Of a stretch of DNA of 64,000 bases, positions 1-64,000 are shown piece by piece. Numbering within the stretch: position 1 is the first letter of the stretch; the number at the start of each line of letters is the position of its first letter. The translations under genes and the position numbers were made by a program. Origin of the DNA: Cyanobacterium sp. Dongsha4 (GTDB lineage Bacteria; Cyanobacteriota; Cyanobacteriia; Cyanobacteriales; Cyanobacteriaceae); the NCBI RefSeq assembly GCF_036345015.1, contig NZ_CP084098.1, positions 2,927,326 through 2,991,325 on the forward strand, given 5' to 3'. Below the pieces are notes generated by a model. That model was not told where the DNA came from, did not search any database, and was given only the letters and a program-made list of their open reading frames with translations.

Positions 1-3000
1 GGTATTGCCAATCTACAACAAGCGTTAGATTCTGGGAATGCAAACGACTTGCAAGATACTCTTTTAATGCAGATAGAGGTGTTTTCTGGTTTTGGTGAAA
101 TGTTAGGCTTACCCGGATTTACGGCTATTTGTGAAACGGCAAATAAAGCTCTAAATAATAACCCTAATCAAATTGTCTCTATTACTCAAGCCTTTATTGA
201 TAATTTACAGGAAGCTCATCATTTAGTGATAGAAGGCGATCGCACCTCTGGGGGAGAACCGAGTACAGACTTATTAGTTTTAGCAGGAGAATCTGCCATT
301 ACACCATCAGAGGAAATATCTACTGCCGTAAGCGAATCCACAGAAAAACCCATTGATACAAGTGATCAAGCCTATGGATTCTTCATCGAAGAAGCCCCAG
401 AGTTATTACAGACTATTGAAACAGGGCTGTTAAACTTACGGGAAGAGCGTACCACCGCAAAAATTCACGAAATGATGAGAGCGGCTCATTCTATCAAAGG
501 AGGGGCGGCAAGTGTTGGTTTAGAAGCCATAAAAACTATATCTCATGAATTAGAAGATATTTTCAAAGTTCTATATAACCCCGATATTGATATAGATACT
601 GACTTAGAAAGCTGGTTATTGGAAGGATTTGACTGTCTGCAAAATGCTCTGACAACCCAAATGGAAACAGGTACTTATCAACCTCAAGAAAGCCTAGAGG
701 AAGCATCCCAGATTTGGGCAAAAATTCGCACTAAACTAGGGGCATATTTGGATCGTGCGGACGATTATATTCCCTCATCTTCTGATTTAGGAGTCGATAT
801 TGTTCAATCAATGTTTGAGGTGGATGTTGAACAGGAATTGCAACGGTTGAAAAATGTGCTAGAAAATCCCTCTAGTCAACCTTTAGGTGGAGAATTACGA
901 GCTACCCTAGAAGTCTTTTGTGGATTTGGCGAAATGCTGAATTTACCCGGATTTGCGGAAATTGCCCAATTGGGTTTACAGGCCGCCGAGACTAATCCCG
1001 ATCATATTTTAACAATCATCAATGTTATTATTCGAGATGCAGAAAAAGCAAGAGATGTAGTTCTAGGAGGCGATCGCACCCGTGGGGGAGAGCCTAGCGA
1101 AGAATTAAAACGCCTAGCACAAGGAGATAATAACCTAGAAGCGGAAGATAATATTTTCTTCCTTGATAACTCTGACGATATTACCGAAGATGAACCTTCT
1201 TTAAATGAAGTTTTTGGAGAAGTGCTATCTACTCCTGAAGAAATTTTCCCCGCCATTGATAAAGATACTCACACCACGATTCCTCCTTTAGAAGATGTTT
1301 TCCAGCTAGATTTTGATCCTAGTCAGTTAGAAGCATTAGATCAAGGAATTGCTGATAATGATGACGATGAAACTCCCAACCTAGAGGAAATTTTTGCCTC
1401 TGAGTTTAGCGAGGAAGAAATCAACCTCCTTGCCAACGCTTCTGAATTGGCCCTTGAAAATGATAAAAATAACACTATTCCCAGTCTGGATGATGTTTTT
1501 GTTGCTGATGATAGTAACTTAGTTAACACTCCAGAAGAATCAGAAGATAGCCCCCTTCCCCTTGATGATGTGTTTGCCAATCCTGATTTTAGTTTAATTG
1601 AAGCTGATGAAGAATCAGAGGAAGAAGATATATTATCTTTGAGTGAAATTTTCTCCAATGTGGAATTACCCTTAGAAAATAATCTCGTTGAAGTTGATCA
1701 GGTAGAAGAAAGCACAACCCCTGAAGAAGTTATTGCTCAAGATCAAAATACCATCAATGATCAACCAGAAGATATTTTTACCCTTCCTCCTGAAGATGAA
1801 GAATCGTCTCATGTCTCAACAACAGAGCAAAATTCTACTGATGAGGAAGAAAAACAACCCATAGAAGCTAAAACTCCCAAAGAGACTCATAAACAAACTA
1901 TTATTAATCTTTCTCCCGAAGAAAGAGAAGTTCTCTTGAGTGCTAAAGGGGAAAACATTGAGCAAACAATTCAATCAATTGCGGATATATACGATAAGTT
2001 ACCGGGGCTAAAATCCTCAGAACAAATAAAAGGAATTTCCAAAAAAGAAGAATCCTCTTCTGAAAAAACATCTATTACCCCAGCATCGACGGCGAAACCT
2101 GCAACTCCTTCTCCAAAAAGTAATTTAACTATTAGAGTAGATTTGGATCGCTTAGAGAGAATGAATAACTTAATGGGTGAGTTATCTATCAATCGTAATG
2201 GTTTATCTCTACAAAATAACAAATTACAAAATGCCGTTAAAGAGTTAATTGAAAGATTTGCTAATTTCCAACAAATGGCAAATAACTTAAGAGATTTATC
2301 TGATAAGATGCTCGTTTCTCCTGAGAAATTCGCTCCAAGAGGACAGGTTAACGCTAATAATAATTTTTCTCTTGCTTCATTAACTAGCGAAGATGATGAT
2401 TTAAGTCTTCATTCTGCTTTTGATGCTTTGGAAATGGATCGTTATGACAATCTTTATAATCTTACTCAAGGTTTAATCGAACAAATGATTCAGTTAGAGG
2501 AGGCAGTGGACGATATTGGTTTATTTGCTTCTCAGTCGGGGCAGACGGTAGAAAACCAAAGACAAATGCTTAATCGTCTCAGAGATGAATTAATGTGGGC
2601 AAGAATGCTTCCTTTGGGGGAAATTCTCAATCGTTTTCCTCGAGTTCTCAGAGATTTGTCTGTGAAGTATAACAAAAAGGTTAATCTTAAACTTAGCGGT
2701 ACAAGTGTATTAGTTGACAAGGCGGCATTAGAGAAATTATATGATCCCTTAGTGCATTTGATTCGTAATGCTTTTGACCATGGAATTGAAACCCCAGAAT
2801 TGAGAAAACAAAGAAATAAACCTGATGTGGGTACGATCGAAGTTAAGGCTTATCATCAAGGTAATCAAACCATTATTGAAATTCGAGATGATGGTGGGGG
2901 TTTAAATTTACAAAAAATAGGTCAGAAAGCAGTTGAGAAACAGTTAATAACTTCTGAACAGTTAGCTGTAATTACCAAGGAAAATTTACTAGATTTGATT

Positions 3001-4086
3001 TTTGAACCGGGATTTTCCACCGCTTCGGCAGTCACAGAAATCTCTGGCAGAGGGGTTGGTTTAGATATTGTTCGTTCTCAGTTGCGATCGCTCAAAGGAA
3101 CTATCAGCGTGGATTCTGAACCTAATGTTGGTACTACTTTTATCCTCAGACTACCTCTTACTTTAACTATTGATAAACTTTTAGTATTGTCGGCGGGAGT
3201 TCATTTCTATGCTTTGCCTTCAGATAATATTGTGGAAATTGTAGTGCCTGAAGATGAACAAATTAAAATTTCAGGAAATAAACGCTTTTTACACTATGAA
3301 CATAGAGTTGTACCTATATATCCTTTAACGGATTTACTGGAATATCGTTGCTATTTATCAAACACCGCTAGTGTCAATCAGAGTTTAGAAATTTTGCCGA
3401 CTCCTGAAGAATGGGGTAAACCATTATTATTAATTAATTTAGGACAAGAGTTATTCGCTATGGAAGTTGATCACCTAGTGAGTGAACAAGAATTAGTTAT
3501 TAAACCTTTCGGTAAGGCTTTGACAGCACCTAGTTACACTTATGGTTGTACAATTTTAGGGGATGGTACGTTAATTCCTGTTATCAACACAACTATTTTA
3601 TTAGCTAATTATTTACAGGTGAGTTCTGGGGGAACAGTTGCACCTCGTCGGGTTGCTTCTTCTACAGATAATGTTGTGCAGTCTCAATCTTTCCAAGTGT
3701 CTTCGGTTTTGGTTGTCGATGATAGTGCGGCTATGAGACGAACTTTGGCTCTTTCTTTAGAAAAAGCAGGTTATCGAGTGGTACAGGCAAAAGATGGAAA
3801 AGATGCGATCGAACAATTGCAACAGGGTTTAAGTGTAAACTTAATTATCTGCGATATTGAAATGCCTAACATGAACGGCTTTGAGTTCCTAGGACAAAGA
3901 AGACGCTATCCTGAATTTAACAAAGTACCAGTTGCGATGCTAACCTCTCGTAGTAATGATAAGCACCGCAAACTAGCGACTCATTTGGGGGCAAATGCTT
4001 ACTTTACTAAACCTTATATTGAACAAAAATTCTTGGAGTCAATTCGCAACTTGGTAGAAGGACAAAAGTCTGCTGTAACAGCTTAG
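1..4086 (+). CDS. CheA-like hybrid histidine kinase (5' end outside window)
   Basis: The frame is open from the first base, so the N-terminus is missing. Numbering from the window edge, an Hpt domain carries the likely phospho-acceptor His163 (AAHSIKGG). A long acidic linker follows, then the CheA dimerisation region (LDRLERMNNLMGELS), a GHKL ATPase (N box LIRNAFDHG; GRGVGLDIV), a CheW-like domain and a C-terminal receiver with Asp1285 (CDIEMPNMNG). This is the layout of the cyanobacterial PixL/PilL-type CheA proteins, which signal to type IV pili for phototaxis and motility; which of these it is cannot be settled here. Oddities: a 62-residue module occurs twice (nt 79-264 and 913-1098) with the Hpt between the copies, and the linker repeats a short P-x-L-D/E-D/E-V-F motif. 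No partner chemotaxis genes follow downstream. Confidence 0.9.
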   Translation, partial: GIANLQQALDSGNANDLQDTLLMQIEVFSGFGEMLGLPGFTAICETANKALNNNPNQIVSITQAFIDNLQEAHHLVIEGDRTSGGEPSTDLLVLAGESAITPSEEISTAVSESTEKPIDTSDQAYGFFIEEAPELLQTIETGLLNLREERTTAKIHEMMRAAHSIKGGAASVGLEAIKTISHELEDIFKVLYNPDIDIDTDLESWLLEGFDCLQNALTTQMETGTYQPQESLEEASQIWAKIRTKLGAYLDRADDYIPSSSDLGVDIVQSMFEVDVEQELQRLKNVLENPSSQPLGGELRATLEVFCGFGEMLNLPGFAEIAQLGLQAAETNPDHILTIINVIIRDAEKARDVVLGGDRTRGGEPSEELKRLAQGDNNLEAEDNIFFLDNSDDITEDEPSLNEVFGEVLSTPEEIFPAIDKDTHTTIPPLEDVFQLDFDPSQLEALDQGIADNDDDETPNLEEIFASEFSEEEINLLANASELALENDKNNTIPSLDDVFVADDSNLVNTPEESEDSPLPLDDVFANPDFSLIEADEESEEEDILSLSEIFSNVELPLENNLVEVDQVEESTTPEEVIAQDQNTINDQPEDIFTLPPEDEESSHVSTTEQNSTDEEEKQPIEAKTPKETHKQTIINLSPEEREVLLSAKGENIEQTIQSIADIYDKLPGLKSSEQIKGISKKEESSSEKTSITPASTAKPATPSPKSNLTIRVDLDRLERMNNLMGELSINRNGLSLQNNKLQNAVKELIERFANFQQMANNLRDLSDKMLVSPEKFAPRGQVNANNNFSLASLTSEDDDLSLHSAFDALEMDRYDNLYNLTQGLIEQMIQLEEAVDDIGLFASQSGQTVENQRQMLNRLRDELMWARMLPLGEILNRFPRVLRDLSVKYNKKVNLKLSGTSVLVDKAALEKLYDPLVHLIRNAFDHGIETPELRKQRNKPDVGTIEVKAYHQGNQTIIEIRDDGGGLNLQKIGQKAVEKQLITSEQLAVITKENLLDLIFEPGFSTASAVTEISGRGVGLDIVRSQLRSLKGTISVDSEPNVGTTFILRLPLTLTIDKLLVLSAGVHFYALPSDNIVEIVVPEDEQIKISGNKRFLHYEHRVVPIYPLTDLLEYRCYLSNTASVNQSLEILPTPEEWGKPLLLINLGQELFAMEVDHLVSEQELVIKPFGKALTAPSYTYGCTILGDGTLIPVINTTILLANYLQVSSGGTVAPRRVASSTDNVVQSQSFQVSSVLVVDDSAAMRRTLALSLEKAGYRVVQAKDGKDAIEQLQQGLSVNLIICDIEMPNMNGFEFLGQRRRYPEFNKVPVAMLTSRSNDKHRKLATHLGANAYFTKPYIEQKFLESIRNLVEGQKSAVTA

Positions 4087-4478
4087 TTTTATTTGGGACT
4101 TGACTTGAGTTCGATATAGAATTTTCGGTTTTGGAAAGGTGTCAGGTATCAGGTTAAAGAATTGATAAAAAACACATCTTTATTGATTTTATTATTTTCA
4201 ATCTTTAGATTAACTAAACAATTTGATTAGAAAATTAAACCTAAAACCTGCAACCAGCAACCTGAAACCTAACCATACCTGAGTTCGATGAAAAAAGTAT
4301 CGAAAAATAAAGCGCCCTCGAGTTATCATCGAGCCAATTTTGGAATAAAAAATTATTAAATTTAGGAAAAACTCATTTAAAATCAATTTATTCAGCTTTT
4401 TTGTCAATAATTATTACTTTTAACTCCGAACTCCGAACTCCGAACTCCGAACTCAAAATTTTGCCTCTCGCTTTTTTC
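4087..4478. repeat. Intergenic repeat spacer with a short tandem array
   Basis: This 392-bp spacer between two convergent genes holds no credible gene. From about 4101 to 4292 it matches the repeat at 56390-56602: both start with a CTTGAGTTCGA / CCTGAGTTCGA end, contain TCAGGT-type units followed by GGTTAAAGAATTGA, and carry CCTGCAACC / CCTGAAACC units. Four 7-bp CTCCGAA units lie at 4424-4451. No clear hairpin terminator was seen for either gene. Confidence 0.6.
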
Positions 4479-6884
4479 TTAATAAGGCCATTTCCAGTTA
4501 GTCATCTCAGGTTTATCGATACCATGGGTATGAGCATAGTTTAAATGATCGATGATTTCATTTTTCATTCTTTCTTTTAAATATGCCGCCCGAGAACCAA
4601 GTTTAGGAACACGATCAATTACATCAATCACTAAATTGAAGCGATCGATCTGGTTCTGAATAGCTAGTTCCAAGGGAGTGTTAATGTTACCCTGTTCTTT
4701 ATATCCTCTGACATGGAGGCGATCGCTCTCTCTGACATGACGGTAGGCTAATTTATGAATTAACCAAGGATAACCGTGAAAGTTGAAAATAATGGGTTTA
4801 TCTTCTGTAAACAGAGTTGTAAAGTCAATTTTTGACAAACCATGAGGATGTTCGCTATCATCTTGAAGTTTGAATAAGTCCACTACGTTGATAAAACGAA
4901 CTTTGAGTTCAGGACATTCTTTTCTTAAAATTGCCGTTGCCGCTAAAGATTCCATAGTGGGAACATCTCCACAACAAGCCATGATGACATCAGGATCATC
5001 CGCAGAAGTGCCTTGATCATCATTACTAGCCCATTCCCAAATACCAATTCCTTTGGTACAGTGTTTTACTGCCTCTTCTATGTTGAGATACTGTAAATGT
5101 TTTTGTTTGTCGGCAATAATGACATTGACATAATCTTTACTGCGTAAACAGTGATCTGTCACACTGAGTAAACAGTTGGCATCAGGGGGGAAATAAACCC
5201 TTACCACATCAGCACTCTTGTTGGTTACTAAATCCACATATCCGGGGTCTTGGTGAGAGAAACCATTATGGTCTTGGCGCCAAACAGTGGAAGAAAGTAA
5301 AATATTAAGAGATGATACAGGTGCTCTCCAAGGTACTTTATTTTTGCATATATCTAACCATTTAGCGTGTTGGTTAAACATAGAATCCACCACATGGGCA
5401 AAGGCTTCATAGGTGTGGAATAAGCCATGACGACCTGTTAAAAGATAGGTTTCTAGCCATCCTTGCAGAGTATGTTCGCTCAACATTTCCATCACACGAC
5501 CATCAGGAGACAATTCGCCACCGTCTTGGTCTTCAGGTAGATAGTCTGCCATCCAAACTTTTTTCGATACTTCATAGATAGGATTTAGGCGGTTAGAAGC
5601 GGTTTCATCAGGACCAAAGACTCGGAAGGTGGTCATGTTTTTTGCCATTACATCCCGTAAAAAGTTACCCATAACTTTGGTGTTTTCTACTTCTATTTTG
5701 CCCGGTTCAATGACATCGATGACATATTTAGGATCTTTAAAATCAGGTAAGTTTAAATCTTGGCGTAATAAACCACCATTCGCAACGGGATTGGCACTCA
5801 TACGGCGATCGCCTTTCGGGGCCAATTCTTGCAGTTCGGGGATTAAAGTACCATTTTCATCGAATAACTCTTCTGGTTTATAGCCTTTCATCCACGCTTC
5901 TAACATCTGTAAATGTTCGGGATTACTGTGCATATTTCCCATAGGTACTTGGTGCGATCGCCAAAACCCCTCTACTTTGCGACCATCAACGGTTTTAGGA
6001 CCAGTCCAACCTTTAGGAGAACGAAAAACAATCATAGGCCACCTAGGACGTTTTGGTACTCCTGTGCGTCTAGCTTCCTCTTGAATAAGCCTAATTTTAC
6101 CAATACATTCTTCTAACACTTCCGCCATTTTTTGGTGCATTATCATGGGGTCATCTCCTTCCACAAAATAGGGTTCATAACCATAACCAACAAATAATGC
6201 CTTTAACTCTTCATGGGAAATACGAGAGAGAATAGTGGGGTTAGCAATTTTGTAACCATTAAGATGTAAAATGGGCAACACCGCACCATCACGGATAGGA
6301 TTAATAAACTTATTAGAGTGCCAAGCCGTTGCTAAAGGACCTGTTTCTGATTCACCATCTCCCACCATTACCACAGAAATTAAGTCAGGATTATCTAAAA
6401 CTGCACCGTAAGCATGGGAAACCGAATAACCTAACTCTCCTCCTTCATGAATTGAACCAGGAGTTTCTGGGGTGACGTGACTGCCGATATGTCCGGGGAA
6501 AGAAAACTGTTTAAAAAACTTGTGCATTCCCGCTTCATCTTGGGTTTTATCGGTGTAAATTTCTGAGTAAGTACCCTCAAGATAAACGGGGGCAAGAATA
6601 CCAGGAGCACCGTGTCCAGGTCCTGCTAAGTAAACCATATTTAGATCATATTTTTTGATTAAACGGTTTAAATGTACATAAACAAAACTTAACCCCGGAC
6701 TAGAACCCCAATGACCTAATAAACGATTTTTTACGTGTTCAGGTTTGAGAGTTTCTTTAAGTAAAGGATTATCTTGTAGATAAATCATGCCAACGGCTAA
6801 ATAATTACAAGCACGCCAGTAAGCATCTATTTTTTTTAATTCTTCTGTACTTAATGCTACAGATTTTTCTATTGATTGAACCAT
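4479..6884 (-). CDS. xfp: Phosphoketolase (Xfp family)
   Basis: Thiamine-diphosphate enzyme that splits xylulose 5-phosphate and/or fructose 6-phosphate with phosphate, giving acetyl phosphate plus glyceraldehyde 3-phosphate or erythrose 4-phosphate. The 801-residue length is typical. The N-terminal signature includes [15 protein letters not shown] and a GPGHGAPG loop, and the cofactor-binding region contains GDGESETG. The protein ends in a conserved NWKWPY. It is cytoplasmic and offers a carbon-saving route to acetyl units beside the Calvin and pentose phosphate cycles. It stands alone: the gene to its left is convergent, and about 700 bp of AT-rich DNA separates it from the divergent regulator on its right. 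Whether it prefers Xu5P or F6P cannot be read from the sequence. Confidence 0.96.
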
Positions 6885-7585
6885 GAATTTCTCTATTATT
6901 TTTGTAATTGCTTTTATTCTATCTAATTTTACTTTTTGTGCATTGATTTTTCCTTAAGAAAATATTTTATTTTCCTTAAACAAAAGTTAAGATGTGATCA
7001 TATTAATATTTGAAGATATTTTATTTAAAGCCATAGCAAATATCAGTTTATATGACATTATTTGAAGAGACTATGACAGTAGAAATTTTCAATAAATAAA
7101 AATATCTGAGTTACTTTAATTACTATAGAATATAATGTTATCCTCGCTACTTATTCATAATGATGATTGTTAAAAATTCTTTAGGTTAATAAATTTAAAA
7201 TTACTTAATCTATCTTTAAATAAAAAAATAGTTAATAATAATTTGCCCTGATAAACAATCTTAAACAACAAATGCTAATTGTTTTTAATTACCTACTATC
7301 TATAAATATCTGCTTACTCTAAATACTATTAAATATCTTGTTATAATATTAATTAATTATAAGTTTGCATTTATTTTTGGTGTGGTGGTTCTATAATGTA
7401 TTTAAGAGAAAAGTGTGCAGTAAATAAGTTTAGTTAATTCTTGGTGACATTATTTATTCACTACAATAATTAATAATTAATTGCATGATAAAATAAAATA
7501 TAGGTAACATAAAAAAATAAAATATATACCTACAAAGAAAGCGACATCGGAAAAGAAGTAAATAAGATTAAAATGGGAGAATTAT
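6885..7585. other. AT-rich divergent intergenic region
   Basis: About 700 bp between two divergent genes. It must contain both promoters and is very AT-rich, with many TATAAT-like strings, so no single -10 box can be chosen with confidence. I saw no ORF of note, RNA fold, tRNA or member of the intergenic repeat family. A GGGAG ribosome-binding site at 7575-7579 serves the downstream gene. Confidence 0.5.
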
Positions 7586-9352
7586 GTGGTGTCTTTTAAT
7601 CAGAGAAATAATGCCCAAAAGATATTGATAGTAGATGATCAACCAGAAAATATACATATCTTGATGGAAATACTGGGAAAATTTTACAAAATTATTGCGG
7701 CAACTAATGGGCAAAAAGCGATCGAACTTGCACAAAAGCATCCCCAACCAGATTTAATTCTCCTCGATGTAATGATGCCAGATATTGATGGTTATGAAGT
7801 TTGCCAACAGCTTAAAAATAATTTTAGAACAAAGGATATTCCGATTATTTTTGTTACGGCTTTGGGTGAAATTGACGATGAAATGAAAGGTTTAGAAATT
7901 GGTGCAGTCGATTATTTAATTAAGCCGATTAATCCTTATATTGTACAGGCAAGAGTTAAAAATCATTTGACCATCCGCACCCTTTATCAAGAATTACAAA
8001 AAGCCAATTCTATTTTAGAGGAAAAGGTGAAAGAGCGTACAGCTCAACTGGAAAAAATGATTATGGTAGATAGTCTGACTGGTTTACCTAGCAAGGTTGC
8101 GTTGGTTGAAGAAATTAAAAGTATTATGGGTACTAATTCTCTTTTTGCCCTAATTCAATTAGATTTTAGTCGTTTTAGTCTTATTAATAGTTCTTTGGGT
8201 CACGAAATAGGCGATCGCTTCTTACAAACAATAGCATTACACATTCAGAAATGTTTAAGAGAAAAAGATTTTATTGCCAGAATGGGAGCGGATAATTTTT
8301 ATTTATTATTAAGAGAAAGGGAAAATAAGGAAGAAATAATTAAATTTACAGAGTCTATTTTAAATAGTTTTAGAAATTCATTTAAGGTAAATGAATATGA
8401 GATATTTGTTAATTGCAATTTAGGGATTGTTTTTTCAGATAAAAACTATAAACAAGAATTAGAGTTGTTAAGAGATGTTGATACAGCTTTACATAAAGCC
8501 AAGCAAAAAGGACAGAATAAATATTATATTTTTGATAGTAGTATTAGAGAAATAGCACAAAAAAGATTACAGTTAGAATTAGATTTGAGAAAAGCTATTA
8601 AAGAAGAACAATTTACAGTTTTTTATCAACCGATAATCGATTTATCCAAAGAAAAAACCTATGGTTTTGAAGCCTTAATTCGTTGGCAACATCCTACAAG
8701 GGGGATGATTTCTCCTTTTGAATTTATACCCTGTTTAGAAGAATCTGGTTTAATTACAACAGTGGGATTATGGGTGTTTGAAAAAGCCTGTCAACAGCAA
8801 GTTATTTGGCAAGAAAAATTTTCTCATCCTCTTTATATTAGTATTAATTTGTCTCCCTATCAATTTTCTCATCATTCCTTACTTAGAGATATAGATGATA
8901 TTATTGAAAAAACAGGCATAAATCCAGAGTATATAAAAATAGAAATTACCGAGAGTGCATTAATAGAAAATATAGAAAAAGCGATTAATATTCTTAATGA
9001 TTTTAAAGCGAGAAAAATAAAAATCAGTTTAGATGATTTTGGTACAGGTTATTCTTCTTTAAGTTATTTGCATACTATTCCTGTCGATTATTTAAAAATT
9101 GATCGCAGTTTTATTCGTAATAGTAATAATAATCAAAAAAATGCAGATTTAGTAGAGATAATTATTCTGTTAGCCCACAAATTAAAAATGAAAGTAATAG
9201 CCGAAGGTTGTGAAACAAAAGAAGATTTAGAAAAACTGAAAAACTTAAATTGCGAATATTCTCAAGGTTATTTTTTCTCCAAACCAATACCCACTCAAGA
9301 AACTATCCAATTTTTAACGACAACTTATCAGACTTTGGAAAGTTACAACTAA
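7586..9352 (+). CDS. Response regulator with degenerate GGDEF and intact EAL domain
   Basis: An N-terminal receiver (about residues 10-125; acceptor Asp in LLDVMMPDIDG) is joined by a short coiled coil to a GGDEF domain (about 160-300) and an EAL domain (about 330-580). The GGDEF signature is degenerate, reading GADNF at residues 234-238, so diguanylate cyclase activity is unlikely. The EAL domain keeps E-A-L at 362-364, EITESALIEN, DDFGTGYSS and IAEGCET, as expected for a cyclic-di-GMP phosphodiesterase. The likely role is a receiver-controlled c-di-GMP hydrolase in which the GGDEF part may sense GTP. The GTG start is supported by GGGAG six bases upstream. No kinase gene is adjacent. Confidence 0.9.
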   Translation: MVSFNQRNNAQKILIVDDQPENIHILMEILGKFYKIIAATNGQKAIELAQKHPQPDLILLDVMMPDIDGYEVCQQLKNNFRTKDIPIIFVTALGEIDDEMKGLEIGAVDYLIKPINPYIVQARVKNHLTIRTLYQELQKANSILEEKVKERTAQLEKMIMVDSLTGLPSKVALVEEIKSIMGTNSLFALIQLDFSRFSLINSSLGHEIGDRFLQTIALHIQKCLREKDFIARMGADNFYLLLRERENKEEIIKFTESILNSFRNSFKVNEYEIFVNCNLGIVFSDKNYKQELELLRDVDTALHKAKQKGQNKYYIFDSSIREIAQKRLQLELDLRKAIKEEQFTVFYQPIIDLSKEKTYGFEALIRWQHPTRGMISPFEFIPCLEESGLITTVGLWVFEKACQQQVIWQEKFSHPLYISINLSPYQFSHHSLLRDIDDIIEKTGINPEYIKIEITESALIENIEKAINILNDFKARKIKISLDDFGTGYSSLSYLHTIPVDYLKIDRSFIRNSNNNQKNADLVEIIILLAHKLKMKVIAEGCETKEDLEKLKNLNCEYSQGYFFSKPIPTQETIQFLTTTYQTLESYN

Positions 9353-9449
9353 ATCTAAGTTAAAGATAGGCAATAGGCAACGGGCAACAGGTAAGAGTTT
9401 TTCGTAACATCAAATTGTAAACTTTGTCAGTATAAAAAATAGAAATGAT

Positions 9450-12020
9450 TTAAAAAACATCTTGAGAAACTATGTTTTGGTAAATTTGCCATGCTTTTAA
9501 TAGATTGCCCTGCATCAAAGCGCTAATTCCTTCTAAGTATTGAAACTCTTTTACCTCTGGTTGCAATTCTAAAGCCGGTTTTAAAGCTTTTTCTCCTTCT
9601 TTTCCTCGCCAATCATAGAGATACAAGAAACTTAAATAAGCATGGTTAAAGGCATTATCTGGATTTATTGTAACTAATTCCTGAGCAGATGCGATCGCAC
9701 CTTCAACATTTTGTTGTAACACTTGAGCAAGAAGAAGGGTATAAAGATAATTAATATTTTCCTCTTGTTGAAGTCGATATTTCATTGCCTTTTGTGCAGC
9801 CTTCAGATAATCTTGGGTAGGATCATACTGATTAATTCTACCAACTTGAGCGAAAACAGGATCTAAACCTTCAATACCTTGAGATAAATTGGGGGCAAAT
9901 ATCCTTAATTGACTGATTAAATCTAACTCGCTATCAGTTGGAATAGGAGGAGAATTTTGAGCAACTTTAACTACTATCTTAGGTAAAGAAAGAGGATAAC
10001 TTTCTCCATTTTTTTTATCTAAATAAGTCGCTTTTAAAATATAGTCTCCATCAGGCATATTATTAGGCACAAACATTGCCGTATTTTCTGTGATTAAAAA
10101 ATCTTTACTGCTATCAAAATTACCAATATTTAAAGAGTGTAAATTACCCATTGCTAAAGCATGATCATGAGTCCATTTTTGTTGAGGATTAGTCACAGAT
10201 TGCCAGTCTAAAATGAGAATTCCTTTAACTAAATTATCCCATGAGCCAGACCATTGATAACTAACGGGAATCTTTACACCTTGTTTAAATATTGGAGGAA
10301 TATTTATTTCCACTAAATTAAGTTTACTATTATGCGTATTAAGAGGTTTTACTTCATTGCTTGGTAACTTTTTATAATATAATTTTAATTGACTATCATC
10401 AGGTAAAGACCAATTTTTTACTAAAGTAAATTGACCATTATTTTCTACTTGATTAACAATTATTTTTTGAGAGTCTGGAATTGAACCCTGATAACCAGTC
10501 TTAGTTAAAAACCAATCCATTGAATTAATATCTTGAGGGATAAATTTTTCATTTGTGCCTACTTGTCTGCCAAATACTTTAAAACGAGGAATTGAACCAT
10601 AAAAGGAAATATTATGTTGGTTAATTTCAGGAGTAGAAGGTAAAACTCCTATATTTGCCCTTAAATAAGGAGTTGTTTCTATAGCGGCAGGGATAATTTC
10701 AGGGGTTGCCCATGGCTTTCCCATATAGGGAAAATTTTGCATTTTAGGACTAAGTTTTGCCGTTAACCAATTACCTCCTAAAGGGAAATAATTAAACATC
10801 ATTAAGAGAATAGAAATAAAGACTAATACTATTTTTATAATCCGTTTTCCTTTTCCTTGATAGCTATAAATTAAAGCAGAAATAATTAAAGCTAATACTG
10901 GTATTAAAGGTAATATATAACGAATATCTTTATTAATATTTAATGAGGATAATAGATAACCACCTATTAGATATACTCCCAACCATATAGTTACTTTAAT
11001 GGTTTCTTTTTGATGGCGTTGATTTTGATAAAAATTGCTTCCTAAAAATGACCAGATATTTTTATATTTAGAGGATTTTAAACTAAAATATTTAACAATT
11101 AAATAAACTAGACCAAATAAAGCAAATAATGTAACTACCCATGACAGTAAATAAGGTAAAATTTCCCCGTAGAAAGTCCATGCTTTAAGGGTATTTAAAG
11201 GGGGGTCTCCTTCAATGATAGCAGAGTCTATAGTTGCCCTTTTTCCAGAGGTAAAAATTAATAACCAATTGGTGCGATACCAAGGGTAAAAAATAATAAT
11301 TGCACAGGTAAAACTAATAAGTAATTGAGTCAGTTTTTGCCACTGACGAAGAAAAAGAAGATTGAAAAAACTATAGGTAATGGGTATAAAAATAAAGAAA
11401 GCAAAAGTTTGTTTTAATAAGACTCCTAAACCGAAAGAAATTCCTGATAAAATACTAAGCAACCAAGAGTATTTACCATGATTAAAATACCAATAACTAA
11501 AACAAGTAAAACTAAAAATAATGATAACTGTCAGGGGAAAATCTAGGAGAAATTCAAGACGATAATAGTATAAACTAGGGATTAACTGAATTAAAATACA
11601 GGCAAATAGAGCTATTTTGTCATTAAAAAATAATCTTCCTAATAAAAATAAAGAGATTAATAATATTAAATTAAACAGTGATAAAACAAGATTTCCATGA
11701 TCTACACTTCCCCCTAAAATCATAAAAAAAGGGGAAGTAATAATATACATTAAAGGCGGTACTTTATTCGAGAGTAGCCAAAATTCCCGCCACCATGCAC
11801 CATCAAACCATCGGGGATTTCTCAACGCATCTTGATAAACCGTCACCCCATTCAAATATTCAGAAGGATCCCACGCAGGTATGGTATTATCTAAACTGAA
11901 CCAAATGCGATCGCATCCAAAACTAAAAAGCCAAATTAACAATAAAGAAATAATAACTTGATTTCGAGTCAGACTACTATTCTTGTTTCCCCTTAGCTTT
12001 ACTCTTGTGGTTAACGCCAT
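9450..12020 (-). CDS. ArnT/PMT-like membrane glycosyltransferase (GT39/GT83) with TPR tail
   Basis: A large integral membrane protein with about ten or more hydrophobic helices in the first 400 residues. The first loop after the first helix carries acidic residues (DPSEYLNG), as in lipid-linked-sugar transferases of the ArnT/PMT fold, where an Asp in this loop is catalytic. A soluble beta-rich region follows (about 500-690), then a helical C-terminus resembling tetratricopeptide repeats (about 740-850). The substrate is unknown; it probably glycosylates a lipid or protein on the periplasmic side. I place the start at ATG 12018-12020; a TTG ten codons upstream is also possible. The next gene upstream is 200 bp away across a repeat-rich spacer. 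Confidence 0.8.
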   Translation of the reverse strand: MALTTRVKLRGNKNSSLTRNQVIISLLLIWLFSFGCDRIWFSLDNTIPAWDPSEYLNGVTVYQDALRNPRWFDGAWWREFWLLSNKVPPLMYIITSPFFMILGGSVDHGNLVLSLFNLILLISLFLLGRLFFNDKIALFACILIQLIPSLYYYRLEFLLDFPLTVIIIFSFTCFSYWYFNHGKYSWLLSILSGISFGLGVLLKQTFAFFIFIPITYSFFNLLFLRQWQKLTQLLISFTCAIIIFYPWYRTNWLLIFTSGKRATIDSAIIEGDPPLNTLKAWTFYGEILPYLLSWVVTLFALFGLVYLIVKYFSLKSSKYKNIWSFLGSNFYQNQRHQKETIKVTIWLGVYLIGGYLLSSLNINKDIRYILPLIPVLALIISALIYSYQGKGKRIIKIVLVFISILLMMFNYFPLGGNWLTAKLSPKMQNFPYMGKPWATPEIIPAAIETTPYLRANIGVLPSTPEINQHNISFYGSIPRFKVFGRQVGTNEKFIPQDINSMDWFLTKTGYQGSIPDSQKIIVNQVENNGQFTLVKNWSLPDDSQLKLYYKKLPSNEVKPLNTHNSKLNLVEINIPPIFKQGVKIPVSYQWSGSWDNLVKGILILDWQSVTNPQQKWTHDHALAMGNLHSLNIGNFDSSKDFLITENTAMFVPNNMPDGDYILKATYLDKKNGESYPLSLPKIVVKVAQNSPPIPTDSELDLISQLRIFAPNLSQGIEGLDPVFAQVGRINQYDPTQDYLKAAQKAMKYRLQQEENINYLYTLLLAQVLQQNVEGAIASAQELVTINPDNAFNHAYLSFLYLYDWRGKEGEKALKPALELQPEVKEFQYLEGISALMQGNLLKAWQIYQNIVSQDVF

Positions 12021-12065
12021 GAAAATCTTGATGATTGTGCTACTTATCAAGCAACTACTATAGCA

Positions 12066-12220
12066 ACAAATCGATGGAGTTAAAAGGGCAAAGGGTGGTA
12101 AAGGGCAAGGGGCAAAGGTAAATAGTTGATAATTAATAACTTCTAACTCTTAACTCCTAACTCATTTCCCTAACTTCTGCAACCTGCAACCTGAAACTTG
12201 ACACCTCATCCCCCAACTGC
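12066..12220. repeat. Intergenic repeat, low-complexity modules
   Basis: This spacer consists of purine-rich GGGCAA-type units, then AATAGTTGATAATTAATAAC, then CTAACTC and CAACCTG units. The same modules in the same order occur at 31812-31984, so it appears to be a partial member of the window-wide intergenic repeat family. No gene was seen. Confidence 0.6.
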
Positions 12221-13558
12221 CTATCCTCTCAAACGGGATATAATCGCATCAGGGGGAGATTGAGCAATAATTTCTCCAATCACCGTATCTAAACCATAAT
12301 TTCCCCATGTACATCCGTTCTCTAAATAAACTTGGGTACTCTTTCCTACTATATAAGAACCATAAGCTGCGATCGCACCTTGAGTCAAGGCAGTAGAGGC
12401 AATCATTGTAAAACCAGAAGGATTTTCCCATAAACTGCTAATAATTGCCCCAGTTTTAGCCCACCCCAACATCATCATAGAAGCCACCTCCCCCAACAAG
12501 AGACTACCGAGACTTTTAATGATAGTTTGCCATAACCTTCCTGCTTCATAACTGGTGATAGGTAAACCGTAAAGCCTAGCCAAAGCACGAATCATCATCA
12601 AATCAGAGACAAAACCTCCCATTAAATCCAGAAAAGCAATGGGATTTACTGCCACAATCAAAGCCTTATACTTGCCATAACGCCAAATAATCTCCTCCGC
12701 TTCCTTACCCCTCATCTCAATAGTTTTACGGGCAATATTTTTCTGGGCTACTTTTGCTTGAGTTAGAGAATTAAGTGCTAATAAAGCCTTACCCTCACGG
12801 TTAAGAATTTGTAAGATTTTTTCTTGTAAAGGTTGAATCATTGGTGCTGGATATTCCCATTCTTCGCCAACACTACCATCAGGCAATTCAATTCTTACGG
12901 GTAGGGGTTGCGGTTGGGCAGAAATTAACACGATTTCATCAGGGGTAAATAAAGGCTTATGGGTTTGATTGCTTAACTGTTGTAATTGTTGATAGATAGT
13001 ATCTAAATCCGTTTCGGGAAATAAATCAATTTTATTAAAAACTAAAATTAAAGGTTTTAAAGCCTGTCTTAACTCCAATAAAGCCAAATATTCCGTGCGA
13101 GTAATATCCCCTGCAATCACAAATAAAATTAAATCCGCTTGGGCAGAAATTTCCCTTGCCATATTTGCCCTTGTTTCGCCGTCAATTTCATCTAACCCCG
13201 GAGTGTCGATTAACTCTATCTTTACTTTGCCACTGGGGGGATTCCATGAAACCGATTTAGGCCATTTGGTGACACCATTAATAGGCCCTGTATCTAAAAC
13301 TTTTTCTCCCAGTAAAGCATTAATTACGGAAGATTTTCCCCGACTAACTAAACCAAAAGCGGCTATTTTAATGATTTGTTGCTCTAACTTTTCACTAGCT
13401 GCCCTCAACGCCCTTAAATCATCTCTTACCGCCCCCTGTAAGTCTGCATTTGGGGGATAATTCCAATGACGGCGTTGACTAGAATACCATGATACAGACT
13501 GTTGTAAGCTCGTACGGGCTAAGGAATATAAGGAAGTAACAACGGGTTTAGATGCCAT
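12221..13558 (-). CDS. Era-like GTPase with DUF697 membrane-associated C-terminus
   Basis: A TRAFAC-class GTPase domain occupies about residues 55-235: G1 GLVSRGKSSV, G3 DTPGLDE and G4 NKID are all present. The C-terminal part (about 285-440) has several hydrophobic stretches and matches the DUF697 type (KYKALIVAVNPIAFLDLMGG). The combination is conserved in cyanobacteria, but the cellular role is not established; a membrane-associated GTP switch is the fair reading. The ATG start is followed by a basic, hydrophobic stretch that could be amphipathic. Neighbouring genes lie more than 170 bp away, so it is probably transcribed alone. Confidence 0.85.
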   Translation of the reverse strand: MASKPVVTSLYSLARTSLQQSVSWYSSQRRHWNYPPNADLQGAVRDDLRALRAASEKLEQQIIKIAAFGLVSRGKSSVINALLGEKVLDTGPINGVTKWPKSVSWNPPSGKVKIELIDTPGLDEIDGETRANMAREISAQADLILFVIAGDITRTEYLALLELRQALKPLILVFNKIDLFPETDLDTIYQQLQQLSNQTHKPLFTPDEIVLISAQPQPLPVRIELPDGSVGEEWEYPAPMIQPLQEKILQILNREGKALLALNSLTQAKVAQKNIARKTIEMRGKEAEEIIWRYGKYKALIVAVNPIAFLDLMGGFVSDLMMIRALARLYGLPITSYEAGRLWQTIIKSLGSLLLGEVASMMMLGWAKTGAIISSLWENPSGFTMIASTALTQGAIAAYGSYIVGKSTQVYLENGCTWGNYGLDTVIGEIIAQSPPDAIISRLRG

Positions 13559-13734
13559 GAGGAATTTACAATTTAGAGTTTGGAGTTTAAAGCTATAGTA
13601 ACTAAACTTTGTTCGATATAAAATTTATAAAATTTTCGGTGGTGTAAGAAAAGGGCAATGAGTGAATAGTGAATAGTTGATAGGAAAAAAATTCTGACTC
13701 CAGACTCGGTGACTTCTAGTTATTACTCATTTTT

Positions 13735-13947
13735 TTATTCTTTATTTTCTTCATTTTCTTTGGTTTTGACTTCGGGAATAAAGTTTGGTTTTTCTGCATC
13801 TTCCCAACCAACAGGACGTTTTGAGCTATACCATGCGATCGAACCTATTACAACCGCCGCAATAAAACCCACCACATAAACAGCAACGAAATATACGGGA
13901 AATTCCCCTGCAACAGCTAAAAACTCTAAAGATAAGTGATTAATCAT
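13735..13947 (-). CDS. psb35: Small membrane protein, Psb35-like photosystem II assembly factor
   Basis: A 70-residue protein with one transmembrane helix (about residues 15-40, FPVYFVAVYVVGFIAAVVIG), then IAWYSSKRPVGWED and a charged lysine/glutamate-rich tail. The helix followed by WYxSKRPxGWE fits what I recall of the cyanobacterial Psb35 family (Synechocystis Ssl2148), which associates with the CP47 assembly module and high-light-inducible proteins. It would sit in the thylakoid membrane. The identification is from memory of the family and should be checked by a database search. It is a single small gene between two minus-strand genes, with repeat-derived sequence on both sides. Confidence 0.65.
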   Translation of the reverse strand: MINHLSLEFLAVAGEFPVYFVAVYVVGFIAAVVIGSIAWYSSKRPVGWEDAEKPNFIPEVKTKENEENKE

Positions 13948-14132
13948 CTGATTTCCTCTCTTTTTTTGTAATGACGATTGTACCTAAAATTATTAAACTT
14001 TGGAAAAAAAAGGATGTGGAGGTTAAGAGTTAGGAAAGAGTTGTCAGGTTTCAGGTGTTTTTATTATTTATTATCAACTATAAACTATTGCCCATTGCCT
14101 CTTGCCTATTCCCTATTGCCTCGTCTTAATTA

Positions 14133-15134
14133 CTAAATTATTCCTTTATCATTTTCTATGACTAAGTATTGCTTATTATTTTTGGAAAGTTTATCTAATT
14201 CCGACACATGATTTTCACTAGAAAACTGAGGTAATATTTCTTTGATAAAAGCCTCTGCCGCTTTAGAACGATAACGATTAGAATTAACAATGACAGATAG
14301 TGTTCTTTTTATCTCTACATCGTCAATATAGGCTCGGTGAATAATGCCCATTTTTAGCTCTTTCTCAATAGCAGTCACAGACACAAAAGAAGCCCCCAAT
14401 CCCGATTGTACAGCGTTTTTAATAGCTTCGATCGAATTTAACTCCATTTCAATTTTCAAATCACTGGTATTAATCTCACAACGAGTTAAAACTTGATCTA
14501 AAACTTTACGAATAGTCGATTGAGAATCTAAGGTAATATAGTTGAGATTATATAAATCTTCTTTAGCAATGGTCTCTTGTTCCGCTAAAGGATGATTCGG
14601 AGGTATAATCAAGGCTAATTCATCTTCCGCATAAGGGATGATTTCTAAAACATCATGTAATTCTGTTGGCACTTCCCCACCAATGATAGCCAAGTCAACC
14701 TGCCCATTTGCCACTGCCCATGATGTGCGTCTGGTAGAGTGAACCTGTAGTTGAACAGAAACATAGGGATACTTTTGGTGAAATAAGCCTATCATACGAG
14801 GTAAAAGATATGTACCTGTAGTTTGAGAAGCCCCGACAATTAAAGTCCCACCCTGTAAATTTTGTAAGTCTTCGATCGCACGACAGGTTTCTTGACAAAG
14901 GGTAATAATTTTTTCACCATAGGCAAGAAGTAAATTACCTGCTTCTGTCAGTTGAGCTTTCCTTCCTCCCCTATCAAATAAGGGTACGGATAATTGTTTT
15001 TCTAAATTTTGGATTTGTAAACTAATAGCCGGTTGAGACACAAATAAGCTATCAGCCGCTCGTTTAAAGCTACCTTCATCAGCAATGGCTTTTAGAATCC
15101 GTAATTGGTCAAGAGAAAAAGGAATATCTGACAT
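14133..15134 (-). CDS. rbcR: LysR-type transcriptional regulator RbcR
   Basis: A 333-residue LysR-family activator. The N-terminal helix-turn-helix (residues about 8-65; [20 protein letters not shown], then [16 protein letters not shown]) is followed by a periplasmic-binding-protein-like effector domain (about 95-305). The opening residues and helix-turn-helix match the cyanobacterial RbcR group (Synechocystis Sll0998), an essential regulator of RuBisCO genes, and not the CcmR/NdhR or CmpR groups, whose N-termini differ. It is divergent from the zeta-carotene isomerase-like gene. The shared spacer has a 14-bp perfect palindrome that could be an operator, perhaps autoregulatory. Confidence 0.88.
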
Positions 15135-15222
15135 AAGTTGATTAAATTAGGTAATAGTGGCAATTATAGTCTTAATTCTGAGATGACTAATTTTCAATAA
15201 AAAGGGGGCTAATTTTAACTTT

Positions 15223-15236
15223 TCTTATTAATAAGA
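15223..15236. promoter_or_regulatory. Perfect palindrome in the rbcR / Z-ISO divergent spacer
   Basis: TCTTATTAATAAGA is a perfect 14-bp inverted repeat between the divergent genes. It has the AT-rich dyad character and size of LysR-type operators (T-N11-A class), and lies about 90 bp from the rbcR start. Binding by RbcR is an inference. Confidence 0.35.
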
Positions 15237-15390
15237 TACCATTTACCAATAGAATAAGTATTAATTATATATCTATTCCCTAAGTATAAACTCTATGTTG
15301 CACTTTTTCTCAGAAAAGATGTTTTTTTTTGCGTATGAATCTATTTATCGATGTTTTTTTGCTCAATTCCACCTCAAACTGCCTTTATGG

Positions 15391-16089
15391 ATGAACAATA
15401 GCCATTTTATCATCATTGCCCTACTATTCACATTTGCGATCGCACATAGTGGGTTAGCCGCCTTGAGAATGTGGGCAGAGAAAAAAATAGGAGCTAGGCT
15501 ATACAGAGTTTTTTTCGCCCTTGTTAGCATACCTTTAGCCACTGTATTGATTATTTATTTTTTCAATCATCGCTACGATGGTTTGGTATTATGGCAAGTA
15601 CAAGATATTTCAGGAATTAAAGAAACAGTGTGGATTCTCTCTTTCATTTCTTTTATCTTCCTCTATCCCGCCACTTTTAACCTATTAGAAATAGCCGCCG
15701 TTGCCAAACCAGAAGTTCATCTCTACGAAACAGGTATTATCCGTATTTCCCGTCATCCGCAAATGGTAGGGCAGGTAATATGGTGTATTGCTCACACCAT
15801 TTGGTTAGGTACTACTTTTACCCTCGTTACATCCTTCGGTTTAATTGCTCATCATCTGTTTGCTGTTTGGCATGGGGATTATCGCTTAACAAAACGTTAC
15901 GGAGAAGCCTTTATAAAAGTTAAAGAAAGAACATCTATAATTCCCTTTCTCGCAATAATAGACGGCAGACAAAAGCTAGAAATAAAAGAATTTTTCCGCC
16001 CTGCCTATGTGGGAGTAACGGGCTTTGTTTTGCTATTTTGGTGGCTTCACCCTTGGTTAATGACAGCAACCAGTAGAATAAATCTTTAA
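15391..16089 (+). CDS. NnrU-family membrane protein, 15-cis-zeta-carotene isomerase (Z-ISO) homologue
   Basis: A polytopic membrane protein of 232 residues from the chosen ATG. The pattern AIAHSGLAALR near the start, ISRHPQMVGQ in the middle and HHLFAVWHGDYRLTKRYGE later is typical of NnrU/Z-ISO. In plants and cyanobacteria (Synechocystis Slr1599, from memory) this family isomerises 15-cis-zeta-carotene on the way to lycopene, using heme held by conserved histidines. I place the start at 15391 because the homologous part begins there; an in-frame ATG at 15295 would add 32 residues. Neither has a strong ribosome-binding site. It diverges from rbcR. Confidence 0.8.
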   Translation: MNNSHFIIIALLFTFAIAHSGLAALRMWAEKKIGARLYRVFFALVSIPLATVLIIYFFNHRYDGLVLWQVQDISGIKETVWILSFISFIFLYPATFNLLEIAAVAKPEVHLYETGIIRISRHPQMVGQVIWCIAHTIWLGTTFTLVTSFGLIAHHLFAVWHGDYRLTKRYGEAFIKVKERTSIIPFLAIIDGRQKLEIKEFFRPAYVGVTGFVLLFWWLHPWLMTATSRINL

Positions 16090-16246
16090 TTTAACTAGAT
16101 GAAACCCTCTGTTTCCTGCAAAATATAGTAAAGGGATCAACTAGAGTGATAGTGATATTTATTTTTCAACCAACAATCAATTACTATCAACTCTTATCAC
16201 TTTCATAATAAAATACAAACAATTGCAATAATAATTATATATACAC

Positions 16247-16585
16247 ATGATTTCTGTCAACCAAGATACTTTTAATCAACAAGTTTTAGAATCATCTCAA
16301 ACTGTGTTAGTTAATTTTTGGGCGCCTTGGTGTGGTTTATGTATGATGCTTAATCCGATTTTGAGTCAGCTAGAATCTCAGTGGGAAGGAGAATTAAAAA
16401 TTGCGAGTATCAATGCTGATGACAACTTACAATTAGCTAATACTCACCGTCTCAAAAATTTGCCTACACTTATTCTGTACAACAAAGGAAAGATAATTCA
16501 TCGTTTTGAGGGCTTTCACAGTCGAGAGGATTTATATAGTACAGTTAATAATATTATGCTTAGTTTTGTTCCTGAGTCAGCTTGA
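16247..16585 (+). CDS. trxC: Thioredoxin with atypical WCGLC active site (TrxC-like)
   Basis: A 112-residue single-domain thioredoxin fold. The active site is W28-C-G-L-C32 rather than the usual WCGPC, and the cis-proline is present (NLPTLILY). Replacing the active-site proline normally changes the redox potential. From memory, WCGLC marks the cyanobacterial TrxC class (Synechocystis Sll1057), whose role is still unclear; the usual m, x and y types keep WCGPC. The protein has no signal peptide and should be cytosolic. It is followed by coaD on the same strand after about 190 bp, probably as a separate transcript. Confidence 0.82.
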   Translation: MISVNQDTFNQQVLESSQTVLVNFWAPWCGLCMMLNPILSQLESQWEGELKIASINADDNLQLANTHRLKNLPTLILYNKGKIIHRFEGFHSREDLYSTVNNIMLSFVPESA

Positions 16586-16776
16586 AATCAAAAAATTCAT
16601 CTGAATTCCCTCATTAGTCAATTAACAGAAAAGACTATTATTTTAACCTTTTCCCTATTCTTTTTGAGCAGATAAATTTATACTAGATTGTTGATATTTA
16701 AAATTTGTATAGGATTAATAATTTATTCTTAGTAAAAAAAATTTATTGGCTTAGTTTAATACTTTAATATTTGATA

Positions 16777-17253
16777 ATGATAGCTATTTACCCCGGCAGT
16801 TTTGACCCTATAACCTTGGGACATTTAGACTTAATAAAAAGAAGTAGTATTTTATTTGAAAAAGTTATTGTTGCAGTCCTAAAAAATCCTAACAAAAAAC
16901 CTTTATTTTCCATCGAAAAAAGAGTTCAACAAATCACACAATGTGTAAATAATATTCCTAATATAGAAGTTGATAGTTTTACTGGCTTAACGGTGGAATA
17001 TGCCAAGAAAAAAAAGGCAGGAGTATTACTCAGGGGCTTAAGAGTTATGTCTGATTTTGAGCAAGAATTACAGATGGCACATATTAACAAAACTCTTGAA
17101 AATAGCCTAGAAACCGTTTTTTTAGCAACTAATACGGAACTTAGTTTTATTAGTAGTAGTGTAGTCAAAGAAATTGCTAAATTGGGGGGAGAAATAGAGC
17201 ATTTAGTTCCCCCTACCATAGCAGAAGATCTAAGAATTTATTTGAGCAAATAA
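16777..17253 (+). CDS. coaD: Pantetheine-phosphate adenylyltransferase
   Basis: Transfers AMP from ATP to 4'-phosphopantetheine, the penultimate step of coenzyme A synthesis. The N-terminal nucleotidyltransferase signature [17 protein letters not shown] includes the T/HxGH motif. RGLR follows at about residues 87-90, and the [14 protein letters not shown] segment near the C-terminus is the second nucleotide-binding signature. Length of 158 residues is normal for CoaD. The ATG at 16777 is preferred over an in-frame TTG six bases upstream because family members begin just before the IYPGSFDP strand. It acts in the cytoplasm. The 220-bp spacer downstream holds no gene. Confidence 0.96.
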
Positions 17254-17474
17254 GATACTTTAAATAAGTAAATCTAGTGTCTCTTTAGAATGTGATTATG
17301 GTAAATTACTATAAAATAATTAGTACAAACTTTAACTGACAAAGTTTTGCTCAGATCGAAAGTACAATTGTTATAAATTAGCAATTTTAATTCAACTAAA
17401 ACCTACCACCTGATGCCTGATACCTTTTTTTTACAGATAATTTGTCATATCCAAAGTAAGAGAGCCAATTCTAT

Positions 17475-18110
17475 TTATGACTGATGTTCAAAAACATTGT
17501 TGTAATACATCAAATCTAAGTCAACAAAAAGAGAAATAGCTTCAAAGCATCTTTGAGTTAATGACCAACGGTCTTCTCTTTGTAACATTGTAATTAATTT
17601 ATCTTTCACGGGGATAAGATAACGAACATCATTGGCGGCATAGCTCAATTGTTCGGGTGTTAGACTATTAACATTCCCCCAATCGGAACTTTGGGCTTTT
17701 TTGTCTAACTCAACCCCTTCTAATTCTTGTACTAGACTTTTTAAGCCGTGACTTTGAGTATAAGTACGGGCAATTTTACTGGCGATTTTAGTGCAGAAAA
17801 TAGATTTTGTTTCTACTCCAAAAGTATTTTTAAATTGAGCTACATCGAAACGGGCATAGTGGAAAATTTTAGTGATGTCAGGATTTTCTAAGAGTTTCTG
17901 TAATAAAGGGGCTTCTGTTTGTCCTTTGGCAATGCGAATGGCTGTAACTAAACCACTGCGATCGCACACTTGTACTAAACAGAGGCGATCGCGCTGAGGG
18001 ATTAAGCCCATAGTTTCTGTATCCATTGCCAAACAGTCAGATTCTGAATATTGACGGAAAATTTCGGGAGATAAATCCCCTTCACACACCTGAAATTGAT
18101 TTAAAGACAT
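17475..18110 (-). CDS. RNase D-like 3'-5' exonuclease
   Basis: A single-domain DEDD exonuclease of 211 residues. Motif Exo I is MDTETMGLIPQRDRLCLVQV (about residues 29-48), Exo II is FHYARFDVAQF (near 84-94) and Exo III is YAANDVRYLIPV, giving the DEDDy set. It lacks the HRDC domains of enterobacterial RNase D, as is usual for the short cyanobacterial members. The substrate is probably structured RNA such as tRNA 3' ends, but this is inferred from the family. It ends 364 bp before the next minus-strand start at 18487, which belongs to a conserved small protein, and could be cotranscribed with it. Confidence 0.85.
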   Translation of the reverse strand: MSLNQFQVCEGDLSPEIFRQYSESDCLAMDTETMGLIPQRDRLCLVQVCDRSGLVTAIRIAKGQTEAPLLQKLLENPDITKIFHYARFDVAQFKNTFGVETKSIFCTKIASKIARTYTQSHGLKSLVQELEGVELDKKAQSSDWGNVNSLTPEQLSYAANDVRYLIPVKDKLITMLQREDRWSLTQRCFEAISLFVDLDLMYYNNVFEHQS

Positions 18111-18178
18111 TCTTAATTGTGATTAATACAACTAAATACTGGAAAAAATAAGGCTACACGAAACCGGTAAATTGAAAA

Positions 18179-18487
18179 TTAGAGGTCTTGATCCTGATGA
18201 CGAGGGTAAATTTGTTCTGCTTCAGGACACTCATCAGAAACTAATAAATCCGTATAGCCCCGAGGAACAGATGCTAGTTTACGACTAACTGCACCAATAC
18301 TATCTAAACGGACAAATTCTTCCCACGAGCTATTTTCGTAATCTTCGTCCATTTCATAACGGATGGTCACGATGTCACCTTCTATGCCGATGATACGTGC
18401 ATCTTCAATCCAACGTTGTTGATCCCGCAAGAAAATAGAGACATCACAACCTTCTTTGTAAATTTGATAGATCTTGCGGTCTAACAT
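18179..18487 (-). CDS. Conserved cyanobacterial protein (DUF6679-like)
   Basis: A 102-residue acidic soluble protein of unknown function. It has a beta-rich core (KIYQIYKEGCDVSIFLRDQQ, then ARIIGIEGDIVTIRYE) that resembles a small SH3/Sm-like barrel, then WEEFVRLDSIGAVSRKLASV and an acidic tail. I recall closely similar proteins across cyanobacteria under DUF6679, but could not check. Located between dnaG and the RNase D-like gene on the same strand. A run of GGAGAAG lies just upstream of the ATG as ribosome-binding site. No catalytic motif was seen. Confidence 0.7.
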   Translation of the reverse strand: MLDRKIYQIYKEGCDVSIFLRDQQRWIEDARIIGIEGDIVTIRYEMDEDYENSSWEEFVRLDSIGAVSRKLASVPRGYTDLLVSDECPEAEQIYPRHQDQDL

Positions 18488-18681
18488 AGACTTCTCCTTA
18501 AATTACTAAAGTTGAAAATGGATTTTAGGATAATTGTAAGGCTAAAAATTGTCAAGGTGAATTCTTTTTGTAGATATATTTTGTTTAGATCCTTTCTATT
18601 GTAACTAATTTTAGCTGATAGGCAATAGTTTTTGATGAAGTGGGAGAGTAAATCGAACAATCATTGTTCTTGTTTCTAATA

Positions 18682-20604
18682 TTAATCCTTTCTTAAAGAC
18701 TTTAATCTTTCTAATTCATTAATTGCGTTTATTATTTCTTGTTGATAAAAATCCATTTTTTCATAATTATTTTCTTGACTAAATTCACTATACTTTTGTT
18801 GGCAATATTGTTTATATTTTTCTAAATTAATAGTTTCTAAAGATGCGATCGCAGCTTGGATATAATGGGAAGGATCAGATAATATAGGTTGTCTATTTTC
18901 TTGAATATGAAATAAAGGAATTAATAATTGATTAAATTCGCTATTATCAATAATAGTTTCTTGGAGAGTTAGTAATAAATAATTAGTATTTTTTTCCATA
19001 ACTTGACTAACAGGTACTTCGTGAATTTTTTGCCATAAAAAACGATGGTGAGCCAAACTAAAAACTAAATCTTTTTCCTCTAATAAATCAAGAATTTGCT
19101 CTCGATAACTAGGGCAGTGAATATAAACTAACAGTAATAAAAACTCAGCCTCAGATGTTTGTTGATTTTGAAAAGATTTTCCTAAAGACTTATAATATTT
19201 TTTGCGATTAAATCCATTATTAAACTGTTTTAGAGATTGATGGAGACTTTGATATATCCTTTTAAACTCCTCACTATTTAGACCAATTAAATTACTTCTC
19301 TTACTACTTAAAATTTCCGCACAAGAAGATAAATAAACATCTCTAGTCGCCTGATTACTAATTTTATTTAATAGTCGAGATAAAGCACTGAAAACAATTT
19401 CATAATCATCACTTTTAGTTAAATTATAACCCTCAATTAATTGCTCAATTTGCCAATCTAACCATAAGGGAGCTTTGCTAATTAATTCCTGATATTTATT
19501 AATACTATTTTCATCAGATTTTAAAAACTCATCTGCATCTTTACCTTCAGGAATCGTTAAAATTTTTAACTTAATTTGTCCTGCATAAACTAAACTTTCT
19601 ACTTCTTTTATTGCCCTTTCCGTCGCTTTAACTCCTGCTTTGTCTGCATCAAAATTAACAATGATTTCCTTGGATTGAGTATAGCGAGATAGTTGTTTAA
19701 TATGCTTTTCTGTCAAAGCAGTACCCAACACCGCCACCACATTTTTAATTCCTGCTAGTTGTAAAGCAATAGCATCAAAATAACCCTCTACTACTATTAC
19801 TTTATCTTGTTTGATAATTTCTGATTGGGCGTAATTAATCCCAAATAAAGTTTTACTTTTAGAAAATAAATCCGTTTCAGGAGAGTTTAAATATTTTGGC
19901 TCACTTCCATCTAAACTTCTCGCCCCAAAAGCGATGATTCTACCTTGATTATCTTGAATAGGAATAGTAAGACGATCTCGAAAATAGTCAATGTAACCAT
20001 CTCCTTTTGATTTTTTTTTAATTAATCCTGCTTGTTCTACTAATAATAAGGGATAGTTTTTAATTTCCACTAAATAATTATATAAAGTATTCCAACCACT
20101 AGGAGCATATCCTAATTTATATTCCTCAATATTTTCTTTGCTTAAACCTCTTTGATTAAGTAAATAGTCTAAGGCAAATTTTCCTTCCTCTTGCTGTAAA
20201 CTATGTTGATAAAAATAATTTGCTACCGCTAAAATTTCATATAATTGCTCTTGTAAAGAAATCTGTTTTTGAATCTCTTTTTGCTCCTCAGCCCCCAAAG
20301 TTTTAACAGGTATTTGATACCTTTGAGCCAAATTTAAAATAACATCCTTAAAAGACTGTTTACCAATTTCCATTAAGAATTTAATCGCCCCTCCTCCTGC
20401 CCCGCAACCGAAACAGTAATATAATTGCTTGGTAGGATTGACGGTAAAGCTAGGGGTTTTCTCCTCATGAAAAGGGCATAATCCTGTATATTGTCTGCCT
20501 CTTTTCTGAATCACCACATAATCAGAAACAATTTCCACTAAATCAACTCTTTCTTTCACCTCTGCGATGGTATCTGGATGTAAGCGAAAATTTCCTATTT
20601 CCAT
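18682..20604 (-). CDS. dnaG: DNA primase
   Basis: Synthesises RNA primers for chromosomal replication. From the ATG at 20602-20604 it has 640 residues. The N-terminal zinc ribbon is present (CPFHEEKTPSF and YYCFGCGAGGG). The TOPRIM core includes VVEGYFDAIALQ and NFDADKAGVKATERA, and a C-terminal helicase-interaction region follows. I chose this start because RefSeq-type DnaG proteins begin shortly before HPDTIAEVKERVDLVEIV; an in-frame alternative start 20 codons upstream adds only an unconserved stretch. The MNT nucleotidyltransferase gene ends 63 bp upstream on the same strand. C-terminal sequence is low in complexity and poorly conserved, as usual for this region. Confidence 0.95.
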   Translation of the reverse strand: MEIGNFRLHPDTIAEVKERVDLVEIVSDYVVIQKRGRQYTGLCPFHEEKTPSFTVNPTKQLYYCFGCGAGGGAIKFLMEIGKQSFKDVILNLAQRYQIPVKTLGAEEQKEIQKQISLQEQLYEILAVANYFYQHSLQQEEGKFALDYLLNQRGLSKENIEEYKLGYAPSGWNTLYNYLVEIKNYPLLLVEQAGLIKKKSKGDGYIDYFRDRLTIPIQDNQGRIIAFGARSLDGSEPKYLNSPETDLFSKSKTLFGINYAQSEIIKQDKVIVVEGYFDAIALQLAGIKNVVAVLGTALTEKHIKQLSRYTQSKEIIVNFDADKAGVKATERAIKEVESLVYAGQIKLKILTIPEGKDADEFLKSDENSINKYQELISKAPLWLDWQIEQLIEGYNLTKSDDYEIVFSALSRLLNKISNQATRDVYLSSCAEILSSKRSNLIGLNSEEFKRIYQSLHQSLKQFNNGFNRKKYYKSLGKSFQNQQTSEAEFLLLLVYIHCPSYREQILDLLEEKDLVFSLAHHRFLWQKIHEVPVSQVMEKNTNYLLLTLQETIIDNSEFNQLLIPLFHIQENRQPILSDPSHYIQAAIASLETINLEKYKQYCQQKYSEFSQENNYEKMDFYQQEIINAINELERLKSLRKD

Positions 20605-20667
20605 AAATATAATTAGTAATCGAAATTGATTGTAGCTTTGAAGGAAATCTAATACGGAATTCAATTA

Positions 20668-20961
20668 TTATAAAGGTTTTGCTTCTCTTAAAACACGATC
20701 TCTAATTAAATGATTAATTCCATCTTCGGTAACAATATCTACTTTACACCCCAATAAATCTTGTAAATCCATTAATAACCCTCCCGGAAACCAAGATGTA
20801 ACCTTATGTGGGTCATAGTCAATTAAAAAATCTATGTCACTATTTTCTTTCTCTTTACCCGTTGCCACTGAGCCGAAAACACGAACATTAAAAGCCCCAT
20901 GCTTTGCGGCGATTGCTATTATTTCTGCTCGTTTCTCTTTTAATAAAGATGTCAAGGACAT
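20668..20961 (-). CDS. MNT-type nucleotidyltransferase (MntA-like), without HEPN partner
   Basis: A 97-residue minimal nucleotidyltransferase. The catalytic pattern GSVATGKEKENSDIDFLIDY contains the GSxARG-like loop and the DxD pair (Asp-Ile-Asp) that holds Mg2+. Proteins of this type are usually the antitoxin half of HEPN-MNT toxin-antitoxin pairs, AMPylating the HEPN RNase. Here no HEPN gene lies on either side: dnaG follows 63 bp downstream and ispE is 135 bp upstream. It may be an orphan, may act with a distant partner, or may have another substrate. Confidence 0.85.
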   Translation of the reverse strand: MSLTSLLKEKRAEIIAIAAKHGAFNVRVFGSVATGKEKENSDIDFLIDYDPHKVTSWFPGGLLMDLQDLLGCKVDIVTEDGINHLIRDRVLREAKPL

Positions 20962-21029
20962 TTGATGGTTGATAAAACTCTTTGATGACTTTAGTTACAC
21001 ATCTGCCGGGGATACATTTTGAGTAAAAT

Positions 21030-21046
21030 ACAGGCAAGATGCCTGT
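21030..21046 (-). terminator. Hairpin after ispE (possible terminator)
   Basis: ACAGGCA-AGA-TGCCTGT is a perfect 7-bp stem with a 3-base loop, 50 bp downstream of the ispE stop. Read on the minus strand it is followed by ATTTTA, a weak U tract, so termination may be inefficient. Similar GGCAAGATGCC hairpins are common cyanobacterial intergenic repeats. Confidence 0.4.
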
Positions 21047-21096
21047 TTCACGGAGAGGAGAGGGGAAATTCTGATCTTTATTTTAACTCATCACTC

Positions 21097-22041
21097 TTAT
21101 TGATTAACCATGATACCATGAGGACAAACTTGGGTTAACCAACAATCTAGGTTGGGATCATTTATACTTTCTTTTACTTCTTCCATGATTGTTTCGGCTT
21201 CCTCTTTTTTGTCGCACAATGCAAATACTGTGGGTCCTGAACCAGACATCATCGATCCTAATACATTTTTGCTTTTAAATGCCTCTATAAGTTCATTTAC
21301 GGCATTATATTCAGGTAAAACGACTTTTTCAAGGTCATTGTACAGTAAAGCTCCAATTTGCTTGTAATCGCTTTTACTTATAGCTTTGACTAAGTTACCG
21401 CTATGAATTTCGTGGGTGCGTTGTTTCACTTCTTGGGGATTGGAAATGTATTCATGGTTAAATTGTTCTCGATAAGTATTGTATGCCCATCCTGTGGAAA
21501 CGCTGATGTTACTGAATTTTGCGAGGATTACCCACAAATTTTTTAAATCGGGTAATGGCTCAATTTGCTCTCCTCTACCAGTAGCGATCGCAGTTCCTCC
21601 TGAAATACAAAAGGGTACATCAGAACCTAATAAAGCCCCTAAATCTTTTAATTCTGGTTGAGTTAAGCCTAAATTCCACATGAGGTTAAGCCCTACTAAG
21701 ACGGCGGCCGCATTACTTGAGCCTCCTGCCAATCCTGCCGCAACGGGGATATTTTTCTCGATGGTGATGTCTATTCCGCCATAGTTACGACTGAGGGTAG
21801 GATATTTTTCTTGTACTAAACGCACTGCTTTATAGGCTAAATTAGTATCATCTAAAGGCACTTGAGGATTTTGACAAAAGAGGCGAATTTCGTCAGTACC
21901 ATTGGCTCTTAAGTGAATTATATCTCCTAAATTAACGCTTTGCATGATCATCACTAATTCATGATAACCGTCAGCGCGATCGCCTATAATTTCCAAATGG
22001 AGATTAATTTTAGCAGGGGCAAAAAGAGAATAGGATTGCAT
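21097..22041 (-). CDS. ispE: 4-diphosphocytidyl-2-C-methyl-D-erythritol kinase
   Basis: GHMP-family kinase of the MEP (non-mevalonate) isoprenoid pathway, phosphorylating CDP-ME at the 2-hydroxyl. The 314-residue protein starts with APAKINLHLEIIGDRADGYH, has the ATP-binding GHMP loop PVAAGLAGGSSNAAAVL (about residues 96-112) and the C-terminal motif MSGSGPTVFAL. Length and motifs are normal for IspE. The product feeds carotenoids, phytol and quinones. The gene is on the minus strand ahead of the MNT gene, with a hairpin between them that suggests separate transcription. Confidence 0.96.
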   Translation of the reverse strand: MQSYSLFAPAKINLHLEIIGDRADGYHELVMIMQSVNLGDIIHLRANGTDEIRLFCQNPQVPLDDTNLAYKAVRLVQEKYPTLSRNYGGIDITIEKNIPVAAGLAGGSSNAAAVLVGLNLMWNLGLTQPELKDLGALLGSDVPFCISGGTAIATGRGEQIEPLPDLKNLWVILAKFSNISVSTGWAYNTYREQFNHEYISNPQEVKQRTHEIHSGNLVKAISKSDYKQIGALLYNDLEKVVLPEYNAVNELIEAFKSKNVLGSMMSGSGPTVFALCDKKEEAETIMEEVKESINDPNLDCWLTQVCPHGIMVNQ

Positions 22042-22224
22042 ACAGTTTTAATCAAAAATAGAGAGTTAGAATAAGTGGCGTTGGTGAATTAAGCAATGAT
22101 TTTTAGTTTAGATCGGGAATGGGGAATAGGCAATGGTAATAAATATTACTATTATTAAACTGTTTCACTTTCATTTGAAACTAATATAGTTTACTGTTGA
22201 GAGTTGTTCATAAGCAACATTGTC

Positions 22225-23925
22225 TTAAAAACCTAAGTCAGAAAGGGCGGATTTGGCTTCTTTAAATACTTCTTCATCACTCTTATTTTGCCAGTCATTA
22301 TCCCCTATTTCCTCGTAAAAAGTACCATCATAGGGACGAGTACGCACAACTACAGGCATAGGCACAGCGTGACCTAATACTAAGGCTTGTTGTTTTGAAT
22401 CTAATTTTGATAAAACTGATCTTAACCCACTAGCGCCTGATACACCCGTAAAAATAGCATCAATGTCTTTCTCATCGTTAAGTAAGCAAGTTATTCTAGT
22501 GCCTACCTGTGACATTACTTCGTTGTCAATCCCTGATGGGCGTTGATCCACAATTAGTAAGGTAACAAAATACTTACGCATTTCACGAGCGATTGTACCG
22601 AAGATGGTTTGATGAACTATTTTGGAATCGAGAAAACGGTGAGCTTCTTCTATGGTAATCACTAATTGACGGGGGCGATCGAGAACATTTTTTGACTGGA
22701 GGAATTTTTCCGCTTTTTTCACATATTCGGTATGGATACGACGGGTAATCATATTGGTGACGAGCATATAAGAAAGCATACTTCCTTGAGAGCCAAATTC
22801 TACTACTACGTTTTTACCGCCATCCAATAAAGAGAGAATTTCTTTGATATAGTTGTGGGGACAAGCCGACTTCATATATTTTAAATCTTCAAGGCGTTTT
22901 AATTTTCTTTGTAATGCCATGATTGAGCCTTGATGCCCTTGTTTTTCGTTGCAAAATACGGAAATATCTTCATTTGTCATGTTTATTAGCTGATAAATCC
23001 AATCTTTGCCAAATTCTGACGCTAAAATGTTGGCGTTGTCGAGACTTGCTTCTGATAAACCTAATTCTCTGGCAATAAGTCGTAAATCTTCAATCTCAAT
23101 TTGACTATAACTTAAATACAATTCATGGGCATTGGTGACACCCCGCCGACGGGTTGATTCTGCATCGAGGGTATAGATTTCCACTCGGTTAGGGAAAAGT
23201 TGTTTTAAACCTTTGACGGTAACGGCTTGTTTCGCTTCGCTGACTGCTTCCCAACCATATTCTGAGTGCATATCAAACATCAAGTTAACGGCGGCTTCTT
23301 TGCGAATAACCCCAGAAATCAATAGGCGAGTGAGAAAGGATTTACCTGTGCCAGATTTTCCAAAAATACCGTTACTTCTTTCCACAAAACGAGATAAATC
23401 CATACAGACAGGCACATCCATATCTAAAGGTTGTCCGATGGAAAAGTTACATTTGTAGGGGTCATTTTCCCACCCAAAGACGCAACGGAAGTCTCTTTCT
23501 GTGGATTCATATACTTGACTGAAGTGGCTAGGGATGGTTTTGACAGGTAATAGTTGCAGGTTGGTTTCTATGCCTTCTAATTGAGGAATATTGTCATAGT
23601 TAACTAGCTCTTTTTCTGTGTCGGTGAGAGTTAACATTAACATGGGGGCAATTTCAATTGTGCCGTAGGTGTCGCTACCTGCTAAAATGTCCATCCAAAA
23701 GCTATCATTATGATCGGGCGGATGGGTAAAGATTCGAGGGTTAGATGTGCCTAATGAGACATCCGTTAATAAACAAAAAAAGCGCGATCGAGTCCCTTGT
23801 ACTACTAAAAACTTACCTACCCGCATATCTTCCACGGAAACATCGGGATGGAGTCTCACTTCTAATCCTTCACTTAATGAACCTTGAATGACTGATCCTA
23901 ATGCTTGTGGTTGATTATTGGTCAT
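22225..23925 (-). CDS. HerA-type ATPase (HAS barrel, DUF87)
   Basis: A 566-residue protein with an N-terminal beta-rich HAS-barrel-like domain (about 1-150) and a FtsK/HerA-class P-loop ATPase. Walker A is GIFGKSGTGKSFLTRLLI (about residues 188-205) and Walker B is QLVITIEEAHRFLDS, where the Glu after the hydrophobic strand is catalytic; a likely sensor stretch LLIVDQRPSGIDNEVMSQ follows. In archaea and some bacteria HerA works with NurA nuclease in DNA end resection or with Sir2-like partners in defence. No nuclease gene lies beside it here, and the divergent neighbour is a kinase-like gene. It is conserved in cyanobacteria as a stand-alone gene, to my knowledge, with no assigned role. Confidence 0.82.
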   Translation of the reverse strand: MTNNQPQALGSVIQGSLSEGLEVRLHPDVSVEDMRVGKFLVVQGTRSRFFCLLTDVSLGTSNPRIFTHPPDHNDSFWMDILAGSDTYGTIEIAPMLMLTLTDTEKELVNYDNIPQLEGIETNLQLLPVKTIPSHFSQVYESTERDFRCVFGWENDPYKCNFSIGQPLDMDVPVCMDLSRFVERSNGIFGKSGTGKSFLTRLLISGVIRKEAAVNLMFDMHSEYGWEAVSEAKQAVTVKGLKQLFPNRVEIYTLDAESTRRRGVTNAHELYLSYSQIEIEDLRLIARELGLSEASLDNANILASEFGKDWIYQLINMTNEDISVFCNEKQGHQGSIMALQRKLKRLEDLKYMKSACPHNYIKEILSLLDGGKNVVVEFGSQGSMLSYMLVTNMITRRIHTEYVKKAEKFLQSKNVLDRPRQLVITIEEAHRFLDSKIVHQTIFGTIAREMRKYFVTLLIVDQRPSGIDNEVMSQVGTRITCLLNDEKDIDAIFTGVSGASGLRSVLSKLDSKQQALVLGHAVPMPVVVRTRPYDGTFYEEIGDNDWQNKSDEEVFKEAKSALSDLGF

Positions 23926-24263
23926 GTTTACATCAATCTTCAGATTAAAATAATACCATTGTACAAGTTATTTAGTATTATTTAAAGTAATATAGTTATT
24001 CTATTAGAATCATGTCCTTATGGACAAAATTTAGAAGTTGCAGAGTAAGTATTTTTCATAACCAGAAAATTTTTTGTTATTTGTATATTTACTACAAACT
24101 TATTTATGATTGCTATACACCAATTTTTTTAGGTGAAACTTAGATGGATAGTTAATGGTTATGGGATTAGTAGTCAACTTTGACCTATTGTCATTATTTA
24201 CATCATTATTTCTGTCGTTATTAGTATAATTAACCCTAGCTGTGAATTTTATTTATTCTCAAA
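23926..24263. other. Divergent spacer between herA-like and kinase-like genes
   Basis: A 338-bp AT-rich spacer that must contain promoters for both directions. A small hairpin TGTCC-TTAT-GGACA lies at 24013-24026 and CATTATTT-type direct repeats lie near 24190-24215. No ORF, tRNA or member of the intergenic repeat family was seen. Confidence 0.45.
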
Positions 24264-25589
24264 ATGGATGGTATTTTTGAACCCGATATTGCAGAAACAG
24301 CAGAAATACTGAAATTCGATCGCATTTTAGTTCTGAAGTTTAAATATAGTCATGTATCTCTAAAAAATATAACAGAAATTGTAGGTTCAACTAAAGTAGA
24401 AGTTTTATATCAATATGATTCTTCACAGCAAAACAGTAAAGAAAAAAGCGAGTTTGTTTATACATTATCTGATTCACCTCTCACTGCTTATGCGTGGGAA
24501 AAAGCACCAGAAATTATTAAAATAAATAGTAAAAAACAATTAGAAAAATTAGATATTCTATTAGATAAAGAAAAAGTTTTTCCCCTAGATTTAATAAAGT
24601 CTTTATTGATAGTTCCCCTATTTAAAAAAAGAGTAAATAGTAATAATTCTAAGCCTTTAATTTTAGGTTTATATATCGTTCAAAACAAGAAAGAAAAACG
24701 CTGGAGTAGTACCGAAGTTGAATTGGCAAAATGGATGGCAAAACAAATCACCAATTCTATTGTTAGCGAACAGGCTTTCTTAAAAGTTCAATCTCTTGTG
24801 GAAGAAAGGACATCTCAGCTACAAGTTAGTTTAGAAGTTCAGGCGAAATTAGGTCAAAAGTTACGTAATTATGTAGAGGAATTAAGAAGAGTTAATAAAA
24901 TAAAAGATGAATTTATTGCTAGTTTAAGTGATGCTTTAAAAACACCTTTAGCTAATATGAAAATGGGGATAAAAATGCTAAAGTTACTCAACAAAAATGA
25001 ACAAAGTATCCGTTACTTAGATATATTAACTGATGAGTGTGAAAAGGAAATCAATTTAGTTAATAATTTACTAGCACTGCAAACTTTAGAAAGCAATAAT
25101 GTTACTATTGAGCCACAGAAAATTTATCTTCAACCACTATTAGAAGAATTTTATAATTTTTTCTCTCAAGAATTGCATTATAAACAAATTAATTTAGTAA
25201 TTGATAATTCTTTAGACTATATTTATACTGACTTAAATAGCCTGAATTTGATTTTACGAGAATTAATTAATAATGCCTGTAAATTTTCTCATGAAGATAC
25301 AGATATTATCTTACGAATTTATGAGCAAAATTCTGATAATATTATCGAGGTGACAAACTGCGGATTTCCCATTTCCATCGCTGAAGAGAGTTTAATTTTT
25401 CAGCCTTTTTATCAGGGTAGTCGTGTGGAGAATGTCACCAATAGCGGTACAGGATTAGGACTAGCTTTGGTACAATCTTTAGTGCAGAATTTAAACGGAA
25501 TTATTACTGTGGAAAGTAATCCTTCTAGTCAAACTGATCATTTTTTGAATACTTTTGTTATTACTTTTCCGAGTTTAGGGAAGGAATGA
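24264..25589 (+). CDS. Histidine-kinase-like protein lacking the phospho-acceptor His (GAF-HK)
   Basis: An N-terminal GAF-like domain (about residues 5-170) leads through a coiled coil (about 175-215) to a two-helix DHp-like region and a GHKL ATPase domain. The H box reads IASLSDALKTPLANMKM, so the usual SHELRTPL histidine is Asp223. The ATPase part keeps an N box (LRELINNACKFS) and a G2 box (GTGLGLALV); the G1 box is altered to TNCGFPI. The protein is therefore probably not a conventional autokinase, but may bind ATP and act as a scaffold or modulator. Its stop overlaps the ATG of the ABC1-kinase gene by four bases, so the two are translationally coupled. The ATG start lies after an AT-rich spacer without a strong Shine-Dalgarno sequence. 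Confidence 0.85.
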   Translation: MDGIFEPDIAETAEILKFDRILVLKFKYSHVSLKNITEIVGSTKVEVLYQYDSSQQNSKEKSEFVYTLSDSPLTAYAWEKAPEIIKINSKKQLEKLDILLDKEKVFPLDLIKSLLIVPLFKKRVNSNNSKPLILGLYIVQNKKEKRWSSTEVELAKWMAKQITNSIVSEQAFLKVQSLVEERTSQLQVSLEVQAKLGQKLRNYVEELRRVNKIKDEFIASLSDALKTPLANMKMGIKMLKLLNKNEQSIRYLDILTDECEKEINLVNNLLALQTLESNNVTIEPQKIYLQPLLEEFYNFFSQELHYKQINLVIDNSLDYIYTDLNSLNLILRELINNACKFSHEDTDIILRIYEQNSDNIIEVTNCGFPISIAEESLIFQPFYQGSRVENVTNSGTGLGLALVQSLVQNLNGIITVESNPSSQTDHFLNTFVITFPSLGKE

Positions 25590-27247
25590 GACTTATTAAT
25601 TATAATTTATCATGGGAACGAAATCGATATTCTCTATTTGCTCGTCAGTGGGATATTACGATTACTTTTTTACAATTTTCTTGTTTATTATTAATAGATT
25701 TTATCAGCAAAAACATTAGCAGTTCACAAAAGAAAAAAAGAGCAAGATGGTTAGTAAAAAAATTAATTAAGTTAGGTCCTACTTTTATTAAAATTGGTCA
25801 GGCTTTGTCCACTCGTACCGATCTAATTCCTTTAGAATATGTGGAAGAATTTAGTCAATTACAAGATCGTGTTCCTCCATTTTTATCAGAAGATGCGATC
25901 GCACTTATTGAGTTAGAATTAGGGGATAATATTGAGACTATTTTTGGAGAGTTTGAACGTGTACCCATTGCGGCGGCAAGTTTAGGGCAAGTTCACAGAG
26001 CCAAATTAAAAACGGGAGAGAAAGTAGTTGTTAAAGTTCAAAGAAGGGGATTAGAGCAACTATTTCAATTAGATTTTAAAGTTTTAAAAATTTTAATTGG
26101 CATTGGAAATCAGTTTATTCCTAGTTTTAGAAAATATGAGTTAAATCTTATTTATCAAGAGTTTTTTGAAATTTTATTTGCAGAAATAGATTACTTAAAA
26201 GAAGGAGAAAATGCCGATAGATTTCGTTTCAATTTTCAAAAAGAATCTAAAATAATTGTTCCCAGAGTTTACTGGCAATACACCACAAAGAAAATATTAA
26301 CCCTAGAATATTTACCCGGTATTAAAATTAATGATAAAGAGGCTTTATTAGAAAAAGAAATCCCCATAAAACCCTTAATCGAGCTAGGAATTTGTACATA
26401 CTTAAAACAACTATTAGAAGATGGTTTTTTTCAATCAGACCCCCATCCCGGTAATATGGCTGTAAATGATGAAGGTGCAATTATTTTTTATGATTTTGGG
26501 GCAATGGCAGAGGTGAAGGGATTAGCAAAAGAGCAGATGGTACAAACATTCTTTGCTATGTTACAAAAAGATACAGACCAAGTCTTAAATACTTTGATTT
26601 ATATGGGTTTAATTGAACCAGTGGGAGATATGACAGCCGTAAAGCGTTTAATCAGTTTTTCCCTGACAAGATTTTTAGACAAACCCATTGATGTCAATGC
26701 TTTTAAAGAAATCAGTGCAGAAATCTATGTTATGTTTGAACAACAGCCCTTCCGTTTACCACCCCAATTAACATTTATTATCAAGGCTTTAACCACCTTA
26801 GACGGTATTGCTCGTACTTTAGACTCAAATTATAGTTTACTAGCGGCGAGTCAACCTTTTGTCAGGAATCTCACTCGCTCTGGTAATCCCACTAATATTC
26901 TATTACTGATTGCCAGAGAAGGAAAAAATATTATTCAAAAACAACTATTAAAACCGAGTCGCCTAGAAACCGCTTTTTCTAACTTTCAACAACGCTTAGA
27001 ACAAGGAGAATTACAACTGCGTTCTCGTTCTTTGGAAGCAGAAAGAATCAACAAAAGTATTTACCTAGCTATCAAAACTCTAATTTATGCCTGTTTGAGT
27101 GGTTTTTCTCTGTTGGGAGGCATTTTACTCGCATCAACCTTGTATCATATTTGGGCTTTTATTCTATTTGGATTAACTGGGTTATTCAGTTTGTTTTTGA
27201 TGCGATCGCTCTTTCGCTTAATGGTAGCAGAAAAGCTGTTAAAATAA
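25586..27247 (+). CDS. ABC1/UbiB-family atypical kinase
   Basis: Member of the ABC1 (AarF/UbiB/ADCK) family. The family-specific KxGQ region is FIKIGQALSTRTDLIP (about residues 67-82), followed by the Ala-rich loop AAASLGQVHRA, the ATP-binding lysine in VVVKVQRRGL, the catalytic DPHPGNM and the metal-binding YDFGAMAE. Two hydrophobic segments near the C-terminus (about 490-545) would anchor it in a membrane. In cyanobacteria and plastids such proteins are tied to prenylquinone (plastoquinone, tocopherol) metabolism and stress response; which quinone pathway is involved here is not evident. It overlaps the upstream kinase-like gene by ATGA. Confidence 0.92.
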   Translation: MRLINYNLSWERNRYSLFARQWDITITFLQFSCLLLIDFISKNISSSQKKKRARWLVKKLIKLGPTFIKIGQALSTRTDLIPLEYVEEFSQLQDRVPPFLSEDAIALIELELGDNIETIFGEFERVPIAAASLGQVHRAKLKTGEKVVVKVQRRGLEQLFQLDFKVLKILIGIGNQFIPSFRKYELNLIYQEFFEILFAEIDYLKEGENADRFRFNFQKESKIIVPRVYWQYTTKKILTLEYLPGIKINDKEALLEKEIPIKPLIELGICTYLKQLLEDGFFQSDPHPGNMAVNDEGAIIFYDFGAMAEVKGLAKEQMVQTFFAMLQKDTDQVLNTLIYMGLIEPVGDMTAVKRLISFSLTRFLDKPIDVNAFKEISAEIYVMFEQQPFRLPPQLTFIIKALTTLDGIARTLDSNYSLLAASQPFVRNLTRSGNPTNILLLIAREGKNIIQKQLLKPSRLETAFSNFQQRLEQGELQLRSRSLEAERINKSIYLAIKTLIYACLSGFSLLGGILLASTLYHIWAFILFGLTGLFSLFLMRSLFRLMVAEKLLK

Positions 27248-27351
27248 TTGAGGGCAATAGGCAATTAGTCATTAAACCTGCAACCTACAACCTGACACCT
27301 CTTTCCTAACTCCGAACCCTTATGGGATATTCTTAAATAGAATTGAGGTTA
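27248..27351. repeat. Intergenic repeat fragment ending in GAGGTTA
   Basis: Contains GGCAATAGG, AACCTGCAACC, CCTGACACC and TGGGATATTCTTAAATAGAA, ending with GAGGTTA. The right end matches those at 31955-31984 and (inverted) 51253-51290. The terminal TTA at 27349-27351 is also the stop codon (TAA) of the minus-strand GH13 gene. The left TAACCTGAG end is absent, so the copy is truncated. Confidence 0.6.
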
Positions 27352-28812
27352 TATAAATAAATTACCACTACGGGGCAGTAAATTAAATACAATATTTTCT
27401 TTTCCGTCTATTTGTTCATAAATAAAGGTACTATCTCCAAAGATTTTTTCATTAATTTTAATGGGGAAGTTACAAAGATTTAGTGTTAAATTTCGAGGTT
27501 GCGTATCAATGTTAATAATAACAATAACTGTTTCTTCGCCATATTTACGACTAAAAATATAAATATGTTCGTCTGCATATAAAGGTTGATAATTACCCCT
27601 TCTTAAAGCAATATATTTATGTCTTAATTGAATCAAATTTTTATGGTATTTAAGTAAATCTTGATTCCATGATTGTGGTGGTGGAAAAACACGACGTGAA
27701 TCAGGGTCTAAGCCTCCCAATAATCCTACTTCATCTCCATAATAGATGCTCGGTGCACCGGGGAAGGTAAATAACAAGAGAGTGGCGATTTCAACGGTTT
27801 TAATATCTCCTCCAGCGATGGTTAATAGCCTAGCGGTGTCATGACTAGCAAGAAGATTGAGTTGGGTTAGAGTAATTTCCCAATCATAAAGATTAAGCAA
27901 ATGGTGAATTCTTTGGGCGTATTTACGAGGATTTAAGGGAGGATAGGGATAATAAGGCGGAATATCAACGTGTTGACGTAAAATGCGATCGCCTCCTGCA
28001 AAAGCCAATGTAGCTTCTGTAAATTGATAATTCATTACCCCATCAAATTGAGTACCATCTAGCCATTTTTCGGCAGGTTTCCAGATTTCTCCAACGATAT
28101 AGGCTTCTGGGTTAATTTTTTTCACTCTTTCTCTAAATTCTTGCCAAAAACCCTCTGCTTTAACTTGATCTGGTACATCTAAACGCCAACCATCAATGCC
28201 TTGATGTAACCAATATTCTCCCACTTGCATAATATATTCCCTAACTTGAGGATTATTATGATTAAATTGGGGTAAAGCACGATTGCCCACCCAACTGGCA
28301 TAATTGGCAGGTAAAGAGCCATCATAGGCAGAAACAGGCCATTTCTCCACCTTAAACCAATCTAACCAAGCAGAAAAAGGACCATTTTCCAGAATATCAT
28401 TAAAAAAGAAAAATCCTCTCCCCACATGATTGAAAACACCATCGAGGACAACTTTAATATTGCGTTGATGTGCCTGTTTTAAAAACTCTTGAAAAGCGTA
28501 ATTACCCCCCAATAGGGGATCAACTTGATAATAATCATGGGTATGATAACGATGGTTACAGGTGGACTGGAAAATAGGGGTAAAGTAAATAGCGTTAATA
28601 CCCAAATCTTGAATGTAATCTAGCTTGTCGATAATTCCCCAAAAATTTCCTCCTTTGTATCCTTGAGGAGTTGGTTGACTGTGCCATGATTCAGTATTAT
28701 TCGCACGGATATGCCCATAGTGTGATTGAGGCGGTTTACCTATGGAAAAGCGATCGGGAAATATTTGATAAAAAACTGCATCTTTAACCCATTCAGGTGT
28801 TTTGATAACCAT
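27349..28812 (-). CDS. GH13 alpha-glucan hydrolase (neopullulanase/cyclomaltodextrinase type)
   Basis: Alpha-amylase superfamily TIM-barrel enzyme of 487 residues from the ATG at 28810-28812. The opening WVKDAVFYQIFPDRF is characteristic of the neopullulanase/cyclomaltodextrinase subfamily. Catalytic regions are present: region I DGVFNHVG, region II GWRLDVPDQV with the nucleophile Asp, region III VGEIWKP with the acid/base Glu, and region IV ASHDTARL. There is no signal peptide, so it probably acts on intracellular glycogen-derived dextrins. A TTG eight codons upstream is another possible start. Its stop codon lies in a terminal intergenic repeat sequence. Confidence 0.9.
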   Translation of the reverse strand: MVIKTPEWVKDAVFYQIFPDRFSIGKPPQSHYGHIRANNTESWHSQPTPQGYKGGNFWGIIDKLDYIQDLGINAIYFTPIFQSTCNHRYHTHDYYQVDPLLGGNYAFQEFLKQAHQRNIKVVLDGVFNHVGRGFFFFNDILENGPFSAWLDWFKVEKWPVSAYDGSLPANYASWVGNRALPQFNHNNPQVREYIMQVGEYWLHQGIDGWRLDVPDQVKAEGFWQEFRERVKKINPEAYIVGEIWKPAEKWLDGTQFDGVMNYQFTEATLAFAGGDRILRQHVDIPPYYPYPPLNPRKYAQRIHHLLNLYDWEITLTQLNLLASHDTARLLTIAGGDIKTVEIATLLLFTFPGAPSIYYGDEVGLLGGLDPDSRRVFPPPQSWNQDLLKYHKNLIQLRHKYIALRRGNYQPLYADEHIYIFSRKYGEETVIVIINIDTQPRNLTLNLCNFPIKINEKIFGDSTFIYEQIDGKENIVFNLLPRSGNLFI

Positions 28813-28977
28813 TACAATGATTTTTTTGTTGTGCAACTTCTAGTTAACCATACAATGAATTACCTGAATTTTGTCAAGTTTGAGATGTTTCTTAATCTTA
28901 AATATGTGAAATGTTCCTAACTTATAAAATTTTATGGTATAATATTTACTTAGGACAGGGAGAAGGGAAAAGGATAA

Positions 28978-28997
28978 CAATGGGCTTAAGCCCATTG
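28978..28997. terminator. Perfect 20-bp palindrome, possible bidirectional terminator
   Basis: CAATGGGCTTAAGCCCATTG is a perfect palindrome followed on the plus strand by CCTTTTT and preceded by AAAAGG, so either strand would give a GC-containing hairpin and a short U run. It lies 546 bp beyond the stop of argZ/agrE in the direction of its transcription and ahead of the GH13 gene. A role as terminator or as a protein-binding dyad are both possible. Confidence 0.4.
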
Positions 28998-29076
28998 CCT
29001 TTTTAAGATAATATACCCCCATGCCAAGTCTATATAGCTTAGAGGTTTCCTACACATACACTGAAAGCAAAAAGGC

Positions 29077-29202
29077 TTACCAACCACAAACTTCATAATA
29101 AAGCCCAGTGCGTTGAAGTCGTTGAATTAAAATATTATTTTCGTTGCGGGGGAAAAGGACAAAGTTAAAACACTTAGCTAAGGGTAAGAGGCAAACCTCC
29201 CT
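29077..29202 (-). pseudogene. Short coding remnant of unknown origin
   Basis: The minus strand is open for about 41 codons ending at the TAA complementary to 29077-29079. The residues look protein-like (FVLFPRNENNILIQRL, then QRTGLYYEVCGW before the stop), unlike the low-complexity spacer around it. There is no start codon, and the frame is closed just upstream, next to the MITE-like element. I did not recognise the parent gene. It may be a C-terminal fragment left by the insertion. Confidence 0.28.
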
Positions 29203-29219
29203 TTATCTCTCCTAAATAG

Positions 29220-29418
29220 ACAGGGCTGTTTCAAAGTAAGCTGTTTAAAATCTTGGGATATTAGGGGATTAGGGGGATTTTTGATTTGCAGATTTTAAGT
29301 AATAATAAAAAATATTGAAACAATCAATTAATCATTTTAAATTATCAAAATTCATCACTCACCACTCGTTACTCATTACTCTTTCTTAACCAAAAATTAA
29401 AAAATGAAACAGTCCTGC
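29220..29418. mobile_element. MITE-like or IS-derived 200-bp element with short inverted ends
   Basis: ACAGGGCTGTTTCA (29220-29233) and TGAAACAGTCCTGC (29405-29418) are inverted repeats matching at 12 of 14 positions. The 170 bp between them are AT-rich and have no ORF. CCTCCCT-like sequence lies outside both ends (near 29196 and, inverted, 29429), which may extend the ends imperfectly. The arrangement is that of a non-autonomous transposon relic. No target duplication could be recognised with certainty. Confidence 0.45.
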
Positions 29419-29543
29419 CCCGAAATAGGGAGGAAGACAAAAGTGTTTAATTAACAACTAACCCTGACACCCTAACACCTTAAGCCTTTACTTCCTCAAG
29501 CCTTTATCTAATTCTATTGCTTATTACTACTGATTAAGACTTA

Positions 29544-31661
29544 TTAACTAGCAGAAGTCAGTTCATAACGATGAGTTAATTTATCTAATTGTTGTACTAA
29601 TAAACTGAGGAATAAGCCGACATCAGTGACAATACCAACAGATTCAACAGAACCTCGATCGCTCAATTTGGTTACAACCGCAGGATTTATGTCCACACAC
29701 ACCATTTTTACGCCAGAAGGGGTCATATTACCAACACCAATCGAATGTAGCATAGTGGACAACATTAAAATCATGTCTGTTCCCTTGAGAAGACGAGCGT
29801 ATTCTGCTTGGGCTTTAACCAAGTCCATATAAGTGTCAGGCAGGGGGCCATCATCACGAATTGAACCTGCTAAACAGAAGGGAACATTATTCTTCACGCA
29901 TTCATACATAATCCCCTGAGAGATAATGCCTTGTTCTACTGCTTGAGCGATGCTACCAGCACGACGCACCATGTTAATGACTTTTAAATGATGACGATGG
30001 CCACCGCTTACGGGTACGCCTTTACGCATATCTACCCCTAAAGATGTTCCCATCATGGATTGTTCCATGTCATGAACTGCGATCGCATTTCCTCCTAATA
30101 AACATTGAATATAACCTTCACGAATTAAGCGAGAAAGATGACCTGAACCACCAGTATGGATAACTACAGGACCTGCGACAACGGCAACTTTGCCTCCTTG
30201 ATCTCGTATATGGCGCATTTCCCAGGCGATTTGTTCTACCAATAATTCTACACGGCGTTCACTAGAAACACCACCGCTCATAAAACTAAACTCTTGGGTT
30301 TTATTTCTTTCTTCTCGAGATTGGGGCGATCGCACTGTGCGGATTCCTTCCACACCAACAACTACTTTTTCTCCCGCTTCTAAATCTCGTAATAGCTTAC
30401 AAGTAGCGGTTATTCCTTCGTTTTCTTCAGAAACTACGATCGCTGCATCCATGCGTTGATTCGTTACTCGTTCCCAATAACCGTTAATACGTACTTCTGT
30501 AGGATAGATAGTAGTCACATAAAAATCATCAGGAGAAACCCCTGCTTTCACAACGGTTTCGAGATTAGCGTCCACCTGTTTATCGGGAGTAGAAACAGCC
30601 CCTAAGTCAATTAATTGACTGATAATGTCCTCCATCACATCATTGGAAGGTGCAGACACTCGGACTTCTGCATTAGATGGACTTTGTCTTTCCAAACCGA
30701 GGTTAAAATTAAGAACTTTGAAACTACCGCCATCTTTAACAATAATATCTAAAGCCCGATTCATCAAACCAGAATCGAGAAGATGTCCTTCCATTTTCAA
30801 GACTTTACTAACCACAGAAACATTAGCATGAACATCCTCTAAAATAGGTTCAGTTACCCTTAAAGTGAGACATTTCGCCGCTCCCCCTGCTTTCAAAAAT
30901 TCTGTCAGAGGTGTTTGAATAACTTTAAAACCCTTTTCTATAATTCGGCTATTTAAGTCATCACTAATTTTATTCATAATGACGACATCGTTAATATTTA
31001 CCGCATTACAGGCAAAATTAACCGCATCAGCTTCATCAATAGCAATACGTTTTTCTGCGGGTACACGCATCTCAATTAAACGATTAGAATAACTATCAAA
31101 GGCTTCGGGATAGTAGAGTAAATAACCGTCTTTCAAAGGACAGAAACAGGTATCAAGATGATAAAAACGATTATCAATCAACCGTAAAGATAAAACCTCT
31201 GTATCTAACCACTTAGCAATGTAAGGGTGAGAATCCAATTCTGAGCGAAAACCATAACCTGCCCATAACCAACGCCCTTCTCTATCAAATAAAGCATCTC
31301 CTGCTCCTTCAAAGGGTAAATCCTTGGGTAATTCATAAACAGTGAAACCATTTTCTTCAAACCATTGTTTAAAAAAAGGCTCTTCTCCTTGTCTTTCAGG
31401 ATGATAAAAGCGACTTAAAACAACATTATCTCCCAAAACTAAACCCGCATTAGCGGTAAATACCATATCAGGGACACCTTTTTGAGGAGTTACTAAGTCC
31501 ACAATGGCATATTCTTTAATAATGTGGTATAATTTTTGCCATTGCTCAACGGCACGGTCTTGACTAGATTTGTGTATGTTTCCTTCCATCCAAGGGTTGA
31601 TCACATAGTCAACATCGTAGTGATCGGGGGAACACATCAAAATGCGGATACTGTCAGTCAT
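29544..31661 (-). CDS. argZ: Bifunctional arginine dihydrolase / ornithine cyclodeaminase
   Basis: A 705-residue protein matching ArgZ of Synechocystis (Sll1336) and AgrE of Anabaena. The N-terminal guanidine-modifying-enzyme domain (about 1-275) hydrolyses arginine to ornithine, CO2 and two ammonia. It carries TANAGLV with Asn71, EGAGDALFD, HLDTCFC and the catalytic Cys in GGAAKCLTLRV. The C-terminal half (about 280-695) is the LOR/SDH-type NAD-binding domain associated with ornithine cyclodeaminase, giving proline. Together they form the cyanobacterial ornithine-ammonia cycle / arginine catabolic route that mobilises nitrogen from arginine and cyanophycin. It is cytoplasmic and monocistronic by spacing. 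Asn71 separates true dihydrolases from plain deiminase or amidinotransferase relatives. Confidence 0.93.
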   Translation of the reverse strand: MTDSIRILMCSPDHYDVDYVINPWMEGNIHKSSQDRAVEQWQKLYHIIKEYAIVDLVTPQKGVPDMVFTANAGLVLGDNVVLSRFYHPERQGEEPFFKQWFEENGFTVYELPKDLPFEGAGDALFDREGRWLWAGYGFRSELDSHPYIAKWLDTEVLSLRLIDNRFYHLDTCFCPLKDGYLLYYPEAFDSYSNRLIEMRVPAEKRIAIDEADAVNFACNAVNINDVVIMNKISDDLNSRIIEKGFKVIQTPLTEFLKAGGAAKCLTLRVTEPILEDVHANVSVVSKVLKMEGHLLDSGLMNRALDIIVKDGGSFKVLNFNLGLERQSPSNAEVRVSAPSNDVMEDIISQLIDLGAVSTPDKQVDANLETVVKAGVSPDDFYVTTIYPTEVRINGYWERVTNQRMDAAIVVSEENEGITATCKLLRDLEAGEKVVVGVEGIRTVRSPQSREERNKTQEFSFMSGGVSSERRVELLVEQIAWEMRHIRDQGGKVAVVAGPVVIHTGGSGHLSRLIREGYIQCLLGGNAIAVHDMEQSMMGTSLGVDMRKGVPVSGGHRHHLKVINMVRRAGSIAQAVEQGIISQGIMYECVKNNVPFCLAGSIRDDGPLPDTYMDLVKAQAEYARLLKGTDMILMLSTMLHSIGVGNMTPSGVKMVCVDINPAVVTKLSDRGSVESVGIVTDVGLFLSLLVQQLDKLTHRYELTSAS

Positions 31662-31984
31662 AAATAATTTATCTGATAACTTACTATAAGGCTTAAACTA
31701 AGATTCGGGGTTTTGTTAAAATAATTAGTTTGTGCCAACATTTAATTATATCTTTCCCTTGTGAGTATTTCTGCTCTTTTGTTTGCTATGTCTAGGAATC
31801 ATGACATTTTAGGCAAAGGGTAAAGGGCAAGGGGCAAAGGGCAAAGGTAAATAGTTGATAATTAATAACTTCTAACTCTTAACCCCTAACTCCTAACTCG
31901 TTTCTCGTTTCTCGTTTCTCGTTTCTCGTTTCTCCCCAATACCCCGACATCTCAATCCGATATTCTTAAACCAAACGGAGGTTA
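31662..31984. repeat. Intergenic repeat with GTTTCTC tandem array
   Basis: The 31812-31984 part belongs to the intergenic repeat family: GGGCAAGGGGCAAAGG, AATAGTTGATAATTAATAAC and CTAACTC units, five 7-bp GTTTCTC units (31900-31934), then CCGATATTCTTAAACCAAAC and the GGAGGTTA end. The terminal TTA (31982-31984) is the stop codon of the minus-strand adaptor gene. 31662-31811 is AT-rich spacer and should include the argZ promoter on the minus strand. Confidence 0.65.
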
Positions 31985-33430
31985 ATTAGTGACTACTTTT
32001 ACTTGACTACCATCTTGTAAATAATTGACTCCTTGAAGTGCGATCGCATCTCCAACATCTAATCCCGATAAGATTTCCACTCTATCGTTACCAATTATTT
32101 CCCCTAATGTCACTAGCTGAGATTTAACCGTATTATCCGTTTGCAGGGTGTAAACCAATCCTTTCCCATCCACTTGAGGTAAAACCGCCGCCATAGGTAC
32201 TGTTAAACTAGGTTTAATGGAAGTAATAATCGTTGCTTGTACAAACATCCCCGGTTGTAAATTAGTGTCAGGGGGCAAATCAACATTGACAATTCCTTGA
32301 CGGGATTCAGAATCGATAATGGGGTTTATATCTCTGACTTTTCCTTTTAGTTGAATATTGTCATTCGCTGAAGAATAAATATTAACAACTTGTCCGCTTT
32401 TAATATCTTTTAGCTGGTTTTCTGGTACTTTTAACTGTAATTCTAGTCTTTTATCTTCAATGATCGTAAATAATTTTTGAGAATTAAAAGATGAAGTTAC
32501 ATCTCCTACTCTGGCATTTCTTTCCGCTATTTTACCCCCTGTGGGAGCAGTGATAATGGTTTCTGCTAATCTTGCTTGAATTAATTCAACTCTGGCTTTT
32601 GCCTCCCTTAAATTCGCTTCGGCTTGGGTAATAACTTCCTGTCTTTCTCCTGCTTCTAATTCTTGCAATCTTTGTTTTGCTTCTGCTAATCTTGCCCGTG
32701 CCTGAATTAAGTTAGATTCCTGACTCAATTTATTGTTAATAAACTCATCTAATCTATCTCTAGGAATTGCCCCTTCTGCTTCTAATTGTTTATTTCTTTC
32801 TAATCTGGTTACTGCTAATTGTAAATCTGATTGTGCTTGATTAACTTCTGCTTGGGCAAAGGTAACATTTTCTCTCGCCCTTGCTAATTCTTCTTTTCTT
32901 GTTCCCGCTTTTAATTCTGCTAATCTTGCTTGAGATTGACTAACCCCTGCTTGGGCTTGAGCTAATTCTGCCTTGAGAATGGTGTCATCTAAACGAAGTA
33001 AAATATCTCCCTGAGCCACTATATCTCCTTCATCGACTAAAACCTCTTTAATCTGTAAGTTACTGGCTGAAGACATTACAGGTATTAACTCAAAAGCCGA
33101 GACTGTGCCTGTGGTTTCTATTTTGTTTTCTACCTGTGTAATTTGTGCTTCCACTGTGGTTATTGTTTGACTAGAGTTGGTGGCAGGTATTTGCGTTTGA
33201 GGGGTAGAAATGTTATTTGTGGTCGTGGAAATTTTTGTTTCAATTACTTTCATGATAATGAATGTTCCGATAACCCCTAGTAATAAACCTAAAATGAGAT
33301 TGTTACCGTGTGTTTTGTCTTGAGTTTGTGGGGAAATTTCTCGGTTTGGGAAATCATTATCTTTATTCTCATTGGATGTTACGAATGAATTTCCATTCAT
33401 TGGTTGACTATCTTGCCATTTTTTAGTCAT
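31982..33430 (-). CDS. HlyD/MFP-family efflux periplasmic adaptor
   Basis: A 482-residue membrane fusion protein. One N-terminal transmembrane helix (about residues 43-62; LILGLLLGVIGTFIIMKVI) is followed by a biotinyl-lipoyl-like half-motif (VLVDEGDIVAQGDILLRLDD), a long alpha-hairpin coiled coil rich in Ala/Glu/Gln (about 150-285), the second lipoyl half (APTGGKIAERNARVGD), and a beta-barrel domain. It should bridge an inner-membrane pump to an outer-membrane channel. No RND, MFS or ABC permease gene is adjacent; the nearest same-strand upstream gene is the Cu ATPase, 300 bp away. The pump it serves is therefore unknown. Its stop codon comes from the end of an intergenic repeat. Confidence 0.88.
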   Translation of the reverse strand: MTKKWQDSQPMNGNSFVTSNENKDNDFPNREISPQTQDKTHGNNLILGLLLGVIGTFIIMKVIETKISTTTNNISTPQTQIPATNSSQTITTVEAQITQVENKIETTGTVSAFELIPVMSSASNLQIKEVLVDEGDIVAQGDILLRLDDTILKAELAQAQAGVSQSQARLAELKAGTRKEELARARENVTFAQAEVNQAQSDLQLAVTRLERNKQLEAEGAIPRDRLDEFINNKLSQESNLIQARARLAEAKQRLQELEAGERQEVITQAEANLREAKARVELIQARLAETIITAPTGGKIAERNARVGDVTSSFNSQKLFTIIEDKRLELQLKVPENQLKDIKSGQVVNIYSSANDNIQLKGKVRDINPIIDSESRQGIVNVDLPPDTNLQPGMFVQATIITSIKPSLTVPMAAVLPQVDGKGLVYTLQTDNTVKSQLVTLGEIIGNDRVEILSGLDVGDAIALQGVNYLQDGSQVKVVTN

Positions 33431-33494
33431 TTTTTGCCCCTAGTCGCTTCTGGTGGAAATAAGATTAACTTTTATTAAGATGCTTTTCTTATTC

Positions 33495-33729
33495 TAACCT
33501 GAGTTCTGAATAAATTTTCTTGGTCATGGGCAAAGTTAAAAGGTGCAACGATGCACAGGTGAATAGTTGATAATTAAAAGGTGACAGGTTTCAGGTTTCA
33601 GGTTTCAGGTGTTAGATGTTAGAAAATTTCCGAATTTTTAATTCTCCCTACTCCCTACTCCCTACTCCCCACTCCCCTACTTTTATAAAACCCCTAACTC
33701 CTAACTCCTAACCCCGAACCCCTACTTTC
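33495..33729. repeat. Intergenic repeat copy A (TAACCTGAG end)
   Basis: Begins TAACCTGAGTTCTGAATAAA and carries AATAGTTGATAATTAAAAGG, three CAGGTTT units, GTTAGATGTTAGAAAATTTCC, CTCCCTACTC units, and CTTTTATAAAACCCC. These are identical in order and nearly so in sequence to copies B (46894-47167) and C (51253-51525). Its right end (CCCGAACCCCTACTTTCC) has lost the GATATTCTTAAAC/GAGGTTA terminus. It fills nearly the whole spacer between the adaptor and ATPase genes. Confidence 0.75.
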
Positions 33730-33730
33730 C

Positions 33731-36046
33731 TCACCGAGTATATTTTAGTAAGAGGGAGTTGGTGACGACAAAAATGGAGCTAAAAGCCATAAAAGCCCCA
33801 GCAGTGCTAGGATTTAACCAAAAATGTTGATAAGGTAAAAAACAGCCCACGGCAATGGGAAGGGCAATCAAATTGTAACTTAATGCCCAAAAAAGATTCT
33901 GTTTGATTTTCTTTAAGGTCATTTGACTTAGGTTAATGGCGGTGATTAAGTCTGGTAATTTCCCTCTTGTTAAAACTATTCCTGCTGATTTTAAGGCAAC
34001 TTCTGCTCCTTGTGCCATAGCGATCGCAATTTGGGCGGTACTCATAGCTGGAGCGTCATTGATACCATCTCCCACCATTGCGACTAATTGATGAGGGTTT
34101 TTTTGTTGAATTTGTTGAATTAAATCACATTTTCCTTGTGGGGTTAAATCACCATAGTATTGCTCAATTCCTACTTTTTCGGCAATATATTTCACTACAT
34201 CAGGGCGATCGCCACTCATGATCATGACTTCTAAGCCCATATTTTGCAAATTTTTCACTGTTTCACGGGCAAAAGGTCGAATCGTATCCCCAAGGGCAAT
34301 TACTCCAACAATATGACTATTTTGGGCTAAATAGACAACGGTTTTTCCTTGTGCTTCTAATGGCTTAATTTGTTCTGTGATTTCATTAGTAATACTAATT
34401 TGATGATCTTCTAACCATGACGGATTACCTAAGTAAAACCATGATAATTGTTCCTTGATTTCTATTACTCCTTTCACTCCTTTGCCTGAAACTGTTGTCA
34501 ATTCATAGGTTTTAAGAGTTGTTAAAGACTGATTCTGAGCCTGTTTAATAATCCCTTGGGCGAGGGGATGATTGGAAACCATTTCTAAGCTAGAAGCAAT
34601 TTGTAGTATTGATTGATGATTAAATTCTGGATGGAAGGAAAGAATAGTTGTAATAGAAGGGATACCCTCAGTTATTGTGCCTGTTTTATCAAAAACGATG
34701 GTTTTCAGGTTTTTAACTTGCTCTAATATATCTCCTCCTTTGATTAATAGTCCTTTTTCCGCTCCAATGGTTGTACCTACTAAAATAGCGGTGGGAGTGG
34801 CTAAACCTAACGCACAAGGACAAGCTATAACTAAAACATCAATAGCTAATTTCACACTCAAAATGGCTTTGCTTGTATCTAATTCTGTTAATAGATTTGC
34901 CCAAATTTCAGTTCCCCAAAAATACCAAAAACAAAAAGTTAAAGATGCGATCGCAATTATGCCATAGGCAAAGTAACCAGATACCACATCAGCTATTTTT
35001 TGAATAGGTGCTTTTCGGGTTTGAGCTTCTTCTACCGTCGCAATAATTTGCCCTAAAATAGTTTTACTACCCGTGTTAACTGCTTCGACAATAACCATAT
35101 TTTCCTGATTAATAGTACCAGCAGACACCTTATCCCCTTCGCCCTTGGATACAGGAAAAGACTCCCCCGTCAGCAATGACTCATCAACAATGGTTTTTCC
35201 TTTTACAATCAGCCCATCAACGGGAAACTGCTCCCCTGATAGCACCCTAACCCACTCATTAGCCTTAACCCCTACTGCTGGAATTTTAACACCTTGGTCT
35301 TCCTCATAATTGTTTTTACCCACTAAACGGGCGAATTGCGGCTTTAAACCTAGTAAGGTTTCCAGAGAATCCATAGCTTTGTATCTCGCATTTGATTCTA
35401 ATACCCTACCTAAGAAAATAAAACCTAATAACATAACAGGCTCATCAAAAAAACATTCCCAACCCAATTCAGAAAAAATTAAAGCAATACAACTGGTGAG
35501 ATAAGCGGTAGTTGCACCAATACCCACCAAGCTATTCATATTCGGTTTACCATGCCATAAACCCTGCCAACCATTAAGTAAAATATCTCTGCCAGGTATC
35601 AACAAAGCAAGGGTTGCTAATGCCCAATGAAACCAAATGTTACTGAAAAAAGCCCCTGTATGAATGCCAAAATGATGTAAATGCCCAATAGTAGAGAAAA
35701 GAAGCAGTAAACCTGCACTAATTAATTCATAAATCCTTTTTTGCTGTTCTTGTTTTCGTTTTTCTTCTATTTTGTTTTTTTGTTCCTCTTCTATTCTTTC
35801 TCCCTGCCTAACCTGACTAGGAAAACCCAATGCGGTTAATTTTTCCGCCAAAGATTGAGGTTGAATTGAGCCTTTTTCATACTCGATCGAAGCTACTGCG
35901 GTAATTAAATTGACATTGGCACAAATAACCCCTTGATGTCGAATAATTTGTTTTTCTACTGCTTTGACACAGGCGGCACATTTCATGCCTTGAATATCGA
36001 GAATAAGAGTATCAATAGAATTAAGTTTAGATTCAAGAGAAATCAT
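33731..36046 (-). CDS. Cu(I)-translocating P1B-type ATPase
   Basis: A 771-residue heavy-metal P-type ATPase. An N-terminal HMA domain carries GMKCAACV (Cys23, Cys26). Eight transmembrane helices are expected. The ion-site motif CPC is in VIACPCALGLATPTA, the phosphorylation site is DKTGTITEG, the TGESFPVSKG loop and the HP motif (NHPLAQG) are present, and the hinge reads GDGINDAPAM. Tyr-Asn in the penultimate helix (LSYNLIALP) and M-x-x-S-S in the last helix (MAFSSIF) are the residues that specify Cu(I)/Ag(I) in P1B-1 pumps. Whether it is plasma-membrane CtaA or thylakoid PacS cannot be told from sequence alone. A response regulator-kinase gene precedes it on the same strand (167 bp). Confidence 0.94.
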   Translation of the reverse strand: MISLESKLNSIDTLILDIQGMKCAACVKAVEKQIIRHQGVICANVNLITAVASIEYEKGSIQPQSLAEKLTALGFPSQVRQGERIEEEQKNKIEEKRKQEQQKRIYELISAGLLLLFSTIGHLHHFGIHTGAFFSNIWFHWALATLALLIPGRDILLNGWQGLWHGKPNMNSLVGIGATTAYLTSCIALIFSELGWECFFDEPVMLLGFIFLGRVLESNARYKAMDSLETLLGLKPQFARLVGKNNYEEDQGVKIPAVGVKANEWVRVLSGEQFPVDGLIVKGKTIVDESLLTGESFPVSKGEGDKVSAGTINQENMVIVEAVNTGSKTILGQIIATVEEAQTRKAPIQKIADVVSGYFAYGIIAIASLTFCFWYFWGTEIWANLLTELDTSKAILSVKLAIDVLVIACPCALGLATPTAILVGTTIGAEKGLLIKGGDILEQVKNLKTIVFDKTGTITEGIPSITTILSFHPEFNHQSILQIASSLEMVSNHPLAQGIIKQAQNQSLTTLKTYELTTVSGKGVKGVIEIKEQLSWFYLGNPSWLEDHQISITNEITEQIKPLEAQGKTVVYLAQNSHIVGVIALGDTIRPFARETVKNLQNMGLEVMIMSGDRPDVVKYIAEKVGIEQYYGDLTPQGKCDLIQQIQQKNPHQLVAMVGDGINDAPAMSTAQIAIAMAQGAEVALKSAGIVLTRGKLPDLITAINLSQMTLKKIKQNLFWALSYNLIALPIAVGCFLPYQHFWLNPSTAGAFMAFSSIFVVTNSLLLKYTR

Positions 36047-36213
36047 TATGAATTAAATAAGTTATGGGAAATTATTAAAATAAGTGTTTTTAGTGATCAA
36101 CTAATATTGATTTTTTCAAATAGTTAACAAGACTTTGTTCTTGACCACACTTAAACTAATTATAAATTCTAAATTTCCACTAACTTTCTTGTTTTCCCCT
36201 GTAATAGAAAAGT

Positions 36214-37317
36214 TTATTTCTCTCCTAGAGGTAAAATGATATGAACCACTGTCTGGTTGTCAATAAAACTTTCAATTCTCATCGAACCCTGATAGATATT
36301 AATTAATTTTTTGACGATTGCTAATCCTAAACCGCAACCTTCTTGAGAGAAAAATTCTTGGTGAAACTGTCGAAATGAACCAATTTCGTCTAATTGTTCG
36401 GCAGTCATGCCCTTACCTTCATTAATTACGAATAGATGGTAAGAGTTATCATCACTAACTTTACTCAAAATTTTCACCTGTTGCCCTTGAAGAGAGAATT
36501 TAAAGCCATTATTGACTAATTCTTTAACTATTTTGTGTAAATCATTTTCAGAGGTGTTAATGGATGCTTCTTCTATCTCTAGGACTAAATCTGATGATCT
36601 GTTAAATGTTTGGGCTTCTATTTTGGCAATGCTTTCAATAATAGTTTTTGTGAAACAATTATATTTTTTTTGTCGGACTTGCTCTAACTTTTCTGGATTA
36701 CTAGTAAGAAATTCTAAATAGGTATAAAGAACAAATTTTTCACTAATTTGATGTAATCTTTGAGAAGAATCTAAAAGAGTTTTTGCCATGTCTTTAATTT
36801 CTTCAATGCTCATAGATTCAGCGTATTCATTCAGCAGTGAAGCCGACACCATCATGCCATTTAAGGGAGTATAAAGTTCGTGGGGCAAGGCTTTTTGTAT
36901 CCGACTACTTAATTCGTCCATTTTTTCCTGTGCCTGTTTTTTCATTTTTTGATGTTTTGCGAGGCGTGTACTTACTGCTGTTAACAATTCATCGGGGGTG
37001 AAAGGTTTGGTTAAATAATCGTCTGCACCTAATTCCATTCCTTTACGAAAATCGGGGCGATCGGATTTTGCTGTTAGAAAAATAAAAGGAATATTCTCGG
37101 TTTTACTATCTTTTTTTAATTCCGTAAGAACCTGATAACCGTCTAAATTAGGCATCATTACATCGCACAAAATTAAGTCTGGTATTTCCTCTTTCGCTAG
37201 TTCGACTCCTTCCGCTCCATCTTCTGCCGTAATTGTATAAAAGTCTGATAAGTCTAGGATTTGTTTAATATTTCTAGCGATGTTTATTTCATCTTCAATG
37301 ACTAAAATTTTTTCCAT
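36214..37317 (-). CDS. Response regulator-histidine kinase fusion (REC-HK)
   Basis: A 367-residue soluble protein. The N-terminal receiver (about 1-120) has Asp in LILCDVMMPNLDG and the conserved Lys in YLTKPFTP. A short helix leads to a DHp region with the phospho-acceptor His in ALPHELYTPLNGMM and a GHKL ATPase (N box VKELVNNGFKFS; NEGKGMT; GCGLGLAIV). There is no sensor domain, so the input must come by phosphorylation of the receiver. It is the first gene of a possible run that continues into the Cu ATPase 167 bp away, which makes a link to metal response conceivable but unproven. ATG start; no strong ribosome-binding site. Confidence 0.88.
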   Translation of the reverse strand: MEKILVIEDEINIARNIKQILDLSDFYTITAEDGAEGVELAKEEIPDLILCDVMMPNLDGYQVLTELKKDSKTENIPFIFLTAKSDRPDFRKGMELGADDYLTKPFTPDELLTAVSTRLAKHQKMKKQAQEKMDELSSRIQKALPHELYTPLNGMMVSASLLNEYAESMSIEEIKDMAKTLLDSSQRLHQISEKFVLYTYLEFLTSNPEKLEQVRQKKYNCFTKTIIESIAKIEAQTFNRSSDLVLEIEEASINTSENDLHKIVKELVNNGFKFSLQGQQVKILSKVSDDNSYHLFVINEGKGMTAEQLDEIGSFRQFHQEFFSQEGCGLGLAIVKKLINIYQGSMRIESFIDNQTVVHIILPLGEK

Positions 37318-37956
37318 GACTAATAATTTTCTGTATGATTTTTACTGATAATTTTATTGTTTAGATAGTTTTCTCAAAGATTTTATAAATCAGTATTTTT
37401 TATAGCACCTTTTATTTTTAGCTTTTATATTTTTTACTTTTTTGATAATTATCTAAACATTACTTTGCTTAACAATTTTATTATAAGTTATTTGTTAATG
37501 GTATCATTCTTTATCTTAAATTATCATATTTTTACAAAATTATTTTATCTTTAATTATCCTTTTATATTTAGGTGCTAATATTCATTTTCAGATTGACAC
37601 TTATGGATAAATACCTTAATCTTTTATTTCAACCATTTTGCATACTTACGTATATACTATTAATTTTTTAATTGTTGATTTTAAAGAGTAAGTATAATAT
37701 GAAATATTCTTTTTTTAAGTTTAAAATATTGCTGATATAATAGAGTAAATTTATAAAATTTTCTTAACTTTGTTAGAAATATATAAAGTGACAAGTAAAA
37801 ATTATTGTGGTTATTTTTTATTAATATTTGAAGCATTCAACAGAAATATTTAGCGTCCCTAAAAGATTGATAGATTGACTGTTGCATCGTTTACGAATTG
37901 TCAAAGATGTGTGGCACTTTTTTTTCGAGCTTTATTTCAATAATTCAAGAAAAAGG
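37318..37956. other. AT-rich divergent spacer
   Basis: About 640 bp between divergent kinase genes. It is dominated by A/T runs without a convincing ORF, repeat-family copy or RNA structure. It must contain both promoters. An in-frame TTG at 37882 could extend the plus-strand kinase by 25 residues, but those residues are not protein-like in character. Confidence 0.45.
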
Positions 37957-40900
37957 ATGTTTAATAATACTGAACAAAAATCTATCAAAAAAAACTCTTA
38001 TGATATAAAAGATATGATCGACTATCAACCTTTAACTGTCTCTTCAGAAACAAAACTATCGGCAGTTATTGCTTTAATGAGTGAATATAATAATCATTGT
38101 TCTCTACCTTCTGCTCATGGAGATGAATGTCAAAGATTTTCTCGTGGTAGTTGTGTTTTAGTGGTTGAAAAAAATAAAGTTAAGGGGATAATTACGGAAA
38201 GGGATTTAGTTCGATTAACGGTACAAAAAATTAACTTTAATCTGGTTTGTGCAAAAGAGGTAATGACTACTCAGGTGATAACTTTATCTGAGGACTCATT
38301 TACTGATATATTTGTTGCCTTATCTATTCTACGTCAAAATAAAATTCGTCATTTACCGATACTGAATGAAAATAAAGAGTTAGTGGGGATTGTAAACTCA
38401 GAAACTCTACGGCAGAGTTTAACCCCCAATGACTTATTAAAGGTGAAGTTAGTTAAGGAAATAATGGTTTTCCCGGTGGTAACGGCTTTTTTAGATTCTT
38501 CGGTGGAAGAGTTGGCAACTTTAATGAACTTTCATCAAATAAGTTGTGTGATTATTGTTGGCAATCAAGGGGTTAATTTACCGATGATTCCTTTGGGAAT
38601 TGTGACGGAAAGAGATATTTTGCAATATAAGGCTTTAGGGCTTAATTTGTCGGAAACAAAGGCGAAAAAGGTGATGAGTAGTCCTGTTTTTTCTATCAGC
38701 CCTTCTGCGTCTTTATGGGAGTTGCAAAAACAAATGGAAACGAAAAAGGTTCGTCATTTAGTTTGTTGTAATAAAAAGGGGGAGTTGGTGGGAGTTGTTA
38801 CTCAAACTTCTTTGTTGCGTTCTCTTGATCCCATCGAGATGACTAATGTGATAGAATTACTACACGATCGCATCCATAAATTAGAAAATCAATTAAAAGT
38901 TTTTACCCAATTTGTGAATCATGAACAGAGTTTAGAAAAAATAAAGTCAGTAAATATACTGATGATAGAAGATAGTATTACCACCGTGGAAATACTTAAA
39001 AGACGTTTGGGTTTAGAATCAGACTATAAGTTTGATGTGATTCACTATTCCACTCTCAGAGAAGGAAGAGATGCGATCGCAGTTTATGGCAGAAATTATT
39101 TTAATTTGGTGATATTAGATTTGAATTTGCCAGACAGTCAAGGATTGAATACCCTAGAAACATTTAAACAGAACTTCCCAGAAATTGCCACTATTGTTCT
39201 AACGGCTGAATATCAAAAAAAAGTTGCTTTAAATGCTATTAAAAAAGGAGCTCAAGACTATCTAATAAAATCTATCTTTTTAGGACAAAAAAATATTGAG
39301 CAGGATTGCTTTATTTTACCACTTTTAACAGCGATCGAAAGACAAGAAAAAGAAAACAAAATTGAAAAACAAAATATTGAAATTTACCTTGCTAATGAAA
39401 AGCTAAAACATTCATTAAATGAAAATAAACAAATCAAAAAAACCTTAGAAGACTTTAATTTATTATTAGATAATAGAGTTAAACAGAGAACTTCAACTCT
39501 TAGAAAAATAGTTGATAAACTCAATCAAGAAATTAAAGAAAGAAAACAAATTGAAAAGAATTTAACTTTAAGTGAAAATAAACTAGATAGAATTATTAAT
39601 GATGCTTCTGATGGTATTTTAATTGTTGATTCAAAAGGTACTATTGTTTTTGCTAATGCCGAAGCCACAAGAATTTTACAAAAAGCAGATGAAAATATTA
39701 TTGGGAATCAATTTGATATTCCGATTATTGATAACCAGCCTTTAGATTTAACATTAGTAGATAAAAATGGACAGCAATTATTTGAAGAAGTTAGGGTATC
39801 CTCCACTGAATGGGAAGGAGATTCAGCTAATTTAGTTATTTTAAGAAATATTAATGAACGTATAGAGTACGAAAAAAATCTTGCTGAAAATGAAGAAAAA
39901 TTCCGTCAATTAGCAGAGAATATAGAGGAAGTTTTTTATATTTTTGATATTCAAGAAAATCAGTTAATTTATCTAAGTTCTGTTTTTAAGAAAATTTGGG
40001 GTTTATCAGAACAGAAAGTATTAGAAAATCCAGCAATATGGTTAAAATCTATTCACCCTCTGGATTACAAAAATTTAACTAACCATTGGCTAACAAATCC
40101 TGAATTAATTTATGACTATTATCGAGAAAATACAGAAGTTGAATATAGAATTATTAGACCTGATAAACAAATTCGTTGGATTAATCAAAAAAGTTTTATT
40201 GTCAAAAATAAACAAGGTTCAATTTATCGTATCGTAGGCATTTTGACTGATATTACCGAACGTCGTCAAACTCAAGAATATTTGCAACAGCTAAACCGAG
40301 AATTAAAAGATAAAGTTGATTTACATACTAAGGAGCTACTTGATTTTAAATCAGCTTTGGATCAATCAGCAATTGTTACAATTTCTGACCCTGATGGAAA
40401 TATTACCTATGTTAATGACCAATTTTGCCAAATTTCTGGTTATTCCCAAGAAGAATTATTAGGAGAAAATCATCGAATTGTAAACTCTCACTATCATCCT
40501 GATGAATTTTGGCAAGAGTTTTGGATGACTATTTCTCAAGGTAATATTTGGCGTGGAGAAGTAAAAAATATTAAGAAAAATGGTGATTATTTTTGGGTTG
40601 ATATGGTTGTTGTTCCCTTTTTTGATCACTATCAAACTATTTCCCAATATATTGCTATTCGTTATGATATTACAGCACGAAAAGAAGCTCAAGAAATTAT
40701 TGAACGCAATTTAGCTACTTTTGATGTTGCCGCCGATGGTTTGGCAATTTTGGAGGGCGATCGCTATATATATATGAATAGAGTACATTTAGAAATGTTT
40801 GGTTATTCTGGTATGGAAGATTTACCCGAAAATAATTGGCGTTGTCTTTATGAAACTGATCAAGTTAATCTTATTGAAACACAGATTTTCCCTCTATTAA

Positions 40901-41772
40901 TGGTAAATAAAAAATGGACAGGAGAAGCGATCGCAAAAAGGAAAGACGGTACAACTTTTCCTGAAGAATTATCTTTAACTCTTACTGATAAAGGATACTT
41001 AATTTGTGTTTGCCGTGATATTACCCAAAGGAAAAAATCAGAAAAACAATTAAGGGAAGCATTAGCCAAAGCCGAAGAAGTCAACGAATTGAAATCTCGA
41101 CTAATTACCCTTACTAGCCATGAATTTCGTACTCCCTTAACAGTTATAGCCTCTTCTGTGGGGATTTTAAAGAGTTTTGGACATAAACTTTCCCCTGAAC
41201 AACAAGCAGAACACTTTAATACTATAGAAACTTATATTCAACATACCACTCAGTTACTCGACGATATATTATTAATTAATCGTTCAGAAGCAAAACAATT
41301 ACACTATCAACCCCAACAAATAAATATTAGGGATTTTTGTCTAAATCTAGTCAATCATTTACAAAATACCTATGGTGAATATCAAATCATATTTGAAATA
41401 AATAACGAATCATCCCTCAAAGAAGAGCAATATAATAGACTTTTAGATCCTAAATTATTAACTCAAATTTTGACGAATCTTGTATCTAACAGTGTCAAAT
41501 ACTCTGCTGTTAATAGTCGTATCGATGTTTTACTAACTGTAGAGGCTAAAAATATCATCTTGCAGGTTAAAGATAGGGGTATTGGTATTTCTGTCAATGA
41601 CCAAAAATACTTGTTTGATACTTTTTATCGTGGAGATAATGTGGGCAATATTCAAGGCACGGGATTAGGACTCCCTATTGTTAAGGAATGTGTTAACCTT
41701 TGCAAAGGTACTATTACTTTTACAAGTGTTATCAATCAGGGAACAACTTTTTCTATTAATATACCTTGTTAA
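37957..41772 (+). CDS. CBS-REC-PAS hybrid histidine kinase
   Basis: A soluble kinase of 1,271 residues from the ATG at 37957. In order: two CBS-domain pairs (about residues 10-150 and 160-305; several GI(V)T(E)RD motifs such as GIITERDL and GIVTERDI), a receiver (about 315-450; Asp in LVILDLNLPDSQG), a coiled coil (460-540), four PAS domains with PAC tails (about 545-1025), then the dimerisation region (LTSHEFRTPLTVIAS) and ATPase (NLVSNSVKYS, DRGIGIS, GTGLGLPIV). CBS pairs usually bind adenine nucleotides, so the protein may join energy state, phosphorelay input and PAS cues. AAGG adjoins the ATG too closely to be a good Shine-Dalgarno site; TTG 37882 is an alternative start. No dedicated output regulator is adjacent. 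Confidence 0.88.
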   Translation: MFNNTEQKSIKKNSYDIKDMIDYQPLTVSSETKLSAVIALMSEYNNHCSLPSAHGDECQRFSRGSCVLVVEKNKVKGIITERDLVRLTVQKINFNLVCAKEVMTTQVITLSEDSFTDIFVALSILRQNKIRHLPILNENKELVGIVNSETLRQSLTPNDLLKVKLVKEIMVFPVVTAFLDSSVEELATLMNFHQISCVIIVGNQGVNLPMIPLGIVTERDILQYKALGLNLSETKAKKVMSSPVFSISPSASLWELQKQMETKKVRHLVCCNKKGELVGVVTQTSLLRSLDPIEMTNVIELLHDRIHKLENQLKVFTQFVNHEQSLEKIKSVNILMIEDSITTVEILKRRLGLESDYKFDVIHYSTLREGRDAIAVYGRNYFNLVILDLNLPDSQGLNTLETFKQNFPEIATIVLTAEYQKKVALNAIKKGAQDYLIKSIFLGQKNIEQDCFILPLLTAIERQEKENKIEKQNIEIYLANEKLKHSLNENKQIKKTLEDFNLLLDNRVKQRTSTLRKIVDKLNQEIKERKQIEKNLTLSENKLDRIINDASDGILIVDSKGTIVFANAEATRILQKADENIIGNQFDIPIIDNQPLDLTLVDKNGQQLFEEVRVSSTEWEGDSANLVILRNINERIEYEKNLAENEEKFRQLAENIEEVFYIFDIQENQLIYLSSVFKKIWGLSEQKVLENPAIWLKSIHPLDYKNLTNHWLTNPELIYDYYRENTEVEYRIIRPDKQIRWINQKSFIVKNKQGSIYRIVGILTDITERRQTQEYLQQLNRELKDKVDLHTKELLDFKSALDQSAIVTISDPDGNITYVNDQFCQISGYSQEELLGENHRIVNSHYHPDEFWQEFWMTISQGNIWRGEVKNIKKNGDYFWVDMVVVPFFDHYQTISQYIAIRYDITARKEAQEIIERNLATFDVAADGLAILEGDRYIYMNRVHLEMFGYSGMEDLPENNWRCLYETDQVNLIETQIFPLLMVNKKWTGEAIAKRKDGTTFPEELSLTLTDKGYLICVCRDITQRKKSEKQLREALAKAEEVNELKSRLITLTSHEFRTPLTVIASSVGILKSFGHKLSPEQQAEHFNTIETYIQHTTQLLDDILLINRSEAKQLHYQPQQINIRDFCLNLVNHLQNTYGEYQIIFEINNESSLKEEQYNRLLDPKLLTQILTNLVSNSVKYSAVNSRIDVLLTVEAKNIILQVKDRGIGISVNDQKYLFDTFYRGDNVGNIQGTGLGLPIVKECVNLCKGTITFTSVINQGTTFSINIPC

Positions 41773-41983
41773 CTTGAGTTCGGGATAAATTTTCCTAAGT
41801 ACAGGACAAAAATTTTAAACAGTCAATAAGTTGAAAACTACTATCCATTTTATCTCAAATACTCTTTACCTATTTTATTATTCATATTAATCTGCTAAAC
41901 GGTCAAATCTACCTCAAGTAAATGGGTCTTATGATACCATGTCACAAATATTATATTTTTAAAATTATAAAAAAAGTCGATCA
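41773..41983. repeat. Partial intergenic repeat end
   Basis: Directly after the kinase stop comes AACTTGAGTTCGGGATAAATTTTCC, which matches the left end of the intergenic repeat family. No right end is evident, so it is a truncated copy; the rest of the spacer is unique AT-rich DNA with the promoter for the next gene. Confidence 0.5.
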
Positions 41984-43414
41984 ATGAGTAGTTTTTTGAT
42001 CCGTCAATGGTTATCTTTGCTCCCGTTTAAACTTTTATCTTTATTTTTTGCTTCTTATTTTTCTATATTATTAATAGGGTTTTGGAATGCTCCCATTTTT
42101 TCTCAGGATGCACCAGAAATTAGAGCAGTTTGGCTAACTACCAGTGATACTGATACACTACTTGACCGTCCAAAAATGAAAGAGGCGATCGCATCTTTGG
42201 CTTCCCTTCATTTTAATACTATCTATCCTGTGGTGTGGAATTCGGGTTATGCCCTTTATCCGAGCAAAGTGGCACAAGAGGCAAAGATACAACCATTTGT
42301 ACATAAAGGATTACAAGGACAAGAACCATTAGGGGAGTTGATAGAAGAAGCCCATAAACATAAGATGTTAGTTTTACCTTGGTTTGAGTTTGGTTTTATG
42401 GCACCTCCTTCTTCAGAATTAGCCTTAAAACATCCTAATTGGTTAACCAAAGCCCAAGATGGCACTCAAACAACCTATAGTGCCGCCGGGGAGGTTGTGT
42501 GGCTTAATCCCTTTCATCCAGAAGTACAAAAATTCATTACTGCTTTAGTTATGGAAGTGGTGAATAATTATGATATTGACGGTATTCAATTCGATGATCA
42601 TTTGTGTTTACCTGTGCAGTTAGGTTATGATGCTTATACTGTAAATCTTTACAAGCAAGAGACGGGTTTAGAACCTCCTAAGAATTATAAAGACGCAGAT
42701 TGGATGCGCTGGCGAGCTAATAAATTAACGGAATTTGTCGCACAACTTAACCAAACAATTAAAGCCCAAAACCCGAATAAAATTTTGTCTATTTCTCCAA
42801 ATCCTTACCACACCGCTTATAATTCTTTTCTACAAGATTGGTTAGACTGGGTGAGAAAAAACTTAATTGATGAGTTAATTATTCAAGTATATCGCTCTGA
42901 TTTTGCTGTTTTTCAAAAGGAAATTAGTCGTCCAGAAATCAAGGAAGCAAAAGAGAAAATCCCCGTTGGTATTGCTATTTTAACAGGATTACCTAACCGT
43001 ATTACACCCATCGAGTTTGTCAGGGAAAAAGCCTTAGCCGTTCGACAGCAAAGACTGGGAATTGCTTTCTTTTTCTATGGTAGTATGTGGAATACAAGCC
43101 CAGAATTAAAGAGCGATCGCAAATCTAGTTTTCAATCTCTGTTTCCTTATCAATCCCGTCGCATTGTAACGGTAAATCCGAATACTCCTATTATTACTCC
43201 CACTAATTCTGTTACTCCTGTCACTTCTACTAAACCTGTTACTCCTATAACTCCTTCTAATCCCATTACACCCGTCACTTCTACCAATAATGTTGTTAAT
43301 CCTACTAATAAGGTGACTCCAACTAATGTCCCTATTATTGATTCAAGTATTGATCCAACTAATGTAACCAGTGAACCAATTCCCATAGATGAATTTTTAG
43401 AGTTTTCCCCATAA
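41984..43414 (+). CDS. Secreted GHL10 (DUF187/FenI-like) glycoside hydrolase
   Basis: A 476-residue protein with an N-terminal hydrophobic signal segment (about residues 14-34), then the GHL10 TIM barrel (about 43-375). Typical pieces are EIRAVWLTTSDTDTLL, ALYPSK, DGIQFDDHLCLPV with the conserved Asp pair, and VGIAILTGLPN. It probably cleaves polysaccharide or peptidoglycan outside the cytoplasm; the exact substrate is unknown. The C-terminal 80 residues are a Thr/Pro/Val-rich linker of imperfect TPxT/SxxPVTP repeats, a likely disordered wall-spanning segment. It is convergent with gyrB, and the two share one hairpin. Confidence 0.85.
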   Translation: MSSFLIRQWLSLLPFKLLSLFFASYFSILLIGFWNAPIFSQDAPEIRAVWLTTSDTDTLLDRPKMKEAIASLASLHFNTIYPVVWNSGYALYPSKVAQEAKIQPFVHKGLQGQEPLGELIEEAHKHKMLVLPWFEFGFMAPPSSELALKHPNWLTKAQDGTQTTYSAAGEVVWLNPFHPEVQKFITALVMEVVNNYDIDGIQFDDHLCLPVQLGYDAYTVNLYKQETGLEPPKNYKDADWMRWRANKLTEFVAQLNQTIKAQNPNKILSISPNPYHTAYNSFLQDWLDWVRKNLIDELIIQVYRSDFAVFQKEISRPEIKEAKEKIPVGIAILTGLPNRITPIEFVREKALAVRQQRLGIAFFFYGSMWNTSPELKSDRKSSFQSLFPYQSRRIVTVNPNTPIITPTNSVTPVTSTKPVTPITPSNPITPVTSTNNVVNPTNKVTPTNVPIIDSSIDPTNVTSEPIPIDEFLEFSP

Positions 43415-43435
43415 AAAAGGTGGGCATTACCCACC
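43413..43435 (-). terminator. Rho-independent terminator of gyrB
   Basis: GGTGGG-CATTA-CCCACC (43419-43435) is a perfect 6-bp GC-rich stem; on the minus strand it is followed by TTTTTT (43413-43418), 11 bp after the gyrB stop. It also follows the convergent GHL10 gene, where the downstream tract (CTATAATT) is poor, so its action is chiefly on gyrB. Confidence 0.75.
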
Positions 43436-43445
43436 CTATAATTAA

Positions 43446-46700
<3,255 letters not shown>

Positions 46701-47425
46701 CTAATATTCTACTCCAAATCAAGGAAATTAATTAACTTATACCTTGAATGACTTTTTTGTCAAAAACTAAGTTTCATTACAGTTTAGCATTATTTTAAGC
46801 CTATTTCCAAGAATATTTTTCATGGGGTGCAATTGACTTTGAATTTTATTAATTTAAACGAATTGTATGAGAAATTTGAGATAAAATGATATGTAACCTG
46901 AGTTCGAGATAAATTTTCGTCATTAACTCATAGATGAAAAGGGCAAGGGGCAAAGGTAAATAGTTGATAATTAAAAGGTGACAGGTTTCAGGTTTCAGGT
47001 TTCAGGTTTCAGGTGTTAGATGTTAGAAAATTTCCGAATTTTTAATTCTCCCTACTCCCTACTCCCCACTCCCCTACTTTTATAAAACCCCTAACTCCTA
47101 ACTCATTTCCCCCCAATCCCTTAACAACTTGATACCTACTCGATATTATTAAACTGAACTGGGGTTATGTACTTAAAAAACTCCCATGTCATGTTTAAAA
47201 GTAAACTAGACCAAATCCTAGAAAATAAGCGTTTTCAACTAGAATCAAGGAGAAAGTATTTGTTAGAGAAAACCTAGCACTAGTTGGATAATTATGGTTC
47301 GGTATTATGGACAATTGAAGATTAATTTAGACAAATCATTATCTTTGTTCCCTTTATTGATTAATGATTTACAAATGTTTTTACATAAATTAGTCTCTGA
47401 CACTTATATGAATTCTAATTCAAGA
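46701..47425. other. Spacer upstream of gyrB
   Basis: 725 bp that holds repeat copy B (46894-47167) and about 450 bp of unique AT-rich DNA: 46701-46893 next to the gyrB start, expected to include its promoter on the minus strand, and 47168-47425 beyond the convergent 2Fe-2S gene's end. No tRNA or protein gene was identified. Confidence 0.45.
46894..47167. repeat. Intergenic repeat copy B, complete MITE-like element
   Basis: A 274-bp element from TAACCTGAGTTCGAG to GAACTGGGGTTA. The ends are imperfect inverted repeats (TAACCTGAGTTC against TAACCCCAGTTC, 10/12), with TA at each tip. Internal modules: GGGCAAGGGGCAAAGG, AATAGTTGATAATTAAAAGG, four CAGGTTT units (46982-47009), GTTAGATGTTAG, CTCCCTACTC units, CTTTTATAAAAC and CTAACTC units. 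It has no ORF. Copy C is the same element inverted. Confidence 0.8.
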
Positions 47426-47662
47426 CTAATATTTTTTGATAAATTTTTGTATGATTGCCAATGTGCAATTTTCTATCAGCTTTTCTTCTGGTAATATAAG
47501 GGTAACTGGACCATTCCCACACCTTCCAAAACAATATTTAGTGGTAAATTCCACCGTATTGTTAGCATTTTCCTTGATATATTTGATTAAATGATTTGCT
47601 CCATCTCGACGACAAGACTTCCCGTTACAAATAACTATAAGTCTATTTTTCTTATTCATCAT
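47426..47662 (-). CDS. Thioredoxin-like 2Fe-2S ferredoxin-domain protein
   Basis: A 78-residue protein of the thioredoxin-fold 2Fe-2S family (NuoE C-terminal/Shethna-like). The four ligand cysteines are in CNGKSC (Cx4C) and YCFGRC (Cx3C), with GNGPV following as in other members. Its ATG overlaps the last 11 bases of the upstream hybrid kinase, so the two are translationally coupled and probably act together. This suggests a redox link for that kinase, but nothing in the sequence proves it. The protein is small, has no transit signal and should be cytoplasmic. Confidence 0.85.
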
Positions 47663-50573
47663 TAGTTTTTTGTGCTGAAATTTCTTTGACTACATTAGGA
47701 AAATCTATTAATTTTTCATCAAGCAAATCTAGTTCCATGTTGATAATATTATCAATTAAAGTTTGAGCATAGTTTAATAAGATTGGATAATTATATTTTA
47801 TGGCTTCCTTTTCTAAATTTTGAGCAAATTTACGAATGTGAGATGTTATTTTTGTTTGTTGTATTGTTTCCCATTCCTTTATATATTCAGATTGTAATTT
47901 TTGGATTAGTTTATCGATTGCTTCTTGTATATCTTCTATTTTTTCTGTTTTTTTAGTCCAAAATTTATTAATTTTTGAAGGAGATAAATTATCATCGTAT
48001 AATAATACTTTTTTGAGTTCTTTTACTAATTCTTGTCTTTGAATTGGTTTCAATAAAAATCCTTGGACAAATTGTGATAAATTAAGTGTTTCTTGATAAT
48101 TTATGGAAGCGGTAATTACTACAATTGGAATATTTTTTATTTTTTTATTTTCTCTAATTATTTTGATTACTTCTTCTCCATCCATTTTTGGCATTTTTAT
48201 GTCTAATAAAATTAAATCTAAATCATATTTAATTGCCAGTGCGATCGCATCTTTACCATTTTTAGCCGTTAAAATTTGGTGAGAAGTTCCTTCAAAATAA
48301 GCCTTAATTAAATTAAGATTAGAGTCAATATCGTCCACTACTAAAATTCTGCTAGGATGAAATTGATCTAAATTATTATCTACCATTAAAAAATCGTCAT
48401 TGGGAGCGACAGTTGTACAAGCAACAACGGGAAAATCAACAATAAATTTACTGCCAACATTCGGTTCACTTTCTACTGTTATCGTACCATTAAGCATATT
48501 GACTAATTTTTTCGTGATAGTCAAACCTAGTCCTGTACCACCGTATTTACGGGTGCTTTGTCCATCCTGTTGAGTAAAAGATTCAAAAATGCGATCGCAC
48601 TGTGTTTTATCTATACCTATTCCCGTATCTTTTATTTCTAAACGAAAACCACAATTACGAAAAGAATTATCATTAATACCAAGGTTTTGGTCAGCAAAAA
48701 TTTTCACAAAACCCCTATCTGTAAACTTAATAGCATTACCCACTAAATTAAACAAAATTTGTCTTAATCTGACTTCATCAAAAACAACAATATCAGGACA
48801 ATTTTCACTAATTAATAACTGTAAATTTAACTTTTTTTCCTCTGCTTTTAAGGTAAAAATATTAACAATATCTTCTAATAATAATTTTAAATGAACTGGC
48901 TCATATTCTAAAGTCATTTTTCCCGCTTCAATCTTAGATAAATCTAAAATATCATTGATTAAAGATAGCAATGTTTGGCCACTGGTAATGATGGAATTAA
49001 GATAACTTTTCCCCGTCGAATCTAATACTAACTCCTGCAACAAGTCAGAAAAACCTAGAATTGCATTCATGGGGGTGCGAATCTCATGACTCATATTTGC
49101 CAGAAACTCACTTTTAGCTAAATTTGCCATTTCTGCCGTTTCCTTTGCCATTGCTAACTCTTGAGATTGTCTTTTCACCTCTCCAAAAAGTTTTGCTTGT
49201 TCAATCGCTATACCCAATTGACTAACTATCTGTTTTAATAAATAAATTTGCCGAGACTGCCACGAAAAAGAATGATGAAAATAACTACCTAATAAACCCC
49301 ATAATTTATCACCGCAAAAAATAGGTACAACACATAAAGATTTTATTTTAAAATATTGATAAATTTCTCGATGACAGAGAGATAAATTTTCTTGGTCAAT
49401 ATCATTAATGGTGAAAATTTCCCCATAACGGTATCTTCCCCCCTGATTATCTTGAATATAAGTATCATTCCAATATCTTTTATTACTTGCAATCAAAGAA
49501 ATATTATTATTATTTGCACTTTCAGAAACAAATTCCCCCCCCCAATCTTCATTAAATTGATAAACAGCAACATGATCACAATTTAATAAATTTCTTACTT
49601 CCGCAGTGGTTGTATCGCAAATTACCTGAAAATCAATACTTTCCCTCATTTTTCGCATAATTGAATTAACTGCCCTTTGTAATAATGCGTTTTCTCTTAG
49701 GGCAATTTCTCTTTGTTTTTCTATAGTTACATCAATAACAATGCCATTCCAAATAATTCCTTGATTGCCTAATTTTTGGGGAGAAGAATTAATGCGAATA
49801 TACTTATGTTTTCCACTAGGAGTAATTATTTGACAATCAAAATTAAAAGAAGTGTAATATTTACGGGATAGGGTAATAACTTGATTTAATTCATTAATTT
49901 CTCTAGGATCAACTAAAGAAAAAATTTTTTTTGCATTATTTAAAACATCTTCCACGCTAAACTCAAAAATATCTTCCACTGCCTGACTAACAAAAGTGAA
50001 AAAATATTTATCTTGGGAATTATAAGTTAATTGAAATACCATCCCCGGAATTAAACTGGTGATTTGAGTTAACTGATTTTCATGACCCCAAAAATCTCCA
50101 TTAATACTTAAGTTTTGAGAGCTAAGATATTGATAATGTTCACAATAGGATTTTAAAGCACTTATAATCTTATTTTCTAGGATTTGAAAGTTAATTTTTT
50201 TTAAATCTATATAATCAAAAATAGTTTCGTTATTTAATAATTTTTGTCTAAAATTTTCGCTTATTTCTCCGTCAAATAAAATTATAAACTTTACAAAAAG
50301 ACTATTTATTTTTTTTCTAATTTTGTGCAAAAATACCTTAGATATTTTGTCATTCTTATCATTTTCATTGATTACAACAAAAACTAATGGAATATGATGT
50401 TGAGTAGATATGTCATCATTATAGTTTAATAAATAACAATTTTTTTCCTGAAAAGTTATATTGTCACAGTAATCTTTTATTTGTAAAAATATTTGACTAT
50501 AATCCCCTATATATAATACATACCAATCTTTTTTATTATTACTTACAAGTCCTTTATCTTCTGAATCTAACAT
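47652..50573 (-). CDS. PAS-GAF hybrid histidine kinase with receiver
   Basis: A 973-residue soluble kinase. The N-terminal 150 residues look like a degenerate receiver. A PAS domain with PAC follows (about 170-285), then a GAF domain (about 300-455; [24 protein letters not shown]), a coiled coil, the dimerisation domain ([19 protein letters not shown] with His), the ATPase ([27 protein letters not shown]) and a receiver (about 745-860; Asp in [13 protein letters not shown]). A helical C-terminus of about 100 residues lacks a clear Hpt histidine. The GAF type resembles those in phytochrome-like kinases, but no chromophore Cys was identified. It is the first of a two-gene unit with the 2Fe-2S protein. 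Confidence 0.9.
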
Positions 50574-50850
50574 TATTTATATACTAAATTCTCTCAATGG
50601 AAAAATTATTTATTATGGGGATATATTATTTTTTACTTTCTCAGATTGTAATTCATTTTTGAAGATAATTCTCAGAAACAAAATAAAACTTAATAGAAGC
50701 TGGGTTCTGATTTAGGAGTTAAACTTAACGGATATTGATTGAAAAGTATTGTAATTAGCGAGGTTATTAAAAGATTTTACTAATAAAAATTATTTTTCTC
50801 TTTTGCTATTATTTGATCATGAATTTTTATGAATAACAGGCAGGATGATT

Positions 50851-51195
50851 TTATTTGAGAATAAAAGGTTTTTCTTGCCAATCTACAGACCAATTTTTTT
50901 CATTCAAATACTTTAATAAAACCATCGTTAATTCTATATTTCGACAAAACCAATATTGATTTTCCGTTTTATCATCCATGAATGTAACTTGATACTGATA
51001 AGCATGGGATAAAGTTCGTAAGAGTCCGGGATATTTTTGTAGTTCTCTTTCTATTTCTGTTTGAGAATAGGTAATAAGGGGATTTTTTTGAAAATGAGAG
51101 GGAATATTAACTCTTCTGGGAGAAGATAAGGGGAATGTTTTTTTCTGAGGGATAATGACTTTTTTATTCGGTTTACGAGGAGGAAAAGGGAACAT
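50851..51195 (-). CDS. Hypothetical protein, basic N-terminus
   Basis: A 114-residue protein I do not recognise. The first 45 residues are rich in Pro, Lys and Arg and probably unstructured. Residues about 45-114 have a helix-strand-helix look (SQTEIERELQKYPGLLRTLS, then QVTFMDDKTENQYWFCRN and ELTMVLLKYLNEKNW). It is on the same strand as the hybrid kinase but 277 bp away, and repeat copy C lies immediately beyond its start. The conserved-looking aromatic residues in the second half favour a real gene. Confidence 0.55.
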   Translation of the reverse strand: MFPFPPRKPNKKVIIPQKKTFPLSSPRRVNIPSHFQKNPLITYSQTEIERELQKYPGLLRTLSHAYQYQVTFMDDKTENQYWFCRNIELTMVLLKYLNEKNWSVDWQEKPFILK

Positions 51196-51631
51196 TTAAA
51201 GAAATATATTAAAAAATTTTGTTATATAAATAAAGGGGGATATTAATATTATTAACCTCACTTAGGTTTAAGAATATCGGGTAGGTGTCAAGTTGTTGGG
51301 GGATTGGGGGGAAATGAGTTAGGAGTTAGGGGTTTTATAAAAGTAGGGGAGTGGGGAGTAGGGAGTAGGGAGAATTAAAAATTCGGAAATTTTCTAACAT
51401 CTAACACCTGAAGCCTGAAACCTGAAACCTGTCACCTTTTAATTATCAACTATTTACCTTTGCCCCTTGCTCTTTACTCTTTTTATTATTACTCATAGAT
51501 GAAAATTTATCTCGAACTCAGGTTATTATTAGTAAATTTTGAATTTCTCATTGATGCCTAATTCCTAATTTTATATCCCCAAGTAATCACTATTTTCTTG
51601 ATTTTAAATCAATAATTAAATGGTTTATATC
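51196..51631. other. Spacer holding repeat copy C
   Basis: 436 bp between a hypothetical gene and the SufA/IscA gene, mostly repeat copy C (51253-51525). The remaining 106 bp to its right and 57 bp to its left are AT-rich unique DNA. Nothing else was seen. Confidence 0.4.
51253..51525. repeat. Intergenic repeat copy C (inverted relative to copy B)
   Basis: A 273-bp element reading in the opposite direction to copy B. On the minus strand it runs TAACCTGAGTTCGAG ... CCCGATATTCTTAAACC ... GAGGTTA, flanked by TA at both tips. The core is essentially identical to B except for three rather than four CAGGTTT-type units. It lies between a hypothetical gene and the SufA/IscA gene. Confidence 0.8.
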
Positions 51632-51991
51632 TTAAGCGGCAAAAGATTTTCCACAACCACAGGTTTGAGTTGCATTGGGATTTGTGAATTGGAAACCTCC
51701 ACCTATCATGGCATCACTATAGTCCAACATTAAACCATACAAATATAATAAACTTTTGCGATCGCAAATTATTTTAAAACCATCGTAATCAAAAATATCA
51801 TCATGTTCAGTAACATTATTAATGTTCTCAAAATCCATCATATAAGACATCCCTGAGCAACCCCCCTGCCTAACACCCACTCGTAAACAAAGGTCTTGAT
51901 TTCCTTGTTGCTCTTTTAAGGTTAACAGATGTTTGAGGGCTTTTTCGGAAATTTGAATGCCTTTTTCTGAACCAGTAACTGCTTGTGTCAT
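51632..51991 (-). CDS. Iron-sulfur cluster assembly accessory protein (SufA/IscA family)
   Basis: A 119-residue A-type carrier. The three conserved cysteines are present: one in RQGGCSGMSYMMDFE and two in the C-terminal TCGCGKSF. It accepts or transfers Fe-S clusters in the cytoplasm to client proteins such as photosystem I and LipA. The long MxYxYGLMLDYSDAMIGGGFQF stretch matches cyanobacterial SufA (Synechocystis Slr1417, from memory) better than IscA, but the two are close relatives. Transcribed alone on the minus strand; the candidate sRNA lies just beyond its start on the opposite strand. Confidence 0.9.
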   Translation of the reverse strand: MTQAVTGSEKGIQISEKALKHLLTLKEQQGNQDLCLRVGVRQGGCSGMSYMMDFENINNVTEHDDIFDYDGFKIICDRKSLLYLYGLMLDYSDAMIGGGFQFTNPNATQTCGCGKSFAA

Positions 51992-52117
51992 TATTATTTC
52001 AGGATAAAAAGTTTACTCTCTCTATTTTATACTTTACCAAAAATCTGTGGGTCTAAAGCCTTTATCATAATCTCGATTTGGTTGTGGGAGAATGTCAAAG
52101 TCTGTTAAAATAAATGT

Positions 52118-52235
52118 AAAGAAATCTTACAGAGACAGATGGGTTATTCCTACAGGTTTCCTTAAGATTAAACGACAACAAACATCTGACCGACAACTAT
52201 CACACTTCATCGTAGTAGTATTGTCGGTTTTTTTT
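52118..52235 (+). ncRNA. Candidate small RNA with rho-independent terminator
   Basis: The plus strand carries a strong terminator: CCGACAA (52190-52196), a 24-base loop with an internal CTA/TAG pairing, TTGTCGG (52221-52227) and eight T residues (52228-52235). No plus-strand protein gene precedes it. Upstream, CAGATG (52136-52141) pairs with CATCTG (52183-52188), and a promoter-like TTGTGG-N18-TAAAAT lies at 52082-52111, giving a predicted transcript of about 110-120 nt starting near 52118. The mirror image on the minus strand lacks a U tract, so it is not the terminator of the minus-strand DUF1350 gene. The exact 5' end is a guess. Confidence 0.5.
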
Positions 52236-52237
52236 CT

Positions 52238-53056
52238 TTAGAAACCAACATCCAGACAAGGATTTAACCAACGGGAAATTTGTTGATGGAGGTTATATAA
52301 ATCTCTGGAAAAATTGTCTTGAAACCACTGTGAAATTCCTGCGATAGGAGAGAATAATTGTCCGCCCATTTCCCAATCAATATCTTGCCCTAAAGGGGTG
52401 AGGTGATTTCCTGACAGTTGCAAAGCTGTAATCATATTAGGATGTAGTTGTTTTAAAATAGGATGAAGTTCGAGAGTTTGATCAATGGTATCATCACTAA
52501 ATTTAATTAATAAATTACGTCTAATGTGATAGTTTTCTTGGATAATTGTATTTGTTTCTATGGGAGTAGGGGTAAAGTCTATGTCTAAATTTGCTTCTAA
52601 CTGTAAATAGTTTTTTATATTATCTTGTAAATAAGGAATTATATTTTCTGCAAAAGGAATGGCTTTTTTAAAGGGATAGTTATTAAAAGAAATAAGTATA
52701 TTTCCTGCTCTTTCTACTTTTAATAAGCTACCGATTAGAAGATGTAATTTACACCCCATGCTATGACCTAAACCATAAATGGGTAAGTAGTTTATATCAA
52801 TACCTTGTTTGTATTCCAAACGATATAAAATATTTTCTAGGCGATTTTGAACATTAACTGCGATCGCTTTATGATCAAGAGTATTAAGAAAAGAGGTTGC
52901 AATAATAATATATCCCTGACGAGCTAATTTTTCCAGTAACCATCTATAGGTAATATGGGGTGCAGTTGCGACAAATGCTCCTCCTAAAAAGTGAATGATG
53001 CCTAAAGGATGAGGAGGTGTTAAAACCCAACTACCTGAAAATTCTTGCCACTCCAT
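52238..53056 (-). CDS. DUF1350 alpha/beta-hydrolase-like protein
   Basis: A 272-residue soluble protein of the DUF1350 family found in cyanobacteria and plastids. It opens WVLTPPHPLGIIHFLGGAFV, followed by TYRWLLEKLARQGYIIIAT and the nucleophile-elbow-like LPIYGLGHSMGCKLHLLIG. The elbow GHSMG has the Ser of an alpha/beta hydrolase. The substrate is unknown. It is divergent from aspS, and the candidate sRNA on the opposite strand ends immediately after its stop codon. Confidence 0.85.
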   Translation of the reverse strand: MEWQEFSGSWVLTPPHPLGIIHFLGGAFVATAPHITYRWLLEKLARQGYIIIATSFLNTLDHKAIAVNVQNRLENILYRLEYKQGIDINYLPIYGLGHSMGCKLHLLIGSLLKVERAGNILISFNNYPFKKAIPFAENIIPYLQDNIKNYLQLEANLDIDFTPTPIETNTIIQENYHIRRNLLIKFSDDTIDQTLELHPILKQLHPNMITALQLSGNHLTPLGQDIDWEMGGQLFSPIAGISQWFQDNFSRDLYNLHQQISRWLNPCLDVGF

Positions 53057-53237
53057 ACCATTAAATTATTTGTTTTTTAATAATTATAAATTATTTCCGA
53101 ACTCGTAACTCCGAACTTCTAACTCAAGCAAATCTATGTATCCTAAGACTGCTATAATAATAGGTTTGTGTAAGTTTACTTTCCTAAGTATGGGAAAATA
53201 GTTTATAAATATTTGTTATATAAAATAGCTTATTATT

Positions 53238-55028
53238 ATGCGAACTCATTATTGTGGCGAATTAAGGTTAGAACATCTTGATAAAATTGTAACTCTTTAT
53301 GGTTGGGTCGATCGCCGTCGGGATCATGGCGGAGTTATTTTTATTGATCTGCGCGATCGCACTGGCGTAGTACAAATAGTCAGTGATCCGCAACGCACTC
53401 CTGAATCCTACAAAAATGCAGATAGTTTAAGAAATGAATATGTAGTCAGAATCACAGGACAAATTTTTCAACGCCCTCCCGAATCTTTGAATCCGAAATT
53501 ACCTACGGGGGAAATCGAGATTTATGCCACAGAAATTGAAATTCTCAACGGTGTTAATAAGCAATTACCTTTTCAAATTGCCACAGTGGAGGAAGAAAAT
53601 ATAAGGGAAGATTTAAGATTAAAATATCGTTATTTGGACTTGAGGCGCGAGAAAATGAGTCGTAACCTCAGCCTCCGTCATCAGGTAGTCAAAGCCATGC
53701 GTCGTTACCTCGAAGATGATTACAATTTTATAGAGGTAGAAACCCCTGTGTTGACTCGCTCTACTCCTGAAGGGGCTAGAGATTATCTTGTACCTTCTAG
53801 GGTAAATGAAGGACAATGGTATGCCTTACCCCAATCTCCTCAGTTGTTCAAACAATTACTTATGGTAGCAGGATGCGATCGCTATTATCAAATTGCTCGT
53901 TGTTTCCGTGATGAGGATTTAAGGGCGGATAGACAACCTGAATTTACTCAGCTTGATATGGAAATGAGTTTCATGAGCGAAGATGAAATAATTGAGCTGA
54001 ACGAGGGTTTAATCTGTCATATCTTCAAAACTGTCAAAAATATTGATTTACCCCGCCCCTTCCCTCGTCTAACCTACGCAGAATCAATGAATCGTTATGG
54101 GTGCGATCGACCCGATACCCGTTTTGGTTTAGAATTAGTAGATGTATCCGAAATCGTCAAAGATTCAGGCTTTAAAGTATTCTCAGGGGCAATTAAAAGC
54201 GGTGGTATCGTCAAAGTTTTACCCATCCCCGAAGGCAACGACAAAATATCAAACGTCAGAATCAAACCCGGTGGAGACTTGTTTAATGAAGCAACTATTG
54301 CCGGGGCAAAAGGTATCGCTTATATTCGAGTCAGAGAAAACGGTGAAATCGATACCATAGGTGCAATCAAAGATAACCTATCAGAAGAACAAAAACAGAC
54401 ATTATTAGAGAAAACAGGAGCAAAAGCGGGACATTTACTCTTATTTGGAGCAGGAGACACCGAAACTGTCAATAAATCTCTCGATAGACTTCGTTTAGCC
54501 ATTGGGAAAGAATTAGGCTTAATCGATGAAAATAAACTCAACTTTGTTTGGATTACCGAATTTCCTATGTTTGAATGGAATGCGGATGAAAAACGTTTAG
54601 AAGCCTTACACCATCCTTTCACTGCACCCAATCCAGAGGATTTAGACGACTTATCCAAAGCTAGGGCATTAGCCTATGACTTAGTATTAAACGGTATCGA
54701 AATCGGCGGAGGTAGCTTAAGAATTTATCAAAGAGAAGTGCAAGAAAAAGTATTTGCTACCATAGGCTTATCTGAGGAGGAAGCAAAAGAAAAATTCGGC
54801 TTTTTACTCGAAGCCTTTGAGTATGGCACTCCCCCTCACGGCGGTATTGCTTACGGCTTAGACAGATTAGTGATGTTAATGGCGCAGGAAAATTCTATTA
54901 GAGACGTAATCGCTTTCCCGAAAACCCAACAGGCTAGTTGTCTGTTAACAGAAGCCCCCGCAGAAGTGGATAAAAAACAACTCAAAGAGTTGCACATTAG
55001 TTCAACAGTTAAGTCTAAAGCAAATTAA
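53238..55028 (+). CDS. aspS: Aspartyl-tRNA synthetase
   Basis: Class II aminoacyl-tRNA synthetase that charges tRNA-Asp (or also tRNA-Asn in organisms with the amidotransferase route). The 596-residue protein has the N-terminal OB-fold anticodon-binding domain ([19 protein letters not shown]), class II motif 1 region, motif 2 ([20 protein letters not shown]), the bacterial GAD insert (about 290-420) and motif 3 ([13 protein letters not shown]). Length is typical of bacterial AspRS. It stands alone between DUF1350 (divergent) and a remnant-bearing spacer. Confidence 0.97.
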
Positions 55029-55467
55029 AAGTCTTAGGGTGGGCAGTAATTGAGTTCGGAGTTCAGGGTTAGGAATTCAGTGTTAAAATAATTAGGAGTT
55101 GATTTTTTCAGTGATTTACTAATTTTAATACTGAGGATAAATCGGTAAACGAAATATTAGGTTTATCCAAATATTTATCTCTTAGTTCTACAGTTTGATA
55201 AAATCGTTCTTAATTAAAACTACTATAATTTATCTTGAGGTAGTTGATTTATTTGGGATAAAACTTGTTGCCGAAGATTAATTATACTGTCCATTATTAT
55301 CTCCTAATTTGCACTTTATTGTATTGTATTTATCCTAGTCTATTCTAATGAATCTCATTCTAAGGATATATTATTGGTTATCATATTCTTTAAGTTGTAT
55401 CACTTCTCGCAAATGAGTTTCTTCGACCTAAGAATTTTGCAACAATCGTCCATCAAATAGAGAAACA
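55029..55467. other. Spacer containing decayed toxin-antitoxin remnant
   Basis: 439 bp between aspS and lipA. It starts with repeat-like GAGTTCGGAGTTCAGGGTTAGG (55049-55070) and then holds an antitoxin start and a PIN-toxin end on the minus strand (55108-55294, separate entry). The 55295-55467 part is AT-rich and should include the lipA promoter. Confidence 0.5.
55108..55294 (-). pseudogene. Remnant of antitoxin plus PIN-domain toxin (VapC-like)
   Basis: On the minus strand GGAGATAATA precedes an ATG at 55292-55294 that encodes MDSIINLRQQVLSQINQLPQ and then DKL before a TAG at 55223-55225. This resembles the N-terminus of short cyanobacterial antitoxins (QLPxxKL pattern). After stops, a second frame (55108-55209) encodes ERFYQTVELRDKYLDKPN and ISFTDLSSVL. 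ISFTDxSSxxxM is the last acidic motif of PIN-domain toxins. The middle, including most of the toxin, is missing and the fragment's end has a frameshifted tail. The pair looks decayed and non-functional. Confidence 0.5.
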
Positions 55468-56361
55468 ATGGTAAACACAGAAACTATCAACCCAAAGAAA
55501 CCAGATTGGTTAAGAGTAAAAGCTCCTCAAATTCAGAGAGTAGGCACAGTTAAAGACATATTGAGAGACTTAGAATTAAACACCGTCTGTGAAGAAGCAT
55601 CCTGCCCTAATATAGGAGAATGCTTTAATGCGGGTACTGCTACATTCTTAATTATGGGTCCAGCTTGTACCCGTGCTTGTCCTTATTGTGACATAGATTT
55701 TGACAAAACTCCTAGGGGATTAGATGAAACTGAGCCGTTACGATTGGCAGAAGCGGTAAAACGTTTAAAATTAAATCATGTGGTAATTACTTCGGTGAAT
55801 AGGGATGATTTACCCGATGGTGGTGCATCTCAGTTTGTGGCTTGTATTGAAGAAACCCGTAACATTTCACCCAATACCACTATTGAAGTGTTAATTCCCG
55901 ATTTATGTGGCAATTGGGATGCTTTAGCTACTATTTTAAAAGCTCAACCTGAAGTGTTAAACCACAATACGGAAACTGTGCCTAGATTATATCGTAAAGT
56001 ACGCCCCCAAGGAGAGTATGTGCGATCGCTTCTTTTGTTGGAAAAAACTAGAGAATTATCCCCGAAAACCTATACAAAATCAGGGATTATGGTAGGCTTA
56101 GGAGAAACTGATGAGGAAGTAAAGCAGGTAATGTTCAACTTACGTAAAGTTGACTGCGATATTATCACCATTGGGCAGTACTTACAACCTTCTTCTAATC
56201 ATTTAGCTGTCAAAGAATTTATTACTCCTGAACAATTTAAGGCATGGCAAGAATACGGAGAAAGTATCGGCTTTTTACAAGTGGTTTCTACCCCTTTAAC
56301 TAGAAGTTCATATCATGCAGGAGAAGTAAGAAGATTAATGCAAAAATACCCTCGTTTTTAA
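55468..56361 (+). CDS. lipA: Lipoyl synthase
   Basis: Radical-SAM enzyme that inserts two sulfurs into octanoyl-bound lipoyl domains of 2-oxoacid dehydrogenases and glycine cleavage H protein. The auxiliary-cluster cysteines are in [12 protein letters not shown] (Cx4Cx5C) and the radical-SAM cluster in [11 protein letters not shown] (Cx3Cx2C). The SSYHAGE serine motif near the C-terminus ligates the auxiliary cluster. The 297-residue length is typical. Cyanobacteria often have two LipA paralogues; this could be either. It needs Fe-S supply, which the SufA/IscA protein 4 kb away can provide. Confidence 0.97.
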
Positions 56362-56389
56362 GATATGTTTCAGGTGGCAGAGTTGAGGT

Positions 56390-56602
56390 TAACCTGAGTT
56401 CGACATAAAATTTTCAGTGAGGGTAAGTTGTCAGATGTCAGGTGTTAGGTTAAAGAATTGACAAAAAAAATATATTAATTGATTTTCCTGTTTTCAATTC
56501 TTGGATAAAATAATATAATCTTATGAAAATTAAACCTGCTACCTATTACCTGATGCCTGAAACCTACCTCAGTCGGATATTCTTGCATAGAGCAGAGAGT
56601 TA
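56390..56602. repeat. Intergenic repeat, second subfamily
   Basis: Begins TAACCTGAGTTCGACATAAA and ends near CGGATATTCTTGCATAGAGC and GAGAGTTA. Its interior, GATGTCAGGTGTTAGG, then GTTAAAGAATTGACAAAAAA, TTGATTTT, and CCTGATGCC / CCTGAAACC, agrees with the repeat at 4101-4292 rather than with copies A-C, so the ends are shared but the interior differs. Confidence 0.65.
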
Positions 56603-56611
56603 GGGGAAGAA

Positions 56612-58759
56612 TTATAGAGTTTTTTTCTTAGGTTCTTCCGAATCCTGATGATAATAAGAATAGTTGTAATAGTAATAATAATTATTTTTGTCTGTAGTGA
56701 AACAATTGGGAATTAGACCTAATATATTAACTTCAGCTAATTCCAAGGATTCTTTGGTAATTGATAACAGAGAAGTATTCACTTTTCCTTGTCTAACTAC
56801 TAGCAACATTCCATCGCTCATTCGCGCCAAAATTTGAGCATCGGCGGCGACGCTTACAGGGGGGGCATCAAGAATAATTAGATCATATTTTTGTCTGAAT
56901 TCTTGAATTAAATAAGCCATTTGAGGTGAACCAATCAAGGCAACAGGATTATTTTTATTATTCCCTGCAAATAAAACGTCAAGGTTTTCTTGTTCTTTAA
57001 TAATATACTGGGAAAAGTTGGATGGTTCATCTGTGCTTAATAAATCACCTAAACCTTTTTGCTCACCTTTTTCTGTCCATATTTTTTTCTGCCCTGGTTT
57101 ACGTAAATCTGCCTCAATAAGTAAAACTCGATTGCCTAACCCTGAAGCTGCGATCGCCATATTTGCGGCAATAGTTGATTTTCCTTCTGCTGTGACGGAA
57201 CTAGAAATAGTTACAACTTTAAGATTATTTTTAGGGCTACCATCTTGAATACCGATAAATTTAATGGCAGTACAAAGGGTACGGAATGATTCACTGATGG
57301 GGGAAGAAGGATGATCTCTTACAGGAAGATCACTGGTGATATTCTGCTTAATACTTTTACTTTTTCTGAAAAAATTGGGGATAGTTGCTAAGATGGGTCG
57401 ATCGAAGTATTCTTTTATTTGTTCTACATCTCTAACGCCTTTATCTAGTTGTTCTAATAGATAAGCAACCAGTGAACCCATCAAAATTCCTGCTAAAAAA
57501 CCTTGTATTAAGTAAGTATTTTTCCTTTCAATGGCTGGTGTGGTGGGAATTTTCGCCAATTCAACAAAACGGACGTTACCTTGAGTATTATTGAGAGCAA
57601 TTTGGGAATCTTGATAATTTTTGATGAGACTTTGCAGTATTTCGTCTTTTGTCGTTAATTCTCTTTGTAACTGTTTTTGTTCAAATTCGAGAGATGGTAA
57701 TGTATCGACTCTTTCTCTATAGGTATTGATTAAATCATTCAGTGAATCTAATTGAGCTTCTAGGCTTTTAATATTTCTTTCGGTTTCTGCGTATTGTACT
57801 AATAGTTGACTTTGAGAAGCTCCGGGTTGATATATATTATTTTCGTTTATATCTTGTTGAGTAACATTATTTTGGGGAGAAACATTTTTTAAATATTTTT
57901 CTAATTGTTCTTCTAAAATTTGTTTTTCCTTTTCCAGTCTGCTTACTTCAGGATGGCGATCGCCAAATCTTAACTTTTCTTGCTCAATTTTAGTTTCAAT
58001 TCCTTCTAACTGTTGAATAAGAGAACTAACAATCGGAGATTCATTGATAAAGCTAGAAGTAACCGCCGTATCGGAATCAATTTGAAATAGTTTTCTTAAA
58101 TCATCCCTACGAGATTTTTGTGCCGCCAACTGAGCTTTAGTTTCAGCTATTTGGGCATCTAATTCGCTGAGAATTTCTGTGGTTGAACTAGCTTCAGCAT
58201 TAATATCAAGAATACGATTATTTTGCTTAAAATCCTTAATTTTTTCGGCTGTTGCTTCTAATGATTCCTGAGTTTGAGGTATTTGTTGTTGTAAAAACTG
58301 GGCTAACTCTCTTGTTTGAGTTTGTTCTAACTCTTTATCCAGTTTTACATAATTTTCAATCCAAGCGTTAACTATGGCGGCGGCTTTTTCAGGATCTTGA
58401 TCGGTAAAGGATAATTGGATAACGTCAGTATTCTGGGGATTGGTAGCAACTAGGTTTTGTAGTAAATTCTGATTATTAACTTCTGTTCCTAACTGTAAAT
58501 CGTTCCGTACTTGTTCAGCAAACGAGTCCGACTTCATTAAAACAAGATCATTGGTCAAGTTTTTTTCTTCTGAAAGTCCTAATTCGCTAGTAAGACTAGG
58601 AGTGCTAGATTGAAAAACTATTGTTCCATTTGCTCGATATAAAGGAACGGCTTTTCGAGATCTTTCCCATCCCATAATGATAAAAACCACTGCAAAAACT
58701 AAGGAAGCGGGAAGCCACCTTTTTTGTATTATTTTCAGATAAGCTATTAGTTCTTCCAT
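56612..58759 (-). CDS. Wzz/BY-kinase exopolysaccharide co-polymerase (Wzc-like)
   Basis: A 715-residue inner-membrane protein. Wzz domain at the N-terminus with a transmembrane helix (about 16-33), long coiled-coil periplasmic part (about 130-400), a second helix (about 425-445), then a cytoplasmic bacterial tyrosine kinase. Kinase motifs: Walker A VTAEGKSTIAANMA, A' LLIEADLRKP, B LIILDAPPVSVAAD. The C-terminus has a Tyr cluster (NYYYYYNYSYYHQ) that is the usual autophosphorylation tail. It regulates chain length and export of capsule or exopolysaccharide. Related duplicated fragments follow at 58821-59099 on the same strand. ATG start at 58757-58759. Confidence 0.93.
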   Translation of the reverse strand: MEELIAYLKIIQKRWLPASLVFAVVFIIMGWERSRKAVPLYRANGTIVFQSSTPSLTSELGLSEEKNLTNDLVLMKSDSFAEQVRNDLQLGTEVNNQNLLQNLVATNPQNTDVIQLSFTDQDPEKAAAIVNAWIENYVKLDKELEQTQTRELAQFLQQQIPQTQESLEATAEKIKDFKQNNRILDINAEASSTTEILSELDAQIAETKAQLAAQKSRRDDLRKLFQIDSDTAVTSSFINESPIVSSLIQQLEGIETKIEQEKLRFGDRHPEVSRLEKEKQILEEQLEKYLKNVSPQNNVTQQDINENNIYQPGASQSQLLVQYAETERNIKSLEAQLDSLNDLINTYRERVDTLPSLEFEQKQLQRELTTKDEILQSLIKNYQDSQIALNNTQGNVRFVELAKIPTTPAIERKNTYLIQGFLAGILMGSLVAYLLEQLDKGVRDVEQIKEYFDRPILATIPNFFRKSKSIKQNITSDLPVRDHPSSPISESFRTLCTAIKFIGIQDGSPKNNLKVVTISSSVTAEGKSTIAANMAIAASGLGNRVLLIEADLRKPGQKKIWTEKGEQKGLGDLLSTDEPSNFSQYIIKEQENLDVLFAGNNKNNPVALIGSPQMAYLIQEFRQKYDLIILDAPPVSVAADAQILARMSDGMLLVVRQGKVNTSLLSITKESLELAEVNILGLIPNCFTTDKNNYYYYYNYSYYHQDSEEPKKKTL

Positions 58760-58820
58760 GGAAAATGAAAATTATTTATTAAAAACTATGAAACATATAA
58801 TAATAAAAATACTTTTTATT

Positions 58821-58931
58821 CAGAAAAACCCACTTTATCAATAACCTATAAATATTTGGTGATGACAATTTTTTTGTGAAATAGTCACAAAAGTACTGTC
58901 TGGAATTGTATCCTATTTCTCGACAAATCTG
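58821..58931 (-). pseudogene. C-terminal GT4 fragment (duplication remnant)
   Basis: On the minus strand this encodes REIGYNSRQYFCDYFTKK and continues in frame without a stop past the matching end of the gene. The intact GT4 has QEMGYNARRYFCDYFTKK at the same place (59143 gene). It lacks the rest of the gene and is fused on its upstream side to BY-kinase-like sequence. Confidence 0.75.
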
Positions 58932-59099
58932 TAATAAATTCCGATTATTAACTTACGTACCTAAGTGTAAATCATTCCGTACTTGTTCAATCAATGAGTC
59001 TGATTTAGTTAAAGTTAAAATCATTGGTCAATTTTTTTCTTCTGGAGAACATAGTTTGTTGGCAATACAAAGAATTACATTAAAAGACTATTATTCCAT
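58932..59099 (-). pseudogene. BY-kinase 5' fragment (duplication remnant)
   Basis: 58932-59044 matches nt 58460-58572 inside the intact kinase gene (for example TTCCGTACTTGTTCA and ATCATTGGTCAA). 59092-59140 matches the sequence at and around its start codon (TTCCATGGAAAATGAAAATT). About 180 bp between the two parts is deleted. The remnant ATG (59097-59099) is followed at once by stops, so it is dead. Confidence 0.75.
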
Positions 59100-59142
59100 G
59101 GAAAATGAAAATTGTTTATTAAAACAATGAGAAATATAATAA

Positions 59143-60411
59143 TCAAAACAATACTTTTTGTTTAGAAAAACGCACTTTATCAATAACCTGTAAATATTTG
59201 CTAATGGCAATTTTTTTCGTGAAATAGTCACAAAAGTACCGTCTGGCATTGTATCCCATTTCTTGACAAAGTTGTTCGTTATTACTCAAATCAAGAAGAA
59301 AATTTGCTAGAGCCTCGCTTTCACCGTTACGGAAACTTTTTCCACAATTAGCAGTAGTCATTAATTCGTTTAAAAAGGAATTTTCTGGGCAAATTGTAGC
59401 TACGGCTTTTCCCGCCGCAAGGGTTGAATATAGTTTACTTGGCGCTACTACTCCAGCCATATTTTCACCCATAGAAATTAAAGACACATCACAAGCAGTT
59501 AAGGAGTAAGGTAAAACTTCTCTTTTTTGATAAGGAAGAAATAAAAAGTTTTGCAACCCCATTTGATTAATTTTTTCTTGTCCCCATTTTTGTTTACTGC
59601 CACCACCAATGAAAACAAACTGAATTTGACCTTGATATTCTTTAAGCAAACAAGCGGCATTAACAATTGTTTCCATATCATGACAACGTCCCATATTACC
59701 AGAATAGATAATGGTGAATTTTTTATCTAAACCGTATTGTTTGGCAAACCAGTTGTCTTCTTTCTTGATTGGTTTGATAAAGTCGCCATCTGCCCAATTA
59801 TCGATAATAGTTATTTTATGTTCACAAGGAGGATAAATATCAGCAATTAAACTTTTCATGGGTTGAGATAAAACAATTATTTCATCTGCAAATTGCCATG
59901 TTTTTTGATTGAGTTTTTGCCAAAGCACTATTATGGGATGTTTTTCTGGTAATATTCCCAAAGCTGTAACGACGTTGGGATAAAGGTCATAGATTAAGCA
60001 GATATATTTTTTTTTCCAAATTAAATGAGCTAAGTAACCTAGCCATGTCATAAAAGCGGGAGCAGTAGTAACAATTAATAAATCTTCTTTTTTTTGATGA
60101 CGGAGAGTATGTAAAAATGCTCTTATGAAAAAAAGTGTACTATTTCCAATCTTAGCAAGTATTCCTTGAGGTAACAAATTTGTAACGCGCGATCGCCTGA
60201 TGTTTAATCGACCTTTTTTTTCGTTTCTAGGGGCTTTTTGAATATCGGTGGCGTATCCCGGTTGTCCGCTAAAAACTCTTATTCTGACACCTTCTCTACT
60301 AACCTCAGTGGCTAACTCCTCTATAAATTGCCCTGTAGCCGCATAATCTGGGGGATAAAACTGGTTAAAAATAAGAACTCTAAATAAATCTTCTGACGGG
60401 GAGTAACCCAT
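59143..60411 (-). CDS. Glycosyltransferase family 4 (WcaI-like)
   Basis: A 422-residue GT-B-fold glycosyltransferase. The N-terminal acceptor domain starts VLIFNQFYPPDYAATGQFIEE, characteristic of WcaI/colanic-type GT4 enzymes. The C-terminal donor domain has IIYSGNMGRCHDMETIV and the nucleotide-sugar motif (MGENMAGVVAPSKLYSTLAAG) with the E/S-type residues. It is cytoplasmic or peripherally membrane-bound and adds a sugar to a lipid-linked exopolysaccharide unit. The sugar is unknown. It lies between the BY-kinase and the GT2 remnant on the same strand. Confidence 0.9.
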   Translation of the reverse strand: MGYSPSEDLFRVLIFNQFYPPDYAATGQFIEELATEVSREGVRIRVFSGQPGYATDIQKAPRNEKKGRLNIRRSRVTNLLPQGILAKIGNSTLFFIRAFLHTLRHQKKEDLLIVTTAPAFMTWLGYLAHLIWKKKYICLIYDLYPNVVTALGILPEKHPIIVLWQKLNQKTWQFADEIIVLSQPMKSLIADIYPPCEHKITIIDNWADGDFIKPIKKEDNWFAKQYGLDKKFTIIYSGNMGRCHDMETIVNAACLLKEYQGQIQFVFIGGGSKQKWGQEKINQMGLQNFLFLPYQKREVLPYSLTACDVSLISMGENMAGVVAPSKLYSTLAAGKAVATICPENSFLNELMTTANCGKSFRNGESEALANFLLDLSNNEQLCQEMGYNARRYFCDYFTKKIAISKYLQVIDKVRFSKQKVLF

Positions 60412-60613
60412 AATGATTAGAATAAAGTGATGAACGACTATTTGTCTAAGTATATATCAAAACTTTTATTTTGTTATCAATTTTTTAAAGTTTAATTACT
60501 AGGATAAATCTATATCTTGTCTTCATGAAAATTATTAATAATTATTTGATTTACTACCATAAATTTACTGATTAAACTAGGTAATTTTACATAATTAAAT
60601 ATTTAAGTTTTAC

Positions 60614-60925
60614 TTAATCAAATTCCTTAAAATATCTATATTCAATTAATCTTAAAGATAGTAAAATTTCGGCAAACATTCTCTGAAAAGCGTAATATAT
60701 ACCTCTCCAACCATCAAATATTCCCCCTTTAATAGTTAAACAATAGATAAAAATAATGAAAGGTGCAAATATGATTTGTTTACGTATTTTGTCGCCTATA
60801 CTTAATTCACTTAAGGGAAGACTGGAAATTTTTTCTACTTCTAGTATCATATATTTATCTTGTGCCCATAGCCACCTACTTAAAGATTTGGCATACTTGT
60901 TACAAATTAACTTATTTATTTTGTT
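60614..60925 (-). pseudogene. C-terminal remnant of a second GT2 glycosyltransferase
   Basis: The minus strand is open from about 60925 to the stop at 60614. It reads NKLICNKYAKSLSRWLW (the NxYAS-type segment that follows the catalytic core in WaaE/KdtX-like GT2 enzymes), a hydrophobic stretch (FAPFIIFIYCLTIKGG) and IFDGWRGIYYAFQRMFAE. This is the C-terminal part of a GT2 family enzyme without its catalytic N-terminus. It overlaps the 3' end of the intact GT2 gene. An ATG at 60850 could give a 78-residue protein, but a functional product is unlikely. Confidence 0.6.
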
Positions 60926-61766
60926 TTATTTTGTATTTTATTTCAAAAATTTTGGCATCTACTAAAAAACGATACCAAAAACCTTGTAAAAAATGGAACA
61001 TCATTCCCTCTATACCATCTAAAAAACCTAAACCAATAGTATAGCGCAATAGCCAATAAATGAATGCTCTTAAAAATAAGGGGGATTTGCTATATAAATT
61101 TTTTTTAACCCATCGTCTTTGAGATGCTTGAGAAATTTGATTTTTTTTTAAAATATTTTGCTCATTTTCCTCGGCTTCTTCCATCGCTAACATATCTTTA
61201 ACTTCCCTATCGGCATAGCTATTGTGTTTATTTACCCAAAAACTTAAACCTTTTTGATTTTCATCAATAATATCGTGTTGAAGATTGGCTATATTACCAT
61301 TGGATAAGATAATATGTTCATCCATCCATCTTTGTTCACAAATACCATTGCCATTACGCCAAATTCTCAATAACCATGTGGGATAGTAACCTCCATGACG
61401 TATCCAACGCCCCATAAAATATACTCTTCTTTTCATTTGATAACCACCTATCTCTTTTGGAGTAATAGGCAATGTTTCCTTTATTTCTTTTACTAACTCT
61501 GGTGTTAAATATTCATCTGCATCTAAACGCATTATCCAAGAAGCTTTAATTGGTAAATTTTCTAATCCCCAATTAAGTTGCTGTGCGTAATTTGTCCATG
61601 AATTAATATATACTTGGCAATTATATTTTTGAGCAATTTCTAAGGTACGATCACTACTACCAGAATCAACAATAAATACTTCAGCCTCAAGATCCTGTAA
61701 ACTGTCTAAACAGGTAGGCAAGTTAGCTTCTTCGTTATAAGTAAGAATGATTATTGATAAATTCAT
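60912..61766 (-). CDS. Glycosyltransferase family 2 (WaaE/KdtX-like)
   Basis: A 284-residue GT-A enzyme. N-terminal IIILTYNEEANLPTCLDSL and VDSGSSDRTLEIA are the nucleotide-binding half. The metal-binding motif is RLDADEYL. Later segments (AGxxxxMKRRVYFMGRWIRHGGYYP) are typical of the WaaE-like GT2 group, and a C-terminal hydrophobic stretch (about 225-275) would attach it to the membrane. It probably adds one sugar to a surface polysaccharide or lipid A-core-like acceptor. It is followed by the second GT2 remnant, and preceded by Uma2 genes on the same strand. Confidence 0.9.
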   Translation of the reverse strand: MNLSIIILTYNEEANLPTCLDSLQDLEAEVFIVDSGSSDRTLEIAQKYNCQVYINSWTNYAQQLNWGLENLPIKASWIMRLDADEYLTPELVKEIKETLPITPKEIGGYQMKRRVYFMGRWIRHGGYYPTWLLRIWRNGNGICEQRWMDEHIILSNGNIANLQHDIIDENQKGLSFWVNKHNSYADREVKDMLAMEEAEENEQNILKKNQISQASQRRWVKKNLYSKSPLFLRAFIYWLLRYTIGLGFLDGIEGMMFHFLQGFWYRFLVDAKIFEIKYKIKQNK

Positions 61767-61861
61767 TGTCTTAATTTATTTATTTAATATCCAAAAAGAA
61801 TAACTTTTTTTGCCTATCTGAATCAATTTAAGATACGGTAATTTTTTATCTGTGATTTGTT

Positions 61862-62500
61862 TTATATATTTTTGAGAGAATTTCTAAAAGCTCTTAAAAC
61901 TGCTGTTTCTCCATCGATTAAACTTTGTTGAATTAACTCAGGAATCAAGTCTATATTGATAAAGGGAAAGGCTAAACTTTCCTCAAGCTCTCGGTAATTA
62001 TTTGTCTCTTTTTCAAGGATAAAAACAGTTAATTTTTCCCCATCATAACGCCATATTTCTGGTATGCCTAAGTTAGCATAAATAGGTAATTTATGTAATG
62101 AACCGCTCGTTATATCTATTTCTAATACTAAATCAGGGGGAGGATCGATGGTTAAATCAATTTGTTGCTTATTTCTTACCTTTGGTTCATTTTGTAAATA
62201 ATAACAAGAATCAGGCTCTACTGCTTGTTGAAATTGCTCAGATTTTAGAGTGAGTGAGCCGAATTTTTTGAGATTTAATCCTAATTCATCTGCGATCGCA
62301 CGAATAAGATCATCAATAAAACGGTTATTATTTTCGTGTTTTCCTAATGGACTCATAATTTCTAAAATATGATCATGGTAAGTTAAACGTTGATTTCTTT
62401 TATCACCCAATTCATTGAGAAGGCGATTAAAAGTCTCCCAACTAACTGAATTTAACTTAACTATATTTTCCCCTCTCGGTTTAGTGATAACTGCTGTCAT
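61862..62500 (-). CDS. Uma2-family (DUF820) endonuclease-like protein
   Basis: A 212-residue protein of the Uma2/DUF820 group, abundant in cyanobacteria and belonging to the PD-(D/E)xK nuclease-like fold. Visible family features are PLGKHENNNRFIDDLI, the PDLVLEIDITSGS core (D-x-x-L-E-I) and PEIWRYDGEKLTVF with the acidic and Trp residues near the end. Catalytic activity is not demonstrated for most members. It is adjacent to another Uma2 gene on the same strand, 57 bp apart, in an exopolysaccharide region. Confidence 0.85.
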   Translation of the reverse strand: MTAVITKPRGENIVKLNSVSWETFNRLLNELGDKRNQRLTYHDHILEIMSPLGKHENNNRFIDDLIRAIADELGLNLKKFGSLTLKSEQFQQAVEPDSCYYLQNEPKVRNKQQIDLTIDPPPDLVLEIDITSGSLHKLPIYANLGIPEIWRYDGEKLTVFILEKETNNYRELEESLAFPFINIDLIPELIQQSLIDGETAVLRAFRNSLKNI

Positions 62501-62556
62501 AGATTTTTATTAATGATTAATAAATAGTTTTACAGTAATTAAATAGTAATAGATTA

Positions 62557-63105
62557 TTACGCAATTAGTTGTGGAATATTTATCTTGACTTCAGGGAAAG
62601 AAAGAGGTGAAATTTGACCAGTTTTCATGGTTAATTCTGATGTGTAATGACTATTAACTAAATCTCTAAATACTTTTAGCTGTAGATTTTTTAAATCTAC
62701 CACCCAATATTCTCTAATACCAGCTTCAGCATAAATGTCTTTTTTTTCATTCAAATCTTTACTGAGGGTTGCTTGAGAAAATTCGATAATCCAGAAAATA
62801 TCTTCAGGATAGGGATGGTGTTTTAAGTATTCTTTACCTAGCGGTTTAACTATAGCAATATCTGGCTCTGGTTCGGAATTATGAGGTAGTGTGATAGGTT
62901 TCGCATCTCTGATTTTAACTCGATTTCCCAATAAACTGCGGAGATAGTCAGCAACTTCGCTATTATAATAGGCATGAGGTTCTCTTTCTGGTGACATAAT
63001 AATTATTTCTCCCCGCAATAACTCTACCGCTTCACCATTAAAGATGCCACTATCAAGGGCTTGATGATAAGTTTCTGTTGTCCATTTATAGGTAGTTAGG
63101 GTCAT
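62557..63105 (-). CDS. Uma2-family (DUF820) endonuclease-like protein
   Basis: A 182-residue second Uma2/DUF820 protein. It has GIFNGEAVELLRGEI at the N-terminus, PEPDIAIVKP and IFWIIEFSQATLSKDLNEK (the ExxxSxxxxxD core), then AGIREYWVVDLKNLQLKVF near the C-terminus. It is closer to the common Uma2 consensus than its 61862-62500 neighbour, with which it is only distantly similar, so the pair is not a recent duplication. Function unknown; carried as accessory genes in the polysaccharide region. Confidence 0.87.
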   Translation of the reverse strand: MTLTTYKWTTETYHQALDSGIFNGEAVELLRGEIIIMSPEREPHAYYNSEVADYLRSLLGNRVKIRDAKPITLPHNSEPEPDIAIVKPLGKEYLKHHPYPEDIFWIIEFSQATLSKDLNEKKDIYAEAGIREYWVVDLKNLQLKVFRDLVNSHYTSELTMKTGQISPLSFPEVKINIPQLIA

Positions 63106-63194
63106 AGATAGTTACCTTTATATCGACAATGCCTACTCAATTATTTTACTCCAGTTCGATTAGGAGAATATTTGAAAAAAGCAGTTTATAGAGT

Positions 63195-63848
63195 TTAAAT
63201 ATGGCTATAACATATCATGTCTTTCCAAAGAAAAGGTAATCTTCCCGCAAATTTGAAGTTAATATTGCTAAAACCTTGAGACTTTAATAATTCTGTCAAA
63301 GTAGCTATGGAAAAAAACTTAATATGTCCACCATCCCATAAAACCGTTAAATGTTGATCCCATTTTCCCATGATTGAAAGGGCTAAATTCTTCCAATAGC
63401 CGTTGTAAGGTGTCGTTACAATCAAATATCCGTCGGGATTTAAACACTTTTTCGCAACTTTAGCTAATTCTTTGGGATAAAATAAATGCTCAATCACATC
63501 GATCGCAATTATAACATCAAATTTTTTACCTAATTTTTCAGGAGAAATATCGTATGTACTTTCTTGAATAAACTGGCAATTACCGTAAGTCTGTTGAGCA
63601 AACTTAATTCCAGAGGGAGAATCATCAACCCCTGTCACTTCATAACCTGCTTGAGCGATTATATTACTAAAACTACCATTGCCACAACCAAGATCTAAAA
63701 TACTAATTTTTCTCTTGTTCCTATTAGGAGGGAGTGACATAGGCAACTCATTCAATAACTCTAAAATTGGCTTTTTTAAATAGCTATGATGATGGGATTT
63801 TTGACTGGATTGATAAGAATATTCGTATTCTTGATATTGATTGGTCAT
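63195..63848 (-). CDS. Class I SAM-dependent methyltransferase
   Basis: A 217-residue Rossmann-fold methyltransferase of the UbiG/Methyltransf_23-type. Motif I is ILDLGCGNGSFSNII (residues about 50-64), motif II ends with GVDDSPSGI, and IIAIDVIEHLFYPKELA is the post-II segment typical of sugar and polysaccharide-modifying methyltransferases. The substrate is not apparent; its place in the region suggests methylation of a sugar or sugar-lipid. It is preceded by the glycosyltransferase gene that runs off the right edge, and followed by the Uma2 genes. Confidence 0.88.
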   Translation of the reverse strand: MTNQYQEYEYSYQSSQKSHHHSYLKKPILELLNELPMSLPPNRNKRKISILDLGCGNGSFSNIIAQAGYEVTGVDDSPSGIKFAQQTYGNCQFIQESTYDISPEKLGKKFDVIIAIDVIEHLFYPKELAKVAKKCLNPDGYLIVTTPYNGYWKNLALSIMGKWDQHLTVLWDGGHIKFFSIATLTELLKSQGFSNINFKFAGRLPFLWKDMICYSHI

Positions 63849-63884
63849 AGTGATAATTGAAGTTACATTAATTAATTTTTAAGT

Positions 63885-64000
63885 TTAAACGTTTTGATTT
63901 TTTTTTGAGATAATTTCTTGATAAACCGAGATTAAGTTACCTGCTATTTTATCCCATGTATAATTGTTTAAAATAAATTCTCTAGCTCTTAATCCCATTT
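63885..64000 (-). CDS. GT4 glycosyltransferase, C-terminus only (gene continues past window)
   Basis: The last 37 codons of a minus-strand gene: GLRAREFILNNYTWDKIA, then the end (LISVYQEIISKKNQNV, stop complementary to 63885-63887). This is the usual C-terminal helix of family 4 glycosyltransferases (xxxxFxWxxxAxxxxxxY). It is separated from the methyltransferase start by only 36 bp, so the two probably form an operon. Confidence 0.75.
   Translation of the reverse strand, partial: MGLRAREFILNNYTWDKIAGNLISVYQEIISKKNQNV

Follow-up and report, generated by a model that had tools for sequence, protein, structure and literature searches.

The intergenic repeats of this locus raise the question of whether they are mobile elements and, if so, which transposition system moves them and how their modular interiors arose. 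The window analysed here is the whole stretch of 64,000 nucleotides from Cyanobacterium sp. Dongsha4, whose genome (4.32 Mb) is referred to as G000; G001 is another species of this genus, and G002 belongs to another genus of the same GTDB family. One G000 contig matches plasmids of Cyanobacterium aponinum at 85% identity over 42% of the query. An initial annotation had described MITE-like repeats at 33495-33729 (copy A), 46894-47167 (copy B) and, inverted, 51253-51525 (copy C), with partial members at 12066-12220, 27248-27351, 31812-31984, and 41773-41800. All of these were recovered, with the boundaries displayed in Table 1, together with members that had been missed.

Copies B and C share 89% identity over 280 alignment columns, and the interior of copy A aligns without gaps with those of C (97% over 118 nt) and B (91% over 108 nt). 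The longest stop-free stretch is 31 codons in A and 40 in both B and C, in line with the earlier statement that the repeats carry no ORF. A whole-genome search with copy B, which had been proposed as a check, gave at least 46 matches in G000 at E <= 0.001 (40 of 564 first-look candidates scored). The repeats are short (about 180-300 bp), carry no transposase and are multicopy, as MITEs are. Elsewhere in the window, several blocks of 64-84 nt are duplicated about 340-470 bp apart at 58458-59275, around the ORFs 56612-58759 and 59143-60411.

Table 1. Repeat members, target-site duplications and core sequences in the window
Feature	Positions	Strand	Remarks
Copy B, full-length MITE (ACCTGAGTTCGAG...CTGGGGT)	46896..47165	+	both ends present
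Copy B, left target-site duplication TATGTA	46890..46895	+	direct reading
Copy B, right target-site duplication TATGTA	47166..47171	+	direct reading
Copy C, full-length MITE	51255..51523	-	both ends present; G001 site element-free
Copy C, left (minus-strand 5') target-site duplication TAATAATA	51524..51531	-	direct reading
Copy C, right (minus-strand 3') target-site duplication TAATAATA	51247..51254	-	direct reading
Copy A	33497..33729	+	left end intact, right end gone; G001 orthologous site with same left end
Member F: AAAGGGC-type and CTAACTC-type arrays plus right end, no core	31812..31984	+	G001 interior differs here
Member E, right end kept	27248..27351	+	vertical inheritance; 86% to G001 ortholog
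Member D: array module lacking MITE ends	12097..12163 (initially 12066-12220)	+	
Left-end remnant	41770..41800	+	
Further member, left end TAACCTGAGTTCGACATAAAATTTTC	56390..56590	+	missed initially
Two members of other subfamilies, nested or side by side	4101..4460	+	missed initially
Further member	~13603-13720		missed initially
Core in copy B (130 nt)	46959..47088	+	alignment of 12 G000 and 1 G001 copies
Core in copy C	51332..51454	-	alignment of 12 G000 and 1 G001 copies
Core in copy A	33562..33691	+	alignment of 12 G000 and 1 G001 copies

The elements run from ACCTGAGTTCG... to ...CGAACTCAGGT and lie inside target duplications of 6-8 bp. Read inward, their consensus ends of about 17 nt are ACCTGAGTTCGGGATAA on the left and ACCTCAGTTCGGTTTAAG on the right, and terminal inverted repeats are common to the copies. 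With up to two mismatches, TAACCTGAGTTCGA was found eight times in the window versus 0.35 expected; with up to one mismatch, it occurs 89 times in the G000 genome versus once for the reversed pattern. Disagreement of the ends across copies had been named as grounds for rejecting the family, and the ends agree across many copies. Past the terminal 10-20 nt, the numerous subfamilies have little in common. One uniform subfamily, starting with CCTGAGTTCGATGAAAAAAGTATCG (L033, L051, L068, L071, L104, L107, and window 4278-4455), ends in a GAGTTCG heptamer array that looks like a tandem expansion of its own inverted repeat, and this heptamer may have arisen from the MITE end.

Pairing of the inverted ends showed elements bounded by ACC and GGT, with 6-8 bp repeated in the flanks. 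All pairs found with up to two mismatches in 11 nt were retained, nested and doubtful ones included. Exact duplications of at least 5 bp flank 28 of 35 paired elements in G001, versus 8.0% of mis-paired flanks, and 20 of 39 in G000, versus 3.5%; the 19 G000 pairs without such a duplication are old, nested or wrongly paired. Further examples are AACCAAT at L051 and AAGTAAT at L071. A first pairing, with CCTGAG ends and TNA or 9-bp duplications, was abandoned because the ACC...GGT boundaries, as in IS982 copies, give consistent lengths of 6-8 bp.

These duplications bear directly on the type of element. Copies B and C had been described as having imperfectly inverted ends flanked by TA, and the family had been assigned to the IS630/mariner type; the ends are as described, whereas TA is only the inner edge of the longer duplication. 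IS630/mariner-type MITEs with a TA target duplication would explain why TA usually adjoins the ends. However, a duplication of 6-8 bp rules out a TA-only target, and the ends match IS982 elements in sequence and in left/right asymmetry, which leaves the IS630/mariner assignment with a negligible likelihood.

The TA of the duplication and the first A of the element often form the TAA stop codon of the adjacent frame, as at window positions 41770-41772, 31982-31984, and 27349-27351 and at L053, L054, L064, L073, L094, L098, L101, and L110. Around 122 G000 ends, 43 long open frames have their stop within 60 nt, and in eight of them it coincides with this TAA, the commonest offset; this count leaves out the three window cases.

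Concerning mobility, at least four copies in G001 are 100% identical (rounded) to a 247-bp query, the query itself included, and at least 21 are at least 94% identical over query positions 1-247 (40 of 974 candidates scored). These copies are partly non-independent, since six places with identical flanks carry a single insertion embedded in a larger repeat. Counted by distinct flanks, at least 17 sites carry full-length copies that are at least 90% alike, and 15 of the 17 show exact 6-8 bp duplications. In an alignment of nine G001 copies with their flanks (seven sites), identity stops exactly at ACC/GGT. The larger repeat (GATGATTGTAGGACGATTAGGC...) carries the MITE insertion at L212, L213, L221, L277, L285, and L301, and is present in G000 (L109, L289) without the MITE.

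The search for empty sites in a relative, also proposed earlier, revealed occupied/empty differences between the two species, copy C among them. The G001 site of copy C lacks the element and reads TAATAAT-TAC-TAATAAT; its 10 extra bp make it an imperfect empty site, and they may stem from excision, as a footprint, or from tandem duplication. At a clean site (L227 versus L086), G000 lacks an element of 208 bp that G001 carries. Another G001 element, at L262:5857-6157, is missing from G000, its flank being an array that varies, and the element at L262:6931-7177 has an empty G000 counterpart with a single TAAGATA, its flank being itself repeated. A further presence/absence difference (L123 versus L030) shows no clear duplication and was left out of the tally. 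The description of the repeats as MITE-like is thus borne out by agreeing ends, the lack of an ORF, target duplications and occupied/empty differences. Among the matches scored, the G001 element was detected in 7 of 15 genomes and three genera; outside the genus, nearly all of these matches correspond to its right end, approximately positions 180-247.

These observations also bear on the idea that the repeats are immobile heptanucleotide arrays that share short flanking motifs by chance. Most of the interior is indeed heptamer array, and the ends are missing in some members, but the paired inverted ends, the duplications, the occupied/empty sites and the abrupt stop of identity at ACC/GGT in G001 make this idea hardly credible. 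It is refuted for the shells and may apply to members that consist of array only, 12097-12163 for example.

As for the transposition system, the transposase searches covered genes with DDE_Tnp_1 (PF01609) and IS982 transposases. Of the 21 DDE_Tnp_1 matches in G000, 11 are one near-identical 964-bp IS982 element, identified by aligning the IS copies with each other. A search for CCTGAGTTCG beside DDE_Tnp_1 genes, allowing up to one mismatch, did not pick up this IS982, whose ends read TTTTGG. Its 292-aa protein matches NF033520 (E 7.5e-81, 271 bits versus a cut-off of 130) and also PF13612. Its ends, read inward, are ACCTCAGTTTTGGATAAG and ACCTGAGTTTTGGTTAAG, and exact 6-8 bp duplications surround nine of the 11 copies, with the A..T ends placed alike (L134 and L137 have none). 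Both the duplication length and the left/right asymmetry GGATAA / GTTTAAG are common to this IS982 and the MITE. The consensus MITE ends agree with those of the 11-copy G000 IS982 at 14/17 and 14/18 positions (three and four positions differ), and with those of one G002 IS982 (ACCTGAGTTCGGGATAAG / ACCTGAGTTCGGGTTAAG, duplication TACTTA) at 17/17 and 16/18, while elsewhere in the window no stretch matches the two MITE ends at more than 12/17 and 13/18.

Of 15 genomes from the GTDB family, 8 contain related IS982 transposases. The G002 IS982 with matching ends has an in-frame stop in its gene. G001 gave no IS982 transposase match at E <= 1e-20 (7 candidates scored), yet the youngest MITE copies are found there; the G001 driver has therefore been lost, has diverged too far, or is missing from the assembly. 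By eye, no IS sequence was seen inside the MITEs beyond the ends, and for this reason the wording preferred here is that they would use IS982-type transposition, rather than that they are deletion derivatives of this IS. The repeats are thus classed as MITEs of the IS982 type, and an IS982 transposase would presumably act on their ends. A 100-bp subfamily (CCTGAGTTTTGGATAAGCTGAA...), at L062:884, L098:282, and L109:750, shares the TTTTGG end with the resident IS982, of which it may be the present-day passenger.

The interior, already recognised as modular, consists of heptanucleotide tandem arrays of the AAAGGGC, AGGTTTC, CTCCCTA and CTAACTC types, and at some sites its history seems to differ from that of the ends. 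Identity at lag 7 is 0.57-0.73 in six window members, versus a mean of 0.28 and a 99th percentile of 0.52 in random 200-mers of the window, elements included (the pieces from E and D fall short of 200 nt). At several similar loci (L055, L062, and L098), the AGGTTTC/AGGTTGC array of one MITE contains a second MITE, by nested insertion or segmental duplication.

The members from position 27000 onwards were compared with G001. Five of them (A, B, C, E, and F) could be compared with both flanks, and two, the left-end remnant (41770) and the further member at 56390, with one flank only. Apart from site C, where the element is absent, the sites are occupied by a MITE in G001. Flank identities between both genomes are 91 and 95% for A, 97 and 94% for F, 95 and 93% for E, and 98% for B, on the left only. 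At site B, the G001 MITE has the same left flank and left end and a different interior. The right side of this site is rearranged, and the sequence that follows the G001 element sits about 490 bp past copy B in G000; the stretch in between, 3' of copy B at window 47172-47657, is missing at the corresponding place in G001.

Within G000, bit scores are 212 for A-C, 209 for A-B and 302 for B-C, and within G001 they are 122 for A'-B', 87 for A'-F' and 80 for B'-F'. The orthologs score 84 (A-A'), 48 (B-B'), 51 (F-F', 51.1) and 112 (E). Hence A and B resemble their paralogs more than their orthologs in both genomes. F shows this preference in G001 alone, as in G000 its scores with C (51, precisely 51.1) and B (50) tie with that of its ortholog, and E prefers its ortholog.

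Such a pattern could also be produced if an element was lost and another MITE was then inserted at the same place, which would account for the strong interior differences at A, B, and F and for the rearranged right flank of B, with its additional 490 bp or so in G000. However, the left end of copy A, TAACCTGAGTTCTGAATAAATTTTCTTGGTCATGGGC, is identical in both species and absent from the other ends listed, so the insertion at this site is shared and older than the interior difference. Loss and re-insertion is consequently an improbable explanation. We infer from these alignments, short of proof, that interiors were exchanged through the arrays. As only four MITE sites are shared, the comparison is suggestive only: E is vertical, F is tied in G000, and B directly shares only its left flank.

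The sequence held in common by the interiors of A, B, and C is a core that is more conserved than its surroundings. Its 79-nt form has a mean identity of 99.6% (minimum 98.6%) among 12 G000 copies, and its 130-nt form 99.4% among 11 copies, gaps ignored in both cases. These are the best 12 of the at least 46 matches of copy B, the other 34 being weaker or partial. Around the core, the copies are unalignable (about 40% in a forced alignment). By eye, it sits in full MITE shells in B, C, L004, and L011, in one-ended shells in A and L007, and without recognisable MITE ends in L003, L006, L008, L010, and L012, with L005 doubtful. The L012 core lies between ORFs. G001 has one full core copy, at the position orthologous to L010; its wide core is 100% identical to seven of the 12 G000 copies (gaps ignored), and its flanks share about 95% identity with the ortholog. 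The G001 counterpart of L003 consists of heptamer array and lacks the core, and that of L012 has a shorter variant. The core junctions lie within heptamer arrays, but not at a fixed point. Array members that lack the core carry exact arms beside these junctions, of up to 34 nt on the left and 24 nt on the right in F, and of up to 37 nt on the left and only 4 nt on the right in D.

Small dispersed repeats of 21-27 nt, some of them structured, were reportedly described in Nostoc by Elhai and co-workers in 2008 within heptamer arrays or minitransposons. The core of 79-130 nt could be a second, smaller mobile element that enters heptanucleotide arrays, like an enlarged version of those repeats. 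This would fit its 12 near-identical copies, five of which (those named above) have no recognisable MITE ends, and the perfect match of the G001 wide core to seven of the 12 G000 copies despite flanks at about 95%. On the other side, neither terminal repeats nor a target duplication was seen at the core, no RNA structure was found, and the junctions vary within the heptamer arrays as recombination would predict. With at least 79 nt and no structure, the core also departs from the size and structure reported for the Nostoc repeats. A separately mobile core is thus rather unlikely, and it is the main rival to ectopic gene conversion via the arrays, which, suggestively only, accounts for the core facts with the fewest assumptions.

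The structure predictions are also relevant to the alternative that the repeats are RNA elements or terminators under selection, as their intergenic position and the strong conservation of the core might indicate. In window 27000-57000, no Rfam family reached its gathering score. Compared with shuffled sequences, copy B folds worse (z +2.1), a G001 copy only slightly better (z -1.2), and the core no better on either strand (z +3.1 and +1.0), so that a selected RNA function is very unlikely. Copy B gave one plasmid record, an uninformative 49-base match in the tandem part to a Salmonella plasmid, and no match among phages; the core pattern had no match in viral contigs.

Taking these data together, the repeats are probably non-autonomous miniature elements of about 180-300 bp that move, or once moved, by IS982-family transposition, with some interiors perhaps overwritten later. 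What was observed directly comprises the ends, the target duplications, the occupied/empty sites, the young G001 copies and, within the GTDB family, IS982 elements whose ends are identical or similar. A transposase would recognise the ends of about 17 nt, and insertion would produce the 6-8 bp duplications. After insertion, some interiors may have been replaced by others from elsewhere in the same genome, which is the weaker step, most likely through ectopic gene conversion with the arrays as anchor. As a result, the ends would be inherited vertically and some interiors would track their own genome. More tentatively, the heptanucleotide arrays might serve as docking sites, where a sequence of 79-130 nt without terminal repeats or duplications of its own is copied genome-wide, overwriting MITE interiors and plain arrays and leaving species-specific, homogenised interiors in vertical ends. 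The repeat family as such is regarded as a genomic parasite.

These findings add an IS982-type MITE to the cyanobacteria. If the exchange is true, the family would offer a countable system for the spread and the within-genome likeness of heptanucleotide repeats, which have been reported since 1990; as vertical MITE ends mark the site, each interior replacement could be scored in strain collections. Such repeats would then also be poor orthology markers, and MITE families would be better defined by their ends than by their interiors. In the literature searched (open-licence papers), neither an earlier description of this family, nor an IS982-type MITE in cyanobacteria, nor separate histories of ends and interiors was found.

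STRR is the name given to the tandem heptanucleotide repeats of cyanobacteria. Such repeats (Mazel et al. 1990, as cited in PMC4692102) resemble the present arrays in their seven-base tandem units, the likeness being one of unit length; unlike them, the arrays described here form the interior of transposable elements. In Porphyromonas gingivalis, BrickBuilt is a MITE with an internal minisatellite and, like the present family, has small inverted ends around a tandem array and an intergenic position. It differs in its 23-nt unit, and its published abstract does not mention an exchange of interiors (PMC4596501).

Among cyanobacteria, Microcystis aeruginosa PCC 7806 has a 187-bp MITE linked to ISL3, with 8-nt repeats and 33 identical copies (PMC11448079). 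As in the present family, its link to an IS rests on the end sequence and the length of the direct repeats. It differs in the IS family (ISL3), in the 8-nt repeats and in its interior, which is uniform because the 33 copies are identical.

The closest elements by transposition type are MITECca01 and MITECca02 of Cardinium cOegib, which derive from ISCca4 (IS982 family), measure about 240 bp and are present in high copy number, mostly in intergenic regions (PMC9769881). Both they and the present elements are non-autonomous, with IS982-type inverted ends and many, mostly intergenic, copies. The Cardinium MITEs retain short IS sequence within their ends, whereas none was seen here by eye; unlike them, the present elements have heptamer-array interiors that differ between species at some sites. 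IS982-type MITEs are therefore known already (Cardinium, PMC9769881), and what is less ordinary in this family is the heptanucleotide-array interior.
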